From Fistulifera solaris (taxonomy: Eukaryota; Bacillariophyta; Bacillariophyceae; Naviculales; Stauroneidaceae): a stretch of 64,000 nt of DNA. A program made the translations under genes and the position numbers. The DNA lies in the NCBI GenBank assembly GCA_030295235.1, contig AP026130.1:1178001-1242000 (forward strand). Reading direction: 5' to 3'. The notes beneath the pieces are model-generated. The model searched no databases and was not told the origin of the DNA. It saw only the letters and a program-made list of their open reading frames with translations. Positions 1 to 64,000 of this stretch are shown piece after piece (within the stretch, counting starts at the first letter, position 1; every line of letters begins with the position of its first letter).

Positions 1-300
1 GCAAGTTTAAGCATTACGAACACCACACTTGGGGGTTCTATCCCTTCCGAGATCGGTAACCTCTTTGACTTGCAAAGGCTCTGGCTTTATTCGAATGATC
101 TTACAGGCAAGCTTCCTGATACATTTTCAAGCTTGGTGAACCTGCAAGTCCTCGAGATCTATAACAATGAAATTACGGGAAAAGTACCAGAAGCAGTCTG
201 CAATGCCGTTCAAAACGCCGATTACGATTTCCGTTCCATGATGGTGGACTGCAGCATGATCGAGTGCCCCGTCGGTACCTGCTGTACAGAGTGTTATTAA
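1..300 (+). CDS. Leucine-rich repeat protein, C-terminal part (5' end outside window)
   Basis: The frame is open from base 1 to a TAA at 298-300, giving about 99 residues of a protein that starts upstream. It contains two plant-type LRR units with the LTGxLPxxF and ITGxVPxxV signatures (IGNLFDLQRLWLYSNDLTG; LVNLQVLEIYNNEITG). They are followed by a cysteine-rich C-terminal cap ending in VDCSMIECPVGTCCTECY. Such a cap is usual in secreted or membrane-attached diatom LRR proteins. LRRs bind protein or peptide ligands, but no partner can be inferred. Kinase or transmembrane segments cannot be judged from this fragment. Confidence 0.75.
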   Translation, partial: ASLSITNTTLGGSIPSEIGNLFDLQRLWLYSNDLTGKLPDTFSSLVNLQVLEIYNNEITGKVPEAVCNAVQNADYDFRSMMVDCSMIECPVGTCCTECY

Positions 301-455
301 GCTGGCTCTGTTTTGCAATTGATTTACATGAAAGTTATGTACTTATGAACGATAAACTAAACATTATGAAACAACTGCTGCTTTGTTAGCTAGCATGCAC
401 AGCTGCTTCTTTTTTGCGGGCTAAGAAGCGACTTTTTCTAACAGGGAAGCAAGTT

Positions 456-1784
456 TTACAGCCATGACGCATCTGGTACTGCTTCCTCTGGTGGAATCTC
501 ACCACGCCGCTGACTCTGTCCTCCCTTTTGACGCCGAACAATAGGATACAAAATGTCCTTTGCAAATCGTTGTAAAATATACCCGGAAAGGCCCCAAACA
601 ACATCCGGACCACCCGTAAAAATAGGGGCAAATCCATCGCGATGGATCCACAAAGATCGATCTAATAAATTTGAAAGAGGCACAGTGAATACCTGCGCTA
701 CTTCCTCTGCATTCGGCAACAAATGCTCGGGCAACTCACCCCAATAGCATACCACGGGAGTAACCTTTAGGTACCAATGAGGTGTGAGAATCACCTTTTC
801 ACACGTTGTAGTGTAGTATGGTTAATATAAAAAATAAGCACTCACCGCAATGTTCACAAGATGTTGTATATCGCCCCAGTTACACCGTAAAACGCCCAAT
901 ACATCCACAGGTTCATCCGGCAATCCATTGATTTCTTCTTTCATCTCCCGCAGGCACGTACTCACAATACTCGGATCTTGGACATCACACACCATTCCAC
1001 CCGGTAGAGCGACTTCATCGGGATACGATCGTAAATGCGACGCCCGTTTCTCTAATAGAATACAAGGAACACCATCAACTGTACATAGCGCAATAACAAC
1101 ACCTGCTCGTTTGTCATGCGCTTGTGTAACAGTACGCGGCATTCGCATGAGCGCCTTCCTTATCAACTCCAAGTTGTTCCGATGCAGCGATTGGGTAAGG
1201 TCGAGAATCGGCGGTGCTGGTGCCCCTTTGGATGGCGTTTTCGGTCCATATCTTCGCTCGAGAACATACCTCGGATGATAGACGCGTAAAAAGTCACGCA
1301 AAGCATCCCACTTTTCTTCTTCGCAAAGCATAGCGGCGTATTGAAGGGCATCTTCTCTATCACGGAGCGCCGAAGCAATCGCCTTGACGGTATAGTTTTC
1401 ACACAAAATGAGCATATCCGTAGCGGGATCGGCATGTAGCACCCCCAACCGTTGTTGCGGCATACTTCCTTGCAATTCCTGAGCCTCCATTCGTTTAAAC
1501 AGTCGCGGCAGCTCGTCGCCGTCCATATTGACATTATCAACAACTCGTTCCTTCCAAAACTCGTAATTTCTTTCTTCCGTAGAAGGATGCAACAGTTGAT
1601 CCGGCCAGACTCCTTTCCATAATCTTTGCGCGGTGGGAGTAGTGTTAGAAACTCCCGGAGATTCGTCGAGAGGGTGTGGAGTGTAACTGTTCGAAGAAAA
1701 ACACCGGACGACGATTCTTGCGACATTTCGTTCCGGCAAAGCAAGTCGCCTCATCGCGTGCGAACGTCGCATGAAGGGCATCAT
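456..1784 (-). CDS. Nudix hydrolase, CoA pyrophosphatase type (NUDT7/NUDT8-like), 2 exons
   Basis: Two exons, 1784-846 and 794-456, are separated by a 51-bp intron (795-845, GTGAGT..AAAAG, phase 0), giving 425 residues. The C-terminal half has the CoA-diphosphatase signature LLEKRASHLRSYPDEVALPGG-like stretch (LLxKR-SxxLRS..E..LPGG) and then a Nudix box with CLREMKEEI. Family members cleave CoA and acyl-CoA to phosphopantetheine compounds and 3',5'-ADP. The second exon supplies the usual tail VTPVVCYWG...EVAQVFTVPL. The N-terminus (MRRLALPERNVARIVVRCFS) is arginine-rich and lacks acidic residues apart from one, so mitochondrial import is likely. A ~200-residue leader before the Nudix domain is longer than in animal NUDT7 and unassigned. 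A nearby downstream Met could also be the start. Confidence 0.85.
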
Positions 1785-2262
1785 GGTGTCTCAAGCTATA
1801 TAATTGTGTTTTTATCTTGTTCCTGAAGAACGAATCTCTATACAATGTATTCGTACCTGGTATGACAAACAACAACGCAGCAGCAATAACAACAAAAAGC
1901 GCGACGAGCACAATAAAACGCTGTAAAAGAAGCCGTTGCGAAAAGACACGTCGATGACGTCATCAACCATAATGTCGATACTCATGACAGAAATACGGAC
2001 AACACTTTTTCTTATAGTTTGTAAAACTATACATGAAACCAGTGTTGCTCTACTGTCTAAAACTACTTGTAAGCGGTATAAAGATGCTCATGTAAGAAAC
2101 GTGTATCAAGCGGTTCGTGACTCGACTCAGAACGGCACACGACCCGCGTTTTCATTATAAAAAAAGGCACAAAAATACGGAGTATGGAGTATAATATTAT
2201 TGGCTGCTTTTTATGCTCTTGTCTTTGACATTTATTCAGATTGGGTTTGATAGATATACAGA
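1785..2262. other. Intergenic, divergent promoter region
   Basis: This 478-bp region lies between the Nudix gene (minus) and the p24 gene (plus), so both promoters must be here. No clear TATA box, repeat or conserved coding frame was seen. Confidence 0.5.
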
Positions 2263-3066
2263 ATGACTTTTCCTTTCTTTCTCCTTTGTCTCGCATGGAC
2301 GGCGCGAACGGCGTTGTCGACGTATATGCTGGAACTGACTCCCCGGAACGCGAGAATGCTTTTACACCAAGTTACCCGGGAGAGCGACCATCGTTAGGTA
2401 CGTAAAATGGTTCCCTATCGCATTGCATCGACGCATAGAGACTCCTCTACTGGATAGACGGACTGAGAAGTGATTTTGTGATGATGGTAGTCCTTACAAC
2501 TATCTGTGTGTTATTTTGTTTTACTGTCGTGTCGCTTGCAGCGGCAATTACGATATCATTGATGATGATATACCGGGAGATTATTTGAGTGTCACATTGC
2601 AAAATACACTGGCGGAAGACGGCAAACGATTGTGGCACAATGAACCGGGATCGACGGAAGGGATATTCAGTTTAACGGTCGATCGTGGCCTGCGATTGGC
2701 CTTTTGTTTCGAATTTCGAGAAATCAGTGATGATGAAACAGAAACGGCCGTCGAACAATTGTTGATTGGATGGAATATTCGAGTGCACGCGATACCAAGA
2801 GAACTGCCGGACGGGGAAAGTGGCCCGGATACCGAGCGGGCCCGGCGTTTGTTGGAAAAGGCGGTGAATATTGAAATGGATTGGTCCAACTTGATGGATC
2901 ATTTTGCCTTTTGAGGAGCCGAGAAGCGGTGCATATGAAACTGACTTCCGACATACTGAATCGCATTATGGGATGGACACTCGTTGAAGCATTTGTGGTA
3001 ATGGCCATGGCATTTTTGCAAGTCATGTACTGGAAAAAGTTTTTCGAGCAGAGGCGGTATCTTTAA
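2263..3066 (+). CDS. p24/emp24/TMED cargo receptor, 2 exons, two apparent homopolymer frame breaks
   Basis: Exon 1 is 2263-2397; a 144-bp intron (GTACGT..TTGCAG, 2398-2541) precedes exon 2 (2542-3066). A hydrophobic signal peptide (MTFPFFLLCLAWTARTALS) leads into the GOLD domain with the hallmark RECFYTKLP and GNYDIIDDDIPGDYL. A coiled region with LRSREAVHMKLT follows. One transmembrane segment and the cytosolic tail KKFFEQRRYL complete it; the FF pair is the family's COPII/COPI-type sorting signal. These proteins cycle between ER and Golgi and select cargo. Two frame breaks interrupt the reading: C4 at 2341-2344 is one base too long, and T4 at 2909-2912 one too short. With both corrected the CDS is 660 nt (219 residues), the family's normal length, which argues for sequence error rather than a pseudogene. 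Confidence 0.85.
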
Positions 3067-3735
3067 ATAGTGACTCTAACGAGCAGAAGTGTTATCAGTG
3101 TCAAACAACTGTTGGACTGTTAGCTCTTTGTTTTGTGGGCTATTGAGCTAGTAGCACCGTAAAACCCTGAATAGTCTGGCTTTTGAACAGTGGGTCTTGA
3201 TGCACGATCTGTCCGCAGAACAGTGGGCTCCAACTGTCGAGCCACGACCTACTAGAGAGCCTTACCTTGAGCAAATTACGACACAATTTAGCGAGGATAG
3301 CGCCGCTTTTTTCTAAAAAAACATCGTGTCTGTATACTAGACTAATAGTGAGGGATGAGGGAAGATCGCGAGAACAAATCTATCTCGTGACTTGTCGAAA
3401 AACGGACAACACTTTGGGACTATAGTAGAAACTAAAGTTACGATGAACGTTGAGTTTTCAACAAATAATGCTCTGCACGTAATCGTTCCCTTTCGTGGAC
3501 ACTGCAGGTTCAAACCAATAAATGCTAATGAAGAAAATTGCTTCAGCGGCGAGAACGACAACGGTAAATGCCCGAGCAATGGGGATCATGACTCGCAGCT
3601 CAAACACAGTCTAAAAATAGTAATATACAGGAAGAGTCTATAGTGAAAAACTGAAGTCAAAATCGCGGGGCATTCGCGACAGCAATTGAAAATAACATAA
3701 GAGCATCACATTGACTTGAACCAAACCATCGCACA
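3067..3735 (+). other. Intergenic, nothing recognised
   Basis: 669 bp between p24 and COX20. Short open frames show no family resemblance or splice support. No repeats noticed. Confidence 0.4.
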
Positions 3736-4227
3736 ATGGATGATTCGACAACCACCAACGAACCACAGTGGATCCAGCATCTACCAGAAGCTCTGGGCAT
3801 CCGCAAAGCCGTGCAGCAAAGTAAATATCGATGGTGTGTACGAGAATCGGCCATGTGGGGGATTGCCACCGGTACCGCCATGTCGTTACACCGACTGCGC
3901 ATGCGATCGCCGTGGGCTATTAACGCCGGCTTTCTCAGTTTCTTTACCGTATATGCTGGGTCGTATTATTTTTGTGTGAAACGACGCGACTATAAAGAGC
4001 AAGTTATTGAAATGATGATGAAATTGAATTCGTTTCAAACTGCAGCGGATATGCCCGAGCCTGTGCCTGTCGATGAGAATCATCCGTTTGTTTCTCCCGA
4101 AGGTGATATACCTGGAGAACGACAATATGTCGCCAATTTGCCGGAGCGAAAGGAATGGCAGAAGCAGCTTCCTACACAAGATGCGGCATCGATATTTGTG
4201 GAAGATAAACGAAGTAATTGTAAATGA
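3736..4227 (+). CDS. COX20: Cytochrome c oxidase assembly protein COX20 (FAM36A family)
   Basis: Single exon, 163 residues. The core KYRWCVRESAMWGIATG, then RLRMRSPWAINAGFLSFFTV and YAGSYYFCVKRRDY, follows the COX20/FAM36A pattern: C-RES, a first short membrane span, an R-R-P loop, a second span, and a C..RR end. In yeast and humans this inner-membrane protein chaperones newly made COX2 before copper insertion. Here the two spans lie at about residues 38-80. The C-terminal ~70 residues are hydrophilic and not conserved in my memory of the family. It ends 91 bp from the stop of the convergent malonyl-CoA decarboxylase gene. The assignment rests on motif recall, not on an alignment. Confidence 0.7.
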   Translation: MDDSTTTNEPQWIQHLPEALGIRKAVQQSKYRWCVRESAMWGIATGTAMSLHRLRMRSPWAINAGFLSFFTVYAGSYYFCVKRRDYKEQVIEMMMKLNSFQTAADMPEPVPVDENHPFVSPEGDIPGERQYVANLPERKEWQKQLPTQDAASIFVEDKRSNCK

Positions 4228-4318
4228 GAGCGCGGAATCAAAAGGGCGCAAGAAGGCGAAAGATTCATTCAAGATAATTCTATTGTACATAAGAATTGAG
4301 CTATCCTTTCATCTTCCA

Positions 4319-5677
4319 TCACCTTGCGTTGGTGACGGCCACATCAAAATCTCGAGGATTCTGTGCGTAGCGTGCTTTTCGTTCCATACGTCGCGACAAA
4401 TCGTATCGATAATTCACCATGACGCCGAAACTGTTTTGCTGTCCGCGTGTAGAAGGATCCGCTTGTGTCACAATGCGAAAGACTTCCGCTCCATTGGTCA
4501 AATGAAACCGTGCGACTGGATCCAGTGGCTTGTAGCCTTCGTCTGGCGTCGTTTCGTCAACAATGTATTGTGTGGCCAGTTGATGAAGTCGTGTCTCTTG
4601 TTCACTCGAGATACTCTCTGTAGCGGCATCTTCCTCTTCTAAGCTTCGATTGAACTGTATTGTCAATTCGTGTTCCAAAGCAGGATGATTCGCCTTAAGC
4701 CACTTTCGAAAATGGGGCATGGGCGACAGCGTCACAAACTCATGCAAGCAAGGAAATTCCCCTCGCAACAAATTGACCGTCTCTGATATCAGCACTTCTC
4801 CGAGTCCAATCCCCGTCAAACCGCGCTCCAAGTTGCTAATGGAATAGAAAGCCGCTACCGTGGGTTGTTCGGTGGGTTGTGCCTCATGAATGGCACGCAT
4901 ACTGTCGGGAATGTCGGTTGCTTGGAGTGAAACATGAATGACCACGAGCGGCCGATCGAGCAAAAGGGATGCACAAGAGCATACACACGTCGATGTGGAC
5001 CAAATCGATTGTGTAAATCCTTCCAACCTTGCACTGGATGTACTGCCTCTTTCCGTACGATCCGTTCAATGACGGCGGCCGGTGTCTGGTCGTAACGGAT
5101 GCGTTGCGCAAGCAAGACGGACGGAGAAAACCACATGTTCAAGACGCGTCGCCAGTGTTGATCGATTCTCGTAATGCGCTCCTGGAGGGGGATCGAAGTC
5201 GCCGTCATTGTTCGACGGTGACCGTCGTAGAAATGCCAAGTACGTTTGAATATCAGCACGGGAAGCCAAAAGAAAGCGTAAGGCATCCGCCGTGGCCGTT
5301 TCTAGAAAGCAATCGATCAGAATGGAATAGAGAGGCGCGGAAGAATCACTTTCATGGCTTTCGTTTGCCAAATGATGAATAATTTCCCGTCGTTGACAAA
5401 TATCATTAGGTTGCGACAAGAGTGCCGGCAATTCTGTATATTGTCGATTTATGAATGTAATAATGTCACGCTGATGATCCGAGTGTTTCGACTGATGGTA
5501 ACGAAGGTCTTCAATTAGCTTTTGAAACGAATGCAAGAGTTGCGTGGAAGATTCATTCGTCGCTCTTTGCCAAGTTTTGTCGTCCTGAGAGGATACGAAT
5601 CGAAAAAGAGGCGCGGTTCGAGCGACTTTATAGTTGCTACACCTTCGCAGAATAAGACATTGAAATCTTAAAATCAT
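4319..5677 (-). CDS. MLYCD: Malonyl-CoA decarboxylase, mitochondrial; two apparent homopolymer frame breaks
   Basis: It converts malonyl-CoA to acetyl-CoA and CO2. Family marks in order are AVHPVQGWKDLHNRFG, FYSISNLERGLTGIGLG, FVTLSPMPHF (catalytic Ser), PVARFHLTNGA (catalytic His) and SFGVMVNYRYDL. The first Met (5677) opens MILRFQCLILRRCSNYKVAR, a typical mitochondrial presequence; no peroxisomal SKL end is present (C-terminus VAVTNAR). The frame is broken twice: the C5 run on the coding strand at 5191-5187 is one too long, and T4 at 4965-4962 one too short. With both corrected the CDS is 1359 nt, 452 residues, a normal length. It has no introns and converges on COX20. Confidence 0.9.
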
Positions 5678-5775
5678 TCTGGTATAAATCAATGCACTTT
5701 TCTATTTGAAGACAACATCTCAGCATTACAGTCAACGAATAAAACTGTGCAAGGTTGCAGTATGCAAGGTTGTGT

Positions 5776-6590
5776 TAGACGGCGTTTATTTTCGACAAAC
5801 AGCGTTTCTGTGTGAATGAGTAATAACAGCAGTCTCGTCATACAGAAAATCTGTGTGATTGGTCCAGAAAATCTGGACAAGGTGGTTTCATCTCACAGAT
5901 CGGTTCATATTTGCTGGTTCCAGAAAAAGTCTGGACATGGTGTTATGGATCATACGGAAAGTATGTATCGCTTCCTGCAAAATCGGGAGACGTCGTTGTT
6001 CGACAAACAGCGTTTCTGTGTGAATTATTCCAGAAAATCTGGAACAGCTTTCTCGTCATGCACTTACAGAAATGCTGTGTGATTGGTCCAGAAATTCTGG
6101 ACCAGGTGTTTTCATCTCAAAGATTGGTTCTTTGCTGGTTCCAGAAAAGCGGAACACGGTGTTATGGATCATACGGAAAGGATGTATTGCTTCCTGCAAA
6201 ATCGGGAGACGTCGTTGTTCGACAAACAGCGTTTCTGTGTGAATGAGTAATCCAGAAAATCTGGAAACAGCGTTCACGTCATGCACTTACAGAAATGCTG
6301 TGTGATTGGTCCAGAAATTCTGGACCAGGTGGTTTCATCTCACAGATTGGTTCATATTTGCTGGTTCCGGAAAAAGTCTGGACATGGTGTTATGGATCAT
6401 ACGGAAAGGATGTATCGCTTCCTGCAAAATGTGGAGACGGCGTTTTCGACAAACAGAGTTTGTGTGTGAATTATATTACAGAAAATCTGGAAACAGCGTT
6501 CACCTCATACAGAAGATCTGTGTGATTGGTGATTGGTCCAGAAATTCTGGACGAGCTTTTCCAGAAAATCTGGACACTGACGTGAACGCG
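5776..6590 (+). repeat. Palindrome-rich tandem array A (about four ~224-bp units)
   Basis: The marker ATTGGTCCAGA recurs at about 5857, 6081, 6304 and 6531, a spacing of 223-227 bp. TTCGACAAACAG recurs at 5791, 5999, 6218 and 6445. Each unit strings together several short dyads, for example TCCAGA-AAA-TCTGGA, ACAGA-AAA-TCTGT and GGTCCAGAAATTCTGGACC. Units differ by point changes and small indels, so the array is not freshly made. Open frames in it repeat with the unit and look fortuitous. The array sits upstream of the ARMT1-like gene. An inverted relative lies at 9.64-10.96 kb. Confidence 0.9.
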
Positions 6591-6716
6591 CATGAAACAT
6601 AATGAGCAACATAATTTACCCTGGTATAGACGCATGGCGGAGTAATTGCAGATTATAAATAATACACTCTCGTCGTTGAAAATTCTTTTTTCTATTGTTG
6701 ATTCATTCGCATCAGA

Positions 6717-8243
6717 ATGAAATTAAGCAGCATCGTTTCTCCCTGCATATTCGTTTTTATTACAGAAACCGCATCTGCTTGGCTTTCCCTGACCACGAGG
6801 CAGAAACGTCATTTTATGGGCTCCTCTTCTACAATCCGCTTCTCGATTCCTTCATCTTCGACTCCCATGTTCCCATCTGCTACGAATAACAAAAATCCGC
6901 TTCCTATTCTACCCATTCCGCCGCCCATTTGTTCGACGGAACCAGGTTCATGGGCGTATGATACCATGAGTCGTCGGGTCGACGCGGAGATTTTGCAGCG
7001 TACCTGGGACGACAATCAAGATCTTTGGGGGCAATGGAGTACGGAGCATATCGATGTCGTACAACGATTTGAGTTATTACGAAACGAGTTACAAAATGCC
7101 GCGGCGACTCCTTTACAGCATTTGGAAGAACCCGTAATTAAATCAGCCGAACGAGAAAAGGAATATCAAGAATGGCAACAAATCTTGGAACCGTACGTTT
7201 CCAACCAAGATACCTGGCTGACGGCACCGTGGATGGTAACAGAATTCTTGATCTATCGGAAGCTCATGCAAGCCATCGGTTACTGGGATCCGAAATCTCC
7301 AGGATATCAGCACGATCCCTTTCTGGCTCAAAAACAAGCTGGATTGCATTCGTCGGTTACTTCGGCGGAATCTGTATTGGCCAAACTTTTTTATCAGACC
7401 CCGGAAGTTCTCCACGAGGAATCGCTAGAAGCTGGTTTGGCACTCGCCACGAGTATTGCTTTGTGGGGCAACAAGATGGATTTGTCGTTGTGGCCCGCCG
7501 ACAAAGAACAGCGCAACAGTGATATCTTTTCCAAGATACTCGAACAAGCCAGTCAGAATTTATTGCACGATGATACACAAGTCCTCCGCCGGCACTGTCA
7601 GATGTTAAAAGAGCGAGGAGGAGGACAAGTGGATATCATTGTTGACAATGCCGGATTCGAACTGGTGACGGATTTAGCTCTCGCTCATTATTTGATCGAA
7701 TCGGGCATTGCAACGACGGTTACGTTTCAACTCAAATCGCATCCGACCTTTGTGTCAGATGCCTTGGAAAAGGATTTGCTGGAAACTGTGGCGTATTACG
7801 AACAGCTGGATCCCGCAGAATTTCCGGCGTGTCACGCGGCCGGTCAAAAATGGCGTCAATTTTTACAAAAGGGTCAATGGAAGTGCCACGAAGACAACTT
7901 CTGGGTGCAACCGTATGCCATGTGGGATATGACCGAACCGTTGCGATCGGATCTGGTCCGGCGCTGTGATTTAGCGTTTGTGAAGGGCGATGCCAATTAC
8001 CGACGTCTTTTGGGCGATCGGACCTGGGACTATACGGCGCCTTTCCAAGATGTAGTGGGAGCTTATTTCCCTTGCCCAGTGTGTGCCTTGCGAACACTCA
8101 AAGCCGAAATTGGTTGTGGTATGGATGCGGAGCAAGTGAAGCGAGCACAAGAACTGGATGATCAGTGGATGGTGAATGGACGATTTGGTGTGGTGCACTT
8201 TGGTAGGGGCACCAATGAGAGAGACCAGCTTTCTAACGCGTAA
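6717..8243 (+). CDS. DUF89/ARMT1-family metal-dependent phosphatase, possibly plastid-targeted
   Basis: Single intact exon, 508 residues. DUF89 marks are SIALWGNKMDLSLW (about residue 250), DIIVDNAGFELVTDLALAH (about 310) and CDLAFVKGDANYRRLLGDRTW (about 425); the Asp/Asn residues of these motifs form the metal site. The family removes phosphate from damaged or overflow metabolites such as fructose-1-phosphate and related sugar phosphates, and the human member is also called ARMT1. The N-terminus is a clean signal peptide (MKLSSIVSPCIFVFITETASA) followed by W and a basic Ser/Thr stretch. ASA-W resembles the diatom ASAFAP plastid-import motif, so plastid targeting is inferred. The stop is 11 bp from that of the opposite-strand gene downstream. 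Confidence 0.85.
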   Translation: MKLSSIVSPCIFVFITETASAWLSLTTRQKRHFMGSSSTIRFSIPSSSTPMFPSATNNKNPLPILPIPPPICSTEPGSWAYDTMSRRVDAEILQRTWDDNQDLWGQWSTEHIDVVQRFELLRNELQNAAATPLQHLEEPVIKSAEREKEYQEWQQILEPYVSNQDTWLTAPWMVTEFLIYRKLMQAIGYWDPKSPGYQHDPFLAQKQAGLHSSVTSAESVLAKLFYQTPEVLHEESLEAGLALATSIALWGNKMDLSLWPADKEQRNSDIFSKILEQASQNLLHDDTQVLRRHCQMLKERGGGQVDIIVDNAGFELVTDLALAHYLIESGIATTVTFQLKSHPTFVSDALEKDLLETVAYYEQLDPAEFPACHAAGQKWRQFLQKGQWKCHEDNFWVQPYAMWDMTEPLRSDLVRRCDLAFVKGDANYRRLLGDRTWDYTAPFQDVVGAYFPCPVCALRTLKAEIGCGMDAEQVKRAQELDDQWMVNGRFGVVHFGRGTNERDQLSNA

Positions 8244-8254
8244 TAATTAAGCAG

Positions 8255-9208
8255 CTACTGCATTACTTTGTTGCGATAATAACACAAACCCCAAGCACAG
8301 ACAGACTTGCTCTTGAGTATAGCAACAAACGCATCGATATCAATTTCATCGTCCTTATCGCCCTTCCAATCCACAAGCTCCTTTGCGGCCGCACATTCGT
8401 ATTGCTGCAAGGGATACTTTTGCGAGGGAATGGGCAATATTTGACTATCGGGTACGAGCTGACATGTATCTTGCAAGTAATCGACGATTCGCGTCACATC
8501 CTGTAACGTCACGCGCTCGCGTCGTCCCTGGAGAACTTGATAGAGTATTTGAATTCGCTCGGGAGTGGATGAGTTCAAAGCCAGCGAAAGTGCCACCCAC
8601 CAGAATTCTACCGGCATAGCATCCAGTGTTGTTCGATTGTGTTTTTGCAAAGCAGCGACGATGACGCGATCAATGAGATGACCCAGTTCTACCGTAAAAG
8701 CCGGCCCTTTCATGCTGGACATGACACGACGTACGGCTTCGACAAAAGCTGGATAGGTCATTTCCTCGTCGGCGACTTCGGTAATCAATTTCCGAAATAC
8801 ATCGGGTGTTAATTGTGCATTCGCAAAGCGTAAATCGTCAATTTCGAGAGGATCCAATGCGGCTTGTGTTTCTATGTCGTCACGAATCGCGTTGCGTTTG
8901 TTGGTGTTCATGTAAGATCGGACGAGATACGCAATCAATAGACCGATCGAGGACAAGAAAATAGCACCGAGATTGTCGAGAAATACGTTGCTTTTGACGG
9001 GTGTTTTGTTGAGTGTTGTGGCTTTGGCTTCTTCGGCACTCGCGATGGATGCGGTGGAAGAAGAAGAAGACGAGCAGCGCACGGCGAAGGTACAAAGAAA
9101 GGGTCGGGAGAACAGAAGATGAGGTGCGGCCGCTCTCTCTACCGACGCGCCTACTCGTCTCAACAAATAAGACTTTGTCTTTGTGAAAACTAATGAACGA
9201 GATGCCAT
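8255..9208 (-). CDS. Unknown membrane protein with mitochondrial-type leader
   Basis: Single exon, 317 residues, not recognised. The first ~60 residues are rich in Arg, Ser and Ala (MASRSLVFTKTKSYLLRRVG), as in mitochondrial presequences. One hydrophobic segment (NLGAIFLSSIGLLIAYLV) at about residues 79-96 follows. The rest is soluble and mainly helical, with an acidic stretch near the end (GDKDDEIDIDAFVAILKSK) that recalls a degenerate EF-hand loop but lacks the full 12-residue pattern. It converges with the ARMT1-like gene with 11 bp between the stops, so their 3' untranslated regions must overlap. Confidence 0.6.
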   Translation of the reverse strand: MASRSLVFTKTKSYLLRRVGASVERAAAPHLLFSRPFLCTFAVRCSSSSSSTASIASAEEAKATTLNKTPVKSNVFLDNLGAIFLSSIGLLIAYLVRSYMNTNKRNAIRDDIETQAALDPLEIDDLRFANAQLTPDVFRKLITEVADEEMTYPAFVEAVRRVMSSMKGPAFTVELGHLIDRVIVAALQKHNRTTLDAMPVEFWWVALSLALNSSTPERIQILYQVLQGRRERVTLQDVTRIVDYLQDTCQLVPDSQILPIPSQKYPLQQYECAAAKELVDWKGDKDDEIDIDAFVAILKSKSVCAWGLCYYRNKVMQ

Positions 9209-9639
9209 GGTAAAAATTCTGATGGCCTGTCAAAACCCAGCACAACCTAACAACGTCGAATAATGCGGCGGCTGGGGAAATATTTGATCCGTGACTTCGC
9301 AATCCAGTCGCGAAAAAAGTAATATACATTTAAGCCTATAGTAAATACGGAATCTCCAATATACAGAGACGATAAAGTCGTTTGTTGTAGACGCTGCAAA
9401 AATAATTGAGTTGTATTTGGTATTGTAAAGACTATGGTCTACGATCCTAGAGGACATGGAACGGAGCTCTGATAGCAAGAGCTTGCTCAGGAGAAGACCG
9501 ATTCATGAATGAAATACAGGGTTTATCGTGATTATGGAAAACGAGGACTTCGTAAAGATCTCATTCGCGAGAGGTTTGATGCGCGTATTGCAAAATGCTG
9601 CTAGTAAGAAAATCTGCTATGCTGACCAACCCATGACAC
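9209..9639. other. Intergenic between unknown membrane protein gene and array B
   Basis: About 430 bp holding the promoter of the minus-strand gene at 8255-9208. No motif stands out. Confidence 0.4.
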
Positions 9640-10963
9640 CGTGTTCTGATTCCCTGAAACCAGCACAAAATCATTGTGAGATGAAAACATCAGGTCCAAA
9701 ATTTCTGGACCAGTAAAACAGAATTTCTGTATGACGTGATCGCATGTTCCAAATTTTCTGGAACTCGTACAGAAACACTGTATGTTAACAAACGCCGTCG
9801 TTTAAACTTCTTGAAGTCAAACCGCAATTCTGCATGATCTGATACACTGTGTCCAGATTTTCTGCAACATGCACAGAAGCTCTGAGAGATGAAAACGCCT
9901 GGTCCAGAATTTCTGGACCAGTCAAACAGATTTACTGTATGACAAGATCACTATTTCCAGATTTTCTGGAATTCGCACAGAAACGCCATTTGATAAAAAA
10001 AAACGCCGTCGTTTAACCTTCTTAAAGCCATACAGCATCTCGGTAGGATCCGTAACACTTTGTCCAGATTTCCTGGAACCAGCACGAACCTATCTGTGAG
10101 ATGACAACACCTGGTCCAGAATTTCTGGACCAGTCAGACAAGATCACTATTTCCAGATTTTCTGGAATACACACAGAAACGCTGTTTGACGAAAACCGCC
10201 GTCAAGTAAACTTTTTGAAACCATCCAGCATCTCGGTATGATCCGTAACACTATGTCCAAATTTTCTGAAACCAGCCGAGAAGCTCTGAGAGATGATAAC
10301 ACATGGTCCAGATTTTCTGGACTAGTCAAACAGATTTTCTGTATGACGTTATCGGTATTTCCAGAGCCATACAGCATCTCGGTAGGATCCGTAACACGTT
10401 GTCCAGATTTCCTGGAACCAGCACGAACCTATGTGAGATGAAAACACCTGGTCCAGAATTTCTGGACCAATCAAACAGAATTTCTGTAAGATGTTGTCGG
10501 CATTTTTCAGATTTTCTGGAATTTGCACAGAAACGCTGTTTGATGAAAAACGCCGTCAATAAAAATTTCTTGAAGCCATACACCATCTCGGTAGGGTCTA
10601 TGATCCGATACACTGTGTCCATATTTTCTGGAACCAGCACAGAACCTCTGTGAGATGAAACACCAGGTCCGGAATTTCTGGACCAGTTTCTGTATGACTT
10701 GATCGCAATTTCCAGATTTTCTGGAATTCTCACAGAAACGCTGTTTGACGAAAGGACCGTCGTTTAAAACTTTTTGAAGCTATACAGCATTTTTTTATAT
10801 AATCCGTTACACTGTTTCCAGATTTCTGGAACCAGCAAATATGAACCAATCTGTGAGATGAAAACACCTGGTCCAGAATTTCTGGACGATTCAAGCAGAA
10901 TTTCCAGATTTTCTGGAAATCACTCAAGAACACTGTTTGGTCAATAACGCCGTCTCCTGACCT
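9640..10963 (-). repeat. Palindrome-rich tandem array B (about seven units), inverted relative to array A
   Basis: The dyad GGTCC-AGAATTTCT-GGACC, with variants, starts at 9693, 9901, 10113, 10305, 10450, 10666 and 10870. Spacing is 192-216 bp except for one shortened unit of 145 bp. The sequence is the reverse complement of array A in content and order (CACAGAAACGCTGTTTG then AACGCCGTC). Dyads such as TTCCAGATTTTCTGGAA and CTTCTTGAAG repeat in each unit. Its outer edge, AACGCCGTCT at about 10950, is the reverse complement of AGACGGCGTT at about 5778, the outer edge of array A. The two arrays therefore bound a ~5.2-kb block as imperfect inverted repeats. Confidence 0.9.
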
Positions 10964-11224
10964 TTTCTCATGACTCACGATTGATCTTACTATTTTAGGG
11001 CTCAGTTCAGAGCCTTGGTTCGCAGTCATGGGTTTAATAGGCATCCGTATTTATTCTACGTGATCTTTGTGGATTGCTACGTGCGACTAATTATTTAAAA
11101 AAATGATTTCGACAAGCAATTCAGGTGCTACAATGACATTGTGAATAAAATTCAACATAAAATAGAATATCTAATTAATTAGTGACCTTATGATAATACT
11201 GACACAAATCAATAGCAATCTGAA

Positions 11225-12655
11225 TTACAACGCCACGCGATGACTTGAATCTTGCCGTGCCAAAGCATCACCAATCCGCGCGAAGGCCCATGAAGGCACC
11301 ATCGACTCACTGGAGTCATCGCCGTCGGGACACGCATCTTTCTTGCACGTAGGACATCCTGTCGTAAAGCAATCATCAAAGGAATGAGAACCGGAGAGCC
11401 ATTGATCAATGCAACCCACATGGAAGCTGTGGCTACATGGCAGGACTCTCAAGCGATCTCCATCCGCAAACTGCTCCAAGCAAATGACACACACATCGTC
11501 ATCCTCTGCATAATCCGGCAATCCTTTTTGATTTGAACGTGACCGATGTCTCTTGTCCTTGTGTTGAACCTCTTTCGATCCGTAACCCCCCTCTTGTACC
11601 AACATCCAACTCCATTCTTCCGGCTTGCCCGTCGAATCCGAGTGATCATCTTCTTCGTCACTGGACGTTTCTTCCGGAATACGTGTCGCGGTGAGCCGAG
11701 ACTGGTACGTAATTGTGGGCAGTCGAAGAATACTTTCCACGTCAAGGTGTCGACTGGCGCTGCGAGCCATTCGCACAATGTCCATTTGTGAAATATCGTA
11801 ATCGAGTCGTCCAAATCCACTGGTATCCGAAGGACCGGAGGATCGAGAACCCGCCAAGGCGTTGTGGACGTAATAGGCTTCGGCTTGGCTACTGAGCATT
11901 GCCGAAGAATAAGATAAAGAAGAGGAGTGCCTTTGCAACTGAACCGAACAGGCATCGAACTCATCTACGGAGACCGCCATGGACGGAATGGAGGATGAAG
12001 AGGAAGAAGACGAGCACGATGCTGAGTCATCTTGACTTGCCGATGCTTCGATAGTAGAGAGCTCCTGACCTTTCTTGTTATTATTTCCTTCCAAAGTAGC
12101 CTCCCATATCTTGCTATGATGAAGCACAATGTCATCGTCCTGGAAAAGCCAGCACGCTAAGACATTGAAAAGGCTGCCCGAGAACGAAGAGCTCTCCTTG
12201 TTCTTGAGAAACAACTGAGGACTTCCACCGTACAAATGACCCGAACAGAGCAAGTCTTCGAGTCGATAAAGTCCCGAATGAGAAGGAATCGAGCGAAGAA
12301 TTGCCGGCAACTCCTGTTGAAGATACTCAGCAAAATGGCTGGGCGCTTTTTGGAGAAGAGTGACATCCAGTTTACAACAAGTAGGCGGTGCATGACGAAA
12401 CCAACCAACATAGGGAGATGATTTGTTTTGCGTTCCTTGCGGATACGAATGAGCGGTAAACGCGCTGTGCTGTGAACTTGAAGAATGATGATGCGAAGTC
12501 AGCGGAGGTGAGTGACGAAACCACCCGACGTACGGATTCGACTTGAGAGAAAGATTAGAGCATTTCCGGTAAGTAACTTTCATCAGCGTCGGCCTAGCTC
12601 TGCTAGAAGGCAGAGAGTTGTGGCGACGTAAATTCGAATTGGGGTTATCGAGCAT
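11225..12655 (-). CDS. RING-H2 E3 ubiquitin ligase candidate
   Basis: Single exon, 476 residues from the first Met ([14 protein letters not shown]). The C-terminal RING-H2 finger reads [20 protein letters not shown], then [15 protein letters not shown], then GCPTCKKD; all eight zinc ligands are present. The loop between the sixth and seventh ligands carries about ten extra residues ([13 protein letters not shown]). RING-H2 proteins recruit E2 enzymes, but the target is unknown. The N-terminal part is low-complexity and contains a duplicated motif, [11 protein letters not shown] and [11 protein letters not shown], about 40 residues apart, perhaps a docking peptide. There is a poly-Ser tract in the middle and no transmembrane segment. 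Confidence 0.8.
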
Positions 12656-13519
12656 TTTTCCTGTCTCGGGACAATGAGAATTTCGGTAGGGTATTCGCAA
12701 AGCAACAATCGTAGCTAATTCTTCAAGAAATTTGATAGTGGCTCAACAATGCAGCGAATTCAAAGATCTACTTCTTCAAATGACTTTGTGGTGCAAATTC
12801 GAATTTCAGAAGTCAATTGTTTGCGCAGCAGATCCTTGCTGCACAACACTGACACCTCGTCGTTTCAGATCAAAGAACAACTTGCGTCGAATTCGTCCAT
12901 TTTTGCGTGCGATCATTCGTCACGTTGTCTCATTGCAGGAACGATAATGTCTTTTGCATTTCCGAGAATACCAAATGGCACTCGCGAACGGTCATTTATT
13001 TATTGTGCGAGCGCGCGGTCACGTTTTGTATTATGAGATCTTGTTCATAGAAAGTGTAGTACTATACTCTATTTTTGTAGTGTCCACAAAGAGCAGCGCG
13101 TTCGGAACGCACGCACCACGCGCAAACGCGGGAGACGCAGACGTGAGTGAGTCCAAACGGCGGGAAGATTTGACACGTGTCGCATTCAACATTCAAAACG
13201 TGCGTCTAGTACTCTTTTCGTCACACAAGGAATTCGAATTTCGTGCCGGAATTCTTGCAATGCCTGACTCATGACAACTCATGACTTAAATATGATGACG
13301 GTGTTATTACGGTTTTAAAAGACGAGACGCTCTCCTTTAGCTTTACCTAGTCAAAAGGAGCTATGAGAGCACTTGTTCAAACCAATTACTGGCGGAATTA
13401 CTACTATCGACATCTATAAGATGCCGCAGAAGAAGAAGAAGAAGAAAAGCCACCTTTCATCGCTTTTGTTCTTTAGCTAGCTGGTTACAGGCTGATAACA
13501 ATTCGCGCCTTAAACGAAA
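12656..13519. other. Intergenic, nothing coding recognised
   Basis: About 860 bp upstream of the RING gene and downstream of the gene at 13520. It holds two CTCATGAC copies near 13267-13285 and a GAAGAAGAAGAAGAAG run near 13430. Short open frames show no homology I recognise. Confidence 0.4.
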
Positions 13520-14363
13520 TCACGAGGAAGGATTTCGAAATAGATCCGCGATGGGAATGAATTCTGTTCTTCCAAATCCACCTCCAGGAGGATCAGGAGA
13601 TGTTGGGTCACCGTTTGCGTCTTTCGGGTAACACCACAGCAGCAGTCGCCGTGATAGTTTGTGAAGTGGCACAAAATTTGTAGCGGTTTCATCTTTACCA
13701 AAAACAAGCGTTTCAGTTCGATTGTCTTTGATATTGTGGAGCCGGTAAGTGATCATCATGTTGTCACTGAATGCGTAGTGAATATCTAGCTCCTTCTTCT
13801 GTCGTTTCTTTTCCTCTTCTTCTACTCGTTGTAGTTCAAGAGCGGCTTCTTTTCGATTAAATCGCTTTCGTTTCTTAAGCATTTCGTTCTTTTCTGCTAT
13901 GGGAATACCACCGGGCCCCAAAGGCGGCGGTACTTTTTCATGGTTCAATTCGGCGCGCTTCTGCACCAATTCGTCGTCGAACATTCGCGGAATTACTTTG
14001 TGTTCCAGCAGCTTGAGTAGTTCGTCAAATTTAGAGTTTCCTTGTGTTTCCTCCTCATTGAACCACAGAATATCCGCTCGTCGGATGTGTAGAACGACTT
14101 CGACGCATTGTTGTTGACCCACTTTGACTTCCAGAAAAGTACGCGGGTGAGCGATCTTCATGGATCCCGCTTTCCTCTGTTGTTGACGAAGAATTCGACT
14201 TGATGCTGTTAATAAAACATTTTACCTGGTAGTTTACTTTCTTTTGCTCGTTTGGAAAGGGTGACTTTGTCGGCAATTTGCAAATGTCGCAAAATTTTCT
14301 GTTGGCTGTTACCATGTACATCAATCCCGCAAAGACGTGACTAAAACATAGACGAAGTCTCAT
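13520..14363 (-). CDS. Unknown protein, 2 exons
   Basis: Exon 1 (14363-14226) and exon 2 (14176-13520) are joined across a 49-bp intron (GTAAAA..CAACAG, phase 0), giving 264 residues. Joining gives the smooth reading VNYQ-RKAGSMKIAHPRTF. Near the N-terminus, NRKFCDICKLPTK has a CxxC pair that could bind zinc only with further ligands. A highly charged helical stretch (EKNEMLKKRKRFNRKEAALE) lies in the middle and is probably a coiled coil. A globular C-terminal part follows. I recognise no family. The start could lie at a later Met. Confidence 0.6.
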
Positions 14364-16137
14364 AGCGGTTGTTTGACTTCTTAATGAGTATTCCTACGGT
14401 CAACATCCGCCCCGGAAGAAAGTATTGGTAGCCAAAAACCAGAGTAGATGCATTTTAGGACGAGTCAGTTAGCTAAGCTCAACGTTGGTTTGCCAGAATG
14501 AATCAAGATGAGCTATAAAGCCAGCGGTGTAACTAATCAGAAAAAATATACATTACTAACAAGTTAACGACGACGAGAAACGTAGTTGAGCGTTCTCCCT
14601 TGGATTCTCAGTAGCTCGTGGCGAAATACATGTATTCGACGGCTTACAAAATTGAGATGAAGATGATGTATCTGAAAAATATCTGATGGCAATTTTTTCG
14701 CATTTCTACTCTGTTTGGGTGACTGGCCTTTCTTCTACCGCGCGCGTAGGGATGGTGCAAGAGGCGGAGAGGTCGGGCAATCGAGGTAATGTTTTGGTTT
14801 CGTTTCTTTTCATTTTCCTGGCACTGTGATATGGATCAAGAAGCGAACTCGTCACTACAGAGTTTGGAGATTTCCTTCCGCCTGGCGTTATGACAATTGG
14901 TCTTCCATCGTAGTCATTTGCATATTTAAACCCAGCAGCCACAGCCAAAGGCTTGGTTCGTCTTTGCGCGATCTCTCGGATGAAGAAAGCGGTTTATTGT
15001 ATGTAAACGAGGCTACGTCGCCATACGGCTTGACGGAGGAAGATAGGCCCGCTAACTCGTCTGCTCCACCAGGAAAGAAGCCTTCCGCACTGCAGCAAGT
15101 TACCTAAACATACGGGGTGGTGTGAGTGCAACTTCACAGCAGTGTGATGCGATTACAAGTAACGTACATTACTACACCCATCGGAAAAGGCTGCAAGAAA
15201 GAAGTCTCGATAGATGGATACTTCCCCGAACAAATAGAGAAATGAGTTTCTTGTTTGATTAGATTCTGTGTTCTTGTTGGCGTCGTTCTTCGAATCTTCC
15301 AACGTATCATAGTCTTCATCATCGATTATTATCCGATGGCATTCATCGTCACACTTAACTTCGTTCGCTTCCTCTCCACAAAGAATGGACATTTGTTGTA
15401 ATGCAATACAGTTGGCCGTTTTACTTCTTGAGCCAATTCAAAAGTGCAAGCCCCAAAAGCACAATCGCTGAAAGCGTTTTGCAGATTGGAAAGAAGTGGT
15501 GGTGTCTGGATGATTCTAACTTCATGAATAATCATGAATCATGATGCATTTCTCATTTTAATTTTCAACGTATAAAAATCAAAGAAATTTTACGAGTCCG
15601 TGTAAATAATGAGGAGATTCGAGCGTTAAGTGACGTTACAAGAAGAGATTTTCCTCTATGTAAAAGCGTTGGAGTGAGTCTTTGGGCGTGTCACAAGTAT
15701 TATTATGACGTTCTACGGTTTTGTTTGAAATCAAATGCCGTTACTGGTAAGCCTTAAGGTTAGGGTTGAAAGGATTTTTGAAACGTAACCGTACCTTTAG
15801 TTTTCTAAAAAGCAACAAGTTGATGTCAGAGAGACGCATCTTTGGCTCTATAGGTCCCACAACGCAAATTACAGCGATATGATCGAAGAGTATTTGTCTC
15901 AGGAAGCCGTCACTGGTTCAGCAAGTCAAGCAATGAACCCCTCAAAAGCGACCGAGTAGTTTAACTTTTGTTAAATCGCCTCTTACCTCTATAGACTAGA
16001 AAACGAAAAAAAACAAGAAACAGGATTAAATTCTCTTTGGATCAACACTTTTTGTGTTGGCTGCTATAAGATCAATAAAACTATTCAATGACGCTACAGT
16101 TTTAAAGACATCGTGAAGCAGATCGACGTTTCTTCAC
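14364..16137. other. Ambiguous region with short frames on both strands
   Basis: No recognisable gene. Two overlapping frames look somewhat coding: plus 14826-15107 (ends SLRDLSDEESGLLYVNEATS and onward) and minus 14948-14706 (KYANDYDGRPIVITPGGRKS), with another on minus at 15392-15153 (acidic). They cannot all be real. GTAATG near 14785 and CCCAGCAG near 14939 would suit a plus-strand intron, but the phases do not join cleanly. Bases 15540-16100 show nothing. Confidence 0.25.
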
Positions 16138-16668
16138 TCATCGCTTTCGCGTTGCCATAAATCGCCAAGTCAACAAGGAGATCACAGCCACTGCTGCGGC
16201 AGCTTGGGCGCCTTTTCTCCAGTTCTCTTCCCTTAGGTTTGCAGCTTTACCACCCTGCTCGAAAAGACTTCGCATAGGCGTCAACACTTGCACCGCTTCT
16301 TGAATGAGTGCCTTATCAATATCAAGCTCTTCAAACGTGCTTCGCAAGTGTTTCATCATCAAATCAAAGTGACTTTCGTTCAACCCCATTTCGAATAATT
16401 TGGCGTGTTTGTTAAGAACAAGATGTTCGACATCCAAGTCTTTCGGCATGGTCGTAAAGGCAATCGACATGAAATTAAACTGATGCCATTTAAGAACCGA
16501 AATGTTATTTCCGTGGAAAAAACGTTGCAGTTCCGGATCTTGCAGCAGCCGGTCGTAAAATCGATCCACGGCCGCATTCAGAACTTGCTTTCCTCCGAGT
16601 TTGGCCAAGAGTTCGTCCTTGCGTGAACTCTGGCTGCTGTGTAGGACTTCGGCACTCGCTAATGTCAT
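16138..16668 (-). CDS. Truncated hemoglobin (group 1-like) with C-terminal membrane anchor
   Basis: Single exon, 176 residues. The globin part covers about residues 17-125: LLAKLGGKQVLNAAVDRFYD with the B-helix Tyr, DPELQRFF, and the proximal-His segment LNKHAKLFEMGLNESHFDLM. These fit the group 1 truncated-hemoglobin pattern, which binds O2 and NO and often detoxifies NO. After a charged linker, the last ~25 residues (GAQAAAAVAVISLLTWRFMA then TRKR) form one hydrophobic helix with a basic end, as in tail-anchored proteins. That would place the heme domain in the cytosol on an organelle or ER membrane. Family truncated hemoglobins are usually soluble, so the anchor is unusual. Confidence 0.8.
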   Translation of the reverse strand: MTLASAEVLHSSQSSRKDELLAKLGGKQVLNAAVDRFYDRLLQDPELQRFFHGNNISVLKWHQFNFMSIAFTTMPKDLDVEHLVLNKHAKLFEMGLNESHFDLMMKHLRSTFEELDIDKALIQEAVQVLTPMRSLFEQGGKAANLREENWRKGAQAAAAVAVISLLTWRFMATRKR

Positions 16669-16990
16669 GATGAAGAGTAAGAAAGAAAAGAGAATATAAG
16701 GAGGTAATACAAGTCAACAAGGAAGGTGAAGAAGAATAATGGATGGTGCGATTTTGATAAGTGGCATTTCAATGTGACGCGTCGACGCGTCGGAGGTGCA
16801 GAATTGTTGCGTGAAGGCGGTGCAAACGCGAATTGTTCGCCGTCGAAAAGCGAACCGGGAAAATGTCGCACCGCGTTGTTGAGATGCAGCGCAGAAAATA
16901 AAAACAAAAAAAGCGAGAGAATAAAATCCTATCTTCGAAGTATGATATGAGAGACTACTTGTTAGCAAAGCTTAAGGTATTTAACTAACA

Positions 16991-17989
16991 ATGAGCGGGT
17001 TGGTGGGGAGAGCAATCGGAGGCGTGGTGAATCCGGTCGTTAGCAATGTTGATTTCAATGACATTCTGATGCGTATCGACTTAAATGAGGTCATCGATCG
17101 TATTGATGTAGACAGAATTCTTGAACTTGTTGATATAAATCAGTTACTGGAAAGAATCAATTTCGATCGAGTCGTCGAACGTTTGCCGATTCAAGAAATT
17201 GTCGATCGATCCAACATTGGGGAGATTGTCGCTCGCTCCTCTTCGGGTATCTTTTCTCAACTTCTCGACGCTATTCGAGCTCAAGCGGCCAAGTACGATT
17301 ACATCTTTCAAGGAATGGGTAGATGTCGCTGCTACTGGAGAAAACGCTTTGTTGACTGGGAGCTACCACCAAAGCCTGGAAAATACGATCGGATTGCCGA
17401 CGGAAAGATTCGATGTCCTCGAAATGCTGGAGGTCTAGCGTACGCCATGCAAGGACGGAACGCTGGAATTGTGTCGAGGACGTGCTCTTACTGGATAGAT
17501 GAACTGTTCATTATTTTCTCATTTGCGGGCTGGATCGCCCTCGCTCGACAAGCCTACGGCGTTGTCCAGAACGAAGAATTCTACACTCCTGAATGGCTAT
17601 ACGTGATCATGTATATCTCCTACGGAGTTTCTTACGACTTTCTCTCTTACTACTTGGTTGGGAGAACGCTGGGTATGGCTATTATGGGTCTCAAGCTGGT
17701 CAGTCAGAGAACCGGAAAATGGCTCGGCCCAATTCGTTGTTTTGTAAGAGCGCTGTTTGTGTCAATAAGGCTGCTGGCTTTGCCCAGTCTGATCATCGGC
17801 TTGATTCGCAAGGACAGGAGGCACTTTCTGGACTTGGTATGCGGATCATGTGTCATCTATTCCTGGGACGCCCGTCCCCCAAGGAGGTGCGACAGTCAGG
17901 CGAAGCATTCAATGAGGGACAGCAATCCTTACTTCAGACCGTTGGAAGACGACGACGATCAAGAGCTTGAAGACTTTCATGAGCCTTGA
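16991..17989 (+). CDS. RDD-family membrane protein with seven nine-residue N-terminal repeats
   Basis: Single exon, 332 residues. Residues ~20-82 are seven consecutive nine-residue units of the form (V/I)D(x)(N/D)xxxxR, such as VDFNDILMR, IDLNEVIDR, IDVDRILEL and VDINQLLER. The C-terminal ~150 residues are an RDD domain: an Arg in SRTCSYWIDELFIIF, membrane spans near SFAGWIALA and WLYVIMYISYG, the RTLGMAIMGLKLV segment, and a final span before KDRRHFLDLVCG. RDD proteins are polytopic and mostly bacterial, with unclear transport roles. Similar short repeats before an RDD domain occur, to my memory, in actinobacterial proteins, which hints at transfer. The acidic tail (EDDDDQELEDF) is not part of the family core. 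Confidence 0.75.
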   Translation: MSGLVGRAIGGVVNPVVSNVDFNDILMRIDLNEVIDRIDVDRILELVDINQLLERINFDRVVERLPIQEIVDRSNIGEIVARSSSGIFSQLLDAIRAQAAKYDYIFQGMGRCRCYWRKRFVDWELPPKPGKYDRIADGKIRCPRNAGGLAYAMQGRNAGIVSRTCSYWIDELFIIFSFAGWIALARQAYGVVQNEEFYTPEWLYVIMYISYGVSYDFLSYYLVGRTLGMAIMGLKLVSQRTGKWLGPIRCFVRALFVSIRLLALPSLIIGLIRKDRRHFLDLVCGSCVIYSWDARPPRRCDSQAKHSMRDSNPYFRPLEDDDDQELEDFHEP

Positions 17990-18357
17990 CTCGACTCTGA
18001 AAAATGCTTGGCGAACTTTTTGCTACGGAGTAGATTTTATTGCCGGCGTTTCATTTTCAGTCACGAATAGTGAGGATCGTAACGACGAGAACAGTCATTT
18101 TGACACTATGACCATCGTACACTATGTTCGATAGAGTTTTGACTTCTTGACCTCTCCCCCCTCTCCGTCTTTTTCGCGGGCAAAGGGCAGGCACAGCACT
18201 ATGGCTCAAAGAGTAGAATGGGACTATCCAATTTCGCCAATTTTTATTGAAGACGTTGCGACGATTACATTTTGTTTGTTTATCTTGTTCCGATCGGAAA
18301 AAGGGATTAGTTTCAACAAGTCGCGTTGGTTAGACCCACAGGCAGCCGGAAAACCAA
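17990..18357 (+). promoter_or_regulatory. Intergenic upstream of acidic protein gene
   Basis: 368 bp between the RDD gene and the next start. A pyrimidine-rich stretch (CCTCTCCCCCCTCTCC near 18152) lies ~200 bp before the ATG. No conserved upstream exon could be shown. Confidence 0.3.
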
Positions 18358-19387
18358 ATGAAAGAAGACATGAGTGAGAGTAACTACAGTGAAAGCAGTG
18401 AAGAAAGCACGGCTGTGCTCAAGCCTGTGGACGATACACCGTCGGACGCAAAAGACGTTGAGACCACTCAAATGACTCATCCAGAGTCGGAAGAAGAGTC
18501 TAATCAAGGCTCTGATGAGGATTCGGATGAGGAATCGGAGGGTGAAGCTCAAGCGGCTCAAAAGAAGGACAGCGAGGCATCGGTGGAGTCGGACGACGAG
18601 TCCTCCGCCTCGGAGCAGCAGCCAGAGAAAGGAAGCGCAGAAGAACCGGTACAAGAGGACAAATCCGAGAACGAGGCTGATGACGATGACGAACAAGTCG
18701 CACCTGATCTTTCTATGACAACTGAAAATGAAGACAAGGAGGCTAAGAAAGAAGAAGAGGAAGAGGTCACTAAAGAAGTTGTGGAGGTTACTGAAGACGT
18801 TGTACCAGCTACTGTCTCCGAACACGTTTTGGAACCAGAAACCGAGGCAAAATGCGAAGATAGCACACCTGAGATTGCGAAAGATGTAGAATCGAAATCC
18901 GAGGATAAGGAAGAAAAGCCTGTGGATACCGCTGCCATCAAAGCGTCTTTTTTCTCAGGGAAGCGCCGCCCCTTCCCAGGGAAGCGCGAGTGCGGACAAA
19001 TTCAGAGAGCCGGTACTGAAGGAAAAGATTAAAAATCCCGTTTTGCTGGAAAATGCGGGGCAAAAGCACGGAGCGGGCATTGATAAGTTTCACGAACCTG
19101 TGCTCAAGACAAAAATTAAGAACCCGGTGTCGTTTAGCGGACAGAAGCACTCGGCCGGAGCTGCCACTTTCGAAAGCAAGGTCGCTCTCGAGAAAGGTCT
19201 CCGAAACCCGACTTTCGGATATCTCAAGTCCTCCTTCACAGGTATCTCTAAATTCACGGAACCTATTGCGGTTTCAAGCGGCAAAACTGACAGCTTGAAG
19301 CGTAGTGAGTGGGGAAAAGGTGGACCGAAGGGCAGCTTCAAATGGGTGCAAGTCGGTGGCTCTTGGAAGAAGCAGTACGATGCATAG
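18358..19387 (+). CDS. Acidic low-complexity protein with C-terminal repeat motif; one homopolymer frame break
   Basis: Unknown function. The first ~190 residues are dominated by Glu, Asp and Ser and are surely disordered. The C-terminal ~140 residues contain two copies of DKF(R/H)EPVLK(E/T)KIKNPV, about 28 residues apart, and a related ISKFTEPIAVSSGK. It ends with a basic, aromatic tail (FKWVQVGGSWKKQYDA). The T6 run at 18948-18953 is one base too long; correcting it gives KASFSQGSAAPSQGSASADK and a 342-residue protein. The duplicated peptide continues across the break, which supports the corrected frame. Acidic tail plus basic repeats would suit a chaperone or nuclear protein, but this is only a guess. 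Confidence 0.65.
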
Positions 19388-19594
19388 ACATTAAAGAAAC
19401 CTTCACATTGAAGCGTTTGCTATCACTTCTGCGTACAGATGCATACATACATACATTTCAAACGATGTAATAATTTGAATCGAATAATATTAATAAAAAT
19501 CTCGTATAGAAATCTTAACTGTAAGCCCATAGAGACGACAGCTGCAGCTGCATATAGTAGCAAAGAAAAATTGTTAAAGTGGGGAAAATAAAAT

Positions 19595-21771
19595 CTATCT
19601 ACGAATCGGTTGCCCCTTGCACCATTCACCGTCATGTCTGATCGAACCGTCAGGTCGGATCTCCTTGCCGCTACCGTGCATTTCTCCATTCCACCATTCT
19701 CCCTCATACCAACCGCCATCACTCCAACTCATTTTGCCGAGACCGCAAAATTCGCCTTCACGGAACTCGCCTTCGTAAATAGAATCATCGGTGAATACGC
19801 ATTTACCCCTTCCATGGCGCATTCCATCGACCCAACTTCCGGAGTACGTAGAACCGTCTTGATACGTCATTTTGCCTTCAATCATTTGGCCATTGATGTA
19901 CTCTCCCTCAAACGTTCGACCGTCTGCAAACTTCATTATTCCGTGTCCATCTGTAAATAGCAAGGTTGAGTCATATTCAAAGCGCAAAGGATAATTGCTG
20001 GCACAATGGACTTACGTTTGTGGTCATTCTTGAGCCCGCCTTCGTAGTAATCGCCATCACCATTCGATAACCGGCCGTGTCCTGTCCACCGTCCATGTTT
20101 CCAATCGCCCTCATACCATCTTCCTGCTCGGTCATATTCGAGACGGCCATAACCATGGGGCATTCCTGTGCTGTTGCTGATCGACCCTGTATAAGTACCT
20201 TTTTCACCGTAAGGGTCGGTCACATCCATTGCTGCTACTTCATAGGTTCCGCCTCCTGTTCCTGTCGACCTCGCCGATCGCGAGGATCGTTGTGAACTTT
20301 CTCCGATGCTTCCCCGGCGCGATGGCTTCTTCGTGTTCATGTGGTCTTGCGGCCCTACGTCCTGTCTCGAAGAGTTCCGCTTACTGCTGTGGTAACTTTG
20401 CTCATCGTCGTGGCTCCTCCGGGAGGCTGTACCACGCGAATGAATGGACATGGATCTGGATTGGCGACTGTGTGCTGCGCTTGCAAAGCTACGATTGTCG
20501 AAAGCTTCTTCTTCAAGCGAGTCGTGACTTTCGCTGTCATCTTCGTCCTCGTCTAGCTCCAACTCACGAGGCAGCGTCTTGACTGACTTGCTGGCACTGA
20601 CGATAGAAACTGCTCCCGTTGTAGCTTGCGTACCAGTGCTGTTGCGACGAGATGCCTTGTACGTAACTTGAAAAGTATTTGTAGTTTGTTCATCCTCGTC
20701 TTCATACTCGTAATGATGCCGCAACTCTTGGCTTCCGTAACCTTCAGAAGTTAAGTCCTCGCCTTCTTCGCGCCACGTTTCGTGTTCGTCATTAACTGTG
20801 CGTCGGTCCGAGTCGTCATCCACGTGATCATCTTCATCGTCGTCGCCCAGATTGATTTCACGTGGAACACCAGACCGCCCGGAGCGTCCGCTACCTCGCT
20901 GTTGTCGATTGCTTGTCGAACGACTTCGATAAGATCGCCCGGATCTCACACTCTGGTGATCACCCGCCACTGTGGTTCCTCCACCGCCTCCAAAGTGCTC
21001 CTCCTGCAGTTTACGAACCATGTCATGGAGAAATGTGAGTTGCGATTTCATCATTTCTAGTTCATCTTTGAGTTTCTTATTTTCTTCTTCTTTCGTCTTT
21101 AGCTGTTGTCGTTGATGATATGAGCTACTACGAGTTGTGGAAACGGTCAAGCTGTCTTTCTTGTCTCCAATATTTTGCTTGGGAGCATGTTGAGGAGAGT
21201 GTGTCACTTGGGCGTGATGCCTGTTTTTAGGAGCCGGCGGCGGTGGCGGGGCCGGAGCTTCGTCTTCGACAGGTTCACCTCGTAGCCTTTGATACTCCGC
21301 TTTCACAACCTCCTTTGGAACATTCGGGGTTTGCAAGTAAAGAGGTTCTGCGTTTGGATCGGCATTTGGAAGTTGAAATGTCTCATTCGGATCAACAGAA
21401 TATAAATACTTCTTTGCCCCGTGCACAGAAAACGGCTTTAAAAACGAGAACCCCTTTTGATCCTGAAGGAACTTTTGAATATGTTTTTCCGTGTAATGAT
21501 GTCGCGCAATGTAATATCTGATCACATACTGTCCCTCCTTTCTTCCCGGCTTCCAATCATCCGCTTTGTCTGGTGCGACTCGTAAGACTCTATCAATCGA
21601 GTCTTTCAGTGCCTGCGACGCGGGATGATCTTTCACAAATTTCAATTTAATAACGCCGTCAAACACTGGATGATTCGAATCTCTGAATTGTTTTTGAAAA
21701 GTCCTACAATGTCTCCATGAACAAATACATTTCGGGACAGCATTAGTGCCGTGCTGTGAAGAACCGTTCAT
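19595..21771 (-). CDS. MORN-repeat protein with coiled coil, 2 exons
   Basis: Exon 1 ends at 20016 and exon 2 runs 19950-19595, split by a 65-bp intron (GTAAGT..TTACAG); the join gives NDHKHGHGIMKFADG. From the Met at 21771 the protein is 703 residues. The N-terminus is a conserved-looking globular part (RYYIARHHYTEKHIQKFLQD). A proline tract, a coiled coil (KTKEEENKKLKDELEMMKSQ) and a long Ser/Arg/Asp-rich disordered region come next. The C-terminus has about eight MORN units of the GxGxMxxxDGxxYEGxW type. MORN arrays bind membranes or act as dimerising scaffolds. The open frame extends 29 codons upstream of the chosen Met, so an upstream exon is possible. Confidence 0.8.
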
Positions 21772-22606
21772 AATGGTTTCACGGTCATCAACGCTCGTTG
21801 AAGCTTTCGGAGGAATGATTGCGAGTCTTAACTGCACTGAAGCAGGAGAATAATTCAATCAATTACTGATTAGCCAGAATAAACAAGTTGTTGAGTCTCT
21901 AACGATTGCTGCAATTCATTCGCTGCACCTCGATCAACCCCCCAACTGCTTTTTGCTTTCAGCGTCACGCGTCACGCAACCCCGCTTTGCAAACTATAGA
22001 GTTGGAACGAGCGAAAACCGCGGGCATTCGTACGAGACACAAAGAAACAACCCCTTTTACTCTCTAGTCTCTAGTAATGTGTACTTGGCTCGCTATAACT
22101 TTGTCCGACGGCATTCAAAAGAGTACACAGGGATTCCATCTTGTACAGTTTATTTGACAGAGCAATCCATGATCGTTATTAATAATTCGTCGAAATTCGA
22201 AATACTCCGTATTCCATAAGAACGATGTACATTCGTTGCTATAGTAAAGGCGAAGTCCTGTTTACCATGACGATGACCGATGACTTGTGACTTGTGACCT
22301 TTCCCAGTTAAGCCCGGTCATTTGGGTCATTCGTCATATTCCTTGTTTAGTTTATTATAGGTAGGGATAAGGCTTTCTCGTTAACCGTCGTCTGTCCTTA
22401 TGCCGATCTCGTGATGGCGACGTACGTATGCCGAATTCCGTGTCACAGCAGGATTAGTGATTTCCAACCACGCAAACGCAAAACGGCAGATTGACGGCTG
22501 TCAGCGTTTCCGTTCTTCGTCAACTCAGCAGGCCCATCAACTCGAAAGCAAGGTGCTTGAACAGGACTTTTCCTTTCATCCTGGCCTGTCATTGAAAAGT
22601 TTTACC
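21772..22606. other. Intergenic, divergent promoter region
   Basis: About 830 bp between the MORN gene (minus) and uL15c (plus). No repeat or conserved frame was found. Confidence 0.4.
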
Positions 22607-23376
22607 ATGAAGTCCTTTTTATCTGTTATTGCTGCATTGCTTAGCTTTTCGGCTAGCTTGCGCGCATCTGGTGAGTGCTCGCGAGACTTCTTCGTCACAC
22701 ATAAAAATTGTTATCTAGTCGCCTCACATGTGCTTCTTCTTTTTCTTGTAGACGCTTACGCGTTTGTTCATCGCTCGAATGGCCTTTCTAGCGTCCCTAA
22801 ATCCTCTTCTTGCTTGAAAATGAAAATTTTCGACTGGAAGCGTAGAACAGCGGACGAATCGCTTTTGAACGATGTTGAAAAGACCGAGTTCACTCTCGAC
22901 AATCTCAAGCCTGCCCCGGCAGCCGCCACCGCAAGAGCCGCAAAGGTCGTGGTATCGCAGCCGGTCAAGGAGCATCTTGCGGTTTCGGTATGCGTGGTCA
23001 AAAGTCTCGTGCTGGTTCACCGACTCGTCCGGGCTTCGAAGGAGGACAGATTCCTCTCTACCGTCGACTCCCGAAATTCGTAGGCAAGCCAACTGGACCG
23101 GGACATGAGAAAACGATCTACAATGTTATTTCCACGGATGCTTTGGAGAAAGCCGCGGCCGGATCGACTGTTACTTTCGACTCTTTGTTGGAGAGCAAGA
23201 TTGTCACCAAGTCGAAATTTGATTTGCACAAGGTTGTGATGGGCAAGGGTACTCCTGCGTCGAACTTGACAGTTCAGGCTCATGCTTTCACCAAGTCCGC
23301 ACGCCAAGCCATTGAGGCCGCTGGAGGAAAGTGCGAACTGTTGAGCCCCACAACGAATGCTGTCATTTCAGAATAA
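22607..23376 (+). CDS. rpl15: Plastid 50S ribosomal protein uL15c, nuclear-encoded, 2 exons; one homopolymer frame break
   Basis: Exon 1 (22607-22670) encodes a signal peptide, [20 protein letters not shown]. After an 81-bp intron (GTGAGT..TTGTAG) exon 2 opens with [15 protein letters not shown] is an ASAFAP-type cleavage site followed by a basic transit peptide, the standard two-step import signal of diatom plastids. The mature part has the uL15 marks [31 protein letters not shown] and [15 protein letters not shown]. The C4G2 stretch at 22914-22919 is one base short; with it restored the protein is 229 residues. uL15 assembles at the peptidyl-transferase side of the large subunit. Confidence 0.9.
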
Positions 23377-23625
23377 ATTAATTTGAAGTCGTTCTCATTG
23401 ATTTCCTTGTTATTCCTTTATGTTCGAGCTTGATAGCAATCTGTAATAGGATTCTCTCGTAACATTAGCGTTCCTTGCACTTTCGTAGCTACAGTCTTTG
23501 TTAAGAAACAGAAAGCAATATGGTCGTTGAAAATGAAACAAACTAAATTATGTAAAGCTACACTAGCACTAATATTTCATCACAAGATCATTGCAAGCCG
23601 TCATGATAAAGGATCAGTATCGCGT

Positions 23626-24291
23626 TCATGCAGCGCGTGCTGACATGATTGTCTTATTTGAGATATTCATAGCATTGAATATTAGCTCATTCATCACCCC
23701 GCGAAGGATGAATTCACAGTTCTCCCCGCAGGTATTGATGATTGGGACCATTTGGCGCAATTTAACGTAAGCGCCAAAGAAGTCGCCTAGCTCATAGTGG
23801 CAACTGGCCAAATTGTTCATTAACATGATTTGGACAGCGCACGTAATCGTGTCCGAAAACTCTCGTAACAACGTGGTGCAATTCTTATAGAGAAACAGAG
23901 CTCTGCGTATTTCCTTCGTTTGCCCTTGAAGACCTTCGCTGTGATGGCATAATGCGATGTTGTAGAGTATGACTACACTGCTCAACGTAATTATGCGTTC
24001 ACACAATATATCAGTGTCGGATATATCGATAAGAAGCGGCTGTGGGCAAATGAAGCAGTCGCTTTGCACATAGCTCGGAAGATTGTTGGTCTCTTTGCCT
24101 TTTTTGCACAGACGAATCGCGCCGAGGTTCGATTTGGATGAATTCTCTGCTTCAGGTGGACTAGAGTTCAGTGTGTCTCTGATGAGACTGAGAGCTTGAA
24201 CGAAGAATGATCGTGCCTCTTTGGGCTTGCCAGAGACGAGCTGGAACGCTCCGGCACTATTGAGACACGAAGCTTCAATGAGAACGTTCAT
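23626..24291 (-). CDS. TPR-like helical-repeat protein, 5' end uncertain
   Basis: About 221 residues from the Met at 24291. It contains three TPR-like helix pairs: NSAGAFQLVSGKPKEARSFF, LYNIALCHHSEGLQ with RRALFLYKNC, and MNNLASCHYELGDFFGAYV. These spacings suit protein-binding scaffolds; diatoms have many such short TPR proteins, and no partner is known. The frame continues 10 codons upstream to a TTTTGCAG acceptor at about 24322, so a further 5' exon may exist and the N-terminus is uncertain. Confidence 0.55.
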   Translation of the reverse strand: MNVLIEASCLNSAGAFQLVSGKPKEARSFFVQALSLIRDTLNSSPPEAENSSKSNLGAIRLCKKGKETNNLPSYVQSDCFICPQPLLIDISDTDILCERIITLSSVVILYNIALCHHSEGLQGQTKEIRRALFLYKNCTTLLREFSDTITCAVQIMLMNNLASCHYELGDFFGAYVKLRQMVPIINTCGENCEFILRGVMNELIFNAMNISNKTIMSARAA

Positions 24292-25316
24292 CGGAGCCTT
24301 AAGATAAGCGTAGACCTGCAAAAGATGTTGTTCTTAAAAAGCTTTGAGCTCTCGCGCCTCGTGCATACGGTAGTAGAGATAAATGAGAATGTTGATGGCC
24401 GAGAGAGCAAAGATCTTGATGGATTTAGATTTATGTTTGATGCAAAGGTTCGGGAAGCAAATGAGACGCCGCGTGTGAAATGCGAACCAAATTCTTCGTA
24501 ACCCGTGATCCGAGCTTCTTAGATCAGTAACAGCATTCTTAGAATTTTGTACTCAATTTCAGAAAGCTTAAAGAAGATACTATTCGCTGAGTGTCACTGG
24601 TGCATCATACGGCGTTCATCGTCATTCGTCATCCGTCAGACTGACATGTTACTCCGAAACGATAACGCTGCACTCTACCTCGTAAGCCTGATACGTCATA
24701 CGTCAGTATTTACTACTCGGATAAACAAGTACGTCATGCTTCATGCTATGTGCTATTCCAATAGTCTTTGCGTTCTGTGTTTTAGGTTTTTAGTCACAGA
24801 AAACTCCTTACCAGGTATTCCTTATTATTCATAATCATGTTTCATGATCTTCGAGTCTTCGATTCTAGGATGTCTAGTATCTTATGTCAGCTGAACGGTT
24901 CCGCTGAACCTGGTAAAGCTAAATCATTAAGAATCTAGCACTTCGGCGCTAAGAATCGCAGGTCGAGGGGAGAGAGATTCTTAGAGTCCCGTCGCTTAGA
25001 GAAGTCAGGGTCTAGAGTGCGTCTCGACTAGGGCAAAAGGAGTCTTAAAGAATTGAGGGTCTAGAGGGTCTAGACTAGGGCGCAAGAGGAGTCTCTACGG
25101 AGAGCGTCTAGATTTTGGACTCTAGGGCTAGAGAGACGACTCTTTGGTTTAGGGTAGACACAAATCATGAAACAGGACGAAAGCGAAGAGCTGAAAATAG
25201 AAGCGATCGTTGCGTCGCTGCAAGTTTTGGATCACTTAACAATTTTCGCTGATCAAATAAGATGAACAACGAAAGCATCAGAATGGGTGTAGAGCACACA
25301 ACCTTAGAAAAGATCT
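24292..25316. other. Intergenic, with a TCTAGA-rich low-complexity patch
   Basis: No gene seen. Bases ~24930-25150 are a patchwork of GTCTAGAG, AGTCTC and TCTAGACTAGGG words, clearly non-random but without a fixed period. Similar words occur near 31110 and 36950. Short frames before this patch look fortuitous. Confidence 0.4.
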
Positions 25317-27767
25317 TTATTCTCCAAATCTGTGATTGTTCCTCATTTCGGCGTTTGAAAAACGCGATGTGCAAGAAGATTCTCTACCCCTCTTCCGGCT
25401 CCTATTTGCAGTCTTATTTCCTAATAAACTTGACCCATCAAGAGAAGTTGTGGCTGGCGTCAACGGATCGCTTTCACTGTAAGGACTTCGTTCCTCGGAC
25501 GACGCACTTGTACTATCGCTGCAACGGCCTGTCACGTCGGTTTGCTTCATTACAAAGTCATCATCGTCATCAATCTCCGCCGCCTCGTCTTGACTTAAAT
25601 CGCCAAAAATCGATCTATTCAACAGAATGTAGTCGACAGGAGCCCGGCCTCGCTTTCCATCAATTATATTTGACTCGTCCAATTTTCCAATGTCTTCAGA
25701 ATTGCGGCCAATGTCGTACAGACGCTTACTCCGAAGTCGCATGCCCTTTGTATTGCGCTTGGCAAAAACTTTTTCAAACGACTGATTTTCGTCGGTGTCG
25801 TCCCCCTCACCGTCGGAAAGGGCAGCCAGTTCATCTCGATCAATCTCGAGTTCCACACTTGAAATCTCCTCCAGTGTAGCGGCACTACTGACCGTAATGT
25901 CCTCGTTCGAAGAATCATTGTCTACCAGCCTCGCATTTTGTCGCTCCTCTTTCTTTCGCCGTTCAAAAGAATTCAGGTCAAACTTTTCATCGTCATCACT
26001 TTCATCGTCATCTCCGGCCGACAATTCGTCGTTCATGTCTTCCTCAAGGCCGAGCACACGGTTTACAAGTGCGATACTAGCGGCATTCTTTCTTCCTTTG
26101 CGAAGCATAATTGCTGCGGGGTAATCAACTTCAGCATTTGGGAAAACCTCGTTTACATCCGCCCAAGACCGCAATGAACTGGAATCGTCAATTACATCAG
26201 TCGTCTTTTTCTTGGATTTCCCAGCATTCCTGTCTTCGGCACTAAGTTGACGATGAATGCGTCTTTGCTCCCACTCGTCGCCCATGTACTCGCATTGAAC
26301 GTGATGCAGCAGTTCTGCTTGTCCTGCACAAAGAGGACAAAACCAATCATCTTCCTCATCTTCAGTTAAACGGACAACTGGCTTCACGCAATGCTGATGA
26401 TATGCTCTAAAGCAGCCGTTTCCGTCACAGAGGACCAAGTCGTTCTCGTCAGTAGCATAACCTTCCATGCAAATACAACATACTAGCTCATCTAGTGTAA
26501 TGCCACTATCGTCGTCACTCTCCTTGGTACTGCCTTTCCGTGTTTCTTTCGCTAATTGCGCATTATCTTTTGCGTGTGCCCCTCCTTTCGATAGCAGTGT
26601 AGTTTCACTCTTGTCGAGTTCATTGAGAATCGAACTTTGAGCTTCCTCTCCATGGAGGCGGTATTCTGGAGTTTTCGGCTCAATTCTACGAGGGTGCAAT
26701 CTTCCGAATGGAAACAAGACTCGTTTGACAAAATCAGTATGCGACTTCTCGTGTTTTTGTGTCCATTCCAGCAGAGTTCGCCACATCTTCTCACCAGGCC
26801 ACGTCGATCGGCATGTTTCGACCGCCGACAACCAACCTCGAATACGATATTCCGCACCGAACATTTTTATAAGCGTATCATGCAGTTCTTGTGAATTTTG
26901 AAAGAAGTGAAAGTTATGAGATGTACTGGTCCACGTTTGCAATCCAGCTCGAGCCAAGCGATGGGTGGCGAGTTGCCCCGATATGGCGTTGCGTAGTTGT
27001 GAAAAGGCACCATGCCAAGTCGCCGCCTTGAGTAAGCGACTCGCCGCTTCCCATCGTCGTTCCCACTCCGCAACTTCTGGTATCGGTGGACTCACAAACA
27101 ACAAATCTCGAATCGCAGCCGGTTTTGAATTGTCGTCTTTACCCGACGGTAGAGCAATGTCGGCCGCGTCTAGCTCTTTGAAAAACTCTGGCAACGGGTC
27201 CGCGGTTCGCTTTTGGTTTCCAGCCACATCGAGGGACTTTTTTAAATTCTTTTTGGATGGATTTTGCTTTTGCGAGAGGCAGTAGAGGCAATGCCATGCA
27301 CCGCGTGGAACCGAAAAGATGGGGACGAAATGACATTTTTGGTGAAACATCCGTTCGCACGAATCGCAATACACCAGCGCATTGTTCGGATCCCAGAGAC
27401 TTTCTGGTAAATAGGGATCGTTTTTATTAAAGAAGTAGGAAGATTCCGATGATGCATCTTCGTCTTTCTCGTCTTTGTAATCTTCCTCTCGATCGCTTTG
27501 GAAAAAAGCCGCGCGGTCGCTAAAGTCCAACGCACAATGACAAAGACTGCAAGCCCCAATATCGATCGATCCTTCTTCCAATGCATCTTCCTGTACCTGA
27601 TTGCTGCGTCTTGTCCCTATTTTCGAAACGAAAAGAAGGGAGAATTCGCAAATGTCAGATCCCGAAACAATGCTATATATTCGCAAGACAATATTAATGA
27701 GAACCTTACCTTCCGCAGATCCGGCAGAAGCGCATTTCTTCAGTGCAGCGGCTGTCTTCTTGGACAT
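25317..27767 (-). CDS. PHD-finger chromatin protein, 2 exons
   Basis: From MSKKTAAALKKCASAGSAEG (27767) an exon ends at 27710. A 93-bp intron (27617-27709, GTAAGG..AAATAG), itself open in frame, precedes exon 2, giving 785 residues. The first zinc finger runs from CSLCHCALDF to YCDSCERMFHQKCHFVP and GAWHCLYCL. The second is a complete PHD: CCICMEGYATDENDLVLCDG, CFRAYHQHCVKP, DDWFCPLCA. Between them is a helical region with WP and WT motifs. The C-terminus is acidic with Lys/Arg patches (RLRSKRLYD). PHD fingers read histone H3 tails, so a nuclear chromatin role is inferred. If the intron is retained the frame continues from an upstream, hydrophobic N-terminus, which I think less likely. Confidence 0.8.
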   Translation of the reverse strand: MSKKTAAALKKCASAGSAEGKVLINIVLRIYSIVSGSDICEFSLLFVSKIGTRRSNQVQEDALEEGSIDIGACSLCHCALDFSDRAAFFQSDREEDYKDEKDEDASSESSYFFNKNDPYLPESLWDPNNALVYCDSCERMFHQKCHFVPIFSVPRGAWHCLYCLSQKQNPSKKNLKKSLDVAGNQKRTADPLPEFFKELDAADIALPSGKDDNSKPAAIRDLLFVSPPIPEVAEWERRWEAASRLLKAATWHGAFSQLRNAISGQLATHRLARAGLQTWTSTSHNFHFFQNSQELHDTLIKMFGAEYRIRGWLSAVETCRSTWPGEKMWRTLLEWTQKHEKSHTDFVKRVLFPFGRLHPRRIEPKTPEYRLHGEEAQSSILNELDKSETTLLSKGGAHAKDNAQLAKETRKGSTKESDDDSGITLDELVCCICMEGYATDENDLVLCDGNGCFRAYHQHCVKPVVRLTEDEEDDWFCPLCAGQAELLHHVQCEYMGDEWEQRRIHRQLSAEDRNAGKSKKKTTDVIDDSSSLRSWADVNEVFPNAEVDYPAAIMLRKGRKNAASIALVNRVLGLEEDMNDELSAGDDDESDDDEKFDLNSFERRKKEERQNARLVDNDSSNEDITVSSAATLEEISSVELEIDRDELAALSDGEGDDTDENQSFEKVFAKRNTKGMRLRSKRLYDIGRNSEDIGKLDESNIIDGKRGRAPVDYILLNRSIFGDLSQDEAAEIDDDDDFVMKQTDVTGRCSDSTSASSEERSPYSESDPLTPATTSLDGSSLLGNKTANRSRKRGRESSCTSRFSNAEMRNNHRFGE

Positions 27768-28736
27768 GTTGACAAAAAACGCCACTGCTTCCTTCTGATG
27801 AAGAGCGAAAATTACTAAGCCGCCAATCGGAACGACGACTCGAAGTAATCCTTTCGAAACACACCACAAAGCAACCTTCGTTTCTCTTGCTCTAAAATTC
27901 GATTCTTTCCGGGTAGAAAACGGGTTGATTAATTTACGAAATAATGAACTGGCCGAGACAAGAAGACGGAAATAACTTCAACAACCCCTTCAGGAGCGAC
28001 GCAACGTGTTTTTGTGGCTTCATCGCCCATTCTGGTTTTTTGTCGTCCGATGATGAAGGCGCAAGAGGTGCGAATTTTCTGACTATACGATAAAAGAGAA
28101 CACCTCGCCCAAAGTTCGTGTGGCGCGAAGACATGCGCGATGCGACATCCGGCTGTACCACGAGAGTTGAAGTACCTGGTAGTATAGGGAAGAATGTAGG
28201 TGACCTTTCTTCATGACTGCATTTCTGTCATGAATCAAAATACTCCCGAGCCAGACTGCGAATTAACCTTCGTTTCTTTTGCAAGCTAAATAAGCTGTAA
28301 TTTGTCTTTGTTGGAAAGGTATTATTGTTGGCAGCATTTGTAATACGAGCTTAGATTTTTTAAGTCGAAAACTGTCTTGCCTGTTCACTATGGACCAAAT
28401 GTGTTGGTTTACGAAGACCACGACTGCATTTCAGTCACGAACTTAAATAAAAGCTGCGTTTGTCTTGCTACCAGGTACAATGCAATTACGATCATCGGTA
28501 TTTGCTGATCACGCTTCGATTCTTCACGTCGAAAAGCATTGCGAAATGTTGTCTTCCGTATGTTCTGTGGACGTTGGACACGACTACTTTTCATCACGAC
28601 CGCTCGTTATTCACGAAGCTTGTTCAGTAAAGAAGAAATGAAAAAAAACCTTGATATTCATTAGTTGTAACCGCGACAGATGAGCGATAGGTAGTTAAAC
28701 CCAAATTTAACTATAGTACTTGAGCATTAAATTTAG
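27768..28736. other. Intergenic with two ATGACTG-type dyads
   Basis: No convincing gene. TCATGAC and GTCATGA arms flank a 9-nt spacer near 28213, and ACTGCATTTCAGT lies near 28423. A 75-codon minus frame at 27934-28161 lacks an early ATG and is not claimed. Confidence 0.35.
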
Positions 28737-30098
28737 TTAAGATACTTGTGCGTTTCCCATACCATTGATCGCTTTCACGGTGCCACCTGTTGCGCTACAT
28801 AGTGCTCCTTTAAATACCACCTGCCCTTCATCGTTCGTCTTAAGATCAGGAGCCAGCGTCTCAAATATTTTCTTTTTAGCAATCTTGTTTTCTGGTTCAG
28901 GTTCTACATCGGCTCGACCTTCAAATTTGACTCGCTCTCCCAGCGGCGCCTCGGCCGGGGGAATCACAAGTTCGACAGATCTCTTTTCTCCGTCATCTTT
29001 ACTAGCACATAGAACCATCCCGTGGGAAGGGAAACCCACTAAGTTTCGTTTCTTGAGATTGCACAAGACCAGCACACGAGCATTAAGTAGGTCACTGTCC
29101 TGGTAATACGGACGGAGACCCGAGGCAATTTGTCGTACTTCCCCATTTCCTAAATCGATCTCTTCGCAGAAGAGCTTGTCGGCTTCCGGATGATTCCACA
29201 CTTTCACAATTTTACCGACACGAATATCAAGTGCCGTAATGTCAACATCGCCTCCGTCTGCTGATTCGGTCTGTTTTTCCTTGGCTGCCTTATTCTCATC
29301 TTTCGGTGGCTTGGCGGGTTTCTCCTTGTTTACGTTTGTCTCTTTTGCCACTGTTTTCTTTTCATCTTGTTGTTGCGGCTTTCCTTTCGTAGATGGTTTC
29401 GCCGGGGCTACTTCCTTTGCGGCTAAAATAGCTTCGATCGATTCAGTGCCATCGGCAAACCACCAACCTGACGGAGGAATGGATGCCGAGGCCAACCATG
29501 TCGGAAGGCTCGCAGGGACGGGGACTTCCACTTGCGCAGCTTGCTCGATCAAAATGGAAATAGAAGCACGCATCCAGCGAGCTAGAGGTGTCGCGGAAAC
29601 ATCCGCCTTGTGTTCGATCAACGCCACCGCCAAGTCAAAGTCCGCCACGGACGGCACCGAAGTCCCCGGCAACAGGAACGAATTCGTGGTTAGATGCGAC
29701 TGCAAGGCATCATCCATTGGCGTTCCCGCACGAATACTTGCTGCAACACTCATCCAAGCAGTCAAAGAGGCGCGTTGCAACGCCGCCGGTGGATTGGCTC
29801 CCGAAATGGTGGCAGCAAACATGCCTCCCGCCAAATAAAGAGGAGCGCGATCGAGGATTCCGTGCAATGCCGTCGTCACGAGCGCTCGTAAAATAGCATT
29901 GCGCTGCGTAATTGTAACAGCCGGTGTTACATTCATGGTAGAGAGTTGCATGACGTTGCTATTCTTCTTCTTGTCAATGATGAATTTGCAGCAGGATCGC
30001 GATTTCAGTGCGGCGGTTTGCGCGATGAGATGTAAAACAACATCTTTCTGGAGGATTTCTTCCGCAATAGTCAGCTCGCACAAAGATGCTCCCGTCAT
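28737..30098 (-). CDS. EMAPII/AIMP1/Arc1-type tRNA-binding protein
   Basis: Single exon, 453 residues. The C-terminal EMAPII-like OB fold is clear: DITALDIRVGKIVKVWNHPE, ADKLFCEEIDLGNGEVRQIA, GLRPYY, VLVLCNLKKRNLVGFPSHGM and VLCAS. This is the Trbp111-type domain that grips the tRNA elbow. Upstream is a Lys/Pro/Glu-rich linker (residues ~240-290). A helical N-terminal domain resembling the GST-C-like domain of Arc1/AIMP proteins comes first; it docks onto aminoacyl-tRNA synthetases. The protein probably joins a cytosolic multi-synthetase complex. A later Met (MQLSTMNVTPA) is a possible alternative start. Confidence 0.85.
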   Translation of the reverse strand: MTGASLCELTIAEEILQKDVVLHLIAQTAALKSRSCCKFIIDKKKNSNVMQLSTMNVTPAVTITQRNAILRALVTTALHGILDRAPLYLAGGMFAATISGANPPAALQRASLTAWMSVAASIRAGTPMDDALQSHLTTNSFLLPGTSVPSVADFDLAVALIEHKADVSATPLARWMRASISILIEQAAQVEVPVPASLPTWLASASIPPSGWWFADGTESIEAILAAKEVAPAKPSTKGKPQQQDEKKTVAKETNVNKEKPAKPPKDENKAAKEKQTESADGGDVDITALDIRVGKIVKVWNHPEADKLFCEEIDLGNGEVRQIASGLRPYYQDSDLLNARVLVLCNLKKRNLVGFPSHGMVLCASKDDGEKRSVELVIPPAEAPLGERVKFEGRADVEPEPENKIAKKKIFETLAPDLKTNDEGQVVFKGALCSATGGTVKAINGMGNAQVS

Positions 30099-30390
30099 TT
30101 ATACTGTAGAAGTATTCCAAGAGCTGATAATTTGATAAGAGGTATTGTTTTTGCTTGAATGAAGAGTGCAACAATGCAAAACAATAAAAAGGCATCAAAC
30201 GAACGAGCGGTGAAGAGCAATTCAAGTTTACTATGGTGCAGAATGTAGATGACTTTTTCTTACGACTTAACTGATCTGCAGTCCCGGCCATTTCGCCGTC
30301 ATTTTCGCCGAAGACGAATAAGAGAACGACCATAATTTGTTATTGATTCATTACTATTGTTTCTTCCATCAACCTCTAAATAAGAAGAAA

Positions 30391-31050
30391 ATGACAACAC
30401 GAGCGGCGTCTGCGGCATTCAATCTTCAAGCCAAGCAAGAACTGGTGAAACTATTGTTCGGAAAACAATATTATCGCAAAGGCCCCCTGGCCCATCGCAT
30501 GCTCGATCATTCCATCTACTCGTACGAAGATTTGCGGTCGGCCTATTTGAAGCGTGTACAAGAAATTCATCCTGACAAGCACCATCACAATGAGAGTCAG
30601 AATCGTCTCGAACGGCAACAGCAGTTTATTCAGTTGCAAGATGCCTGGAATCGTTTTGAAGAATTGGACAAAGTCATGAGAACAGTTCAACAGCACCGGG
30701 AGAACACACATCACAATTTCACTCTATTCGGTGTAGGATGTTCCTTTGCCGATTCGGAACAGGAACGCCACTTGAGAACCCAATTTACCGATCAAGCCTG
30801 CCGGGGATGGTTTAGTGCAGGTGCACTGAGCCAAGACAGTTCGATCGATACTTTGAGAAACAATGACACTGTATCGACGTATGAACCATTATTTGTGCAC
30901 GACGAAGAAGAAACTGTAAGAGAAGCAGATGTGGAAACCGGCCGAGATGCGAGCGGTACGGTCAAGCCAATACGTGAGCGACAACAGTCTGCGATGGAAT
31001 TTTGCGTCGATCTCAAAGGTAATGTAATTATAAACCGATTTATAGTTTAA
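30391..31050 (+). CDS. J-domain protein (DnaJ family)
   Basis: Single exon, 219 residues. The J domain is at about residues 30-90, with LAHRMLDHSIYSYEDLRSAY, KRVQEIHPDKHHHN (the HPD triad that activates Hsp70 ATPase) and FIQLQDAWNRFEEL. There is no Gly/Phe region, zinc centre or C-terminal substrate domain, so it is a class C protein. After the J domain, FGVGCSFADSEQERHLRTQF and ACRGWFSAGAL form a second short conserved-looking block. No signal peptide or membrane span is seen. The start is divergent from the tRNA-binding protein gene, with 292 bp between the two ATGs. Confidence 0.8.
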   Translation: MTTRAASAAFNLQAKQELVKLLFGKQYYRKGPLAHRMLDHSIYSYEDLRSAYLKRVQEIHPDKHHHNESQNRLERQQQFIQLQDAWNRFEELDKVMRTVQQHRENTHHNFTLFGVGCSFADSEQERHLRTQFTDQACRGWFSAGALSQDSSIDTLRNNDTVSTYEPLFVHDEEETVREADVETGRDASGTVKPIRERQQSAMEFCVDLKGNVIINRFIV

Positions 31051-31142
31051 CGGGTATTAGGACGGCTCTCAAATATTGGTAAGATTGTAAAGAATAGATT
31101 TCTCTTTAGAGAGAGCTAGGAGCTAGAGGTCTAAGGTGTCAT

Positions 31143-31612
31143 GCTTTATGTTGGTTATAACGGTCGTGAGTGCCGCTCGACAACAATACTAACATTTTAC
31201 ATGATAGTGAGAATTTGCAGTGCTGCTTTATGTTGGTTATAACGGTCGTGAGTGCCGCTCGACAACAAAACTCCAATTTTACCTTATAGTGATAATTTGC
31301 TCTCATGCTTTATGTTGGTTATAACGGTCGTGAGTGCCGCTCGACAACAATACTAACATTTTACATCATAGTAAGAATTTGCAGTGCTGCTTTATGTTGG
31401 TTATAACGGTCATGAGTGCCGCTCGACAACAATACTAACATTTTACATCATAGTGAGAATTTGCTCTGATGCTTTATGTTGGTTATAACGGTCGTGAGTG
31501 CCGCTCGACAACAAAAAATACCTATCATCTCATATTGGAATTTGCTGTGGTGCCTTTATGTTGGTTATAACGGTCGTGAGCGTGAGTGCCGCTGGAATCG
31601 AATCAAGATCTT
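31143..31612 (+). repeat. 82-bp tandem array, six copies
   Basis: GCTTTATG starts at 31143, 31225, 31307, 31389 and 31471, with a diverged copy (GCCTTTATG) at 31552; spacing is 82, 82, 82, 82 and 81 bp. The conserved core includes GGTTATAACGGTCGTGAGTG and CCGCTCGACAACA. Between cores the filler alternates between a GCAGTGCTGC and a GCTCTSATGC end, so the true period may be a 164-bp dimer. It lies about 300 bp upstream of the OTC start. Confidence 0.95.
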
Positions 31613-31924
31613 ATTAGAGTTAACGTTACAAGTTCGTCGTGAGGTGCATTTTCAAAAAAACTGCATTTTCATTGAGGGTTAGGGTCAAAAGGAGTTGACG
31701 TTGGCTGGAGGTTTGACATGACGTCGCCTGTTGCTCTGTACACTATTACGGATAGTAATTTAGTCGTAGTACTGGTGTCTGACGTGGGATGAACTTTCAT
31801 GTGACGTTTTGAAGTCCAATAGCTCTCGATCTTTCGTTTCGTTCCTTCGCTTTTTGTCGATGGCGAGAAAGAGAGCCAAGCAACCTCTTGTTCTCTTTTT
31901 TTTGCTTCGAGTGATTTTAGCACA

Positions 31925-33169
31925 ATGGTAACTAGCGATCTTTCACATTCCTCGACTTCTTCGTTCCTCTCTCAGTATACCAGCATGTTGTTTCGATCCG
32001 TCACTTCCGCTGTATTCCGTAGCTCAACGATGACGACGGGACGCACGAAACTCTCACAACACGTGCCGCGAGCCAGTTTCTCGGTCATGTCCGATGCCAT
32101 TCAGTCGTTGAAGGGTGTTCACTTTGTTTCGACGGATCAATTGAGGTGAGCGAAGTGTGTGTACTTGTGTGTGTTGAGCTGTGAAGCTCGCCGCGTTCGA
32201 CCGACATTTTTGCTACTCGTTACACGTCTGACACTTTCTTCGAATCTTTTTCGGATGATTCTCACAGCAAAGAAGAATTACAAGGCTTGCTCGATCTTTC
32301 GAAATATTACAAAGATACTTACAAGGCCAAGGGAGGATTAAAACCAAAGCCACTCGAAGGTGATTCGATGGCTATGATCTTTCAAAAGCGTTCGACACGA
32401 ACCCGTGTGTCGACCGAGACCGGCATCGCCATGATGGGAGGACACGCTCTGTTCTTGGGGCCTTCCGACATTCAACTCGGAGTCAACGAAAGTATGCGCG
32501 ACACTGCCTTGGTTCTTTCGCGATTCAATTCCATCATTCTGGCGCGCGTCTACAGTCACAATGATATTACCGAGTTGGCCAAATACGCGACGGTCCCCGT
32601 CATCAACGCTCTATCGGATCTGCATCATCCGTTACAATCGCTCGCCGATCTGATGACTCTGCAGGAACACTTTGGAAAGGATTTGTCAGGAAAGACCGTC
32701 GCGTGGGTCGGTGACGGTAACAATGTATTGCACGACTTGGCACTCGGTTCGGCGATTCTCGGCATGAATGTCAATATTGCCACTCCGGCGGGCTTTGAAT
32801 GCAACCCGACGATCTTGGCCAAGGTCAAAGAACTAGCGGCAAAGCACGGAGGAAAAGTCATGACGACGTCGGTGGCGGCCGATGCGGTGGCGAATGCGGA
32901 TGTCGTGGTGACCGACACGTGGGTCAGCATGGGACAGGAAGACGAATATGCGGCACGCTTAAAAGCGTTTGATGGATACCAAGTCAACAAAGAACTCATG
33001 AGCAAGGCCAACCCGAACGCTGTTTTTCTTGCACTGCCTTCCTCGTCATCCGGAAGAAGTGGCCGATGAAGTCTTTTACTCTCCTCAGTCCTTAGTCTTT
33101 GATGAAGCCGAAAACCGCATGTGGACCGTCATGGCGGTGGCGGCGGCTCAGTTGGGTAAAGTCGAATGA
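31925..33169 (+). CDS. OTC: Ornithine carbamoyltransferase, mitochondrial, 2 exons; one homopolymer frame break
   Basis: It makes citrulline from ornithine and carbamoyl phosphate, a step of arginine synthesis and of the diatom urea cycle. Exon 1 (31925-32145) carries a basic leader ([20 protein letters not shown] from 31985). A 122-bp intron (GTGAGC..CACAG) leads to exon 2. Signatures are [11 protein letters not shown] (carbamoyl-phosphate site), [12 protein letters not shown] and [15 protein letters not shown] (catalytic Cys). The T5 run at 33023-33027 is one base too long and hides the last ~45 residues; corrected, the protein is 373 residues ending AAAQLGKVE. It is tail to tail with the E2o gene. 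Confidence 0.93.
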
Positions 33170-33330
33170 AAAAGGAACGATTCTATTCTGTCGACGCCCT
33201 TGTAGCTTGTAGATCACTTGTTAGTCATTTCATTATAACTATAACAACATAAAGTATACCATATTCTACTTTGTCAAGTCGACGAGAGACACTCGTATTA
33301 CCATTAGAGACTTCTTACAATTTTCACTTT

Positions 33331-34691
33331 TTAGATTTCCAACAGGAGCTTGGCAGGATCACTAATCTTCTCAGCGATGCTTTTCAAGAAAGTGACACCC
33401 TCTCTTCCGTCAATTAAACGATGATCGTACGTCAACGCCAAATACATCATCGGTCTCGCAATAATGTCACCGGTTTTCGGGTCGACCACGGGGCGCATTT
33501 TCGTGGCATGCATACCCAAAATGGCCGATTGTGGCGGATTGAGAATCGGCGTTCCCATGAGTGACCCAAAGACACCACCGTTGCTAATCGTGAAAGTACC
33601 ACCCGCCATATCGTCCAAGCTCAACGTTCCGTTCTTGGCTTTTTCCGCGTACATGGCAATGTTGCGTTCAACGTCCGCAAATCCCATGGTTTCCGTATTG
33701 CGCAATACAGGAACCACCAAACCCGCTGGACTGGCAACAGCAACACTGATATCAACATACTCACGGTAGACAATTTCTTTGTTTTCATCGTCCATGTACG
33801 CATTGACGGCCGGCAATTCTTGCAAGGCGGCCGTCGCGGCCTTGACAAACGCACTCATAAAGCCGAGTTTGACATCATGCTTTTTGAAAAACTCGTCTTT
33901 GTATTTGTTGCGCATTTCCATGAGATTTCCCATGTCACATTCTTGAAAGGTCGTCAACATGGCGGCGGTGTTTTGAGCGTCCTTCAACCGCGCCGCGACA
34001 CGCTGACGCATTCGACTCATCTTGGTGCGACGTTCCGTGCGCTGTCCTAAAAACAGTGTTTGTTCGGAAATGGGGGCTGCCGGTGGTGACGATTTCGCTG
34101 CCGACGGAGTTTGCTTGGCGGGAGCGGGGGCAGCCGAAGGAGCAGCAGCCGGTGGAGGTGTGGCGGCTGGCGGTGCTGCCTTGGGCGCCGGTGGTGCTTC
34201 TTCAATGCTATGAGCCACCTCTTCCGGAACAGGTGGTTGGGTGCTACTTTCCGGTGCATCAGCATCTGTATCGATACGGAAAAGAGCGCTACCGACCTCT
34301 ACGACATCATCTACTTCTCCCAATACTTCGACCAGTGCCCCGGCAACAGGGGCTCGGACATCTACCGAAACTTTATCTGTTTCTAGAACCACAACTACAT
34401 CATCTACTTGCAAGAAGTCTCCTGGTCCTACAGGGATATCGACAATCGTTCCTTCGGTAATAGAATCTCCCATCGTCGGAACCTGAATGCATAACAAATA
34501 TGAGAAGAAGGTATATCACAGAGTCAATATACTATTCACACATGGCGACGTACCTCGATCGTTTTGACGGGCATACTCCAAGCAGCTGTCGATGATACGA
34601 AATGCCTTCGAACGACGGGAAGAACTGCAGTCGTTCGCTGTAGTAATGATAGCCGATGATTCGACACGATAAATTTTGCTCGTCCCAACAT
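33331..34691 (-). CDS. DLST: Dihydrolipoamide succinyltransferase (E2 of 2-oxoglutarate dehydrogenase), 2 exons
   Basis: Exon 1 (34691-34554) gives a mitochondrial leader, MLGRAKFIVSNHRLSLLQRT, ending MPVKTIE. A 71-bp intron (GTACGT..ATTCAG) precedes exon 2, which starts VPTMGDSITEGT. In order: the lipoyl domain with the lipoylated Lys in LETDKVSVDV, an Ala/Pro-rich hinge (residues ~120-185), and the catalytic acyltransferase domain from MSRMRQRVAARL to TYDHRLIDGREG (active-site His and Asp). There is no clear E3/E1 peripheral-subunit-binding domain, as in animal DLST. Total 429 residues, intact. It transfers succinyl from the lipoyl arm to CoA in the TCA cycle. Confidence 0.95.
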
Positions 34692-35237
34692 GATAGTGAA
34701 TGAAATGCTGCGCGACTGTCTTTCAATGCCTGCTATCAACCTTCGCTCGTCGTTTTTGATGTTTGCCTTCTCAGCAGATGATGCAAGGCAGCGGTCGATC
34801 TACAATAGCAATAATGCTTGACTAGTGTTTATTATTTGATATTACAATGGACGTCGGGCAGAGGAAGGGAAGACGAAGAGGCGAAAGCGAGAGAAGGCGA
34901 ACCTCTGCGATCCAAAAAAATCTTCTTCCGGTCTTTCCGTTCAATTTCCGATACAATCTACATCACATACGAATTCATAAACGTGTCGTACAGTGTCTCG
35001 AGATATGACTCATGACTGAGAATTTAGTCGTATGCGGAGTAATTTTGCAGTAAAAATGCAACGACTGACTCTGTTCATTATTTCTATAAACCATCTGTGA
35101 ATTTTAATGAACACTGATAAGGTTTGGACAAAAATTTCTTTTTGCGTGTACACACAGGCTAAAGCACGCTTTTTATGAATTAAGAATTTTTGAGTTATGC
35201 AATCATTTTGTTGAATTTCATGGATAGAAGGTTTTCT
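34692..35237. other. Intergenic, nothing recognised
   Basis: About 550 bp. A TGACTCATGACTGAG stretch near 35007 contains the bZIP-type site TGACTCA; its role is unproven. No other feature seen. Confidence 0.4.
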
Positions 35238-36581
35238 CTAGTAAAAGCGAGGCTTGTGCTCCGAGAGTTGTAGTAATAAGTTTTCCATCTCATTCACGTC
35301 AAATGTGTCTGTCGTCCAGCAAGTATCGTTTTGATGACTCCTATCATATTCCGACGCAAAGCTGTTATCATCGCTGAAGCTGTCTTCGTCGCCGTTGTCT
35401 TCCTCATCCGCAATAGTTAACGCATTCTCAGGGGCAACCTGTCCCGAAACTACCATCGCTGCTTGTTTAGGAGATAGAGCGCCCAAAGGATCGGTCAAAG
35501 GAATCGAGTGAGGTTTGACCATAGTCAAAGGCGGTTCGAGTACCGTATGTGGCAAGAAGACGTTTTGCTTGGCCTCCAAAAAAATGCACCCATTGACGCC
35601 AATAACCTTTCCGAACGTAAGACAAAGGCACCGCACCTTGCCCATCGGCCATGTTAAATAAGTTAGCGTCCGCCTTTAAAATGAGTTCAATCGTTTTGAA
35701 GCAAGGTTTCGACCAGCACTAGCGAAGCAAGCTGCGTGAGTCGAGATTGCGCAGACGTCAGAACAAAAGGAGCGCATGTTGCACTTACCGCCTCGTGTAA
35801 CGGTGTTCGGCCCAAAGAATCAGATACTTGAATGCTTGCTCCGTAATTCAGAAAAAGTTTCAGCATCTTGCTTTCACCCCGTCGGCAAATAAGATGAATT
35901 AAGGACTCTCCGGTCGCACTGCATGGATTAGGGGATATTCCTGCTTGAAGCATTTTTTCCAACGCTTCGATGTCACCGTTTCGGACATGCTCGACCAGCA
36001 CAGGACCGTAACTGCTGGCTTGAAGAGGTGTCGGCATATTCCTGTAGCCAGTTTCAAGCGTTTTGAAGCGCTCACTTGTTAGCCCGCGGGATTGAAGAAG
36101 ACTTTCCAAGTACATTTGAGGAGAAACACGAGGACTCTAACCAAACAAGTGAGATACGTTAAGTTGGTTGCGAAGTCAGAGTTCAAAAACTTACCTCCTT
36201 CTCAAAGCTGCTTGATGAATCTCTCGAGTCGATGCTAAGAGTTGAAGTGCTGTCTTTCGACAAGCTAAGCGCATGCGAAGAAGTGCCTCGCAATTTATGA
36301 CGTGCTTTTTCCCGAGTTGTCCCGTCCCCAACAGTAACAATCTTCGAAGACTTTCCGTACCCGAAAGCAAGATTTTTCACCGAGAGGACTTTTGGATAAA
36401 ACGTCTGCTCTTTGACCTGCCCTTGTCCTCGGCGCTGAAAAAGCCAGTTCTTGGAAAACACCTTGCTTGCGGAGTTGTCCGGCGGCGGCTGGTGAACCTC
36501 ATTTCCTCGATTGGAAGCCAGGAAGACAGCTTGCAAACCGAGTGGGATGCGATTGCTTTTTTGTTTCAAATCGGTGTCCAT
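35238..36581 (-). CDS. Ankyrin-repeat protein 1, diatom-expanded family, 3 exons; one homopolymer frame break
   Basis: Exons are 36581-36195, 36136-35789 and 35718-35238, with introns of 58 bp (GTAAGT..GTTAG) and 70 bp (GTAAGT..GCTAG); about 404 residues. The conserved part has MPTPLQASSY, LEKMLQAGISPNPCSATGES, LIHLICRRGESKMLKLFLNY, LGRTPLHEACW and YVRKGYWRQWVHFLEAKQN. These are three to four ankyrin units of a family common in diatoms; function unknown. The T7 run (coding strand) at 35584-35578 is one base too long; the relative at 62765-64000 supports the corrected reading WVHFLEAKQ. The N-terminus is Ser-rich and variable, the C-terminus acidic. Confidence 0.8.
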
Positions 36582-38182
36582 CGTCAAACAATGTGAGACA
36601 GATAAAATCTTTTATGTGCAAGATCTTCTTTCAGCCTTGGGTAGGGGTTTGTTCTTTCGTTTAGCAGGTAAACGGTTTTCGGATGCTTTTATGGTCAACG
36701 ATAAAGAATAATTGGGTTTGATCATGTAGCTTTTAAACGACTGATGCTTTACGCTTCTGTCGCTTGTCCTCGAAGAAAAGTGGGAAGCCCATTCTCTAAT
36801 CTTGTTCTGGAACTTCGAAGCGTTAGCGACTCTTTTGCCCCCGTATGCGCAAATGTCTTAATCTGAAAGCGAATGGCAAGTCACCACACAACACAACATG
36901 CTAGCTGCTAGCCATTTGCCTGTTTGTGTTACATAATACCACTCTCTAGAGAGTCTCTACAGTCGTCTCTAGTCTCTACACCACCAAAATTTGAACTTTG
37001 AACTAAAAGCGGGCAAACTGTATAGCTTCATCGAATTAAGTGAAGTGTCACCAAGGAAGAGCTGAAGTCTTCTTCTTCTCGACTTTGCGAGCTTTAACGC
37101 CGTTACTGCAACACTCCAAACTTTTGGAATCCAATATCCAATCGTTACATGAGAACGGGGAGAGACTTTAAGGATGAATGACGTATTTACGTATTTAACC
37201 TTTGAACATCCGGACACCGACGTAAAAGTTAAAGTCTTTCGAGATTTCCGCTGAATTGCTAATCAAAGTTCATCCGCATTCCTTACTTTTTTGAAAAACG
37301 GAGAAATAAGACAAACGTTCTTCTGCCTTGTTCTGCGGATTCTGTGTGCCGATGCCCGATGCCTGAATTTACAAGATAGAACTCTAGGAACTTACGAACC
37401 CGAACACGGACCTATTCATCTTACAATACCAGGTAAGGAATGAGTAGTGAGTAGTGACCACGCACGTCAGACGTCAGTAAGTGGCCTTCCTTATGCTTAC
37501 CCTCCAAAAAGCTTTGGGCTTTGGCCGTTTACACTACGTCGTAGTATAAATTCCAACAAACCCACCGCTACTTAGGTCGAACTAAGAACGAAAAGAGAAG
37601 CAGGGCTATTGGAATGCAAAAGTATGTCTTAAATAAACAAGCCCGTAATAGAGGGTTATTGTGGTTGCAGGATTTCAATCATACCCAACAACGATCAAAG
37701 GATAATAGCTTTTTACATCGATTGGACGAATGTAGCCGAAGACTTGGACCCTGCATGTGCCTAACCTTGCTATAGTTTTTTCGGGTCGTGCTTTTGTGAG
37801 GCGGTTCTGGCTTTATTTCTTCGTTCCTCCAAAATTCCAATCATTGATCTCTCATGTTGAAACTAATTTTGGGGGGCAAGGAAGAATGTCACATCCGACC
37901 ATAGTTTTACCGTAGTTGTCGTACCGAGTACGCTTAACTAATTATAAATACTAATGAGTCACGCTCGTTAATCAAGAAACCTGCTCCTCGATGTCCTATA
38001 TGGTCGATTTGTAGGATCTCCTGCTAACTGTCCTTCCATCCGTGCGTTTGTTTTTATATATCGCAGCAAAAAGCGACGAAAACCGAACGCTGCGCTTATT
38101 GAAGTCAATAGACTAGTATCTGTTGTTATCCTTGAACGATTATTCATTCTACTCGTTTTTAAAGTCACAATTAACAATAATC
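36582..38182. other. Long intergenic stretch without a recognised gene
   Basis: 1.6 kb. It holds a TCTC/GAGA-rich patch near 36945-36980 (CTCTCTAGAGAGTCTC, partly palindromic) and repeated GAGTAGTGA words near 37441. Frames are short and unlike known proteins. Part of it must be the promoters of the divergent genes on each side. Confidence 0.4.
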
Positions 38183-38572
38183 ATGCTTTACACTAGCAAA
38201 GCGTTTGCTCCCCTCGCGCGGGGGTCGATTCAACAACGTCGGACATTTATTAATTGGATGACCAACTACCCCGACAAGGTGCGTTTGTGATTAGGGAGAC
38301 AAGCGGCTTTACCCGAGTTTGCGATCTTCGTCTTTCATATTCTGATTATATTTTTTTTCAAATTCGTGCTGACGATTTTTAATTTCATTGCTGCGCAGAT
38401 TGTGGAATTGAAGCGAGCACACCAAGCCGGTGGTCGTTCGACTTTTACCTGGCTCAAGCAGCCACAGGACAAGATGGTCACGGCAGTAGGTGCGACTCTC
38501 ATGACACTCGGATTTCTTCAGCTCATTCCGGGATATTACCGCTTGGCTTCTGGAAAGGGAAAGCTCGAGTAA
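38183..38572 (+). CDS. Small mitochondrial single-span protein, possibly COX7a-like, 2 exons
   Basis: Exon 1 (38183-38278) and exon 2 (38399-38572) flank a 120-bp intron (GTGCGT..CGCAG, phase 0), giving 89 residues. The N-terminus, MLYTSKAFAPLARGSIQQRR, looks like a mitochondrial presequence. After a polar stretch (YPDKIVELKRAHQAGGRST) comes WLKQPQDKMVTAVGATLMTL, then a single membrane helix to LQLIPGYYRLASGKGKLE. The order P-x-(Y/W)LK-xxxDK, span, short tail resembles cytochrome c oxidase subunit 7a, but the match is weak and another small inner-membrane subunit is possible. Confidence 0.6.
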
Positions 38573-38850
38573 GAGGAGAAATGGACATCAGAATACTTTT
38601 GCCGAAATGTACTACAAGAGTAGGATAGAAAAAGGATAAAGTGTTGCTCGAAAGAATTATGAGGTACCATTTTCTTTTCAATAGCTGGATCTTCGCTGCA
38701 TCTATTTAAGTGATACCGTAAATTGAAACTAGTGTTGCAAGTCAATAAAAAATAAAAAGTAATTCACTACGGATACTGAGGCAAGGAATCTTCCAACAAC
38801 ATTCATTCCTTTAGTGTCTTCCTAGTTCGCCATTTGCTGTTGAGTTGTAA

Positions 38851-39822
38851 TTATTCCTTGGGCTTACTGGCAATCTTCTTGTAATCCCACTGGACTCGAA
38901 CCGGCGGAAACTGTCCCGATCGTATGGCACGAATCGTTTCGTTGATTTCATCTTGAGTATTCAAGACAATAGGACCGTGCCACGCAATAGGTTGACGCAA
39001 TTTGCGACCAGCAAAAACCATGACACTAGCTCCTTGATGACCTGCTTTCAATTCAATGAGTCGTTTGTCGGGCATCGACGCGTCCATGAGAATGACAGAA
39101 CCCTGAGGGATTGCACTCGACTGGGAATGACTACCCGTTTGATGATTCAAATGAGTTAATTCTCCGTCATACACATACAAGATGGTTGTATCGAAATCAT
39201 CCGCAATAGGAAACGAGACTTCATCGGATGGCTGTAATTCAAAATCCAGCATTTGCACTGGTTGCACCGTCTCAAATGGCCCCTTCGTCCCAAATGCTTC
39301 TCCTGCCAGTATACGGACTGTGCTTTTTCCTTCATTCAACGGCAAAGCGGGAAGATCTTGAGTCGGAACTGTCCCGTAGCGCGGATCCAACCGTTTCTTA
39401 TCCGCCGGCACATTGATCCATATTTGAAAGCCTTCTACCGCCTGCCCTGCAGGTGTAGCCCCTCCTTCCGCGTGCTCGACACCGGAACCCGTGGAGATCC
39501 ACTGCATACCCGGTGCCTCAAATGTTTCTCGATTTCCGAGTGAATCTCCGTGGCGTCCGAAACCTTTCTTCAAATAAGAACAGATATCGAAACCTGAGTG
39601 GGGATGCCAGTTGATTGGGAAATCGTCTGGATGTTGAGCCATACCCGTGGAAGGTGCATCAAAGTAGTCGCACATGAGAAACGGATCCGATTCTTCGGAG
39701 GGGATCGGGTTGGGAAAAGCTTGTTTGACCGTTCGTTCATCACCAAAGGGATGTGTCACGCCTTGACGTGTGATGGTCTGAATGGGCATGAGTGCTGCCA
39801 GTGGACGTTGTGGGTCGGTCAT
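38851..39822 (-). CDS. Pirin family protein
   Basis: Single intact exon, 323 residues. Bicupin with the pirin marks DPFLMCDYFDAP, WHPHSGFDICSYLKKG (two metal-binding His), MQWISTGSGVEHAEG (His and Glu ligands), EGFQIWINVPADKK and YVYDGEL. Pirins bind iron and act as quercetinases or as redox-sensitive nuclear cofactors; which applies here cannot be told. No targeting signal is evident (MTDPQRPLAALMPIQ). It starts head to head with the queuine transferase gene, 457 bp between the two ATGs. Confidence 0.92.
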   Translation of the reverse strand: MTDPQRPLAALMPIQTITRQGVTHPFGDERTVKQAFPNPIPSEESDPFLMCDYFDAPSTGMAQHPDDFPINWHPHSGFDICSYLKKGFGRHGDSLGNRETFEAPGMQWISTGSGVEHAEGGATPAGQAVEGFQIWINVPADKKRLDPRYGTVPTQDLPALPLNEGKSTVRILAGEAFGTKGPFETVQPVQMLDFELQPSDEVSFPIADDFDTTILYVYDGELTHLNHQTGSHSQSSAIPQGSVILMDASMPDKRLIELKAGHQGASVMVFAGRKLRQPIAWHGPIVLNTQDEINETIRAIRSGQFPPVRVQWDYKKIASKPKE

Positions 39823-40279
39823 GACTCGGTATGACTGCTTTGTCTATTTACGGTGTTTTCACTGATTGATGGCTCAATGTTATGATAGAAGAAAAAGATA
39901 ATGTTGTGACCATTCTTCATTCTTTCAATATTAGAAAGGAAAGAATGAAATACTGGTAATGAAGAAAGCTGGTTGACCCGAAGATCGAAGAACTTTGACG
40001 ATAGCCTCGCGCAATAAGTAAAAAATCCATCCCTGTCGTACCGGTTGCAAATTTTCTTCCCGCGCGGTCATCGCGGTCATCGTCGGTGCAAGGACGAACG
40101 ACGGCACGCAGAAGAAAAACGTCCGCCGCGAATGAATACGAAAAAAGTGAATAGATGCGCTCCTATCTCCTATCCATCATTTGCAGTGCATCTCATAATA
40201 CTCTCTATCATTCAATTGCCGCGATAGATAGTCTCATTGCTTTCTAAACGAACCCATCAGCTTGATAGGAAGAGGCGGA
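39823..40279. promoter_or_regulatory. Divergent promoter region with an 11-bp inverted repeat
   Basis: It separates pirin (minus) from queuine tRNA-ribosyltransferase (plus). TTCATTCTTTC at 39916-39926 and its exact reverse complement GAAAGAATGAA at 39939-39949 form arms with a 12-nt spacer. GCGGTCATC is repeated in tandem near 40066. Both could serve either gene; no evidence decides. Confidence 0.5.
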
Positions 40280-41713
40280 ATGACGACTAGAACAGAACAA
40301 ACGGATGATAATTCATCAAATGATTCGCCATCGAAGCGACCCCGCCCCGAACTATCGCCTCTCTACAATCCCGAAGTGCTTCCCAACGAACTCAAGAATG
40401 TTGACTTTACACAACGCATCACATGGGGCAAGTATGCTCCTTATACGGAAGAAGTCTTGCCGCTGAAAGCTCTGGATGCACCAGCGACTCCGAAGCACCG
40501 ACTGGAAATGCATATACACAATTTGTCGAATCGAGCACGCGCGGGCACCATTCATTTACAACGACCATCATCACGGCCTATTCCTACACCCATGTTCATG
40601 CCGGTGGGTACAAAAGGGTGTTTGAAAGGTGTCACCATTGATGAATTGATGCATTGTTTGGACTGTCCCATCATTCTAGGAAATACGTATCATCTCGCCA
40701 TTCAACCGGGGACCGAACTCATTCGCGAGCAAGGTCAATTGCGAAAGTTTCAAGGAAATGGGAATCATAATTTGCTCACGGATTCGGGAGGGTTTCAAAT
40801 GGTATCGCTTTCGAAGTTATCGAATATTTCGGAAGAGGGAGTCACCTTTGAGAATCCATTCGCCAAAGGCGAAACGATGTTACTCAAACCAGAAGATTCC
40901 ATACGTCATCAAACCAACATTGGGGCAGATATTATCATGGCTTTGGATGATGTTGTCAGTAGTGTGATTGCTGATCATGATCGGTTTCGGGAGGCAACGT
41001 ACCGTACGCTGCGTTGGTACGATCGATGCCTACAAGCCAAGGCCGAAGGTGATCCGGATCATCAACAGAATCTTTTCCCCATCGTTCAAGGTGGACTAGA
41101 TACGCAGTTGGGTGGTTTGCGAGAACAGTGCCTGGCAGGATTCCGGAACCGCGATCAAGATGTAGCGGGATTCGCCATTGGAGGATTGGCGGGAGGTGAG
41201 TCGAAAGATGACTTTTGGAGAGTCGTCAATCAGTGTTGCAAAGCACTGCCCGATGACCGACCACGCTATTTGATGGGAGTGGGCTATCCACTTGACTTGG
41301 TTGTGTGTACCGCACTTGGGGTCGACATGTACGATTGTGTTTATCCAACGCGCACAGCGCGCTTCGGTGTTGCTTTAATCAATGATGGAACTTGTAAGCT
41401 CAAAGCCCAAGCGTGTGCAACGGATTTTCGGGTCATTCAAGAGAACTGTAAATGTCAGGCCTGTCAACTAGGAATCACTCGATCGCGGTTGCACTTCATG
41501 TACAAGACGGGGAATCCGGTTGCGGTGCAGTTGTTGACGCAACACAATCTGACTTACATGATGCAATTGGTGGGTGATATGCGAAACGCTATACTGGAGA
41601 ACCGATATCCGACATATGCACGAGCATTTGTTAAAAATATGTTTGCCGAGGAAGCAGTACCTGGTTGGGTGGTAGATGCATTAAACGAAGCTGGAATCTC
41701 GTTGCAGGAGTAA
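40280..41713 (+). CDS. QTRT1: Queuine tRNA-ribosyltransferase catalytic subunit (eukaryotic TGT)
   Basis: Single intact exon, 477 residues. It swaps guanine-34 of tRNAs with GUN anticodons for queuine. Marks: MFMPVGTKGCLKG, CPIILGNTYHLAIQPG, LLTDSGGFQMVSLS (active-site Asp), FPIVQGG, GFAIGGLAGGE, LDLVVCTALGVDMYDCVYPT then RTARFG (nucleophile Asp) and the zinc site CKCQACQLG with the later His in RLHF. The N-terminal ~70 residues are charged (SPSKRPRPELS) and not part of the barrel. The usual partner QTRT2 is not in this window. Diatoms cannot be assumed to make queuine, so salvage is likely. Confidence 0.95.
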   Translation: MTTRTEQTDDNSSNDSPSKRPRPELSPLYNPEVLPNELKNVDFTQRITWGKYAPYTEEVLPLKALDAPATPKHRLEMHIHNLSNRARAGTIHLQRPSSRPIPTPMFMPVGTKGCLKGVTIDELMHCLDCPIILGNTYHLAIQPGTELIREQGQLRKFQGNGNHNLLTDSGGFQMVSLSKLSNISEEGVTFENPFAKGETMLLKPEDSIRHQTNIGADIIMALDDVVSSVIADHDRFREATYRTLRWYDRCLQAKAEGDPDHQQNLFPIVQGGLDTQLGGLREQCLAGFRNRDQDVAGFAIGGLAGGESKDDFWRVVNQCCKALPDDRPRYLMGVGYPLDLVVCTALGVDMYDCVYPTRTARFGVALINDGTCKLKAQACATDFRVIQENCKCQACQLGITRSRLHFMYKTGNPVAVQLLTQHNLTYMMQLVGDMRNAILENRYPTYARAFVKNMFAEEAVPGWVVDALNEAGISLQE

Positions 41714-41808
41714 ACGGCTCATCGTCGAAACTCCTTCGTGGATATATGCGCACGGCGAATAAATACTCGTTATAAAAACTAATGTCTACTGAAGGATTAT
41801 GTATCAAT

Positions 41809-43038
41809 CTATTGACTTTCGGCTTCGACTGCCTTGTGCGGGCCATCGTATACTGAGAAATCAGTGTATCCTTTGGCACCAGTGGGAGCATACCAGGTCT
41901 CGTAAGCGGCCTCGGGCTCCAAAGGCCAATTGTGCGTGAAACGCTCCACGAGGTCAGGGTTCGAAATGTACAAGCGACCAAACGCGCAGAGATCCGCGGC
42001 ACCCGAGCGGACCATTCCCTCGGCCGTGTCTTTGTTCAAACCGACGTTGCACATAATGGGACCGTCGAATACTTTACGAAAGTCAGCGACAGTGACGACC
42101 TTGCATTTGTTGTGGAATCCGAAACCAAGTCCATCCATGACGTGCAAGTAGGCAGGCTTGTATTCGTTCATGACCTTGGCAAAATAAGGGAACGCAACAT
42201 CGTTGTCTTCACTGCCCATGTCTCCAAAAGACACCGTTGGGCGAAAAGCGGAAACCAATACGGTTGGCCGGGTACGCACCACTTTCCACAATGGCCTCAA
42301 AGATTTCCTTCAAAATACGAATTCGGTTATCAAGACTGCCTCCGTAGTTGTCCGTGCGTTTATTGGTGGAAGACTGAAGGAACGTATCAATGAGGTAACC
42401 GTTGGCTGCGTGAATTTCAATTCCGTCGAAACCGGCTTCTTTCGCGAGCTTGGCGGCATTGACGTAGTCGGCAATCGTCGCCTTGATCTCGTCGACGGTC
42501 AACTCCGAAGGAACTTCGGCTTCCGCATCTTCACCATTGATGGTTCGGACCTTGACACCGGACATGGCGATCGGCGACGGAGCGAAAGTCTTGTTGGTGG
42601 ACGGATGGTGAGAAGAGTGTGACTGACGACCCATATGCCAAAATTGCATAAAGATGATTCCTTCTTTCGCATGAACGGCATCGACTACCTTCTTCCATCC
42701 TTCCACATTCTCCGGGAAACGAATGTGGGGGCGTTGCGCCAGCCACAGCCGGCCTCCGATATGGCCGTAGCTTCGGTGATAAGCAAACCGCCTGAAGCAC
42801 GCTGGGTGTAGTATTCGACCATGAGATCATTGGGAGTAGTGCACACAACATCAAAAGGATTTTCGGTAGGAGTGCATCTGGAAGATTCACAAGATCGCGA
42901 GCGAGTTACTTAGATGCTGGCTCGTTCACAAGATAGAAACGACGTTTCAATGACTTACCGACCACGCGTCAAAGGAGCAAGAACGACACGGTTCTTGAGC
43001 TCAAGGTCTCCGATAGTGAATTTGGATAGAAGCTGCAT
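41809..43038 (-). CDS. Old-yellow-enzyme family NADH:flavin oxidoreductase, 2 exons; two homopolymer frame breaks
   Basis: Exon 1 (43038-42959) encodes MQLLSKFTIGDLELKNRVVL then APLTRG. An 81-bp intron (GTAAGT..TTCCAG) leads to exon 2. FMN-binding and catalytic marks: ITEATAISEAG, FMQFWHMGRQSH, FDGIEIHAANGYLIDTFLQS, NKRTDNYGGSLDNR, RFSPNGVFGDMG and CAFGRLYISNPDL. These match 12-oxophytodienoate and enoate reductases, which reduce electrophilic C=C bonds. The C5 run (coding strand) at 42731-42727 is one base short and T4 at 42229-42226 one too long. Corrected, it has 382 residues, the normal family length. No peroxisomal end is present (VEAESQ). Confidence 0.92.
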
Positions 43039-44109
43039 GTTGCAAAGTTTTTTTATTGAAATTAGAAAAGAAGAAAAGTAAATTTATAAGCAATTGAGTG
43101 GTCGATAGAAGTTTCTCTCGCACAAATAAATAATACTCGGAGTAAGATTTATGTTTCGTGTGATGACGATGATGATGTGGTTGCGATCGGAATGACATAC
43201 TTCGCCGATCGCCGCCGCTATGTTCCTTTTTCTTCGAAATTGTTCCGCTTTTTCCGTCGTAATTCGAAACCGTTCAATTTTGTTCATGGTGACGACGATG
43301 TCGGAAAGGTATACATAGATAAATTTTACTATCGACGGAAGTGTTGGTTCAAGGAGGTACGACTGGTTTTTTGCAGTCACGAGTTATCTACGTTTGTGCG
43401 AATTGTTCACGTTGTGTCGCTTTCATCCGATTCTTTCTTCACCCTAAGCTGAAAATGCAGCAGAAGATCATCAACCTACTTTGACAACGCATTTATCAAT
43501 CATTTTCGTCGAAATGCTTCTTGTATTCAGTATTTCAGGACGCACTATATAGACGAAAGTGTTGGTTGATAGGGTTACGACTGGATCACGGTACGAGTCA
43601 CGGACGTTTTTCCACTTCTCCGTATTTACTTATTGATGGCTGGCGTGCTGGAAATTTACTACAAAATGCAAACATGTGCTATGAACATAACGCTCGGAAG
43701 CATTGCTTGATATAACCGCAACAAACAGGTAATCTGGTCTCGTAATTTAAGCGTTCCGACTTCATTATCTAGTGCTTTTAAGTGTTTGTATTTGCATCTC
43801 CATCCTGGTGTACATAGTTTTGAGTCATACTCTGTACTTTGACCGATTATAGGAACTACGTAATTATTTGATACTCTATACCTTTCATGAAGGCATGCGG
43901 CCAAAATCGGCGCGCATTTACATTTAGAGCACGCCTGAAACGTGCTGGATACTACCGGAATCGTTTTATCTTCGTTATCCTAAGTTCGACACATGTTGTC
44001 GAGCTGTTTCCGGGGTCAATTAGGGTGAATATTGGTTGTTGCGTAGCAAGTCCAGCTTTCCAGTTTCGTATGAATGACCTCTACTACCATAATTTTCTGC
44101 ATGTTGCAA
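43039..44109. other. Intergenic with a diverged direct repeat
   Basis: 1.07 kb without a recognised gene. GACGGAAGTGTTGGTT (about 43335) and GACGAAAGTGTTGGTT (about 43554) begin two ~50-bp copies, each followed by a TACGACTGG word, ~220 bp apart. Nothing else stood out. Confidence 0.45.
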
Positions 44110-44643
44110 TTAGAACCAATTCGTGTATTCCGCACTCCTCGCAGTTAACACTGATGGACTGACGGCTTCAGATCTCTTTCTTCTGGAAGAAGCATTTGTT
44201 CTGCTGTTTAATTTCGTACTCTTTATTGATAGTTGCCGAGAGTTTTGAATGGACAGTACTTCCTCCTCGACCTCTTCCAGCAACAATTTAGAGCCATTGT
44301 CACCCGCGGTCGCTGCTCTCTCTAATGCGGAAAGTCGACGGACTTGTTTCTCTGCAGCGGTAATCTTTTCGTAGGTGTCAATGTCGAAAATCTGTGAATC
44401 ATTTTTGTTCCAGTCCAAAAGCAAAGGCACGCCATCACTCACAGACGGGTTGTCACCGCAAATGAGATCGTGGTGATGAACCTTTACCGTGGAAAATGTG
44501 ATGCGGGATGATCGAGTATTACTTCGACTGGTGCTCGTTGTGCTGCTCGATTCGCATGAGTTTCTACGCAACTGGATGGCGGATAGTGACGCCGTCAAAG
44601 GCTGAACTGACTCGCAGCTCTCATTCATTTGATGATGATTCAT
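44110..44643 (-). CDS. Small GDNPSVS-motif protein (diatom-expanded family)
   Basis: Single exon, 177 residues. The centre, SSRITFSTVKVHHHDLICGD then NPSVSDGVPLLLDWN, is the hallmark (xFSTVxxxxxxxxxGDNPSVSxGxPxxLxW) of a large family I know only from diatoms. Its members are short, with Ser-rich flanks and no known function. A following helical stretch (TYEKITAAEKQVRRLSALER) looks like a coiled coil. There is no signal peptide. The basic tail SSRRKRSEAV could be nuclear or simply disordered. Confidence 0.75.
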   Translation of the reverse strand: MNHHQMNESCESVQPLTASLSAIQLRRNSCESSSTTSTSRSNTRSSRITFSTVKVHHHDLICGDNPSVSDGVPLLLDWNKNDSQIFDIDTYEKITAAEKQVRRLSALERAATAGDNGSKLLLEEVEEEVLSIQNSRQLSIKSTKLNSRTNASSRRKRSEAVSPSVLTARSAEYTNWF

Positions 44644-45329
44644 TGCTGCTAAAGTGTAAGGCTCTTGCTACACCAATTTGTGCTGACTGGGTTGAAACGT
44701 TTGTTTTGCCTTTCTCTTTATATTATTATTATTTTGACAAGAACGACGACAAGATGGAAGATGGATGGATGGTTCCATTTTGCATTTTCTTTTCTCTCTC
44801 CACTCTCCACTTGTCGAAGTTCAACCATAAAGAACACAACAGGAGAAGTTGTCTGGGGAAGACCGCACACAATGTGGATCATACTCTACTATGCCATTGA
44901 TACTGTTGAACGACTGACCGGACATAAAAACCGGCCCTTTTGGCATCATCTTTAGTAGTAAATTGTGAGAAGACTACCTGGTACCTGGTATGTTCCATCT
45001 ATCCCAGTAGACTTTCTCACTTCTCCGCCGTTCGCACTGCTTCGGCGAACTTGTTCTCTCCGCACTCCGCACTGTTTCTCCGCCAACCAGTACCGTCCGG
45101 GACTTCTAGACCAATCAGATAACAGTATTTTCTTACTGTATTTATAAACAGTATATGACTTTTTCCGTCCTTCGTCCGTACTGCTTGTTCTAATGGGACT
45201 TCATCAGTCACGCTTTTAAGATCACAAAAACAGACCGCGACTATGACGGCGGCAAAAATAAAAGCGGCGGAGCAGCGCAGAGCACAAACGACGTTTACTT
45301 GATCTTACAAAGCAACCAAGAATGCAACA
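44644..45329. other. Intergenic, nothing recognised
   Basis: 686 bp between divergent genes (44110 minus, 45330 plus). It carries a short TATTATTATTATT run near 44720. No gene is claimed. Confidence 0.4.
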
Positions 45330-47551
45330 ATGAATGAGCCGAATCCCAAGCGACCGAAAACAACGTCTCAGTCGTCACTGTCGTCTTTCTTTACAATAAA
45401 AACAACCGTACAAAAGGAGACGCAAACAAAGGACAAAGACGTATCTTCTTCTCAAAAAATCGATACATCGTCAAATGAACCCATTATTCCTCGGAGTGTC
45501 CCTGCCTCGTTAAAGGCAACATGGAATGTTTATCAGAATGCTTGTATTTACCGAAAAGTGAGAGGAGAAGTGAATGAGAGAACCAAACTAGCGGCGTTTG
45601 ATTTAGATGGCACTCTGTTAACATGGCGAATTGACGGCTGGCCGAGTAAGTTCGAACACTACGAGTTGTGGAATGCTACCGTCATTGACAGGCTTCGTCG
45701 ATTGTATGATGAAGAAGACTATCGGCTGGTTGTATTCAGTAATCAAGGATTGATACGACAAGCTTTCACGGGTGTGAAAGCGACGTTTGTCAAGTCGCTG
45801 CTCGAGTGGTTCGCGAATCTGCTCGATCGTCCTCTTTCCGTGGTCTTGTCGACAAGCAAAAGAATGGCTTTCATAAGCCTTCTCACAAAATGTGGAACGT
45901 AGCGGAAGAATGTTGTTTTGGTGGACGCACTATGGATGTTTCTTCCAGTTTCTTCGTCGGGGACAGTATTGGAGGCGATGATGATCCACAAGGAGGCGTG
46001 GACATTGGCTTTGCTCGTGCAGTGGGGGAACACCGAAATGCGAACTTACGCTTCTACAGCCCGACTGAGTTCTTCGGACCGAGTTCGAAGCAAAAGCGCG
46101 ACAAAGGGAAGGTTGCAGTGACTTACGAGAAGCCTCCAGCTGCAGTGCTTCAGACGAGGGCTGCACTTGTCAGTGGCTATCTGGAAGGACCAATCATGCT
46201 TATTCTATGTGGAGCACAAGGGTCTGGTAAAAAGTACATTTTGTGACAAATTACTAGGGAAGAATGATGCATGGGTCCATCTATCACAAGACACCATCAA
46301 CAATGGAAAACCGGGAAAACGAGAAATGGTGGAAGAAACAGCCGAGAAAGAACTCCGTGCAGGACGATGTATTGTCGTGGATCGCATGCATCTGGATGAG
46401 ACACAGCGTTCGGTATTCGTAAGTACAGCGAAGCGGGTAAATGTACCGGTTCATGCGCTGGTCCTATCAACTTCAACGTCTCTCCTAGCGTCCCGGGTGA
46501 AACGCCGATCAAATCATCCTGCTGGTGTTGAGGGCGAAAAAGGAGTGAAAGTTGCGATGATATCAGCATCCAAAATGGTTATGCCGACGTATACGGAAGG
46601 CTTTGCATTGATTAGCGTTACAGCGACAGAGCAAGGCGTAGCTCGATTTGTTGACCAATACAGCAAAATTTCGACGGCAGAACCGAATACGACTTCGATA
46701 CTGAAACAGTTTGATCTCCCGCAAATTAATATCCCATCCGTTATATTAGGAACGATGAAAATGGGCAGGAAAAGTGCTGCAGAGATTGTATCGAAGGCCA
46801 GATCGTTGGGATTCGCAGGCGTTGATACTGCGCCAACTTACAACAACGAGATAGAGGTTGGTCGAGGAATGGATAATGATATGTTTTGTGTGGTCAAAGT
46901 GCCGAAGCGCGCATCGACTGCTGAGGATGTGCAAAAGAGCTATGCAATAGTCTTTCAAGCTTGGGGCGAAAGCAAGCTGACCTTCTATTACTGCATTGGC
47001 CATCGGATTCTGAAACACTAAAATCTGTTTGGCAAGGAATGGAGACTTGTGTCAAAGAAGGATTTGTTAAGGCTCTTGGGGTCTGCAACTTTAGTGCTAA
47101 GGCTTTGGCAGGACTAATACCAATGTGCTCGATTACCCCGTGCATCAATCAAGTGGAACGCCATCCTTTCCTTCCGCAATGGGATCTTGTCGACTTTTGT
47201 GCACAGAACGACATTTTGCTGCAGGCTCACACACCTTTGGGTCAAGGCAATAACGATCTCTGGGAAGATCCAAGTGTGCAACAAGTGGTGGCATCGACCG
47301 GTCTCTCGCCTGCAAAGGTTTTGCTTCTTTGGAATCTTCAACAAGGGGTAGCTGTGGTGCCAAGATGTAGCTCAGAAGAACATTTGGCCGATATTATGGA
47401 ACTCTTCAAAACAGCAGCGTCTAGCGAGGCCTTATTAATCGCAGACGATTTGATGGAATTGAACGGCATTAGTCGTACGTGCAGGTTTATTGCGCCGCCC
47501 TTCATGTTTGGTTCTTCGAGTTACTGCTGGGCGACGAATGCGAACAAGTAG
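45330..47551 (+). CDS. Polynucleotide 3'-phosphatase/5'-kinase fused to an aldo-keto reductase; three homopolymer frame breaks
   Basis: Reading in order: PKRPK (basic, NLS-like), QSSLSSFF at residues 14-21 (an exact PIP box, Qxx(L)xx(F)(F), for PCNA binding), then a PNKP-type HAD phosphatase (AAFDLDGTLLTWRIDGWPSK, VVFSNQG, KPSHKMWN, FFVGDS). Next is a P-loop kinase (LILCGAQGSGKST at ~296, VDRMHLDETQR). Last is a full aldo-keto reductase (~460-740: GVDTAPTYNNEIEVG, VVKVPK, LLLLHWPSD, GVCNFSAKAL, INQVERHPFLPQ). The four AKR catalytic residues (Asp, Tyr, Lys, His) are visible. A4 at 45858-45861 is one short, A5 at 46229-46233 one long and A4 at 46933-46936 one short. Corrected, a single frame of 740 residues runs from ATG to TAG. 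PNKP mends damaged DNA ends; the AKR role is unknown. Confidence 0.85.
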
Positions 47552-48200
47552 TTGTCTTTTACGTACTCAAGTAGGTTAGTTTGACGGTTGCTTTCTCGAA
47601 ATAATATCCGGTACCTGAAAACCGATATAAGTCCACGACCAATGGGAACGGGATTCGATCGCTTTCGTCAAATCAAAATAGGATTTTGGTAATACTTTCT
47701 GACAGGCATCATGAAATGCGACCCTCTTTTGTTGAAATGGAGTTATTAGACGATAAATTGGCCGAAGCAGCACGCTGCTGCGGCAAAGCGAAATCCCGAC
47801 GCAGCACTCTAGTACAACGGGCTACTGTTTGCTTACGGCAGATAAGGCGTCTCACATCGGCAAGTTTTATGTGGGGTAGAAGCTGAATGTCGCATCAAGT
47901 TGAACGTTCTCGATTTTCTGTGACACAGAAGCAAAGAGGCGAATTTTCACAGTAAGTGGCGTCAAATTCACAATGACGACGACATCCTGTACGAGTAGAT
48001 ACGATTCGAATAACCTTGAAAGATACTCCGTAGCTATCTGCTGGTGGGGACAAGACAAAGGAGGCATGCAGTTTCGGTCACATGCAAACATGACTTTTTT
48101 ATGTTATAAGTTATGCGGAAACAAAACAATTCACCACGGCTTAGTCCAACAAGGCTATACATAAAAAGCGAATCAATTCTTGCCAGAAGGAGGCATGTTC
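47552..48200. other. Unassigned region with minus-strand frames
   Basis: A minus frame at 47576-47830 (VAFHDACQKVLPKSYFDLTK, ESRSHWSWTYIGFQV) looks coding but is stopped upstream, and another lies at 47867-48091. No splice joins them convincingly. It may be the 3' part of an unknown gene or a decayed one. Confidence 0.2.
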
Positions 48201-50480
48201 AAGCTTGGATAAGGACGGAAATAACATTGAAACCAGCCTCCACGTTTTCTTTGCCTGCTACTTCAATTTGTTCGGTATCATCAAACGCACCGGATCGTTC
48301 GATACGGCTTTGCGCATCAATGAACACATTCACACATTCGTCATCTCCGGAGGAAGACTTGGTGAACTCGATTTCCGCTTTCCCATTGGCGCTCCTGTCA
48401 GTAATCTCCAGGCGTCTTCAAGTACGAGTGTAGCTGGATTTGGCTTTTAAACTTGGCAATGAGATTGATTTAGCGATTTCCAATTGTCCGTGCACTTGTT
48501 GATTTGATGGCGACATTCGTCCACTCCGGTGGCAAACTCGATGCACTCGATTTCCGCTTTCCGATTGGCGCTCTGTCAGTGTTCTCCAGGCGTGTGCCCA
48601 TAGGAGCAGCTGGATTTGGCCTCTAAACTTCAAATCGACTGTGAGATCGGCTTAGCAATTTCTCCGACTGTCTGGGCACATGTTAATTTGATGGCGACAT
48701 GACTATGCTTCGAGCTTCGAGTGCTTGATGGCATTGAATTTACCAATTGGTCGACTGCTTCAAGAGGAAAATGAGGAAGTTCTCGATCGGCCGGGTTTTG
48801 GGACGATGACAGTATCAGCTCAAGATGCATGGTGACGATTTTCATGCTCTTCGCTATCCGTACAAAAGCCAGTGTTCTGAGATACTGGATGGCAGTCCCC
48901 AGATGCATGATCTCATTGTCAAGCTTTTGTAAGACCGCAATTTGAAGATCAATTTTAATACTCCTTTTGAGATATAGGCCACGACCTTGATCCGAAAACG
49001 GGTTTGCCCACCCTTGTGCGAGGAATCAGGATAGGACCCAGTGATACCTTCCGCAAGTTCGATGTATTGATTGCTGCCATCGATGTTTCAGGTATCAATA
49101 ATCTTTTCCTGCGATCTTTTGACAATTGAATTTTTAGAAAAATTTCAGCTGGGACACGGTCTTGATTGCAACAGTCCAGGGTCGTTTTGATGGGTGGGTG
49201 ATGGAGCTTGAAGACGAAAATCGCATGCTGGATATTTCCGTGACGGACGTGGAGCAGGAATTGACAATTATTTGCTCTACAGTGGACACAAATTTCTCGA
49301 GTCATGGGAGTACCTGGTATTGCAAATCGGGAGATGGCAACCGTGCATTCAAACGATCCAACGAACAGCTAGTAGAGGACAATTTCAAGCAACTGGACGA
49401 CATCTTCCCTCAATCACGCAAATTGGTGTGCGGCTGGAGCTCACTATGTCTTCCCTTCGTCACACAAAATCAATACAGCTTTCCGTATCAAAGAACGGAA
49501 TCAGAGATTCGTCAACTCCGGAAAAAGACTCGGTGCGCTCAATTTCCGCTTTGCCATTGGTGCTCCGGTGTTGTCCGCAGGCGTTCGCCCAAACAGAACA
49601 GCTGGATTTGATAGATGAGCCTGACAATGTGCTTCGTGTAGCGATTTTCCTGGTTGTTCGAGCATTTGGTGATTTTGATGACGACATGGATATGTTTCGA
49701 GAGCTGGTCGACTGCTTTGGGAGGAAAACGAGGACGTTCTCGAGCGATCGGCTTTTTGGACTGTGGCAGTATAAGCGCAAAATGCATTTTGACAGTTCTC
49801 TTACTCTTTGCTATCCACACGCAAGAGGGTGTTTTAAGTGTCTTAATAATGCTCGACGGCAGCTCTGAAGTTGGCTTGCATGATCCCATCATCGAGTATG
49901 TGGAGGACCTTTATTTTAACACATTGAGTACTCCTGTTCGGTACGAAATGTATGACAACAATCCGAAAACAGGTTTGCCGACCCGTGTGCAAGGGCCCAG
50001 CGACTTGGTGATCGCTGCTACCGATGTTTCGGTTATCAAAAGCTTATCCTTCAGCGACCTTCCGACAGTGATAATGCTTTGATAGGGTTAACAATTTGCA
50101 GACGGTCCCGGTTGCAACAGTTTAGTTTCGTTTCGATGGCTGAGGGATGGAGCTATAACGGGAAACGTATGATGGACGTTTCCATTGAGAAAAGCGATGG
50201 ACGTGGAGCAGGTTGACATTTTGCCTTACATTGTGGACACAAAAAATTTCGAGTCACGGGACAATCTGGTAGAGGGCACTTTCATTCAATCTGTTGTCGA
50301 CGAACGAAAATTCAAACGATCCAACGCACAGCTAATAGAGGACAATTTTAAGCAACTGGACGACATCCTTCCTTAATCACGCAAATTGGTGTGCGGTTGG
50401 AGCTCCGTCATCAAACTTGGGCAGAGTTTGTACCGTGAGAAGCCTGGTCAGGACTCTTTCCGCCCAACCAAGCCACTTCT
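48201..50480. repeat. Decayed ~0.96-kb direct duplications of an unknown sequence
   Basis: Matching stretches recur in the same order: TTGGTCGACTGCTT (48747) and CTGGTCGACTGCTT (49703); TCCGAAAAC (48991 and 49962); ATTCAAACGATCCAACG (49347 and 50310). Spacings are 956, 971 and 963 bp. A third, shorter relation (GATTTCCGCTTT at 48370, 48549, and AATTTCCGCTTT at 49541) shows an extra 179-bp duplication in the first copy. On the plus strand, copies encode KRSNEQLVEDNFKQLDDIFP and KRSNAQLIEDNFKQLDDILP. On the minus strand, AKSMKIVTMHLELILSSSQN pairs with AKSKRTVKMHFALILPQSKK. All frames are stopped repeatedly, so this is a relic; its coding strand is undecided. Confidence 0.75.
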
Positions 50481-50719
50481 CTCCCGAACTTTTTTCATGG
50501 TTGGCTCCGTGTTCGTCGCGGATGTTTTGGTAAATTTATGGATTCTAAAAAACTAATGATGTGCGACTACGAGCAAAAGATCAACTTGGATCGAGTTCAT
50601 GCTGACATTCGGGAGAGCTTGAGACAGGATCTTCTTTTCTGCAGAGACGACGCAGATGGCTCAAGGGATAGAAAACGCACCAGGTTAAGGTATTTGAGTT
50701 TGAGCAATTGAGTAGCAAA

Positions 50720-51055
50720 ATGTTGCGGAATTTTGTAAGTATCGATTTGCAAGCTGTCTGTGACGAGGTGGGCAAAGCAAATGCTTTTCGCTTGATAGCT
50801 CAGATGACAAAAGCCCTAACAAGCTCTGTTGATGCGGACGTCGATTTGACGTTTAATTCTTCCTTAAAAGTCTGTATTGCCGGATTCACTTTGTATCAGA
50901 TCAAAACACAGCGCATCTTTTTTACTAAATCAGGCAAAACGATCACCGACGGCTATACGGAAGAGAAGCGAGCCAACATTCTTGAGTTCGCGCTAACGCT
51001 CGGGTCGTCCGAGTTACTGTTCAGCCCAAGCCGATGCATCGGTCAGTCAAAATAA
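50720..51055 (+). CDS. Doubtful open frame, unknown
   Basis: 111 codons from ATG (MLRNFVSIDLQAVCDEVGKA onward) to TAA. No family is recognised. It has mixed hydrophobic and charged segments with a plausible composition, but it lies beside decayed duplications and may be part of the same relic. The rest of 50481-51348 holds no gene I can support. Confidence 0.25.
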   Translation: MLRNFVSIDLQAVCDEVGKANAFRLIAQMTKALTSSVDADVDLTFNSSLKVCIAGFTLYQIKTQRIFFTKSGKTITDGYTEEKRANILEFALTLGSSELLFSPSRCIGQSK

Positions 51056-51348
51056 GTGGCTTCAACTTAGATCTGTAGATGCCATGTTCGAATTAGGGAC
51101 GCAACGAGAATTGAACGACCATTGCGCTGACGCCACATGCTGTGGTTGACCCACCTCCTAGCCCGCCTTAGTTACAAAACCGAGAAAGAATTAGTTGATT
51201 GGTTTATGATCCTAGAGTCGGAAACTAATTATTTTGAATCAGGAAGAGTGCTTAAGTGATGCAATAAAAGAGCAACATATTAAAAAGGCCAAACTGAAAA
51301 GTAGTGATGTATTGTAATGCTGTATATAAAGTGCCGAAATATTCTGCT

Positions 51349-52989
51349 TTAAATGGCGTATTCTTCGCAAAACGCTTTGTAATGCTCTTTGATTTTCTCC
51401 ACACACCGTTGCATCTCTTCTTCTGGTGGCAGGAAAGTTGTGCGGAAGCCAAAGCGTCCCTCCCGTTGACCAAATCCAGATGCCGGAACAACACAGATTC
51501 CGGTAGACTTCAATAATGATACGCAGTAAAGAGCATCCGGTGTTGTACCCGTTTCCTTCGCAACACGAATAGCTCCGGGAGGCATTTCTACACTTGGGAA
51601 GCAGTACATGCTACCTTTTGCCGGTCGACAAGAGAAACCAGGAATAGAATCTAATCCTTGGCTAACAATTGTGGAGCGACGCTTTAACGAATCATAGATA
51701 GCTTTCTTTTCCGCCTCGTGGCTTTCGTAGGATACTTCTCCTTGCGAAGGACCTCGAACCATCAAACTGGTCATAATTTGTCCTGCGACGGTCGCACAGA
51801 GAGATGCCGAAGCCATTTTGTAAAGTTCATCTTGAACCTTCTCATCAATTCCCACCAACTCCATGTAGCCACCACGTCTTCCGCATTCTCCGAAAACACC
51901 TTTCGAAACGGAATGGAACGAAATCAACTCGATTTGATCTAATAGTCCGCATTCATATGCCGCTCGCTTAGCACTGACGAATTCGCCTTCGTAGACATTC
52001 TCTTGATACACTTCGTCCGCCAACAAAACCAGATTGTGTTTGACACAAAAGCGAACAATATCGTGCAAATTCTCTCGACTTAATACTTGACCCGTCGGAT
52101 TTCCCGGATTGATGAGAACAAACGAATTCACATCAATGCCCTCCTCCTGTGCTTGCGCCAAGGCGCGTTCGAGCTCTTCCAGATTCAACGCCCAATCCTT
52201 TTCCTCGTTCATAAAGTATCCCACCCGATGTCCGTTCAGTAGATCAATAGTTGCCGAATAGATTGGATACTGGGGAGTCGGAATCATAACACCGGTATGT
52301 TCATTGGCAATCAATGCCGTCAAAACCATATTGATGGCATTCGATGCGCCGTTTGACAAGAAAATAGCTTCCGGATCCGAAGGAATACCCCCATCTCTTG
52401 CGGCAATGAAATCCGCTACATCCTGTCGAAACGCACGTACTCCCTTGGAATGTGTGTAGGCCCCCGATCCGTGTCCCGACAAGGCGTGACCTTTAATTTC
52501 GCGGGCGCGATCGACCGCATCTTGCGGAAAGAGCTTGAGTACATCGGGATGATCGATTCCGACTTCGTCCGGGAGGTCCACTAGTGCCATGACTTGTCTG
52601 GGCCATTTAAGAGGCATCTGACCGATGGATTGCGGATTGCCAATGTTTGTGTAAACAATGTGATCAAAAGGATATTGCTGAGGATTGGCGGCGAGTTGAT
52701 CGGCAATCTTATCGGCTTCAATCACGACGGGTCCTCGGACGGCGTATTCCATTTTGCGCAATGACTGGGACATGCTATCTATTGTAAGACGTTTTTGTGT
52801 TCATAAACTGTCGATAGACGTAACGCAAGTCAGAATGCATTCGCAAAAAGTTGCAAAATCGAAAGCGATGACAAACTTACGAGATGTTTCAGCGTCGATT
52901 GTTTGCGGTGTTGGGGCGACCGATGCGATACTAGATCTCATCGTCGTCGTCATGATTGTTAAAAGGAGGGTTGTGTAGCGAAATAGCAT
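51349..52989 (-). CDS. ALT: Alanine aminotransferase, mitochondrial, 2 exons
   Basis: Exon 1 (52989-52881) gives a presequence, MLFRYTTLLLTIMTTTMRSS. A 102-bp intron (GTAAGT..CAATAG) leads to exon 2 (from 52778). 512 residues, intact. Class I PLP fold with NIGNPQSIGQ, LSNGASNAINMVL, LINPGNPTGQVLS, LVLLADEVYQEN, FHSVSKGVFGECGRRGGY (Schiff-base Lys) and KGSMYCFPSVEMP. It interconverts alanine plus 2-oxoglutarate with pyruvate plus glutamate. The long C-terminus (FGFRTTFLPPEEEMQRCVEK) is normal for eukaryotic ALT. A second Met just inside exon 2 could give a cytosolic form if transcription starts in the intron. Confidence 0.95.
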
Positions 52990-53638
52990 AATCTAGTTTT
53001 GAAATGTAGTTGATTCTCAATGAAAATAATGGCTCTCACGATCCGATGGCGAAATTCGACACACGTCAACGAGCGGGTCACTTAAATAAATCAAACTACA
53101 GGCAATTATTCCAAAAGACACGAATCGACTTCAAACTTCTTGCAATTGCAACGACTTGATGAAGAAAGCCGAACGGATAGCAAGTCACAAGTCAATGGGT
53201 CGCAATTCGCAATTATTCGATTAAAAAAAGGTCGCGATCGCGATCTCGGTCTCTTCGAGTTTCGACACCTCACATTCTTCAAGCAGGATCTCTCAGTCAT
53301 TAGCCCTACGTCACAAGTCACAACGGCTTCTATCAACGGCTGGTGCCAGCGAAGCGGTACTCAAACGGCCTTTTCCACGTGTCACACAACTTCGCGTCTG
53401 TCCGGATACCGTGTCCGCATTATTGCGGGGCGCAAAAATCACCGCAACGCGGCGGCCGCATGTGAACGAGACAATGATGAAGAGGAAAAAAGGAGACAGA
53501 TTCATTCGTTTCTTCCTTTCCTGTTAATGCATTTAAAAGTCCTTATCATCTGAAACAGATTTACACGGAAACTATCGCTCAAGAAGTGACTAAATTGCCG
53601 TGCTTTTCCTTACTTTTTACAAAAATACTTTCTTCATC
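52990..53638. other. Divergent promoter region between ALT and the PHO88-ankyrin gene
   Basis: About 650 bp. It contains GGTCGCGATCGCGATCTCGG near 53231, a short CG-rich palindromic run (TCGCGATCGCGA). No conserved frame was found. Confidence 0.4.
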
Positions 53639-54797
53639 ATGGTCGAATTCAACAAAATGTTCGTCATGCTTCCCGTCATGTTTCTGGCGCGGAAGTTAGA
53701 CGCCGAAGATCCCAACATTGTCTTTTATTTGCGCGTGGCGTATGCTTGTATGCAGTTTATCAGTATTCTCGTCGTCATGTATACGTATATTCAAGCATCG
53801 GCCGTCAAGGGCGATCAAATTGTCTATGTGCCGGCGGCTGCGACGGTAAGAATGAGATTGGAGAAAGCCGATGAAGACGAAAGATGCAAAATAACAATCA
53901 TGGATGATCTCACGGACCGTATTTCGCTGCTTTCACTTTTCTTTTCTTTTTGTTCCGTTCCCTCTTTGTCGTCTTTCTCTTTCTGCTGTTTAGCCATTTG
54001 CTGACCCCGGCGCGAAAAAGAAATACACGGAAATTTCGTACGGAGCTCATGTCTATTCGACAGCACGATCGTTAGTCGGTTCTACCTTGTTTGGTATTTG
54101 TATGACCGTCGGGTTGCATTATTATCGTGGAATGGTCATGGGACTCGCCATTCAAGCCGTTATGGCCCCTCTCAATTTGATTGAAAATCCTTTGATCAAG
54201 GCACTCTTTCTCGGAAACGGATTGTCGGCGGAAGGACGTATCTTTGGCGAAAAGACGGTTTCCGAGTTGACCGAGAATGATGAAATCGTCGATGAGCAAG
54301 GAAATGCGGTCGTGCGTCAGGCGGTGCAAACGGAAAGTGCTGCGACGGCCGCTGTTACGACGAAACGAAGCTTGGAAGATATTCTGTTGGATACGTGGGA
54401 CGCTGGCTCAAAAGCGGATCTAGCACCCCTCATGGAGGCACTCAACAAGAAGAACTGCAATTACCAGACCAAGGAAGATAGTTGGACACCGCTCATGATC
54501 TTGGCCGGGTTGGGAGCGAAGGGCACGGCGAGTGCTATTCGACAACTTTTGGACGGTCTAGGCGCAAATCCTGCCATTTGTGATAAAGAAGGATGGAACG
54601 CTTTACATTGGGCTGCCTTTCACGGAAGTATAGAAGGAGCCAAAGAACTTCGAAAAGAAGTCAAGTTGCTATCCGCCAAAGACAAGGAAGGTCTTACACC
54701 ACTGGAGATAGCACGAAAAGAAAACAATGATCTTGTAGCCGATATTTTTGAAGCGGCAGTAGCAACCACCTCTGGGGAGGGAAAGAAAACAAAATAA
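53639..54797 (+). CDS. PHO88/SND3 domain fused to ankyrin repeats, 2 exons
   Basis: Exon 1 (53639-53845) and exon 2 (53994-54797) flank a 148-bp intron (GTAAGA..TTTAG, phase 0); 336 residues, intact. Residues 1-170 match PHO88/SND3: KMFVMLPVMFLARKLDAEDP, YLRVAYACMQFISILVVMYT, then TARSLVGSTLFGICMTVGLH and APLNLIENPLIKALFLG. In yeast, SND3 is an ER membrane component that receives proteins with internal targeting signals. Residues ~200-330 add ankyrin units (DSWTPLMILAGLGAKG, EGWNALHWAAFHGSIEGAKE, EGLTPLEIARKENND). Yeast PHO88 has no ankyrin part. The fusion might tether a client or receptor at the ER. Confidence 0.82.
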
Positions 54798-55062
54798 GTT
54801 GCTACTTTTGTAAATCTTTTTCTTTATGTTCTTTGTCACTTTCATGTCTGATCATTTGATTGTTTGCTACAATTTGTAATGAAAGCCTTATTATTGAGGT
54901 TCATTGATACGAAGTGACATTCAAAGTATCTCTGTTTCAATGGAAATAACATGTGAAGCAACAGTTGACGACGTCGAATTGATCATCGGTGCCTGATGTC
55001 GGTGAGGAGACAATATTCAACAAAAGCTTGTCGCTAATGAGTTCTTGCGCGGCGCTTTCACA

Positions 55063-55323
55063 TTAGACTTTCTTCGCAGTATCCGCTTGCATTGCCTCGT
55101 CTTTATCAATCTCATTTCGCAACATGCGAGAGACCCTCGCCTCCGCGACTTGTCGGTCCGTAAGAAATGCGACCGCCCCTGGTGAATGTTGCATGTATAC
55201 TTTTCCTGTTTGCGCACCAGAGTGCAGTTCTTGTTGTGAGACTCGTAATTCCGCTAAAGATGGCATATTTGGTCGATGTTTATCAGCTTGATTCCTCGTC
55301 GGAGTAAATGAATGAGGCGACAT
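55063..55323 (-). CDS. Small unknown protein
   Basis: Single exon, 86 residues, MSPHSFTPTRNQADKHRPNM to TAKKV. Hydrophilic, with a likely C-terminal helix (DRQVAEARVSRMLRNEIDKD). No family recognised and no targeting signal. Its even composition and isolation from other frames favour a real gene, but support is thin. Confidence 0.4.
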   Translation of the reverse strand: MSPHSFTPTRNQADKHRPNMPSLAELRVSQQELHSGAQTGKVYMQHSPGAVAFLTDRQVAEARVSRMLRNEIDKDEAMQADTAKKV

Positions 55324-55957
55324 CGTCGTTTGTGGCCATCGCGGCGGAAGATTTATCGCGATGTCACACGTCTATCGTCTATCGGTCTCGGAAGGCCGGA
55401 TGTCCGATCACGGATGTGACATTGGAACACGGACTGGATATAAGTGGAGGAGAAGCAGTATCATCCCGTTCCGGCGCGCTTCCCTCTCCACGTGGCCTCC
55501 ATCGTGTTTTGAACGTTGCCCGTGATTGAGTCGTGATGTTCTCCGAATAACGGCTGCTCTTTCACTTTATAGTCACAAGGGACTGCACTACACTTCAAGT
55601 AAGAGTGAAATTAAACACACTCGAAATGAAAGTACACGTACGACTGCGGCCAGCGGCCAGCGGCCAGCGGCAAAAAAGGTCTTCTACAGAATGGAACTTG
55701 AAGCGATCTACACTCCGTGTTTGTGTACTCCGGCGATTCTTCCTTGCCAACGAACAATCAAGTCATCACGCGAACTTCGGACGACCGAACGGGAATGCGA
55801 TCGGAAAAAAAAACGGCCGCGCAAAAAGTTTCGCAGCGAGAGAGTTTCACAAAAATCGATCGCGTTCCAAAATTGACGAGACAGCCAATTGTTGTCATAA
55901 TCCATCAGCGGGCTTTTTTTTGTAGACTGTTTACATATTTACGTTATTTATTTCATC
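55324..55957. other. Intergenic, nothing recognised
   Basis: 634 bp between divergent genes. It holds a GCGGCCAGCGGCCAGCGGCC run near 55650, three tandem copies of AGCGGCC(A). No gene claimed. Confidence 0.4.
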
Positions 55958-56751
55958 ATGAACGATCAATCGCAAACTGCAGCAAACACACCCTCGGAGC
56001 CTATTCTCTGCAAAATGGGTTGCGGATTCTTTGTAAGTAGGAGTTATCCAGTGTCGGAAGTACTGCGTGTCTGCGTTGTTGCGTGAGGTGACGGTGTTTG
56101 GCGTTGTTGAGGTAGAACGTTGCTTGTGTTTGATTATTCCCTTATCACGTGCAACCAAACATCGCTGCAAGCACAAGCGTCGACAACGAAAGAAGAAGAA
56201 GGTTGACGAAGCAGCGGGCCGTCATGGTGCGAGACGTCATGCAGAACAGATTACTATAGTGCAGAATGTACTAGTTCTTGTTGGCTTGGTCGGGGAAAGT
56301 CGTTCTCCGAAATTCACCGTTGTTATCCTTTGTTGTGTTTAATTTACGACCGCTGTGATTGAAATATGTATCTAACAGCTACTGTTTTACTTGATATTTG
56401 GAATATTCAGGGTAATGGAGCGACAAATGGATGCTGCTCGAAGTGCTGGCGTGACATGCAGAAAAACCAGGCGCCTCCGTCACCGTGCAAGCCAGTGGAG
56501 CCTGTTGTGGAAGAAGCTCAACCAATGGAAGTAGAAGTTTCTGCACCATCACCCGTTACTGAGACTGCCGCAAAGGAGGACGCTGCTGCTGTTGCCACCC
56601 CCACTAAAAAAGAAGAAAAAAGAAGACGAGTTATAAGAACTTACTGGCTGACATGATGCATGGATCGACTACACGTGACATTGAGAAAGAGAAGGAGTCT
56701 CTTCGGAAAGTCACAGGCGGAGGTATCTTTTCGAAGATCGATAAGATTTAA
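55958..56751 (+). CDS. A20-type zinc finger protein, 2 exons; one homopolymer frame break
   Basis: Exon 1 (55958-56032) ends inside the finger. A 378-bp intron (GTAAGT..TTCAG), the longest resolved here, separates it from exon 2. The A20 finger reads ILCKMGCGFF-GNGATNGCCSKCWRDM with four zinc Cys. A Pro/Glu/Ala-rich linker follows, then a conserved-looking tail, KNLLADMMHGSTTRDIEKEK to GGIFSKIDKI. One of two A6 runs (56606-56611 or 56616-56621) is one base short; corrected, the protein has 138 residues. There is no AN1 finger, which plant and animal stress proteins of this class usually add. A20 fingers bind ubiquitin. Confidence 0.8.
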
Positions 56752-57258
56752 AAGTACTTCCGACGTTATCCGAGAGGATGCCTGCTGTATGCGCAGTTCG
56801 AAAGTAATCATTCCGGTGTTGCCCGCCGCTACTGTACCATGATCTATAACTAAAAAGTTTTCTTATCAAACGCATTCTGATCTAATTACTAACGCTCTTT
56901 GCGTCCGCTTTCCAAATGAGCTTAGTTCATTTCTTGCAACGTGGCTCTGACATGGTGAATTGCTATGATGTTAACGTGGTATCCACGAACGACGCACCTA
57001 AAACCTAATACGCAAATTGCCAAGTAAATGACGTACATGTCTCTCAATAGCAAAAGTTTAACACCCTTTTTCACCTCCTTTCTGTAAAACAGCGTGCTTG
57101 TCACTTCTAGTAGCTTTGCGATACTTAGAATTGTCCATCGTAAACTAGACGGTTTCCACCGCAGGTTCTAACATCCAAGAGTTGGGCACTGCAGTCAGGT
57201 CAAAGTCTGAGTTTAAAACACTAATTTCGACCATTTCGATCAAATCGCTTTTGTTTGT
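56752..57258. other. Intergenic lead-in to the 227-bp satellite
   Basis: 507 bp without a gene. From ~57241 the sequence passes into the first, slightly diverged satellite unit. Confidence 0.4.
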
Positions 57259-59080
57259 GGACAACGTTGGTGCTCTCATTGCTCATTGCTTCGGCGGAGT
57301 TTCAAGTGACTGAAAGTTAGTCGCGATCGCGTACAACCGACACTTTACCATTATAGTGAAAAATTCCAGCCGACGAAAACGGATGCTTTTCGACGCAAAT
57401 AGTTGCGTTTCGAATGAAGATGATAGTTAGTTCATATATTAATTTTCCCATGGCATTTGATTATAGACTTCGCGCCTTTGTTTCTGGACAACTTTGGTGC
57501 TCTCATTGCTCATTGCTTCGGTGGAGTTTCAAGTGACTGAAAGTTAGTCGCGATCGCGTACAACCGACACTTTACCATTATAGTGAAAAATTCCAGCCGA
57601 CGAAAACGGATGCTTTTCGACGCAAATAGTTGCGTTTCGAATGAAGATGATAGTTAGTTCATATATTAAAATTTTCCCATGGCATTTGATTATAGACTTC
57701 GCGCCTTTGTTTCTGGACAACTTTGGTGCTCTCATTGCTCATTGCTTCGGTGGAGTTTCAAGTGACTGAAAGTTAGTCGCGATCGCGTACAACCAACACT
57801 TTACCATTATAGTGAAAAATTCCAGCCGACGAAAACGGATGCTTTTCGACGCAAATAGTTGCGTCTCGAATGAAGATGATAGTTAGTTCATATATTAATT
57901 TTCCCATGGCATTTGATTATAGACTTCGCGCCTTTGTTTCTGGACAACTTTGGTGCTCTCATTGCTCATTGCTTCGGTGGAGTTTCAAGTGACTGAAAGT
58001 TAGTCGCGATCGCGTACAACCGACACTTTACCATTATAGTGAAAAATTCCAGCCGACGAAAACGGATGCTTTTCGACGCAAATAGTTGCGTCTCGAATGA
58101 AGATGATAGTTAGTTCATATATTAATTTTCCCATGGCATTTGATTATAGACTTCGCGCCTTTGTTTCTGGACAACTTTGGTGCTCTCATTGCTCATTGCT
58201 TCGGTGGAGTTTCAAGTGACTGAAAGTTAGTCGCGATCGCGTACAACCGACACTTTACCATTATAGTGAAAAATTCCAGCCGACGAAAACGGATGCTTTT
58301 CGACGCAAATAGTTGCGTTTCGAATGAAGATGATAGTTAGTTCATATATTAAAATTTTCCCATGGCATTTGATTATAGACTTCGCGCCTTTGTTTCTGGA
58401 CAACTTTGGTGCTCTCATTGCTCATTGCTTCGGTGGAGTTTCAAGTGACTGAAAGTTAGTCGCGATCGCGTACAACCGACACTTTACCATTATAGTGAAA
58501 AATTCCAGCCGACGAAAACGGATGCTTTTCGACGCAAATAGTTGCGTTTCGAATGAAGATGATAGTTAGTTCATATATTAATTTTCCCATGGCATTTGAT
58601 TATAGACTTCGCGCCTTTGTTTCTGGACAACTTTGGTGCTCTCATTGCTCATTGCTTCGGTGGAGTTTCAAGTGACTGAAAGTTAGTCGCGATCGCGTAA
58701 ACCGACACTTTACCATTATAGTGAAAAATTCCAGCCGACGAAAACGGATGCTTTTCGACGCAAATAGTTGCGTTTCGAATGAAGATGATAGTTAGTTCAT
58801 GGCATTTGATTATAGACTTCGCGCCTTTGTTTCTGGACAACTTTGGTGCTCTCATTGCTCATTGCTTCGGTGGAGTTTCAAGTGACTGAAAGTTAGTCGC
58901 GATCGCGTACAACCAACACTTTACCATTATAGTGAAAATTGCAGCCGACGAAAACGGATGCTTTTCGACGCAAATAGTTGCGTTTCGAGTTTCGAATGAA
59001 GATGATAGACTAGTCTAGTTAGTTCATATATTGGTTTTTCCATGGTTTTTGATTATAATCTTCGCGCTTTTGTTTGTGGA
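57259..59080. repeat. 227-bp satellite, eight units
   Basis: GGACAAC(T/G)TTGGT recurs at 57259, 57486, 57715, 57942, 58169, 58398, 58625, 58835 and 59078, a spacing of 227-229 bp for six units, then 210 and 243. Units are almost identical, so the array is young or kept uniform; the end units are the most diverged, as is usual. Each unit has short dyads: CGCGATCGCG, CGAAAA..TTTTCG and CGCAA-ATAG-TTGCG. Open frames on the minus strand simply repeat with the unit. No transposon features were found at the edges. Confidence 0.97.
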
Positions 59081-59436
59081 CAACTTTGGTTGCGTTTCAA
59101 TATTTACTATGGTCGAAAACTTTTTTGTCTAATCTTCCACGACTGCTTTTCAGTCGTGAGCAAAAGATAATCCACGTCATTGCAGCACTCACCCAGAATT
59201 TCTCGGTGATTGAAATAAACAAACTGCTGCATGCGAAATGCGAACATAAAAAATAAAATAATTGATCAAGTGCAAAGCCGAACCATTACCTGGGTAGGAA
59301 AAGAACGCCGAACTGATCATCGCTTTCATTCTAAAGTCCAAGTTCGCTTCGTTTATGGAATAACTGGCCGGGTTGATTTACGTGGGAAAAGTGAAGATTA
59401 TTTAAAAGTTCGCTGGTTTATAGACGATAACAGCCG
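59081..59436. promoter_or_regulatory. Upstream region of the DAO gene with a perfect 8-bp hairpin
   Basis: CACGACTG (59138-59145) and CAGTCGTG (59151-59158) flank the loop CTTTT. Related but imperfect forms are at ~28420. It could be a transcript-end or regulatory structure. Otherwise nothing seen in these 356 bp. Confidence 0.45.
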
Positions 59437-60855
59437 ATGCGACTATTTCCACTGCTTTATTCGTTTCTGCTCGTCTGCATGATCCGTCAAACAATGTCTC
59501 TAGCAGCTTCGAAATCACCCAAGAATATTGTTGTTGTCGGAGGAGGTATTCAAGGTACATCAGTGGCCTTTGCTCTAGCGGAACGAGACTTTAAGGTCAC
59601 CGTTCTTGAAGCCGTTCGACCCGCCTCAGCAGCATCCGGCAAGGGAGGAGGATTTATGGCGCGATCATGGGGCGATGGTGGACCTACTGAGGGATTACAT
59701 CACGTAGCATTCGATCTGTATGAAACATTAGCTCCGAGTCTGGGCTGCACCTCCTATCGCAAGCTTCCTGTGCTGTCGGTCTCCCCCGGCAAATCTCCCT
59801 TGGATTTGGCCACAAAGAAACGCCACGGAGAAATGTTGCCATCGTGGTTGGATGGGAACTTGGGTCGGGTATCGGTCATGGGCAGCGGCGATGATACGGC
59901 GCAGATTACACCCTCCGAGTTTGTTGAGAAAATGTTAGAAAAGCATGCCGGCCGAATTCATGTCGTCAAAGGGACATGCACGGGTGTAACTTGCACGGAG
60001 CAGAATCAAGTGAGCAGCGTCGAGTATAGCGATGAAAACAGCAAGGCATGTTCTTTGATCGCAGACACAGTCATTGTGAGCGCAGGGCCCTGGTCGTGTG
60101 CGGCGGAGGACTGGTTTGACGGTGCACTGAAACTTCCGATGGAAGGCGTCAAGTCTACCAGTATCGTCTGGAAGAAGCCGGAGTCGATCGAGACGGTGGA
60201 TGCGACGGCTCTCTTCTGTGGCGAAGATAGTCGTTTTGGAACTCATTGTAAGTATGCGTCAAGTGTATTGAAATATATTCAAGCATTGTGAAATGCTCAC
60301 TCAATTCCTTTGTCATCTCTTGCAGTGGAAGTGTATCCTCGACCGAATGGCGAGATTTACATTTGTGGTATTGGAGGGTCCGACTATATCTCTACCGAAG
60401 AATTGAAGCAAGGGGCGTTTCGAAATGAATGTAATGCCAAGGATGCGCGAGTCAAGGCTGCGGTAGCGAGCTTTCAAGAGATGTCTTCCACCTACAGGCA
60501 AAATGGAGAATTAGAAAAGCAACAAGCCTGCATGCGACCCTGTCCTCCCGACGCGATGCCCTATATGGGTGCAGTACCTGGATATTCGGGAGCCTACATT
60601 AATGCTGGTCATAACTGCTGGTAAGTCATGTCATGACTATGTCGTGTGTTGCTACTGTTGGTAACTCAATTTGTCGATGGCAGGGGGAATTGCTTGGGCA
60701 CCAGCATGCGGACAAGCCATGGCGGAGTTAATTCTCGACGGTCAGAGCAAATGCGTAGACCTTTCCCTTTTGACCCTGCTAGATTTACACCTGCTGCGCA
60801 ACGGGGTGAACGAGGACGAAAGCGTCAAGGGACAAGTGTCGGAGAGCAATGGTAA
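59437..60855 (+). CDS. FAD-dependent oxidoreductase, DAO family (Tda3-like), 3 exons; two homopolymer frame breaks
   Basis: Exons 59437-60247, 60326-60620 and 60684-60855; introns of 78 bp (GTAAGT..TGCAG) and 63 bp (GTAAGT..GGCAG). Dinucleotide-binding motif NIVVVGGGIQGTSVAFALAE, then SGKGGGFMARSW, and the C-terminal block MRPCPPDAMPYMGAVPGYSG, INAGHNCW-GIAWAPACG, AMAELI and DLSPFDPARF. This ending is shared by fungal Tda3-type oxidoreductases, whose substrate is unknown. An N-terminal hydrophobic stretch (MRLFPLLYSFLLVCM) suggests a signal peptide. G5 at 60683-60687, spanning the acceptor, is one long and C3 at 60765-60767 one short. Corrected, 425 residues. It ends 105 bp from the convergent oxidase gene. 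Confidence 0.85.
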
Positions 60856-60960
60856 CTACTCGGCTAAAAAATCTTTTTCCAATTTATGTTCTATACACAA
60901 ACACGTAAGGTTATTAGCAAGTAAAAGTTGCAAAAGCTGTTTTATTGATGCATTTTTCTC

Positions 60961-62327
60961 TTAAACAATACCTCCACCATAGCCACGGTCAGGTGCATAG
61001 ATGTCTGGGTAATCGCGGGAACTAATAGGTCTTCGTTTAATCAAAGACGGTCCTTCCTTTTCAAAGCGGCTACAGTAGGCGTTCCAAGAAGACCCATGGC
61101 TCGATCTAGTTCCTTCTTCAAAATGTCATACGCTTTGATGACACCTTCTGTACCTCCTGCAGCAAGACCCCAAAGGTATGGCTTTCCAACACCCACCGAA
61201 TCAGCACCCAATGCGATAGCTTTGGCAATATCGGTACCACGCTGAACACCACCGTCTAGAATGATTTCTACATCCGGTCCTACCGCTTCACGGATCGACG
61301 GCAACACATCGATCGTGGCGGGAGATGTCTCTAGCTGTCGCGCACCGTGATTCGAGACCCAAATCGTGCTGAATCCGATCTCAATCGCCTTCTTCGCATC
61401 CTCCGGTCGTACAACACCCTTTGGCGCTGCCGGGCCATTCCATTCACCCAAAAGCCATTCGGCGTCTTTCCAGCTGAACTCTGGCATAATTTGACTATTC
61501 ACAAAGGCCGCAAGAGAGTCTGCAGGGACTTCGGTATTGATGCAGGCATATGTGTATGGTTCGTGAGATAGAAAGTCCCACGTCCAAGCAGGCTTCTTTA
61601 ACGCTTCGATCGTCTGTTTCAAGTTGTACTTGGGAGGAATTGAAAAGTCGTTACGAATATCGCGTTCACGGTTTCCATACCAAGTGAAGTCAACCGTTAA
61701 AGCTAAAGCGTTGAAACCTCCCTCTTTCGCTTTGGCCAAGACTTCTTTGACGAGTTCACGATCTTTCCAGACATAGAGCTGAAACACTTTCGGACCATTG
61801 TGAATTTTCCCGATTTCTGTAATGCCCGTGGTCGCCAAACTACTCAATCCGTACATGGTACCGTGATGTTCGGCGGCTTTGGCCGCGGCCGTTTCTCCTT
61901 CCCAGTGAAACATGCGATTTCCGGCCGTCGGGCAACCGAAGAACGGAAGATTGACATCCTGACCAAAGATTTTGGTGCGCAAGTCGAGAGGAGGTTTGAT
62001 TCCTGCGAGAATCTTATAATGCATCTCCAATTGCGAGTAAGCGTCCTTTCCGCGTCGCAAACTGATCTCGTCATCGGCACCGGAATCCAAATAATCAAAG
62101 ACCATCTAAAAATGGGATGTATTGTAAGACGATTATAGATTCGACGATTCATTCGAAACAACTCTCTCCTTCTTTACCTTATGAGCCCGAGATTTAGCAA
62201 TCAATCGAAGATCCGCAATGTTGACGGCCTTCTTCAGCCGGGCCTTGTAAGGCGCATCAAAGACAGCGCCCAAGGGGATCTTTTGAAGAAACTTGTGAAC
62301 TCCGTACTTGTGGGGATTGAAAATCAT
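60961..62327 (-). CDS. FMN-dependent L-2-hydroxyacid oxidase (glycolate/lactate oxidase family), 2 exons; one homopolymer frame break
   Basis: Exon 1 (62327-62178) begins MIFNPHKYGVHKFLQKIPLG. A 72-bp intron (GTAAAG..TTTTAG) precedes exon 2 with MVFDYLDSGADDEISLRRG, LPFFGCPTAGNRMFHWEGE, YGLSSLATTGI, FQLYVWKDRE, LALTVDFTWYGNRERDIRN and the active-site signature WVSNHGARQLE, then ILDGGVQRGTDIAKAIALGA. The enzyme oxidises glycolate or L-lactate; photorespiratory glycolate oxidation is the obvious role in an alga. The T3 run (coding strand) at 61065-61063 is one short; with it restored the protein is 431 residues and ends RDYPDIYAPDRGYGGGIV. No SKL-type end is present, so a mitochondrial location is possible. 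Confidence 0.92.
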
Positions 62328-62764
62328 GTTGGCAGCAACAAAAGTCAATCAATGTGAATGTACAAACTGAATAGGAATGGAACAAAGAACTATATTGTTC
62401 TCTTTTATCGTCAACGACAAGGTGTTTTTTGTGTTGCTGTTTGTTGGCTTGCAAATCAAGGCGAAATTTTGTTGGAGTGCTTTTGCGACGAGGAAATGCA
62501 ATGCTTACGTCATCGTACTTTTTGCGCGTATTTTCGGTCGCGTGGCTTGGCGATCTTCGTGTTCAATGACGTGGAAAAAACGATGACAGTAATGACGTCA
62601 TGAACGGCACTTGTAACGCAAACGCTAGTGAAACTATGTTCGTAAGAGCTCGACTTAAATAATTTTTCACAATATTTGCATGCAATAAAAACCATTTGCA
62701 TTATTATGCGATTATTATGAAAGCTACACAAATACAAAAACAAAACAAAATGAAGGACTGTCTT
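62328..62764. other. Intergenic, nothing recognised
   Basis: 437 bp between the hydroxyacid oxidase start and the end of ankyrin gene 2. Two short ACGTCA words (TGACGTCA near 62593, a perfect CRE-type bZIP site) are present. No gene seen. Confidence 0.4.
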
Positions 62765-64000
62765 TCATCGCACGTAAACCGGCATGTCGGCCATGATCTC
62801 GGAATAATCTTCACTCTCGGAGTACTCGGAGTCGTACTCGGAATCATCGTCACTGCCCGATGATTCTTCTTCGTCATTTTCGGTGGATGGATCCGTTACA
62901 GCAGTGCCCATAGAAGAGCGCTTGGATAGCTTTGAAACGATGATGCGAGGAGACGTCTTGACAATGATGGGTTCCGATGGTGAAGGCTTGGCTTGACGTT
63001 GAGGAGACAAGGGCGGCATGGTCGCTAAACCAGCCAACAATTCGTTCATCTCATCGGCATCCATGATATCATCATCGGAACTGTAATCCGAATCAGAGTC
63101 GTAGTCACTGTCTGAATCTTCTTCGGAGCTTTCGCTTAGAAGCTCATGCATTCTGGCATGATTACTTTGACTCATTTTCGCCATGGGTACTTCTTGAATG
63201 GGCTCAATCTCTAACTCGTGCAGTGTTTCGAGCTCGGCCTTGGTGGGTCCTGCCAATGTGGCCAAAATGTCATCCATATCATTCATATCAAAGGAACGCT
63301 CGGTGAGATTCAGCATAGTGGCCGTAAACACGCGTTCGGAGATTTCGCGCTCCGTCTCTTCCACTTCTTCCAAGTTCTCGTGTCGCAGCAGTAGAGCTTC
63401 TTCGGGCTCCATTGTGCCGCACACCACCAATTGGGCGAGTTCCGGTGTCAGGGCATGTTTCGGATTGGCGATAGGACAGGAGTTGGCTGGGGATCGAACA
63501 AGTGCGGACTGGGGTCGCACACTGTTCGGCGATCGTTGTGGCCAAAAATGTCCTTCTTTTCTTCAAAGAAATCGATCCATTGTTTCCAGTGCTCTTTGCG
63601 AGCACAAGCGAGAGGAGGGTTCTGTCGGCTGTCATTCATGAACAGCATGTCAATGTCTTCTCGTAACAACAGTTCGACGGTGTCAAACGCTGGCTGGCTG
63701 GCCCAGAAGACGTCGTGGAGTAAAGTTCTACCCAACGTGTCAGCAACCTCAAATCGGCATCCATACTTCTTAAACAAGTTCAGTAATTCCGTGTCACCGC
63801 GTCGGGCAATCATGTGGATCAGCGATTCTCCTTGTTTGCTGCAAGGGTTCGCGCTGATTCCTGCTTTGAGCATGGCTTCAATCTCAGTCAAGCGGCGATT
63901 GCGCACCAAGTTGACCAGATTTACATCGTAGCTGGCAATCTGAAAGGGGGTGGGTTTGTTGAAATAGCCGCAGCTACTTGAATCGTGACGGTTTGTAGAA
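62765..64000 (-). CDS. Ankyrin-repeat protein 2, diatom-expanded family (5' end outside window); one homopolymer frame break
   Basis: The frame is open from the window edge (CGYFNKPTPFQIASYDVNLV) through ankyrin units: IEAMLKAGISANPCSKQGES, LIHMIARRGDTELLNLFKKY, LGRTLLHDVFWASQPAFDTV and CARKEHWKQWIDFFEEKKDI. It is a paralogue of the gene at 35238-36581, matching it block for block. One of two C4 runs (coding strand 63514-63511 or 63492-63489) is one base short. After it comes PKHALTPELAQLVVCGTMEP, which also aligns with the paralogue, and then an acidic Ser/Asp-rich tail (SSEEDSDSDYDSDSDYSSDD). No membrane segment. Role unknown. Confidence 0.82.

What the first reader, a model, noticed from the sequence alone, without database searches (positions are those of the whole stretch)
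45330..47551. One protein combining PCNA-binding motif, DNA 3'-phosphatase, 5'-kinase and aldo-keto reductase
After allowing for three single-base homopolymer errors, one 740-codon frame carries a PIP box (QSSLSSFF), the PNKP phosphatase and kinase domains, and a complete aldo-keto reductase with its Asp/Tyr/Lys/His residues visible. I know of no characterised PNKP with an AKR domain. An AKR next to an end-healing enzyme could detoxify aldehydes at broken DNA ends (oxidative breaks leave base propenals or phosphoglycolates) or serve as a redox sensor; both are guesses. The PIP box would tie it to replication forks.
Basis: partly seen in the sequence, partly recalled or inferred. Interest (0 to 1): 0.8.

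Follow-up and report, generated by a model that had tools for sequence, protein, structure and literature searches.

The report
Diatom DNA-end repair enzyme with reductase
Diatoms carry a conserved protein that joins two DNA-end-repair enzymes to an aldehyde-reducing enzyme whose catalytic residues are all kept, which suggests, but does not yet prove, that they reduce reactive aldehydes where DNA breaks are mended.

Summary
Window 45330-47551 encodes one interrupted 740-residue protein: PIP box, DNA 3'-phosphatase, 5'-kinase and aldo-keto reductase (AKR). The join is real. P0001 (740 aa, 95% identical) is uninterrupted, and 119 of the 120 listed matches carry all three Pfam domains in one protein; those with names are pennate and centric diatoms, and three come from transcriptomes. 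Phaeodactylum tricornutum very probably has it.

The AKR catalytic tetrad is invariant in 119 of 119 fusions. A four-residue signature in the cofactor and substrate site occurs in 112 of 118 fusions and 0 of 43 ordinary AKRs.

The kinase is not the PNKP kinase: it lies with aprataxin/bHLH140 kinases across a 100/100 branch. So this is not simply PNKP plus an AKR. The PIP box is in 75 of 95 testable fusions and missing on the Thalassiosirales and Attheya side.

A twist: the genome's second copy has two in-frame stops at the AKR start, and a GenBank Fistulifera solaris protein ends there.

Most likely it is an active NAD(P)H-dependent aldehyde reductase tethered to DNA-end healing; substrate unproven. 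Main rival: a redox-sensing domain.

The parts
45330..47551 (+). whole coding region of the phosphatase-kinase-AKR fusion (740 codons plus stop, read over three frame changes)
   Evidence: uninterrupted relative P0001
45369..45392 (+). PIP-box motif QSSLSSFF; N-terminus disordered in the model of P0001 (pLDDT mostly under 50 for residues 1-40)
   Evidence: also in the homeologous copy
45585..46075 (+). PNK3P (DNA 3'-phosphatase) domain with DLDGT motif; crosses the first frame change near 45.86 kb
   Evidence: Pfam PF08645; conserved Asp residues
46196..46680 (+). P-loop 5'-kinase domain (AAA_33), aprataxin/bHLH140 type; crosses the second frame change near 46.23 kb in the Walker A motif
46681..46724 (+). 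short linker between kinase and AKR, same open frame as both neighbours
   Evidence: (ORF 46122-47021)
46725..47548 (+). aldo-keto reductase domain; crosses the third frame change near 46.94 kb
46824..46826 (+). AKR catalytic Asp (D499 of P0001)
   Evidence: 119 of 119
46839..46841 (+). AKR catalytic Tyr (Y504 of P0001)
   Evidence: 119 of 119
46896..46898 (+). AKR catalytic Lys (K523 of P0001), followed by the family-specific V/I-P-K
   Evidence: 119 of 119; signature
46994..46996 (+). AKR catalytic His (H556 of P0001)
   Evidence: 119 of 119
47159..47161 (+). family-specific Arg in NQxERHP (R611 of P0001)
   Evidence: 118 of 118 fusions, 4 of 43 ordinary AKRs
47228..47230 (+). family-specific His at the nicotinamide-stacking position (H634 of P0001)
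   Evidence: 116 of 118 fusions, 0 of 43 ordinary AKRs
47381..47383 (+). His in place of the Arg of the NADPH 2'-phosphate site (H685 of P0001)
   Evidence: 114 of 118 fusions, 4 of 43 ordinary AKRs; alignment to 1m9h

Best explanation
Shown: diatoms encode one protein that joins a DNA 3'-phosphatase domain, an aprataxin/bHLH140-type P-loop kinase domain and a distinctive AKR with an intact catalytic tetrad, often with an N-terminal basic cluster and PIP box. Inferred: it is an end-healing enzyme of the nucleus. The phosphatase removes 3'-phosphates and the kinase phosphorylates 5'-OH ends. The tethered AKR uses NAD(P)H to reduce reactive aldehydes made where DNA is broken oxidatively (aldehydic sugar ends, base propenals, small dicarbonyls), so that the end can be ligated or so that the aldehyde does not crosslink repair proteins. 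Where the PIP box is present, PCNA would bring the enzyme to replication or gap-filling sites.
Against: No activity, substrate or localisation data exist here. A conserved tetrad could also be kept in an AKR used as a redox sensor. Parts of the NADPH 2'-phosphate site are altered (Arg to His, Asn mostly to aliphatic residues). One of the two copies in this genome has lost its AKR yet kept phosphatase and kinase, so the AKR is dispensable in one copy. P0123 and P0124 lack a detectable AKR after a complete kinase, as do P0130, P0131, P0135, P0136 and P0138; truncated or frame-shifted models cannot be excluded. The PIP box is missing in 20 of 95, among them Thalassiosirales, Attheya and Nitzschia inconspicua.
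Confidence: 0.45

Rival explanations
1. The AKR is a redox sensor: it binds NAD(P)H tightly and its redox state switches the phosphatase or kinase on or off, as the AKR-type beta subunits of potassium channels do (precedent recalled).
For: Unusual cofactor site with conserved His at the stacking position and at the 2'-phosphate position; short linker to the kinase in the open frame; domains that evolve together.
Against: Substrate-pocket residues are also conserved in a family-specific way, and the tetrad is 119 of 119, which a pure sensor would not strictly need; phosphatase and kinase persist without the AKR in one copy.
Confidence: 0.25
2. The AKR works on an unrelated small metabolite and is tethered only for shared location or dosage; the fusion has no mechanistic link to DNA ends.
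For: Sequence is closest to ordinary 2,5-diketogluconate reductase-like AKRs; one copy lost the AKR without losing the rest.
Against: The tether is kept across pennates and centrics with a distinct AKR clade (SH-aLRT 100).
Confidence: 0.22
3. The AKR is catalytically dead and serves as a structural or protein-binding platform.
For: Partly changed cofactor site; conserved C-terminal tail RFVAPPFM...W could be a docking surface.
Against: All four catalytic residues invariant.
Confidence: 0.06
4. The join is an artefact of assembly or of missed frame errors, and two genes lie side by side.
For: Three frame changes in the window, two of them shared by the homeologue.
Against: Kinase and AKR share one open frame in window and homeologue; uninterrupted proteins from many sources, three of them transcriptome-derived (P0049, P0078, P0097).
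Confidence: 0.02

Closest known systems
Eukaryotic PNKP (polynucleotide kinase 3'-phosphatase; 1yj5, 3zvl, 3u7e)
   Same: PNK3P phosphatase followed by a P-loop kinase; sequence match to 1yj5 at 5.3e-20 over 300 residues; Foldseek match 3u7e at 4e-20
   Different: Kinase belongs to another clade; no FHA domain found in the 8 proteins scanned with Pfam; AKR added; TIGR01663 score 96.9 against its cut-off of 502.8
Kinase domain of plant and green-algal aprataxin/bHLH140 proteins
   Same: 37-42% identity over the kinase; same side of a 100/100 branch; 133-145 bits with the diatom kinase profile against 27-58 for PNKP kinases
   Different: Joined to a 3'-phosphatase and AKR instead of the aprataxin HIT and zinc-finger parts (Pfam labels)
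AKR superfamily, 2,5-diketogluconate reductase / YvgN-like enzymes (2wzm, 3f7j, 1m9h)
   Different: R/H/H/P signature 112 of 118 against 0 of 43; a pocket Trp replaced, mostly by Met (95 of 118); 133.4 bits against the DkgA cut-off of 425
Proteins pairing PNK3P with an aprataxin-type kinase but without AKR (P0165, P0145; taxon not given)
   Same: Same phosphatase-kinase pairing; kinase on the same side of the 100/100 branch
   Different: No AKR match; P0145 carries UBA domains, P0165 has a Cys-containing insert between the domains (sequence)

Membership tests
PNKP (eukaryotic) | PNK3P phosphatase with DxD motif | tested here: met
   PF08645 77.4 bits in P0001; first Asp 113 of 119, second 106 of 119 (4 and 5 rows have a gap there)
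PNKP (eukaryotic) | kinase domain of the PNKP clade | tested here: not met
   23 PNKP kinases on the other side of a 100/100 branch (53 rows chosen by me, 21 of them fusion-type)
PNKP (eukaryotic) | N-terminal FHA domain (animal PNKP) | tested here: not met
   no such Pfam match in 8 proteins; N-terminus of P0001 disordered in the model
PNKP (eukaryotic) | 3'-phosphatase and 5'-kinase activity on DNA | not testable with these tools
   needs protein
AKR superfamily | barrel fold and PF00248 over the cut-off | tested here: met
AKR superfamily | catalytic tetrad Asp/Tyr/Lys/His | tested here: met
   119 of 119 at each position
AKR superfamily | usual NADPH site (Lys, Arg, Asn of the 2'-phosphate region; stacking Tyr/Trp); not shared by every AKR | tested here: not met
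   Lys kept in 112 of 118; Arg to His in 114 of 118; Asn replaced by I/L/V/A/M in 107 of 118 (the other 11 not listed); stacking residue His in 116 of 118
2,5-diketogluconate reductase (DkgA) | NCBIfam equivalog cut-off | tested here: not met
   133.4 against 425
Aprataxin/bHLH140 | aprataxin-type kinase | tested here: met
Aprataxin/bHLH140 | HIT hydrolase and C2HE zinc finger | tested here: not met
   no such Pfam label on the 120 proteins nor in the 8 scanned
PCNA-binding (PIP-box) proteins | Q-x-x-hydrophobic-x-x-aromatic-aromatic motif in a disordered region | tested here: met
   window, homeologue and 75 of 95 testable fusions
PCNA-binding (PIP-box) proteins | binds PCNA | not testable with these tools
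   needs pull-down or binding assay

The most novel reading that the evidence does not exclude
A reductase that heals DNA ends: the AKR reduces aldehydic 3' or 5' sugar remnants still attached to DNA, using a pocket in which large Trp residues are replaced and an invariant Arg and a near-invariant His are added to take phosphate-bearing ends, and hands the end to the phosphatase and kinase of the same polypeptide. As far as I know (recalled, not searched exhaustively) no DNA-end-processing enzyme is a carbonyl reductase.
Probability: 0.22. Interest if true: 0.9.

Novelty: new variant of a known kind. Interest (0 to 1): 0.66.

Why it matters
Oxidative DNA breaks leave aldehydes, and whether cells reduce them in place is open. 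A conserved fusion of a reductase with intact catalytic residues and two end-healing domains, apparently present in the genetically tractable Phaeodactylum tricornutum, makes that directly testable. It also shows that the PNKP-like phosphatase can be paired with a different kinase lineage, so naming the diatom protein PNKP or DNA 3'-phosphatase misses two of its three parts.

Tried and rejected
Artefactual join: rejected.

Chance PIP motif: rejected by shuffles (80 of 108 against mean 0.28; that count includes P0002, and rows without a found DxDGT motif were judged on their first 120 residues; stricter recount without P0002, 75 of 95). A relaxed K/M-type motif adds one of the other 20, the Phaeodactylum-like P0088.

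Programmed frameshifting at the first and third sites, because both homeologues share them without an indel: set aside, because P0001 is uninterrupted and P0002 reads through the first site. Transcripts of this species were not available.

Search for aprataxin's zinc finger in the genome gave nothing, but no control genome rang, so it says nothing. Two other AAA_33 kinases in tandem on C9 are related; no phosphatase or AKR profile matched in the stretches read.

Standalone form of this AKR: not settled. Pfam lists 63 AKR matches in the genome, but the specific search did not complete; a tree with four of those loci put them far away. Among the public AKR hits (120 of 546 listed) most rows of this clade show a piece of the kinase or begin inside the AKR, but a few (P0258, P0294, P0302) have 59-87 residues before the AKR without a kinase match.

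VIA-align listed only AKR chains, so it does not test the kinase or phosphatase folds.

Papers: searches gave listings only, none on this protein; two searches gave passages on the allodiploid F. solaris genome. That 1m9h is an engineered NADH-using mutant is recalled; only its sequence alignment was seen.

Full report
WHAT IS THERE. The window lies in a 51.7-Mb genome of 61 contigs. Window 45330-47551 holds four overlapping open pieces that together spell a 740-residue protein. Pfam gives PNK3P, AAA_33 and Aldo_ket_red in that order. The kinase and the first part of the AKR lie in the same open frame (46122-47021), so the crucial junction does not depend on any correction. PNK3P occurs at two places in the genome: here and at a syntenic copy on contig C12, 88% identical over 2423 aligned bases.

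FRAME CHANGES. The second change (near 46.23 kb) is absent from the C12 copy. The first and third are shared by both copies with no indel between them. P0001, a 95%-identical protein from NCBI and JGI sources, is uninterrupted over 740 residues. P0002, annotated as Fistulifera solaris bifunctional polynucleotide phosphatase/kinase, matches the C12 copy almost exactly and reads through the first site. One-base differences in short A/T runs also separate the homeologous copies of two neighbouring genes. Assembly error is the simplest reading. No reads or transcripts of this species could be checked.

ORGANISM. The near-exact match of P0002 points to F. solaris or a close relative; Fistulifera is a diatom of the class Bacillariophyceae. 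F. solaris is described as allodiploid in passages of two papers (PMC7335047; PMC7859220), which fits the two syntenic copies. That this assembly is F. solaris is inference.

THE FUSION IS FOUND ACROSS DIATOMS. Of 170 hits, 120 were listed; 119 of these carry PNK3P, AAA_33 and AKR in one protein of 574-1196 residues. The search admits lengths of about 407-1295 only, which favours fusions. Named members include Amphora, Cylindrotheca, Epithemia, Mayamaea, Nitzschia, Pseudo-nitzschia, Attheya, Stephanocyclus and Conticribra; most rows are unnamed. Three are MMETSP transcriptome proteins marked complete (P0049, P0078, P0097). A partial P. tricornutum AKR (P0267) is identical at 229 of 230 residues to part of P0088, an 874-residue fusion, so this model diatom almost certainly has it. 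A search with the phosphatase-kinase core, limited to shorter proteins, returned complete kinases without an AKR match (P0123, P0124, P0130, P0131, P0135, P0136, P0138). Of those whose sequence I looked at, P0124, P0130 and P0136 look truncated or frame-shifted; real losses cannot be excluded.

THE KINASE. The diatom kinases lie with plant and green-algal aprataxin/bHLH140 kinases on one side of a 100/100 branch, and 23 PNKP kinases on the other (53 rows chosen by me). With a profile of the diatom kinases, aprataxin-type kinases score 133-145 bits and PNKP kinases 27-58. By sequence the nearest solved structures are two small P-loop kinases (9drz; 9d8a, named Rhizopus azygosporus kinase), ahead of PNKP. 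In the phosphatase tree the 23 PNKP rows form a group at 100/98 that excludes the fusions. Two proteins of unstated taxon (P0145, P0165) pair the same kinase type with PNK3P but lack an AKR match, so the AKR was probably added to an existing phosphatase-kinase pair (inference).

PIP BOX. It is present in 75 of 95 fusions with a testable N-terminus, with a basic cluster within 30 residues upstream in 65 of those 75. Its presence needs only four changes on a tree of the 119 fusions, against 18.4 for shuffled labels. It is missing in the Thalassiosirales (Conticribra, Stephanocyclus) and Attheya rows and their neighbours, and in three scattered rows including the pennate Nitzschia inconspicua. 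P. tricornutum-like P0088 has a relaxed K-type motif only. The model shows the first 40 residues of P0001 as largely disordered.

SELECTION. Between the two copies dN/dS is 0.20 in the N-terminus, 0.09 in both phosphatase stretches, 0.23 in the kinase and 0.28 and 0.19 in the two AKR stretches (the two stop codons of the C12 copy were skipped). Distances of the three domains across the 119 fusions correlate at 0.51-0.60, against at most 0.14 with permuted rows. The domains have evolved together.

A NATURAL TRUNCATION. The C12 copy carries two adjacent in-frame stop codons, made by substitutions, early in the AKR, and P0002 ends exactly there at 491 residues. One subgenome thus encodes the phosphatase-kinase without the AKR. 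This argues for modularity and against an AKR that is structurally needed by the rest; it also weakens any claim that every copy needs the AKR.

MECHANISM. Shown: architecture, conservation, invariant catalytic residues, remodelled cofactor and substrate site. Inferred: nuclear location, 3'-phosphatase and 5'-kinase activity, reductase activity, and the link to aldehydes at breaks. I put the active-reductase reading at 0.45, a redox sensor at 0.25, an unrelated metabolite at 0.22.

NOVELTY. None of the papers listed (0 papers; 1; 12 of 28 listed; 3) is on a PNKP-AKR protein or on diatom PNKP (open-licence full texts only). JGI names many of these proteins DNA 3'-phosphatase and one methylglyoxal/glyoxal reductase, so the architecture sits in databases under single-domain names.

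Noticed in passing
L005:5236-5241 (contig C12): Homeologous copy has two adjacent in-frame stops early in the AKR; GenBank F. solaris protein P0002 ends at the same residue, so one subgenome encodes the phosphatase-kinase alone.
   Followed up: yes
window 42212-42826 (-) and L005:221-1234 (-): NADH:flavin oxidoreductase (OYE-like) gene: a 205-residue open piece in the window against 338 residues in the homeologue; a one-base difference in an A-run near 42226.
   Followed up: partly
window 6702-8240 (+): 513-residue open frame with an ARMT1-like damage-control phosphatase domain (PF01937, 208 bits).
   Followed up: no
window 40232-41710 (+): 493-residue open frame for a queuine tRNA-ribosyltransferase (PF01702, 412 bits).
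   Followed up: no
genome C9:565724-567211 (L012, L015): Two tandem small AAA_33 kinases, 76 and 74 bits with the fusion kinase profile; possible stand-alone relatives of the kinase domain.
   Followed up: partly
P0137 and P0303: A partial AKR named Pavlovales sp. (haptophyte) carries the same AKR signature and falls in the fusion clade beside P0137, a kinase-AKR protein of unstated origin: the fusion may reach beyond diatoms.
   Followed up: partly
P0165 and P0145: Proteins pairing PNK3P with the aprataxin-type kinase but without AKR; P0145 ends in UBA domains, P0165 has a Cys-containing insert between the domains. Taxa not given.
   Followed up: partly
P0084, P0085, P0092, P0093, P0096, P0100, P0103, P0107, P0113, P0117, P0118: Fusions on the Thalassiosirales side have about 297-522 residues before the phosphatase motif, with no Pfam match there in the four scanned (P0084, P0092, P0100, P0107) and no PIP box.
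   Followed up: partly
fusion C-terminus, e.g. window 47480-47548: The tail RFVAPPFM...Y-x-W is strongly conserved in fusions, less so in ordinary AKRs; it could be a docking or specificity element.
   Followed up: partly
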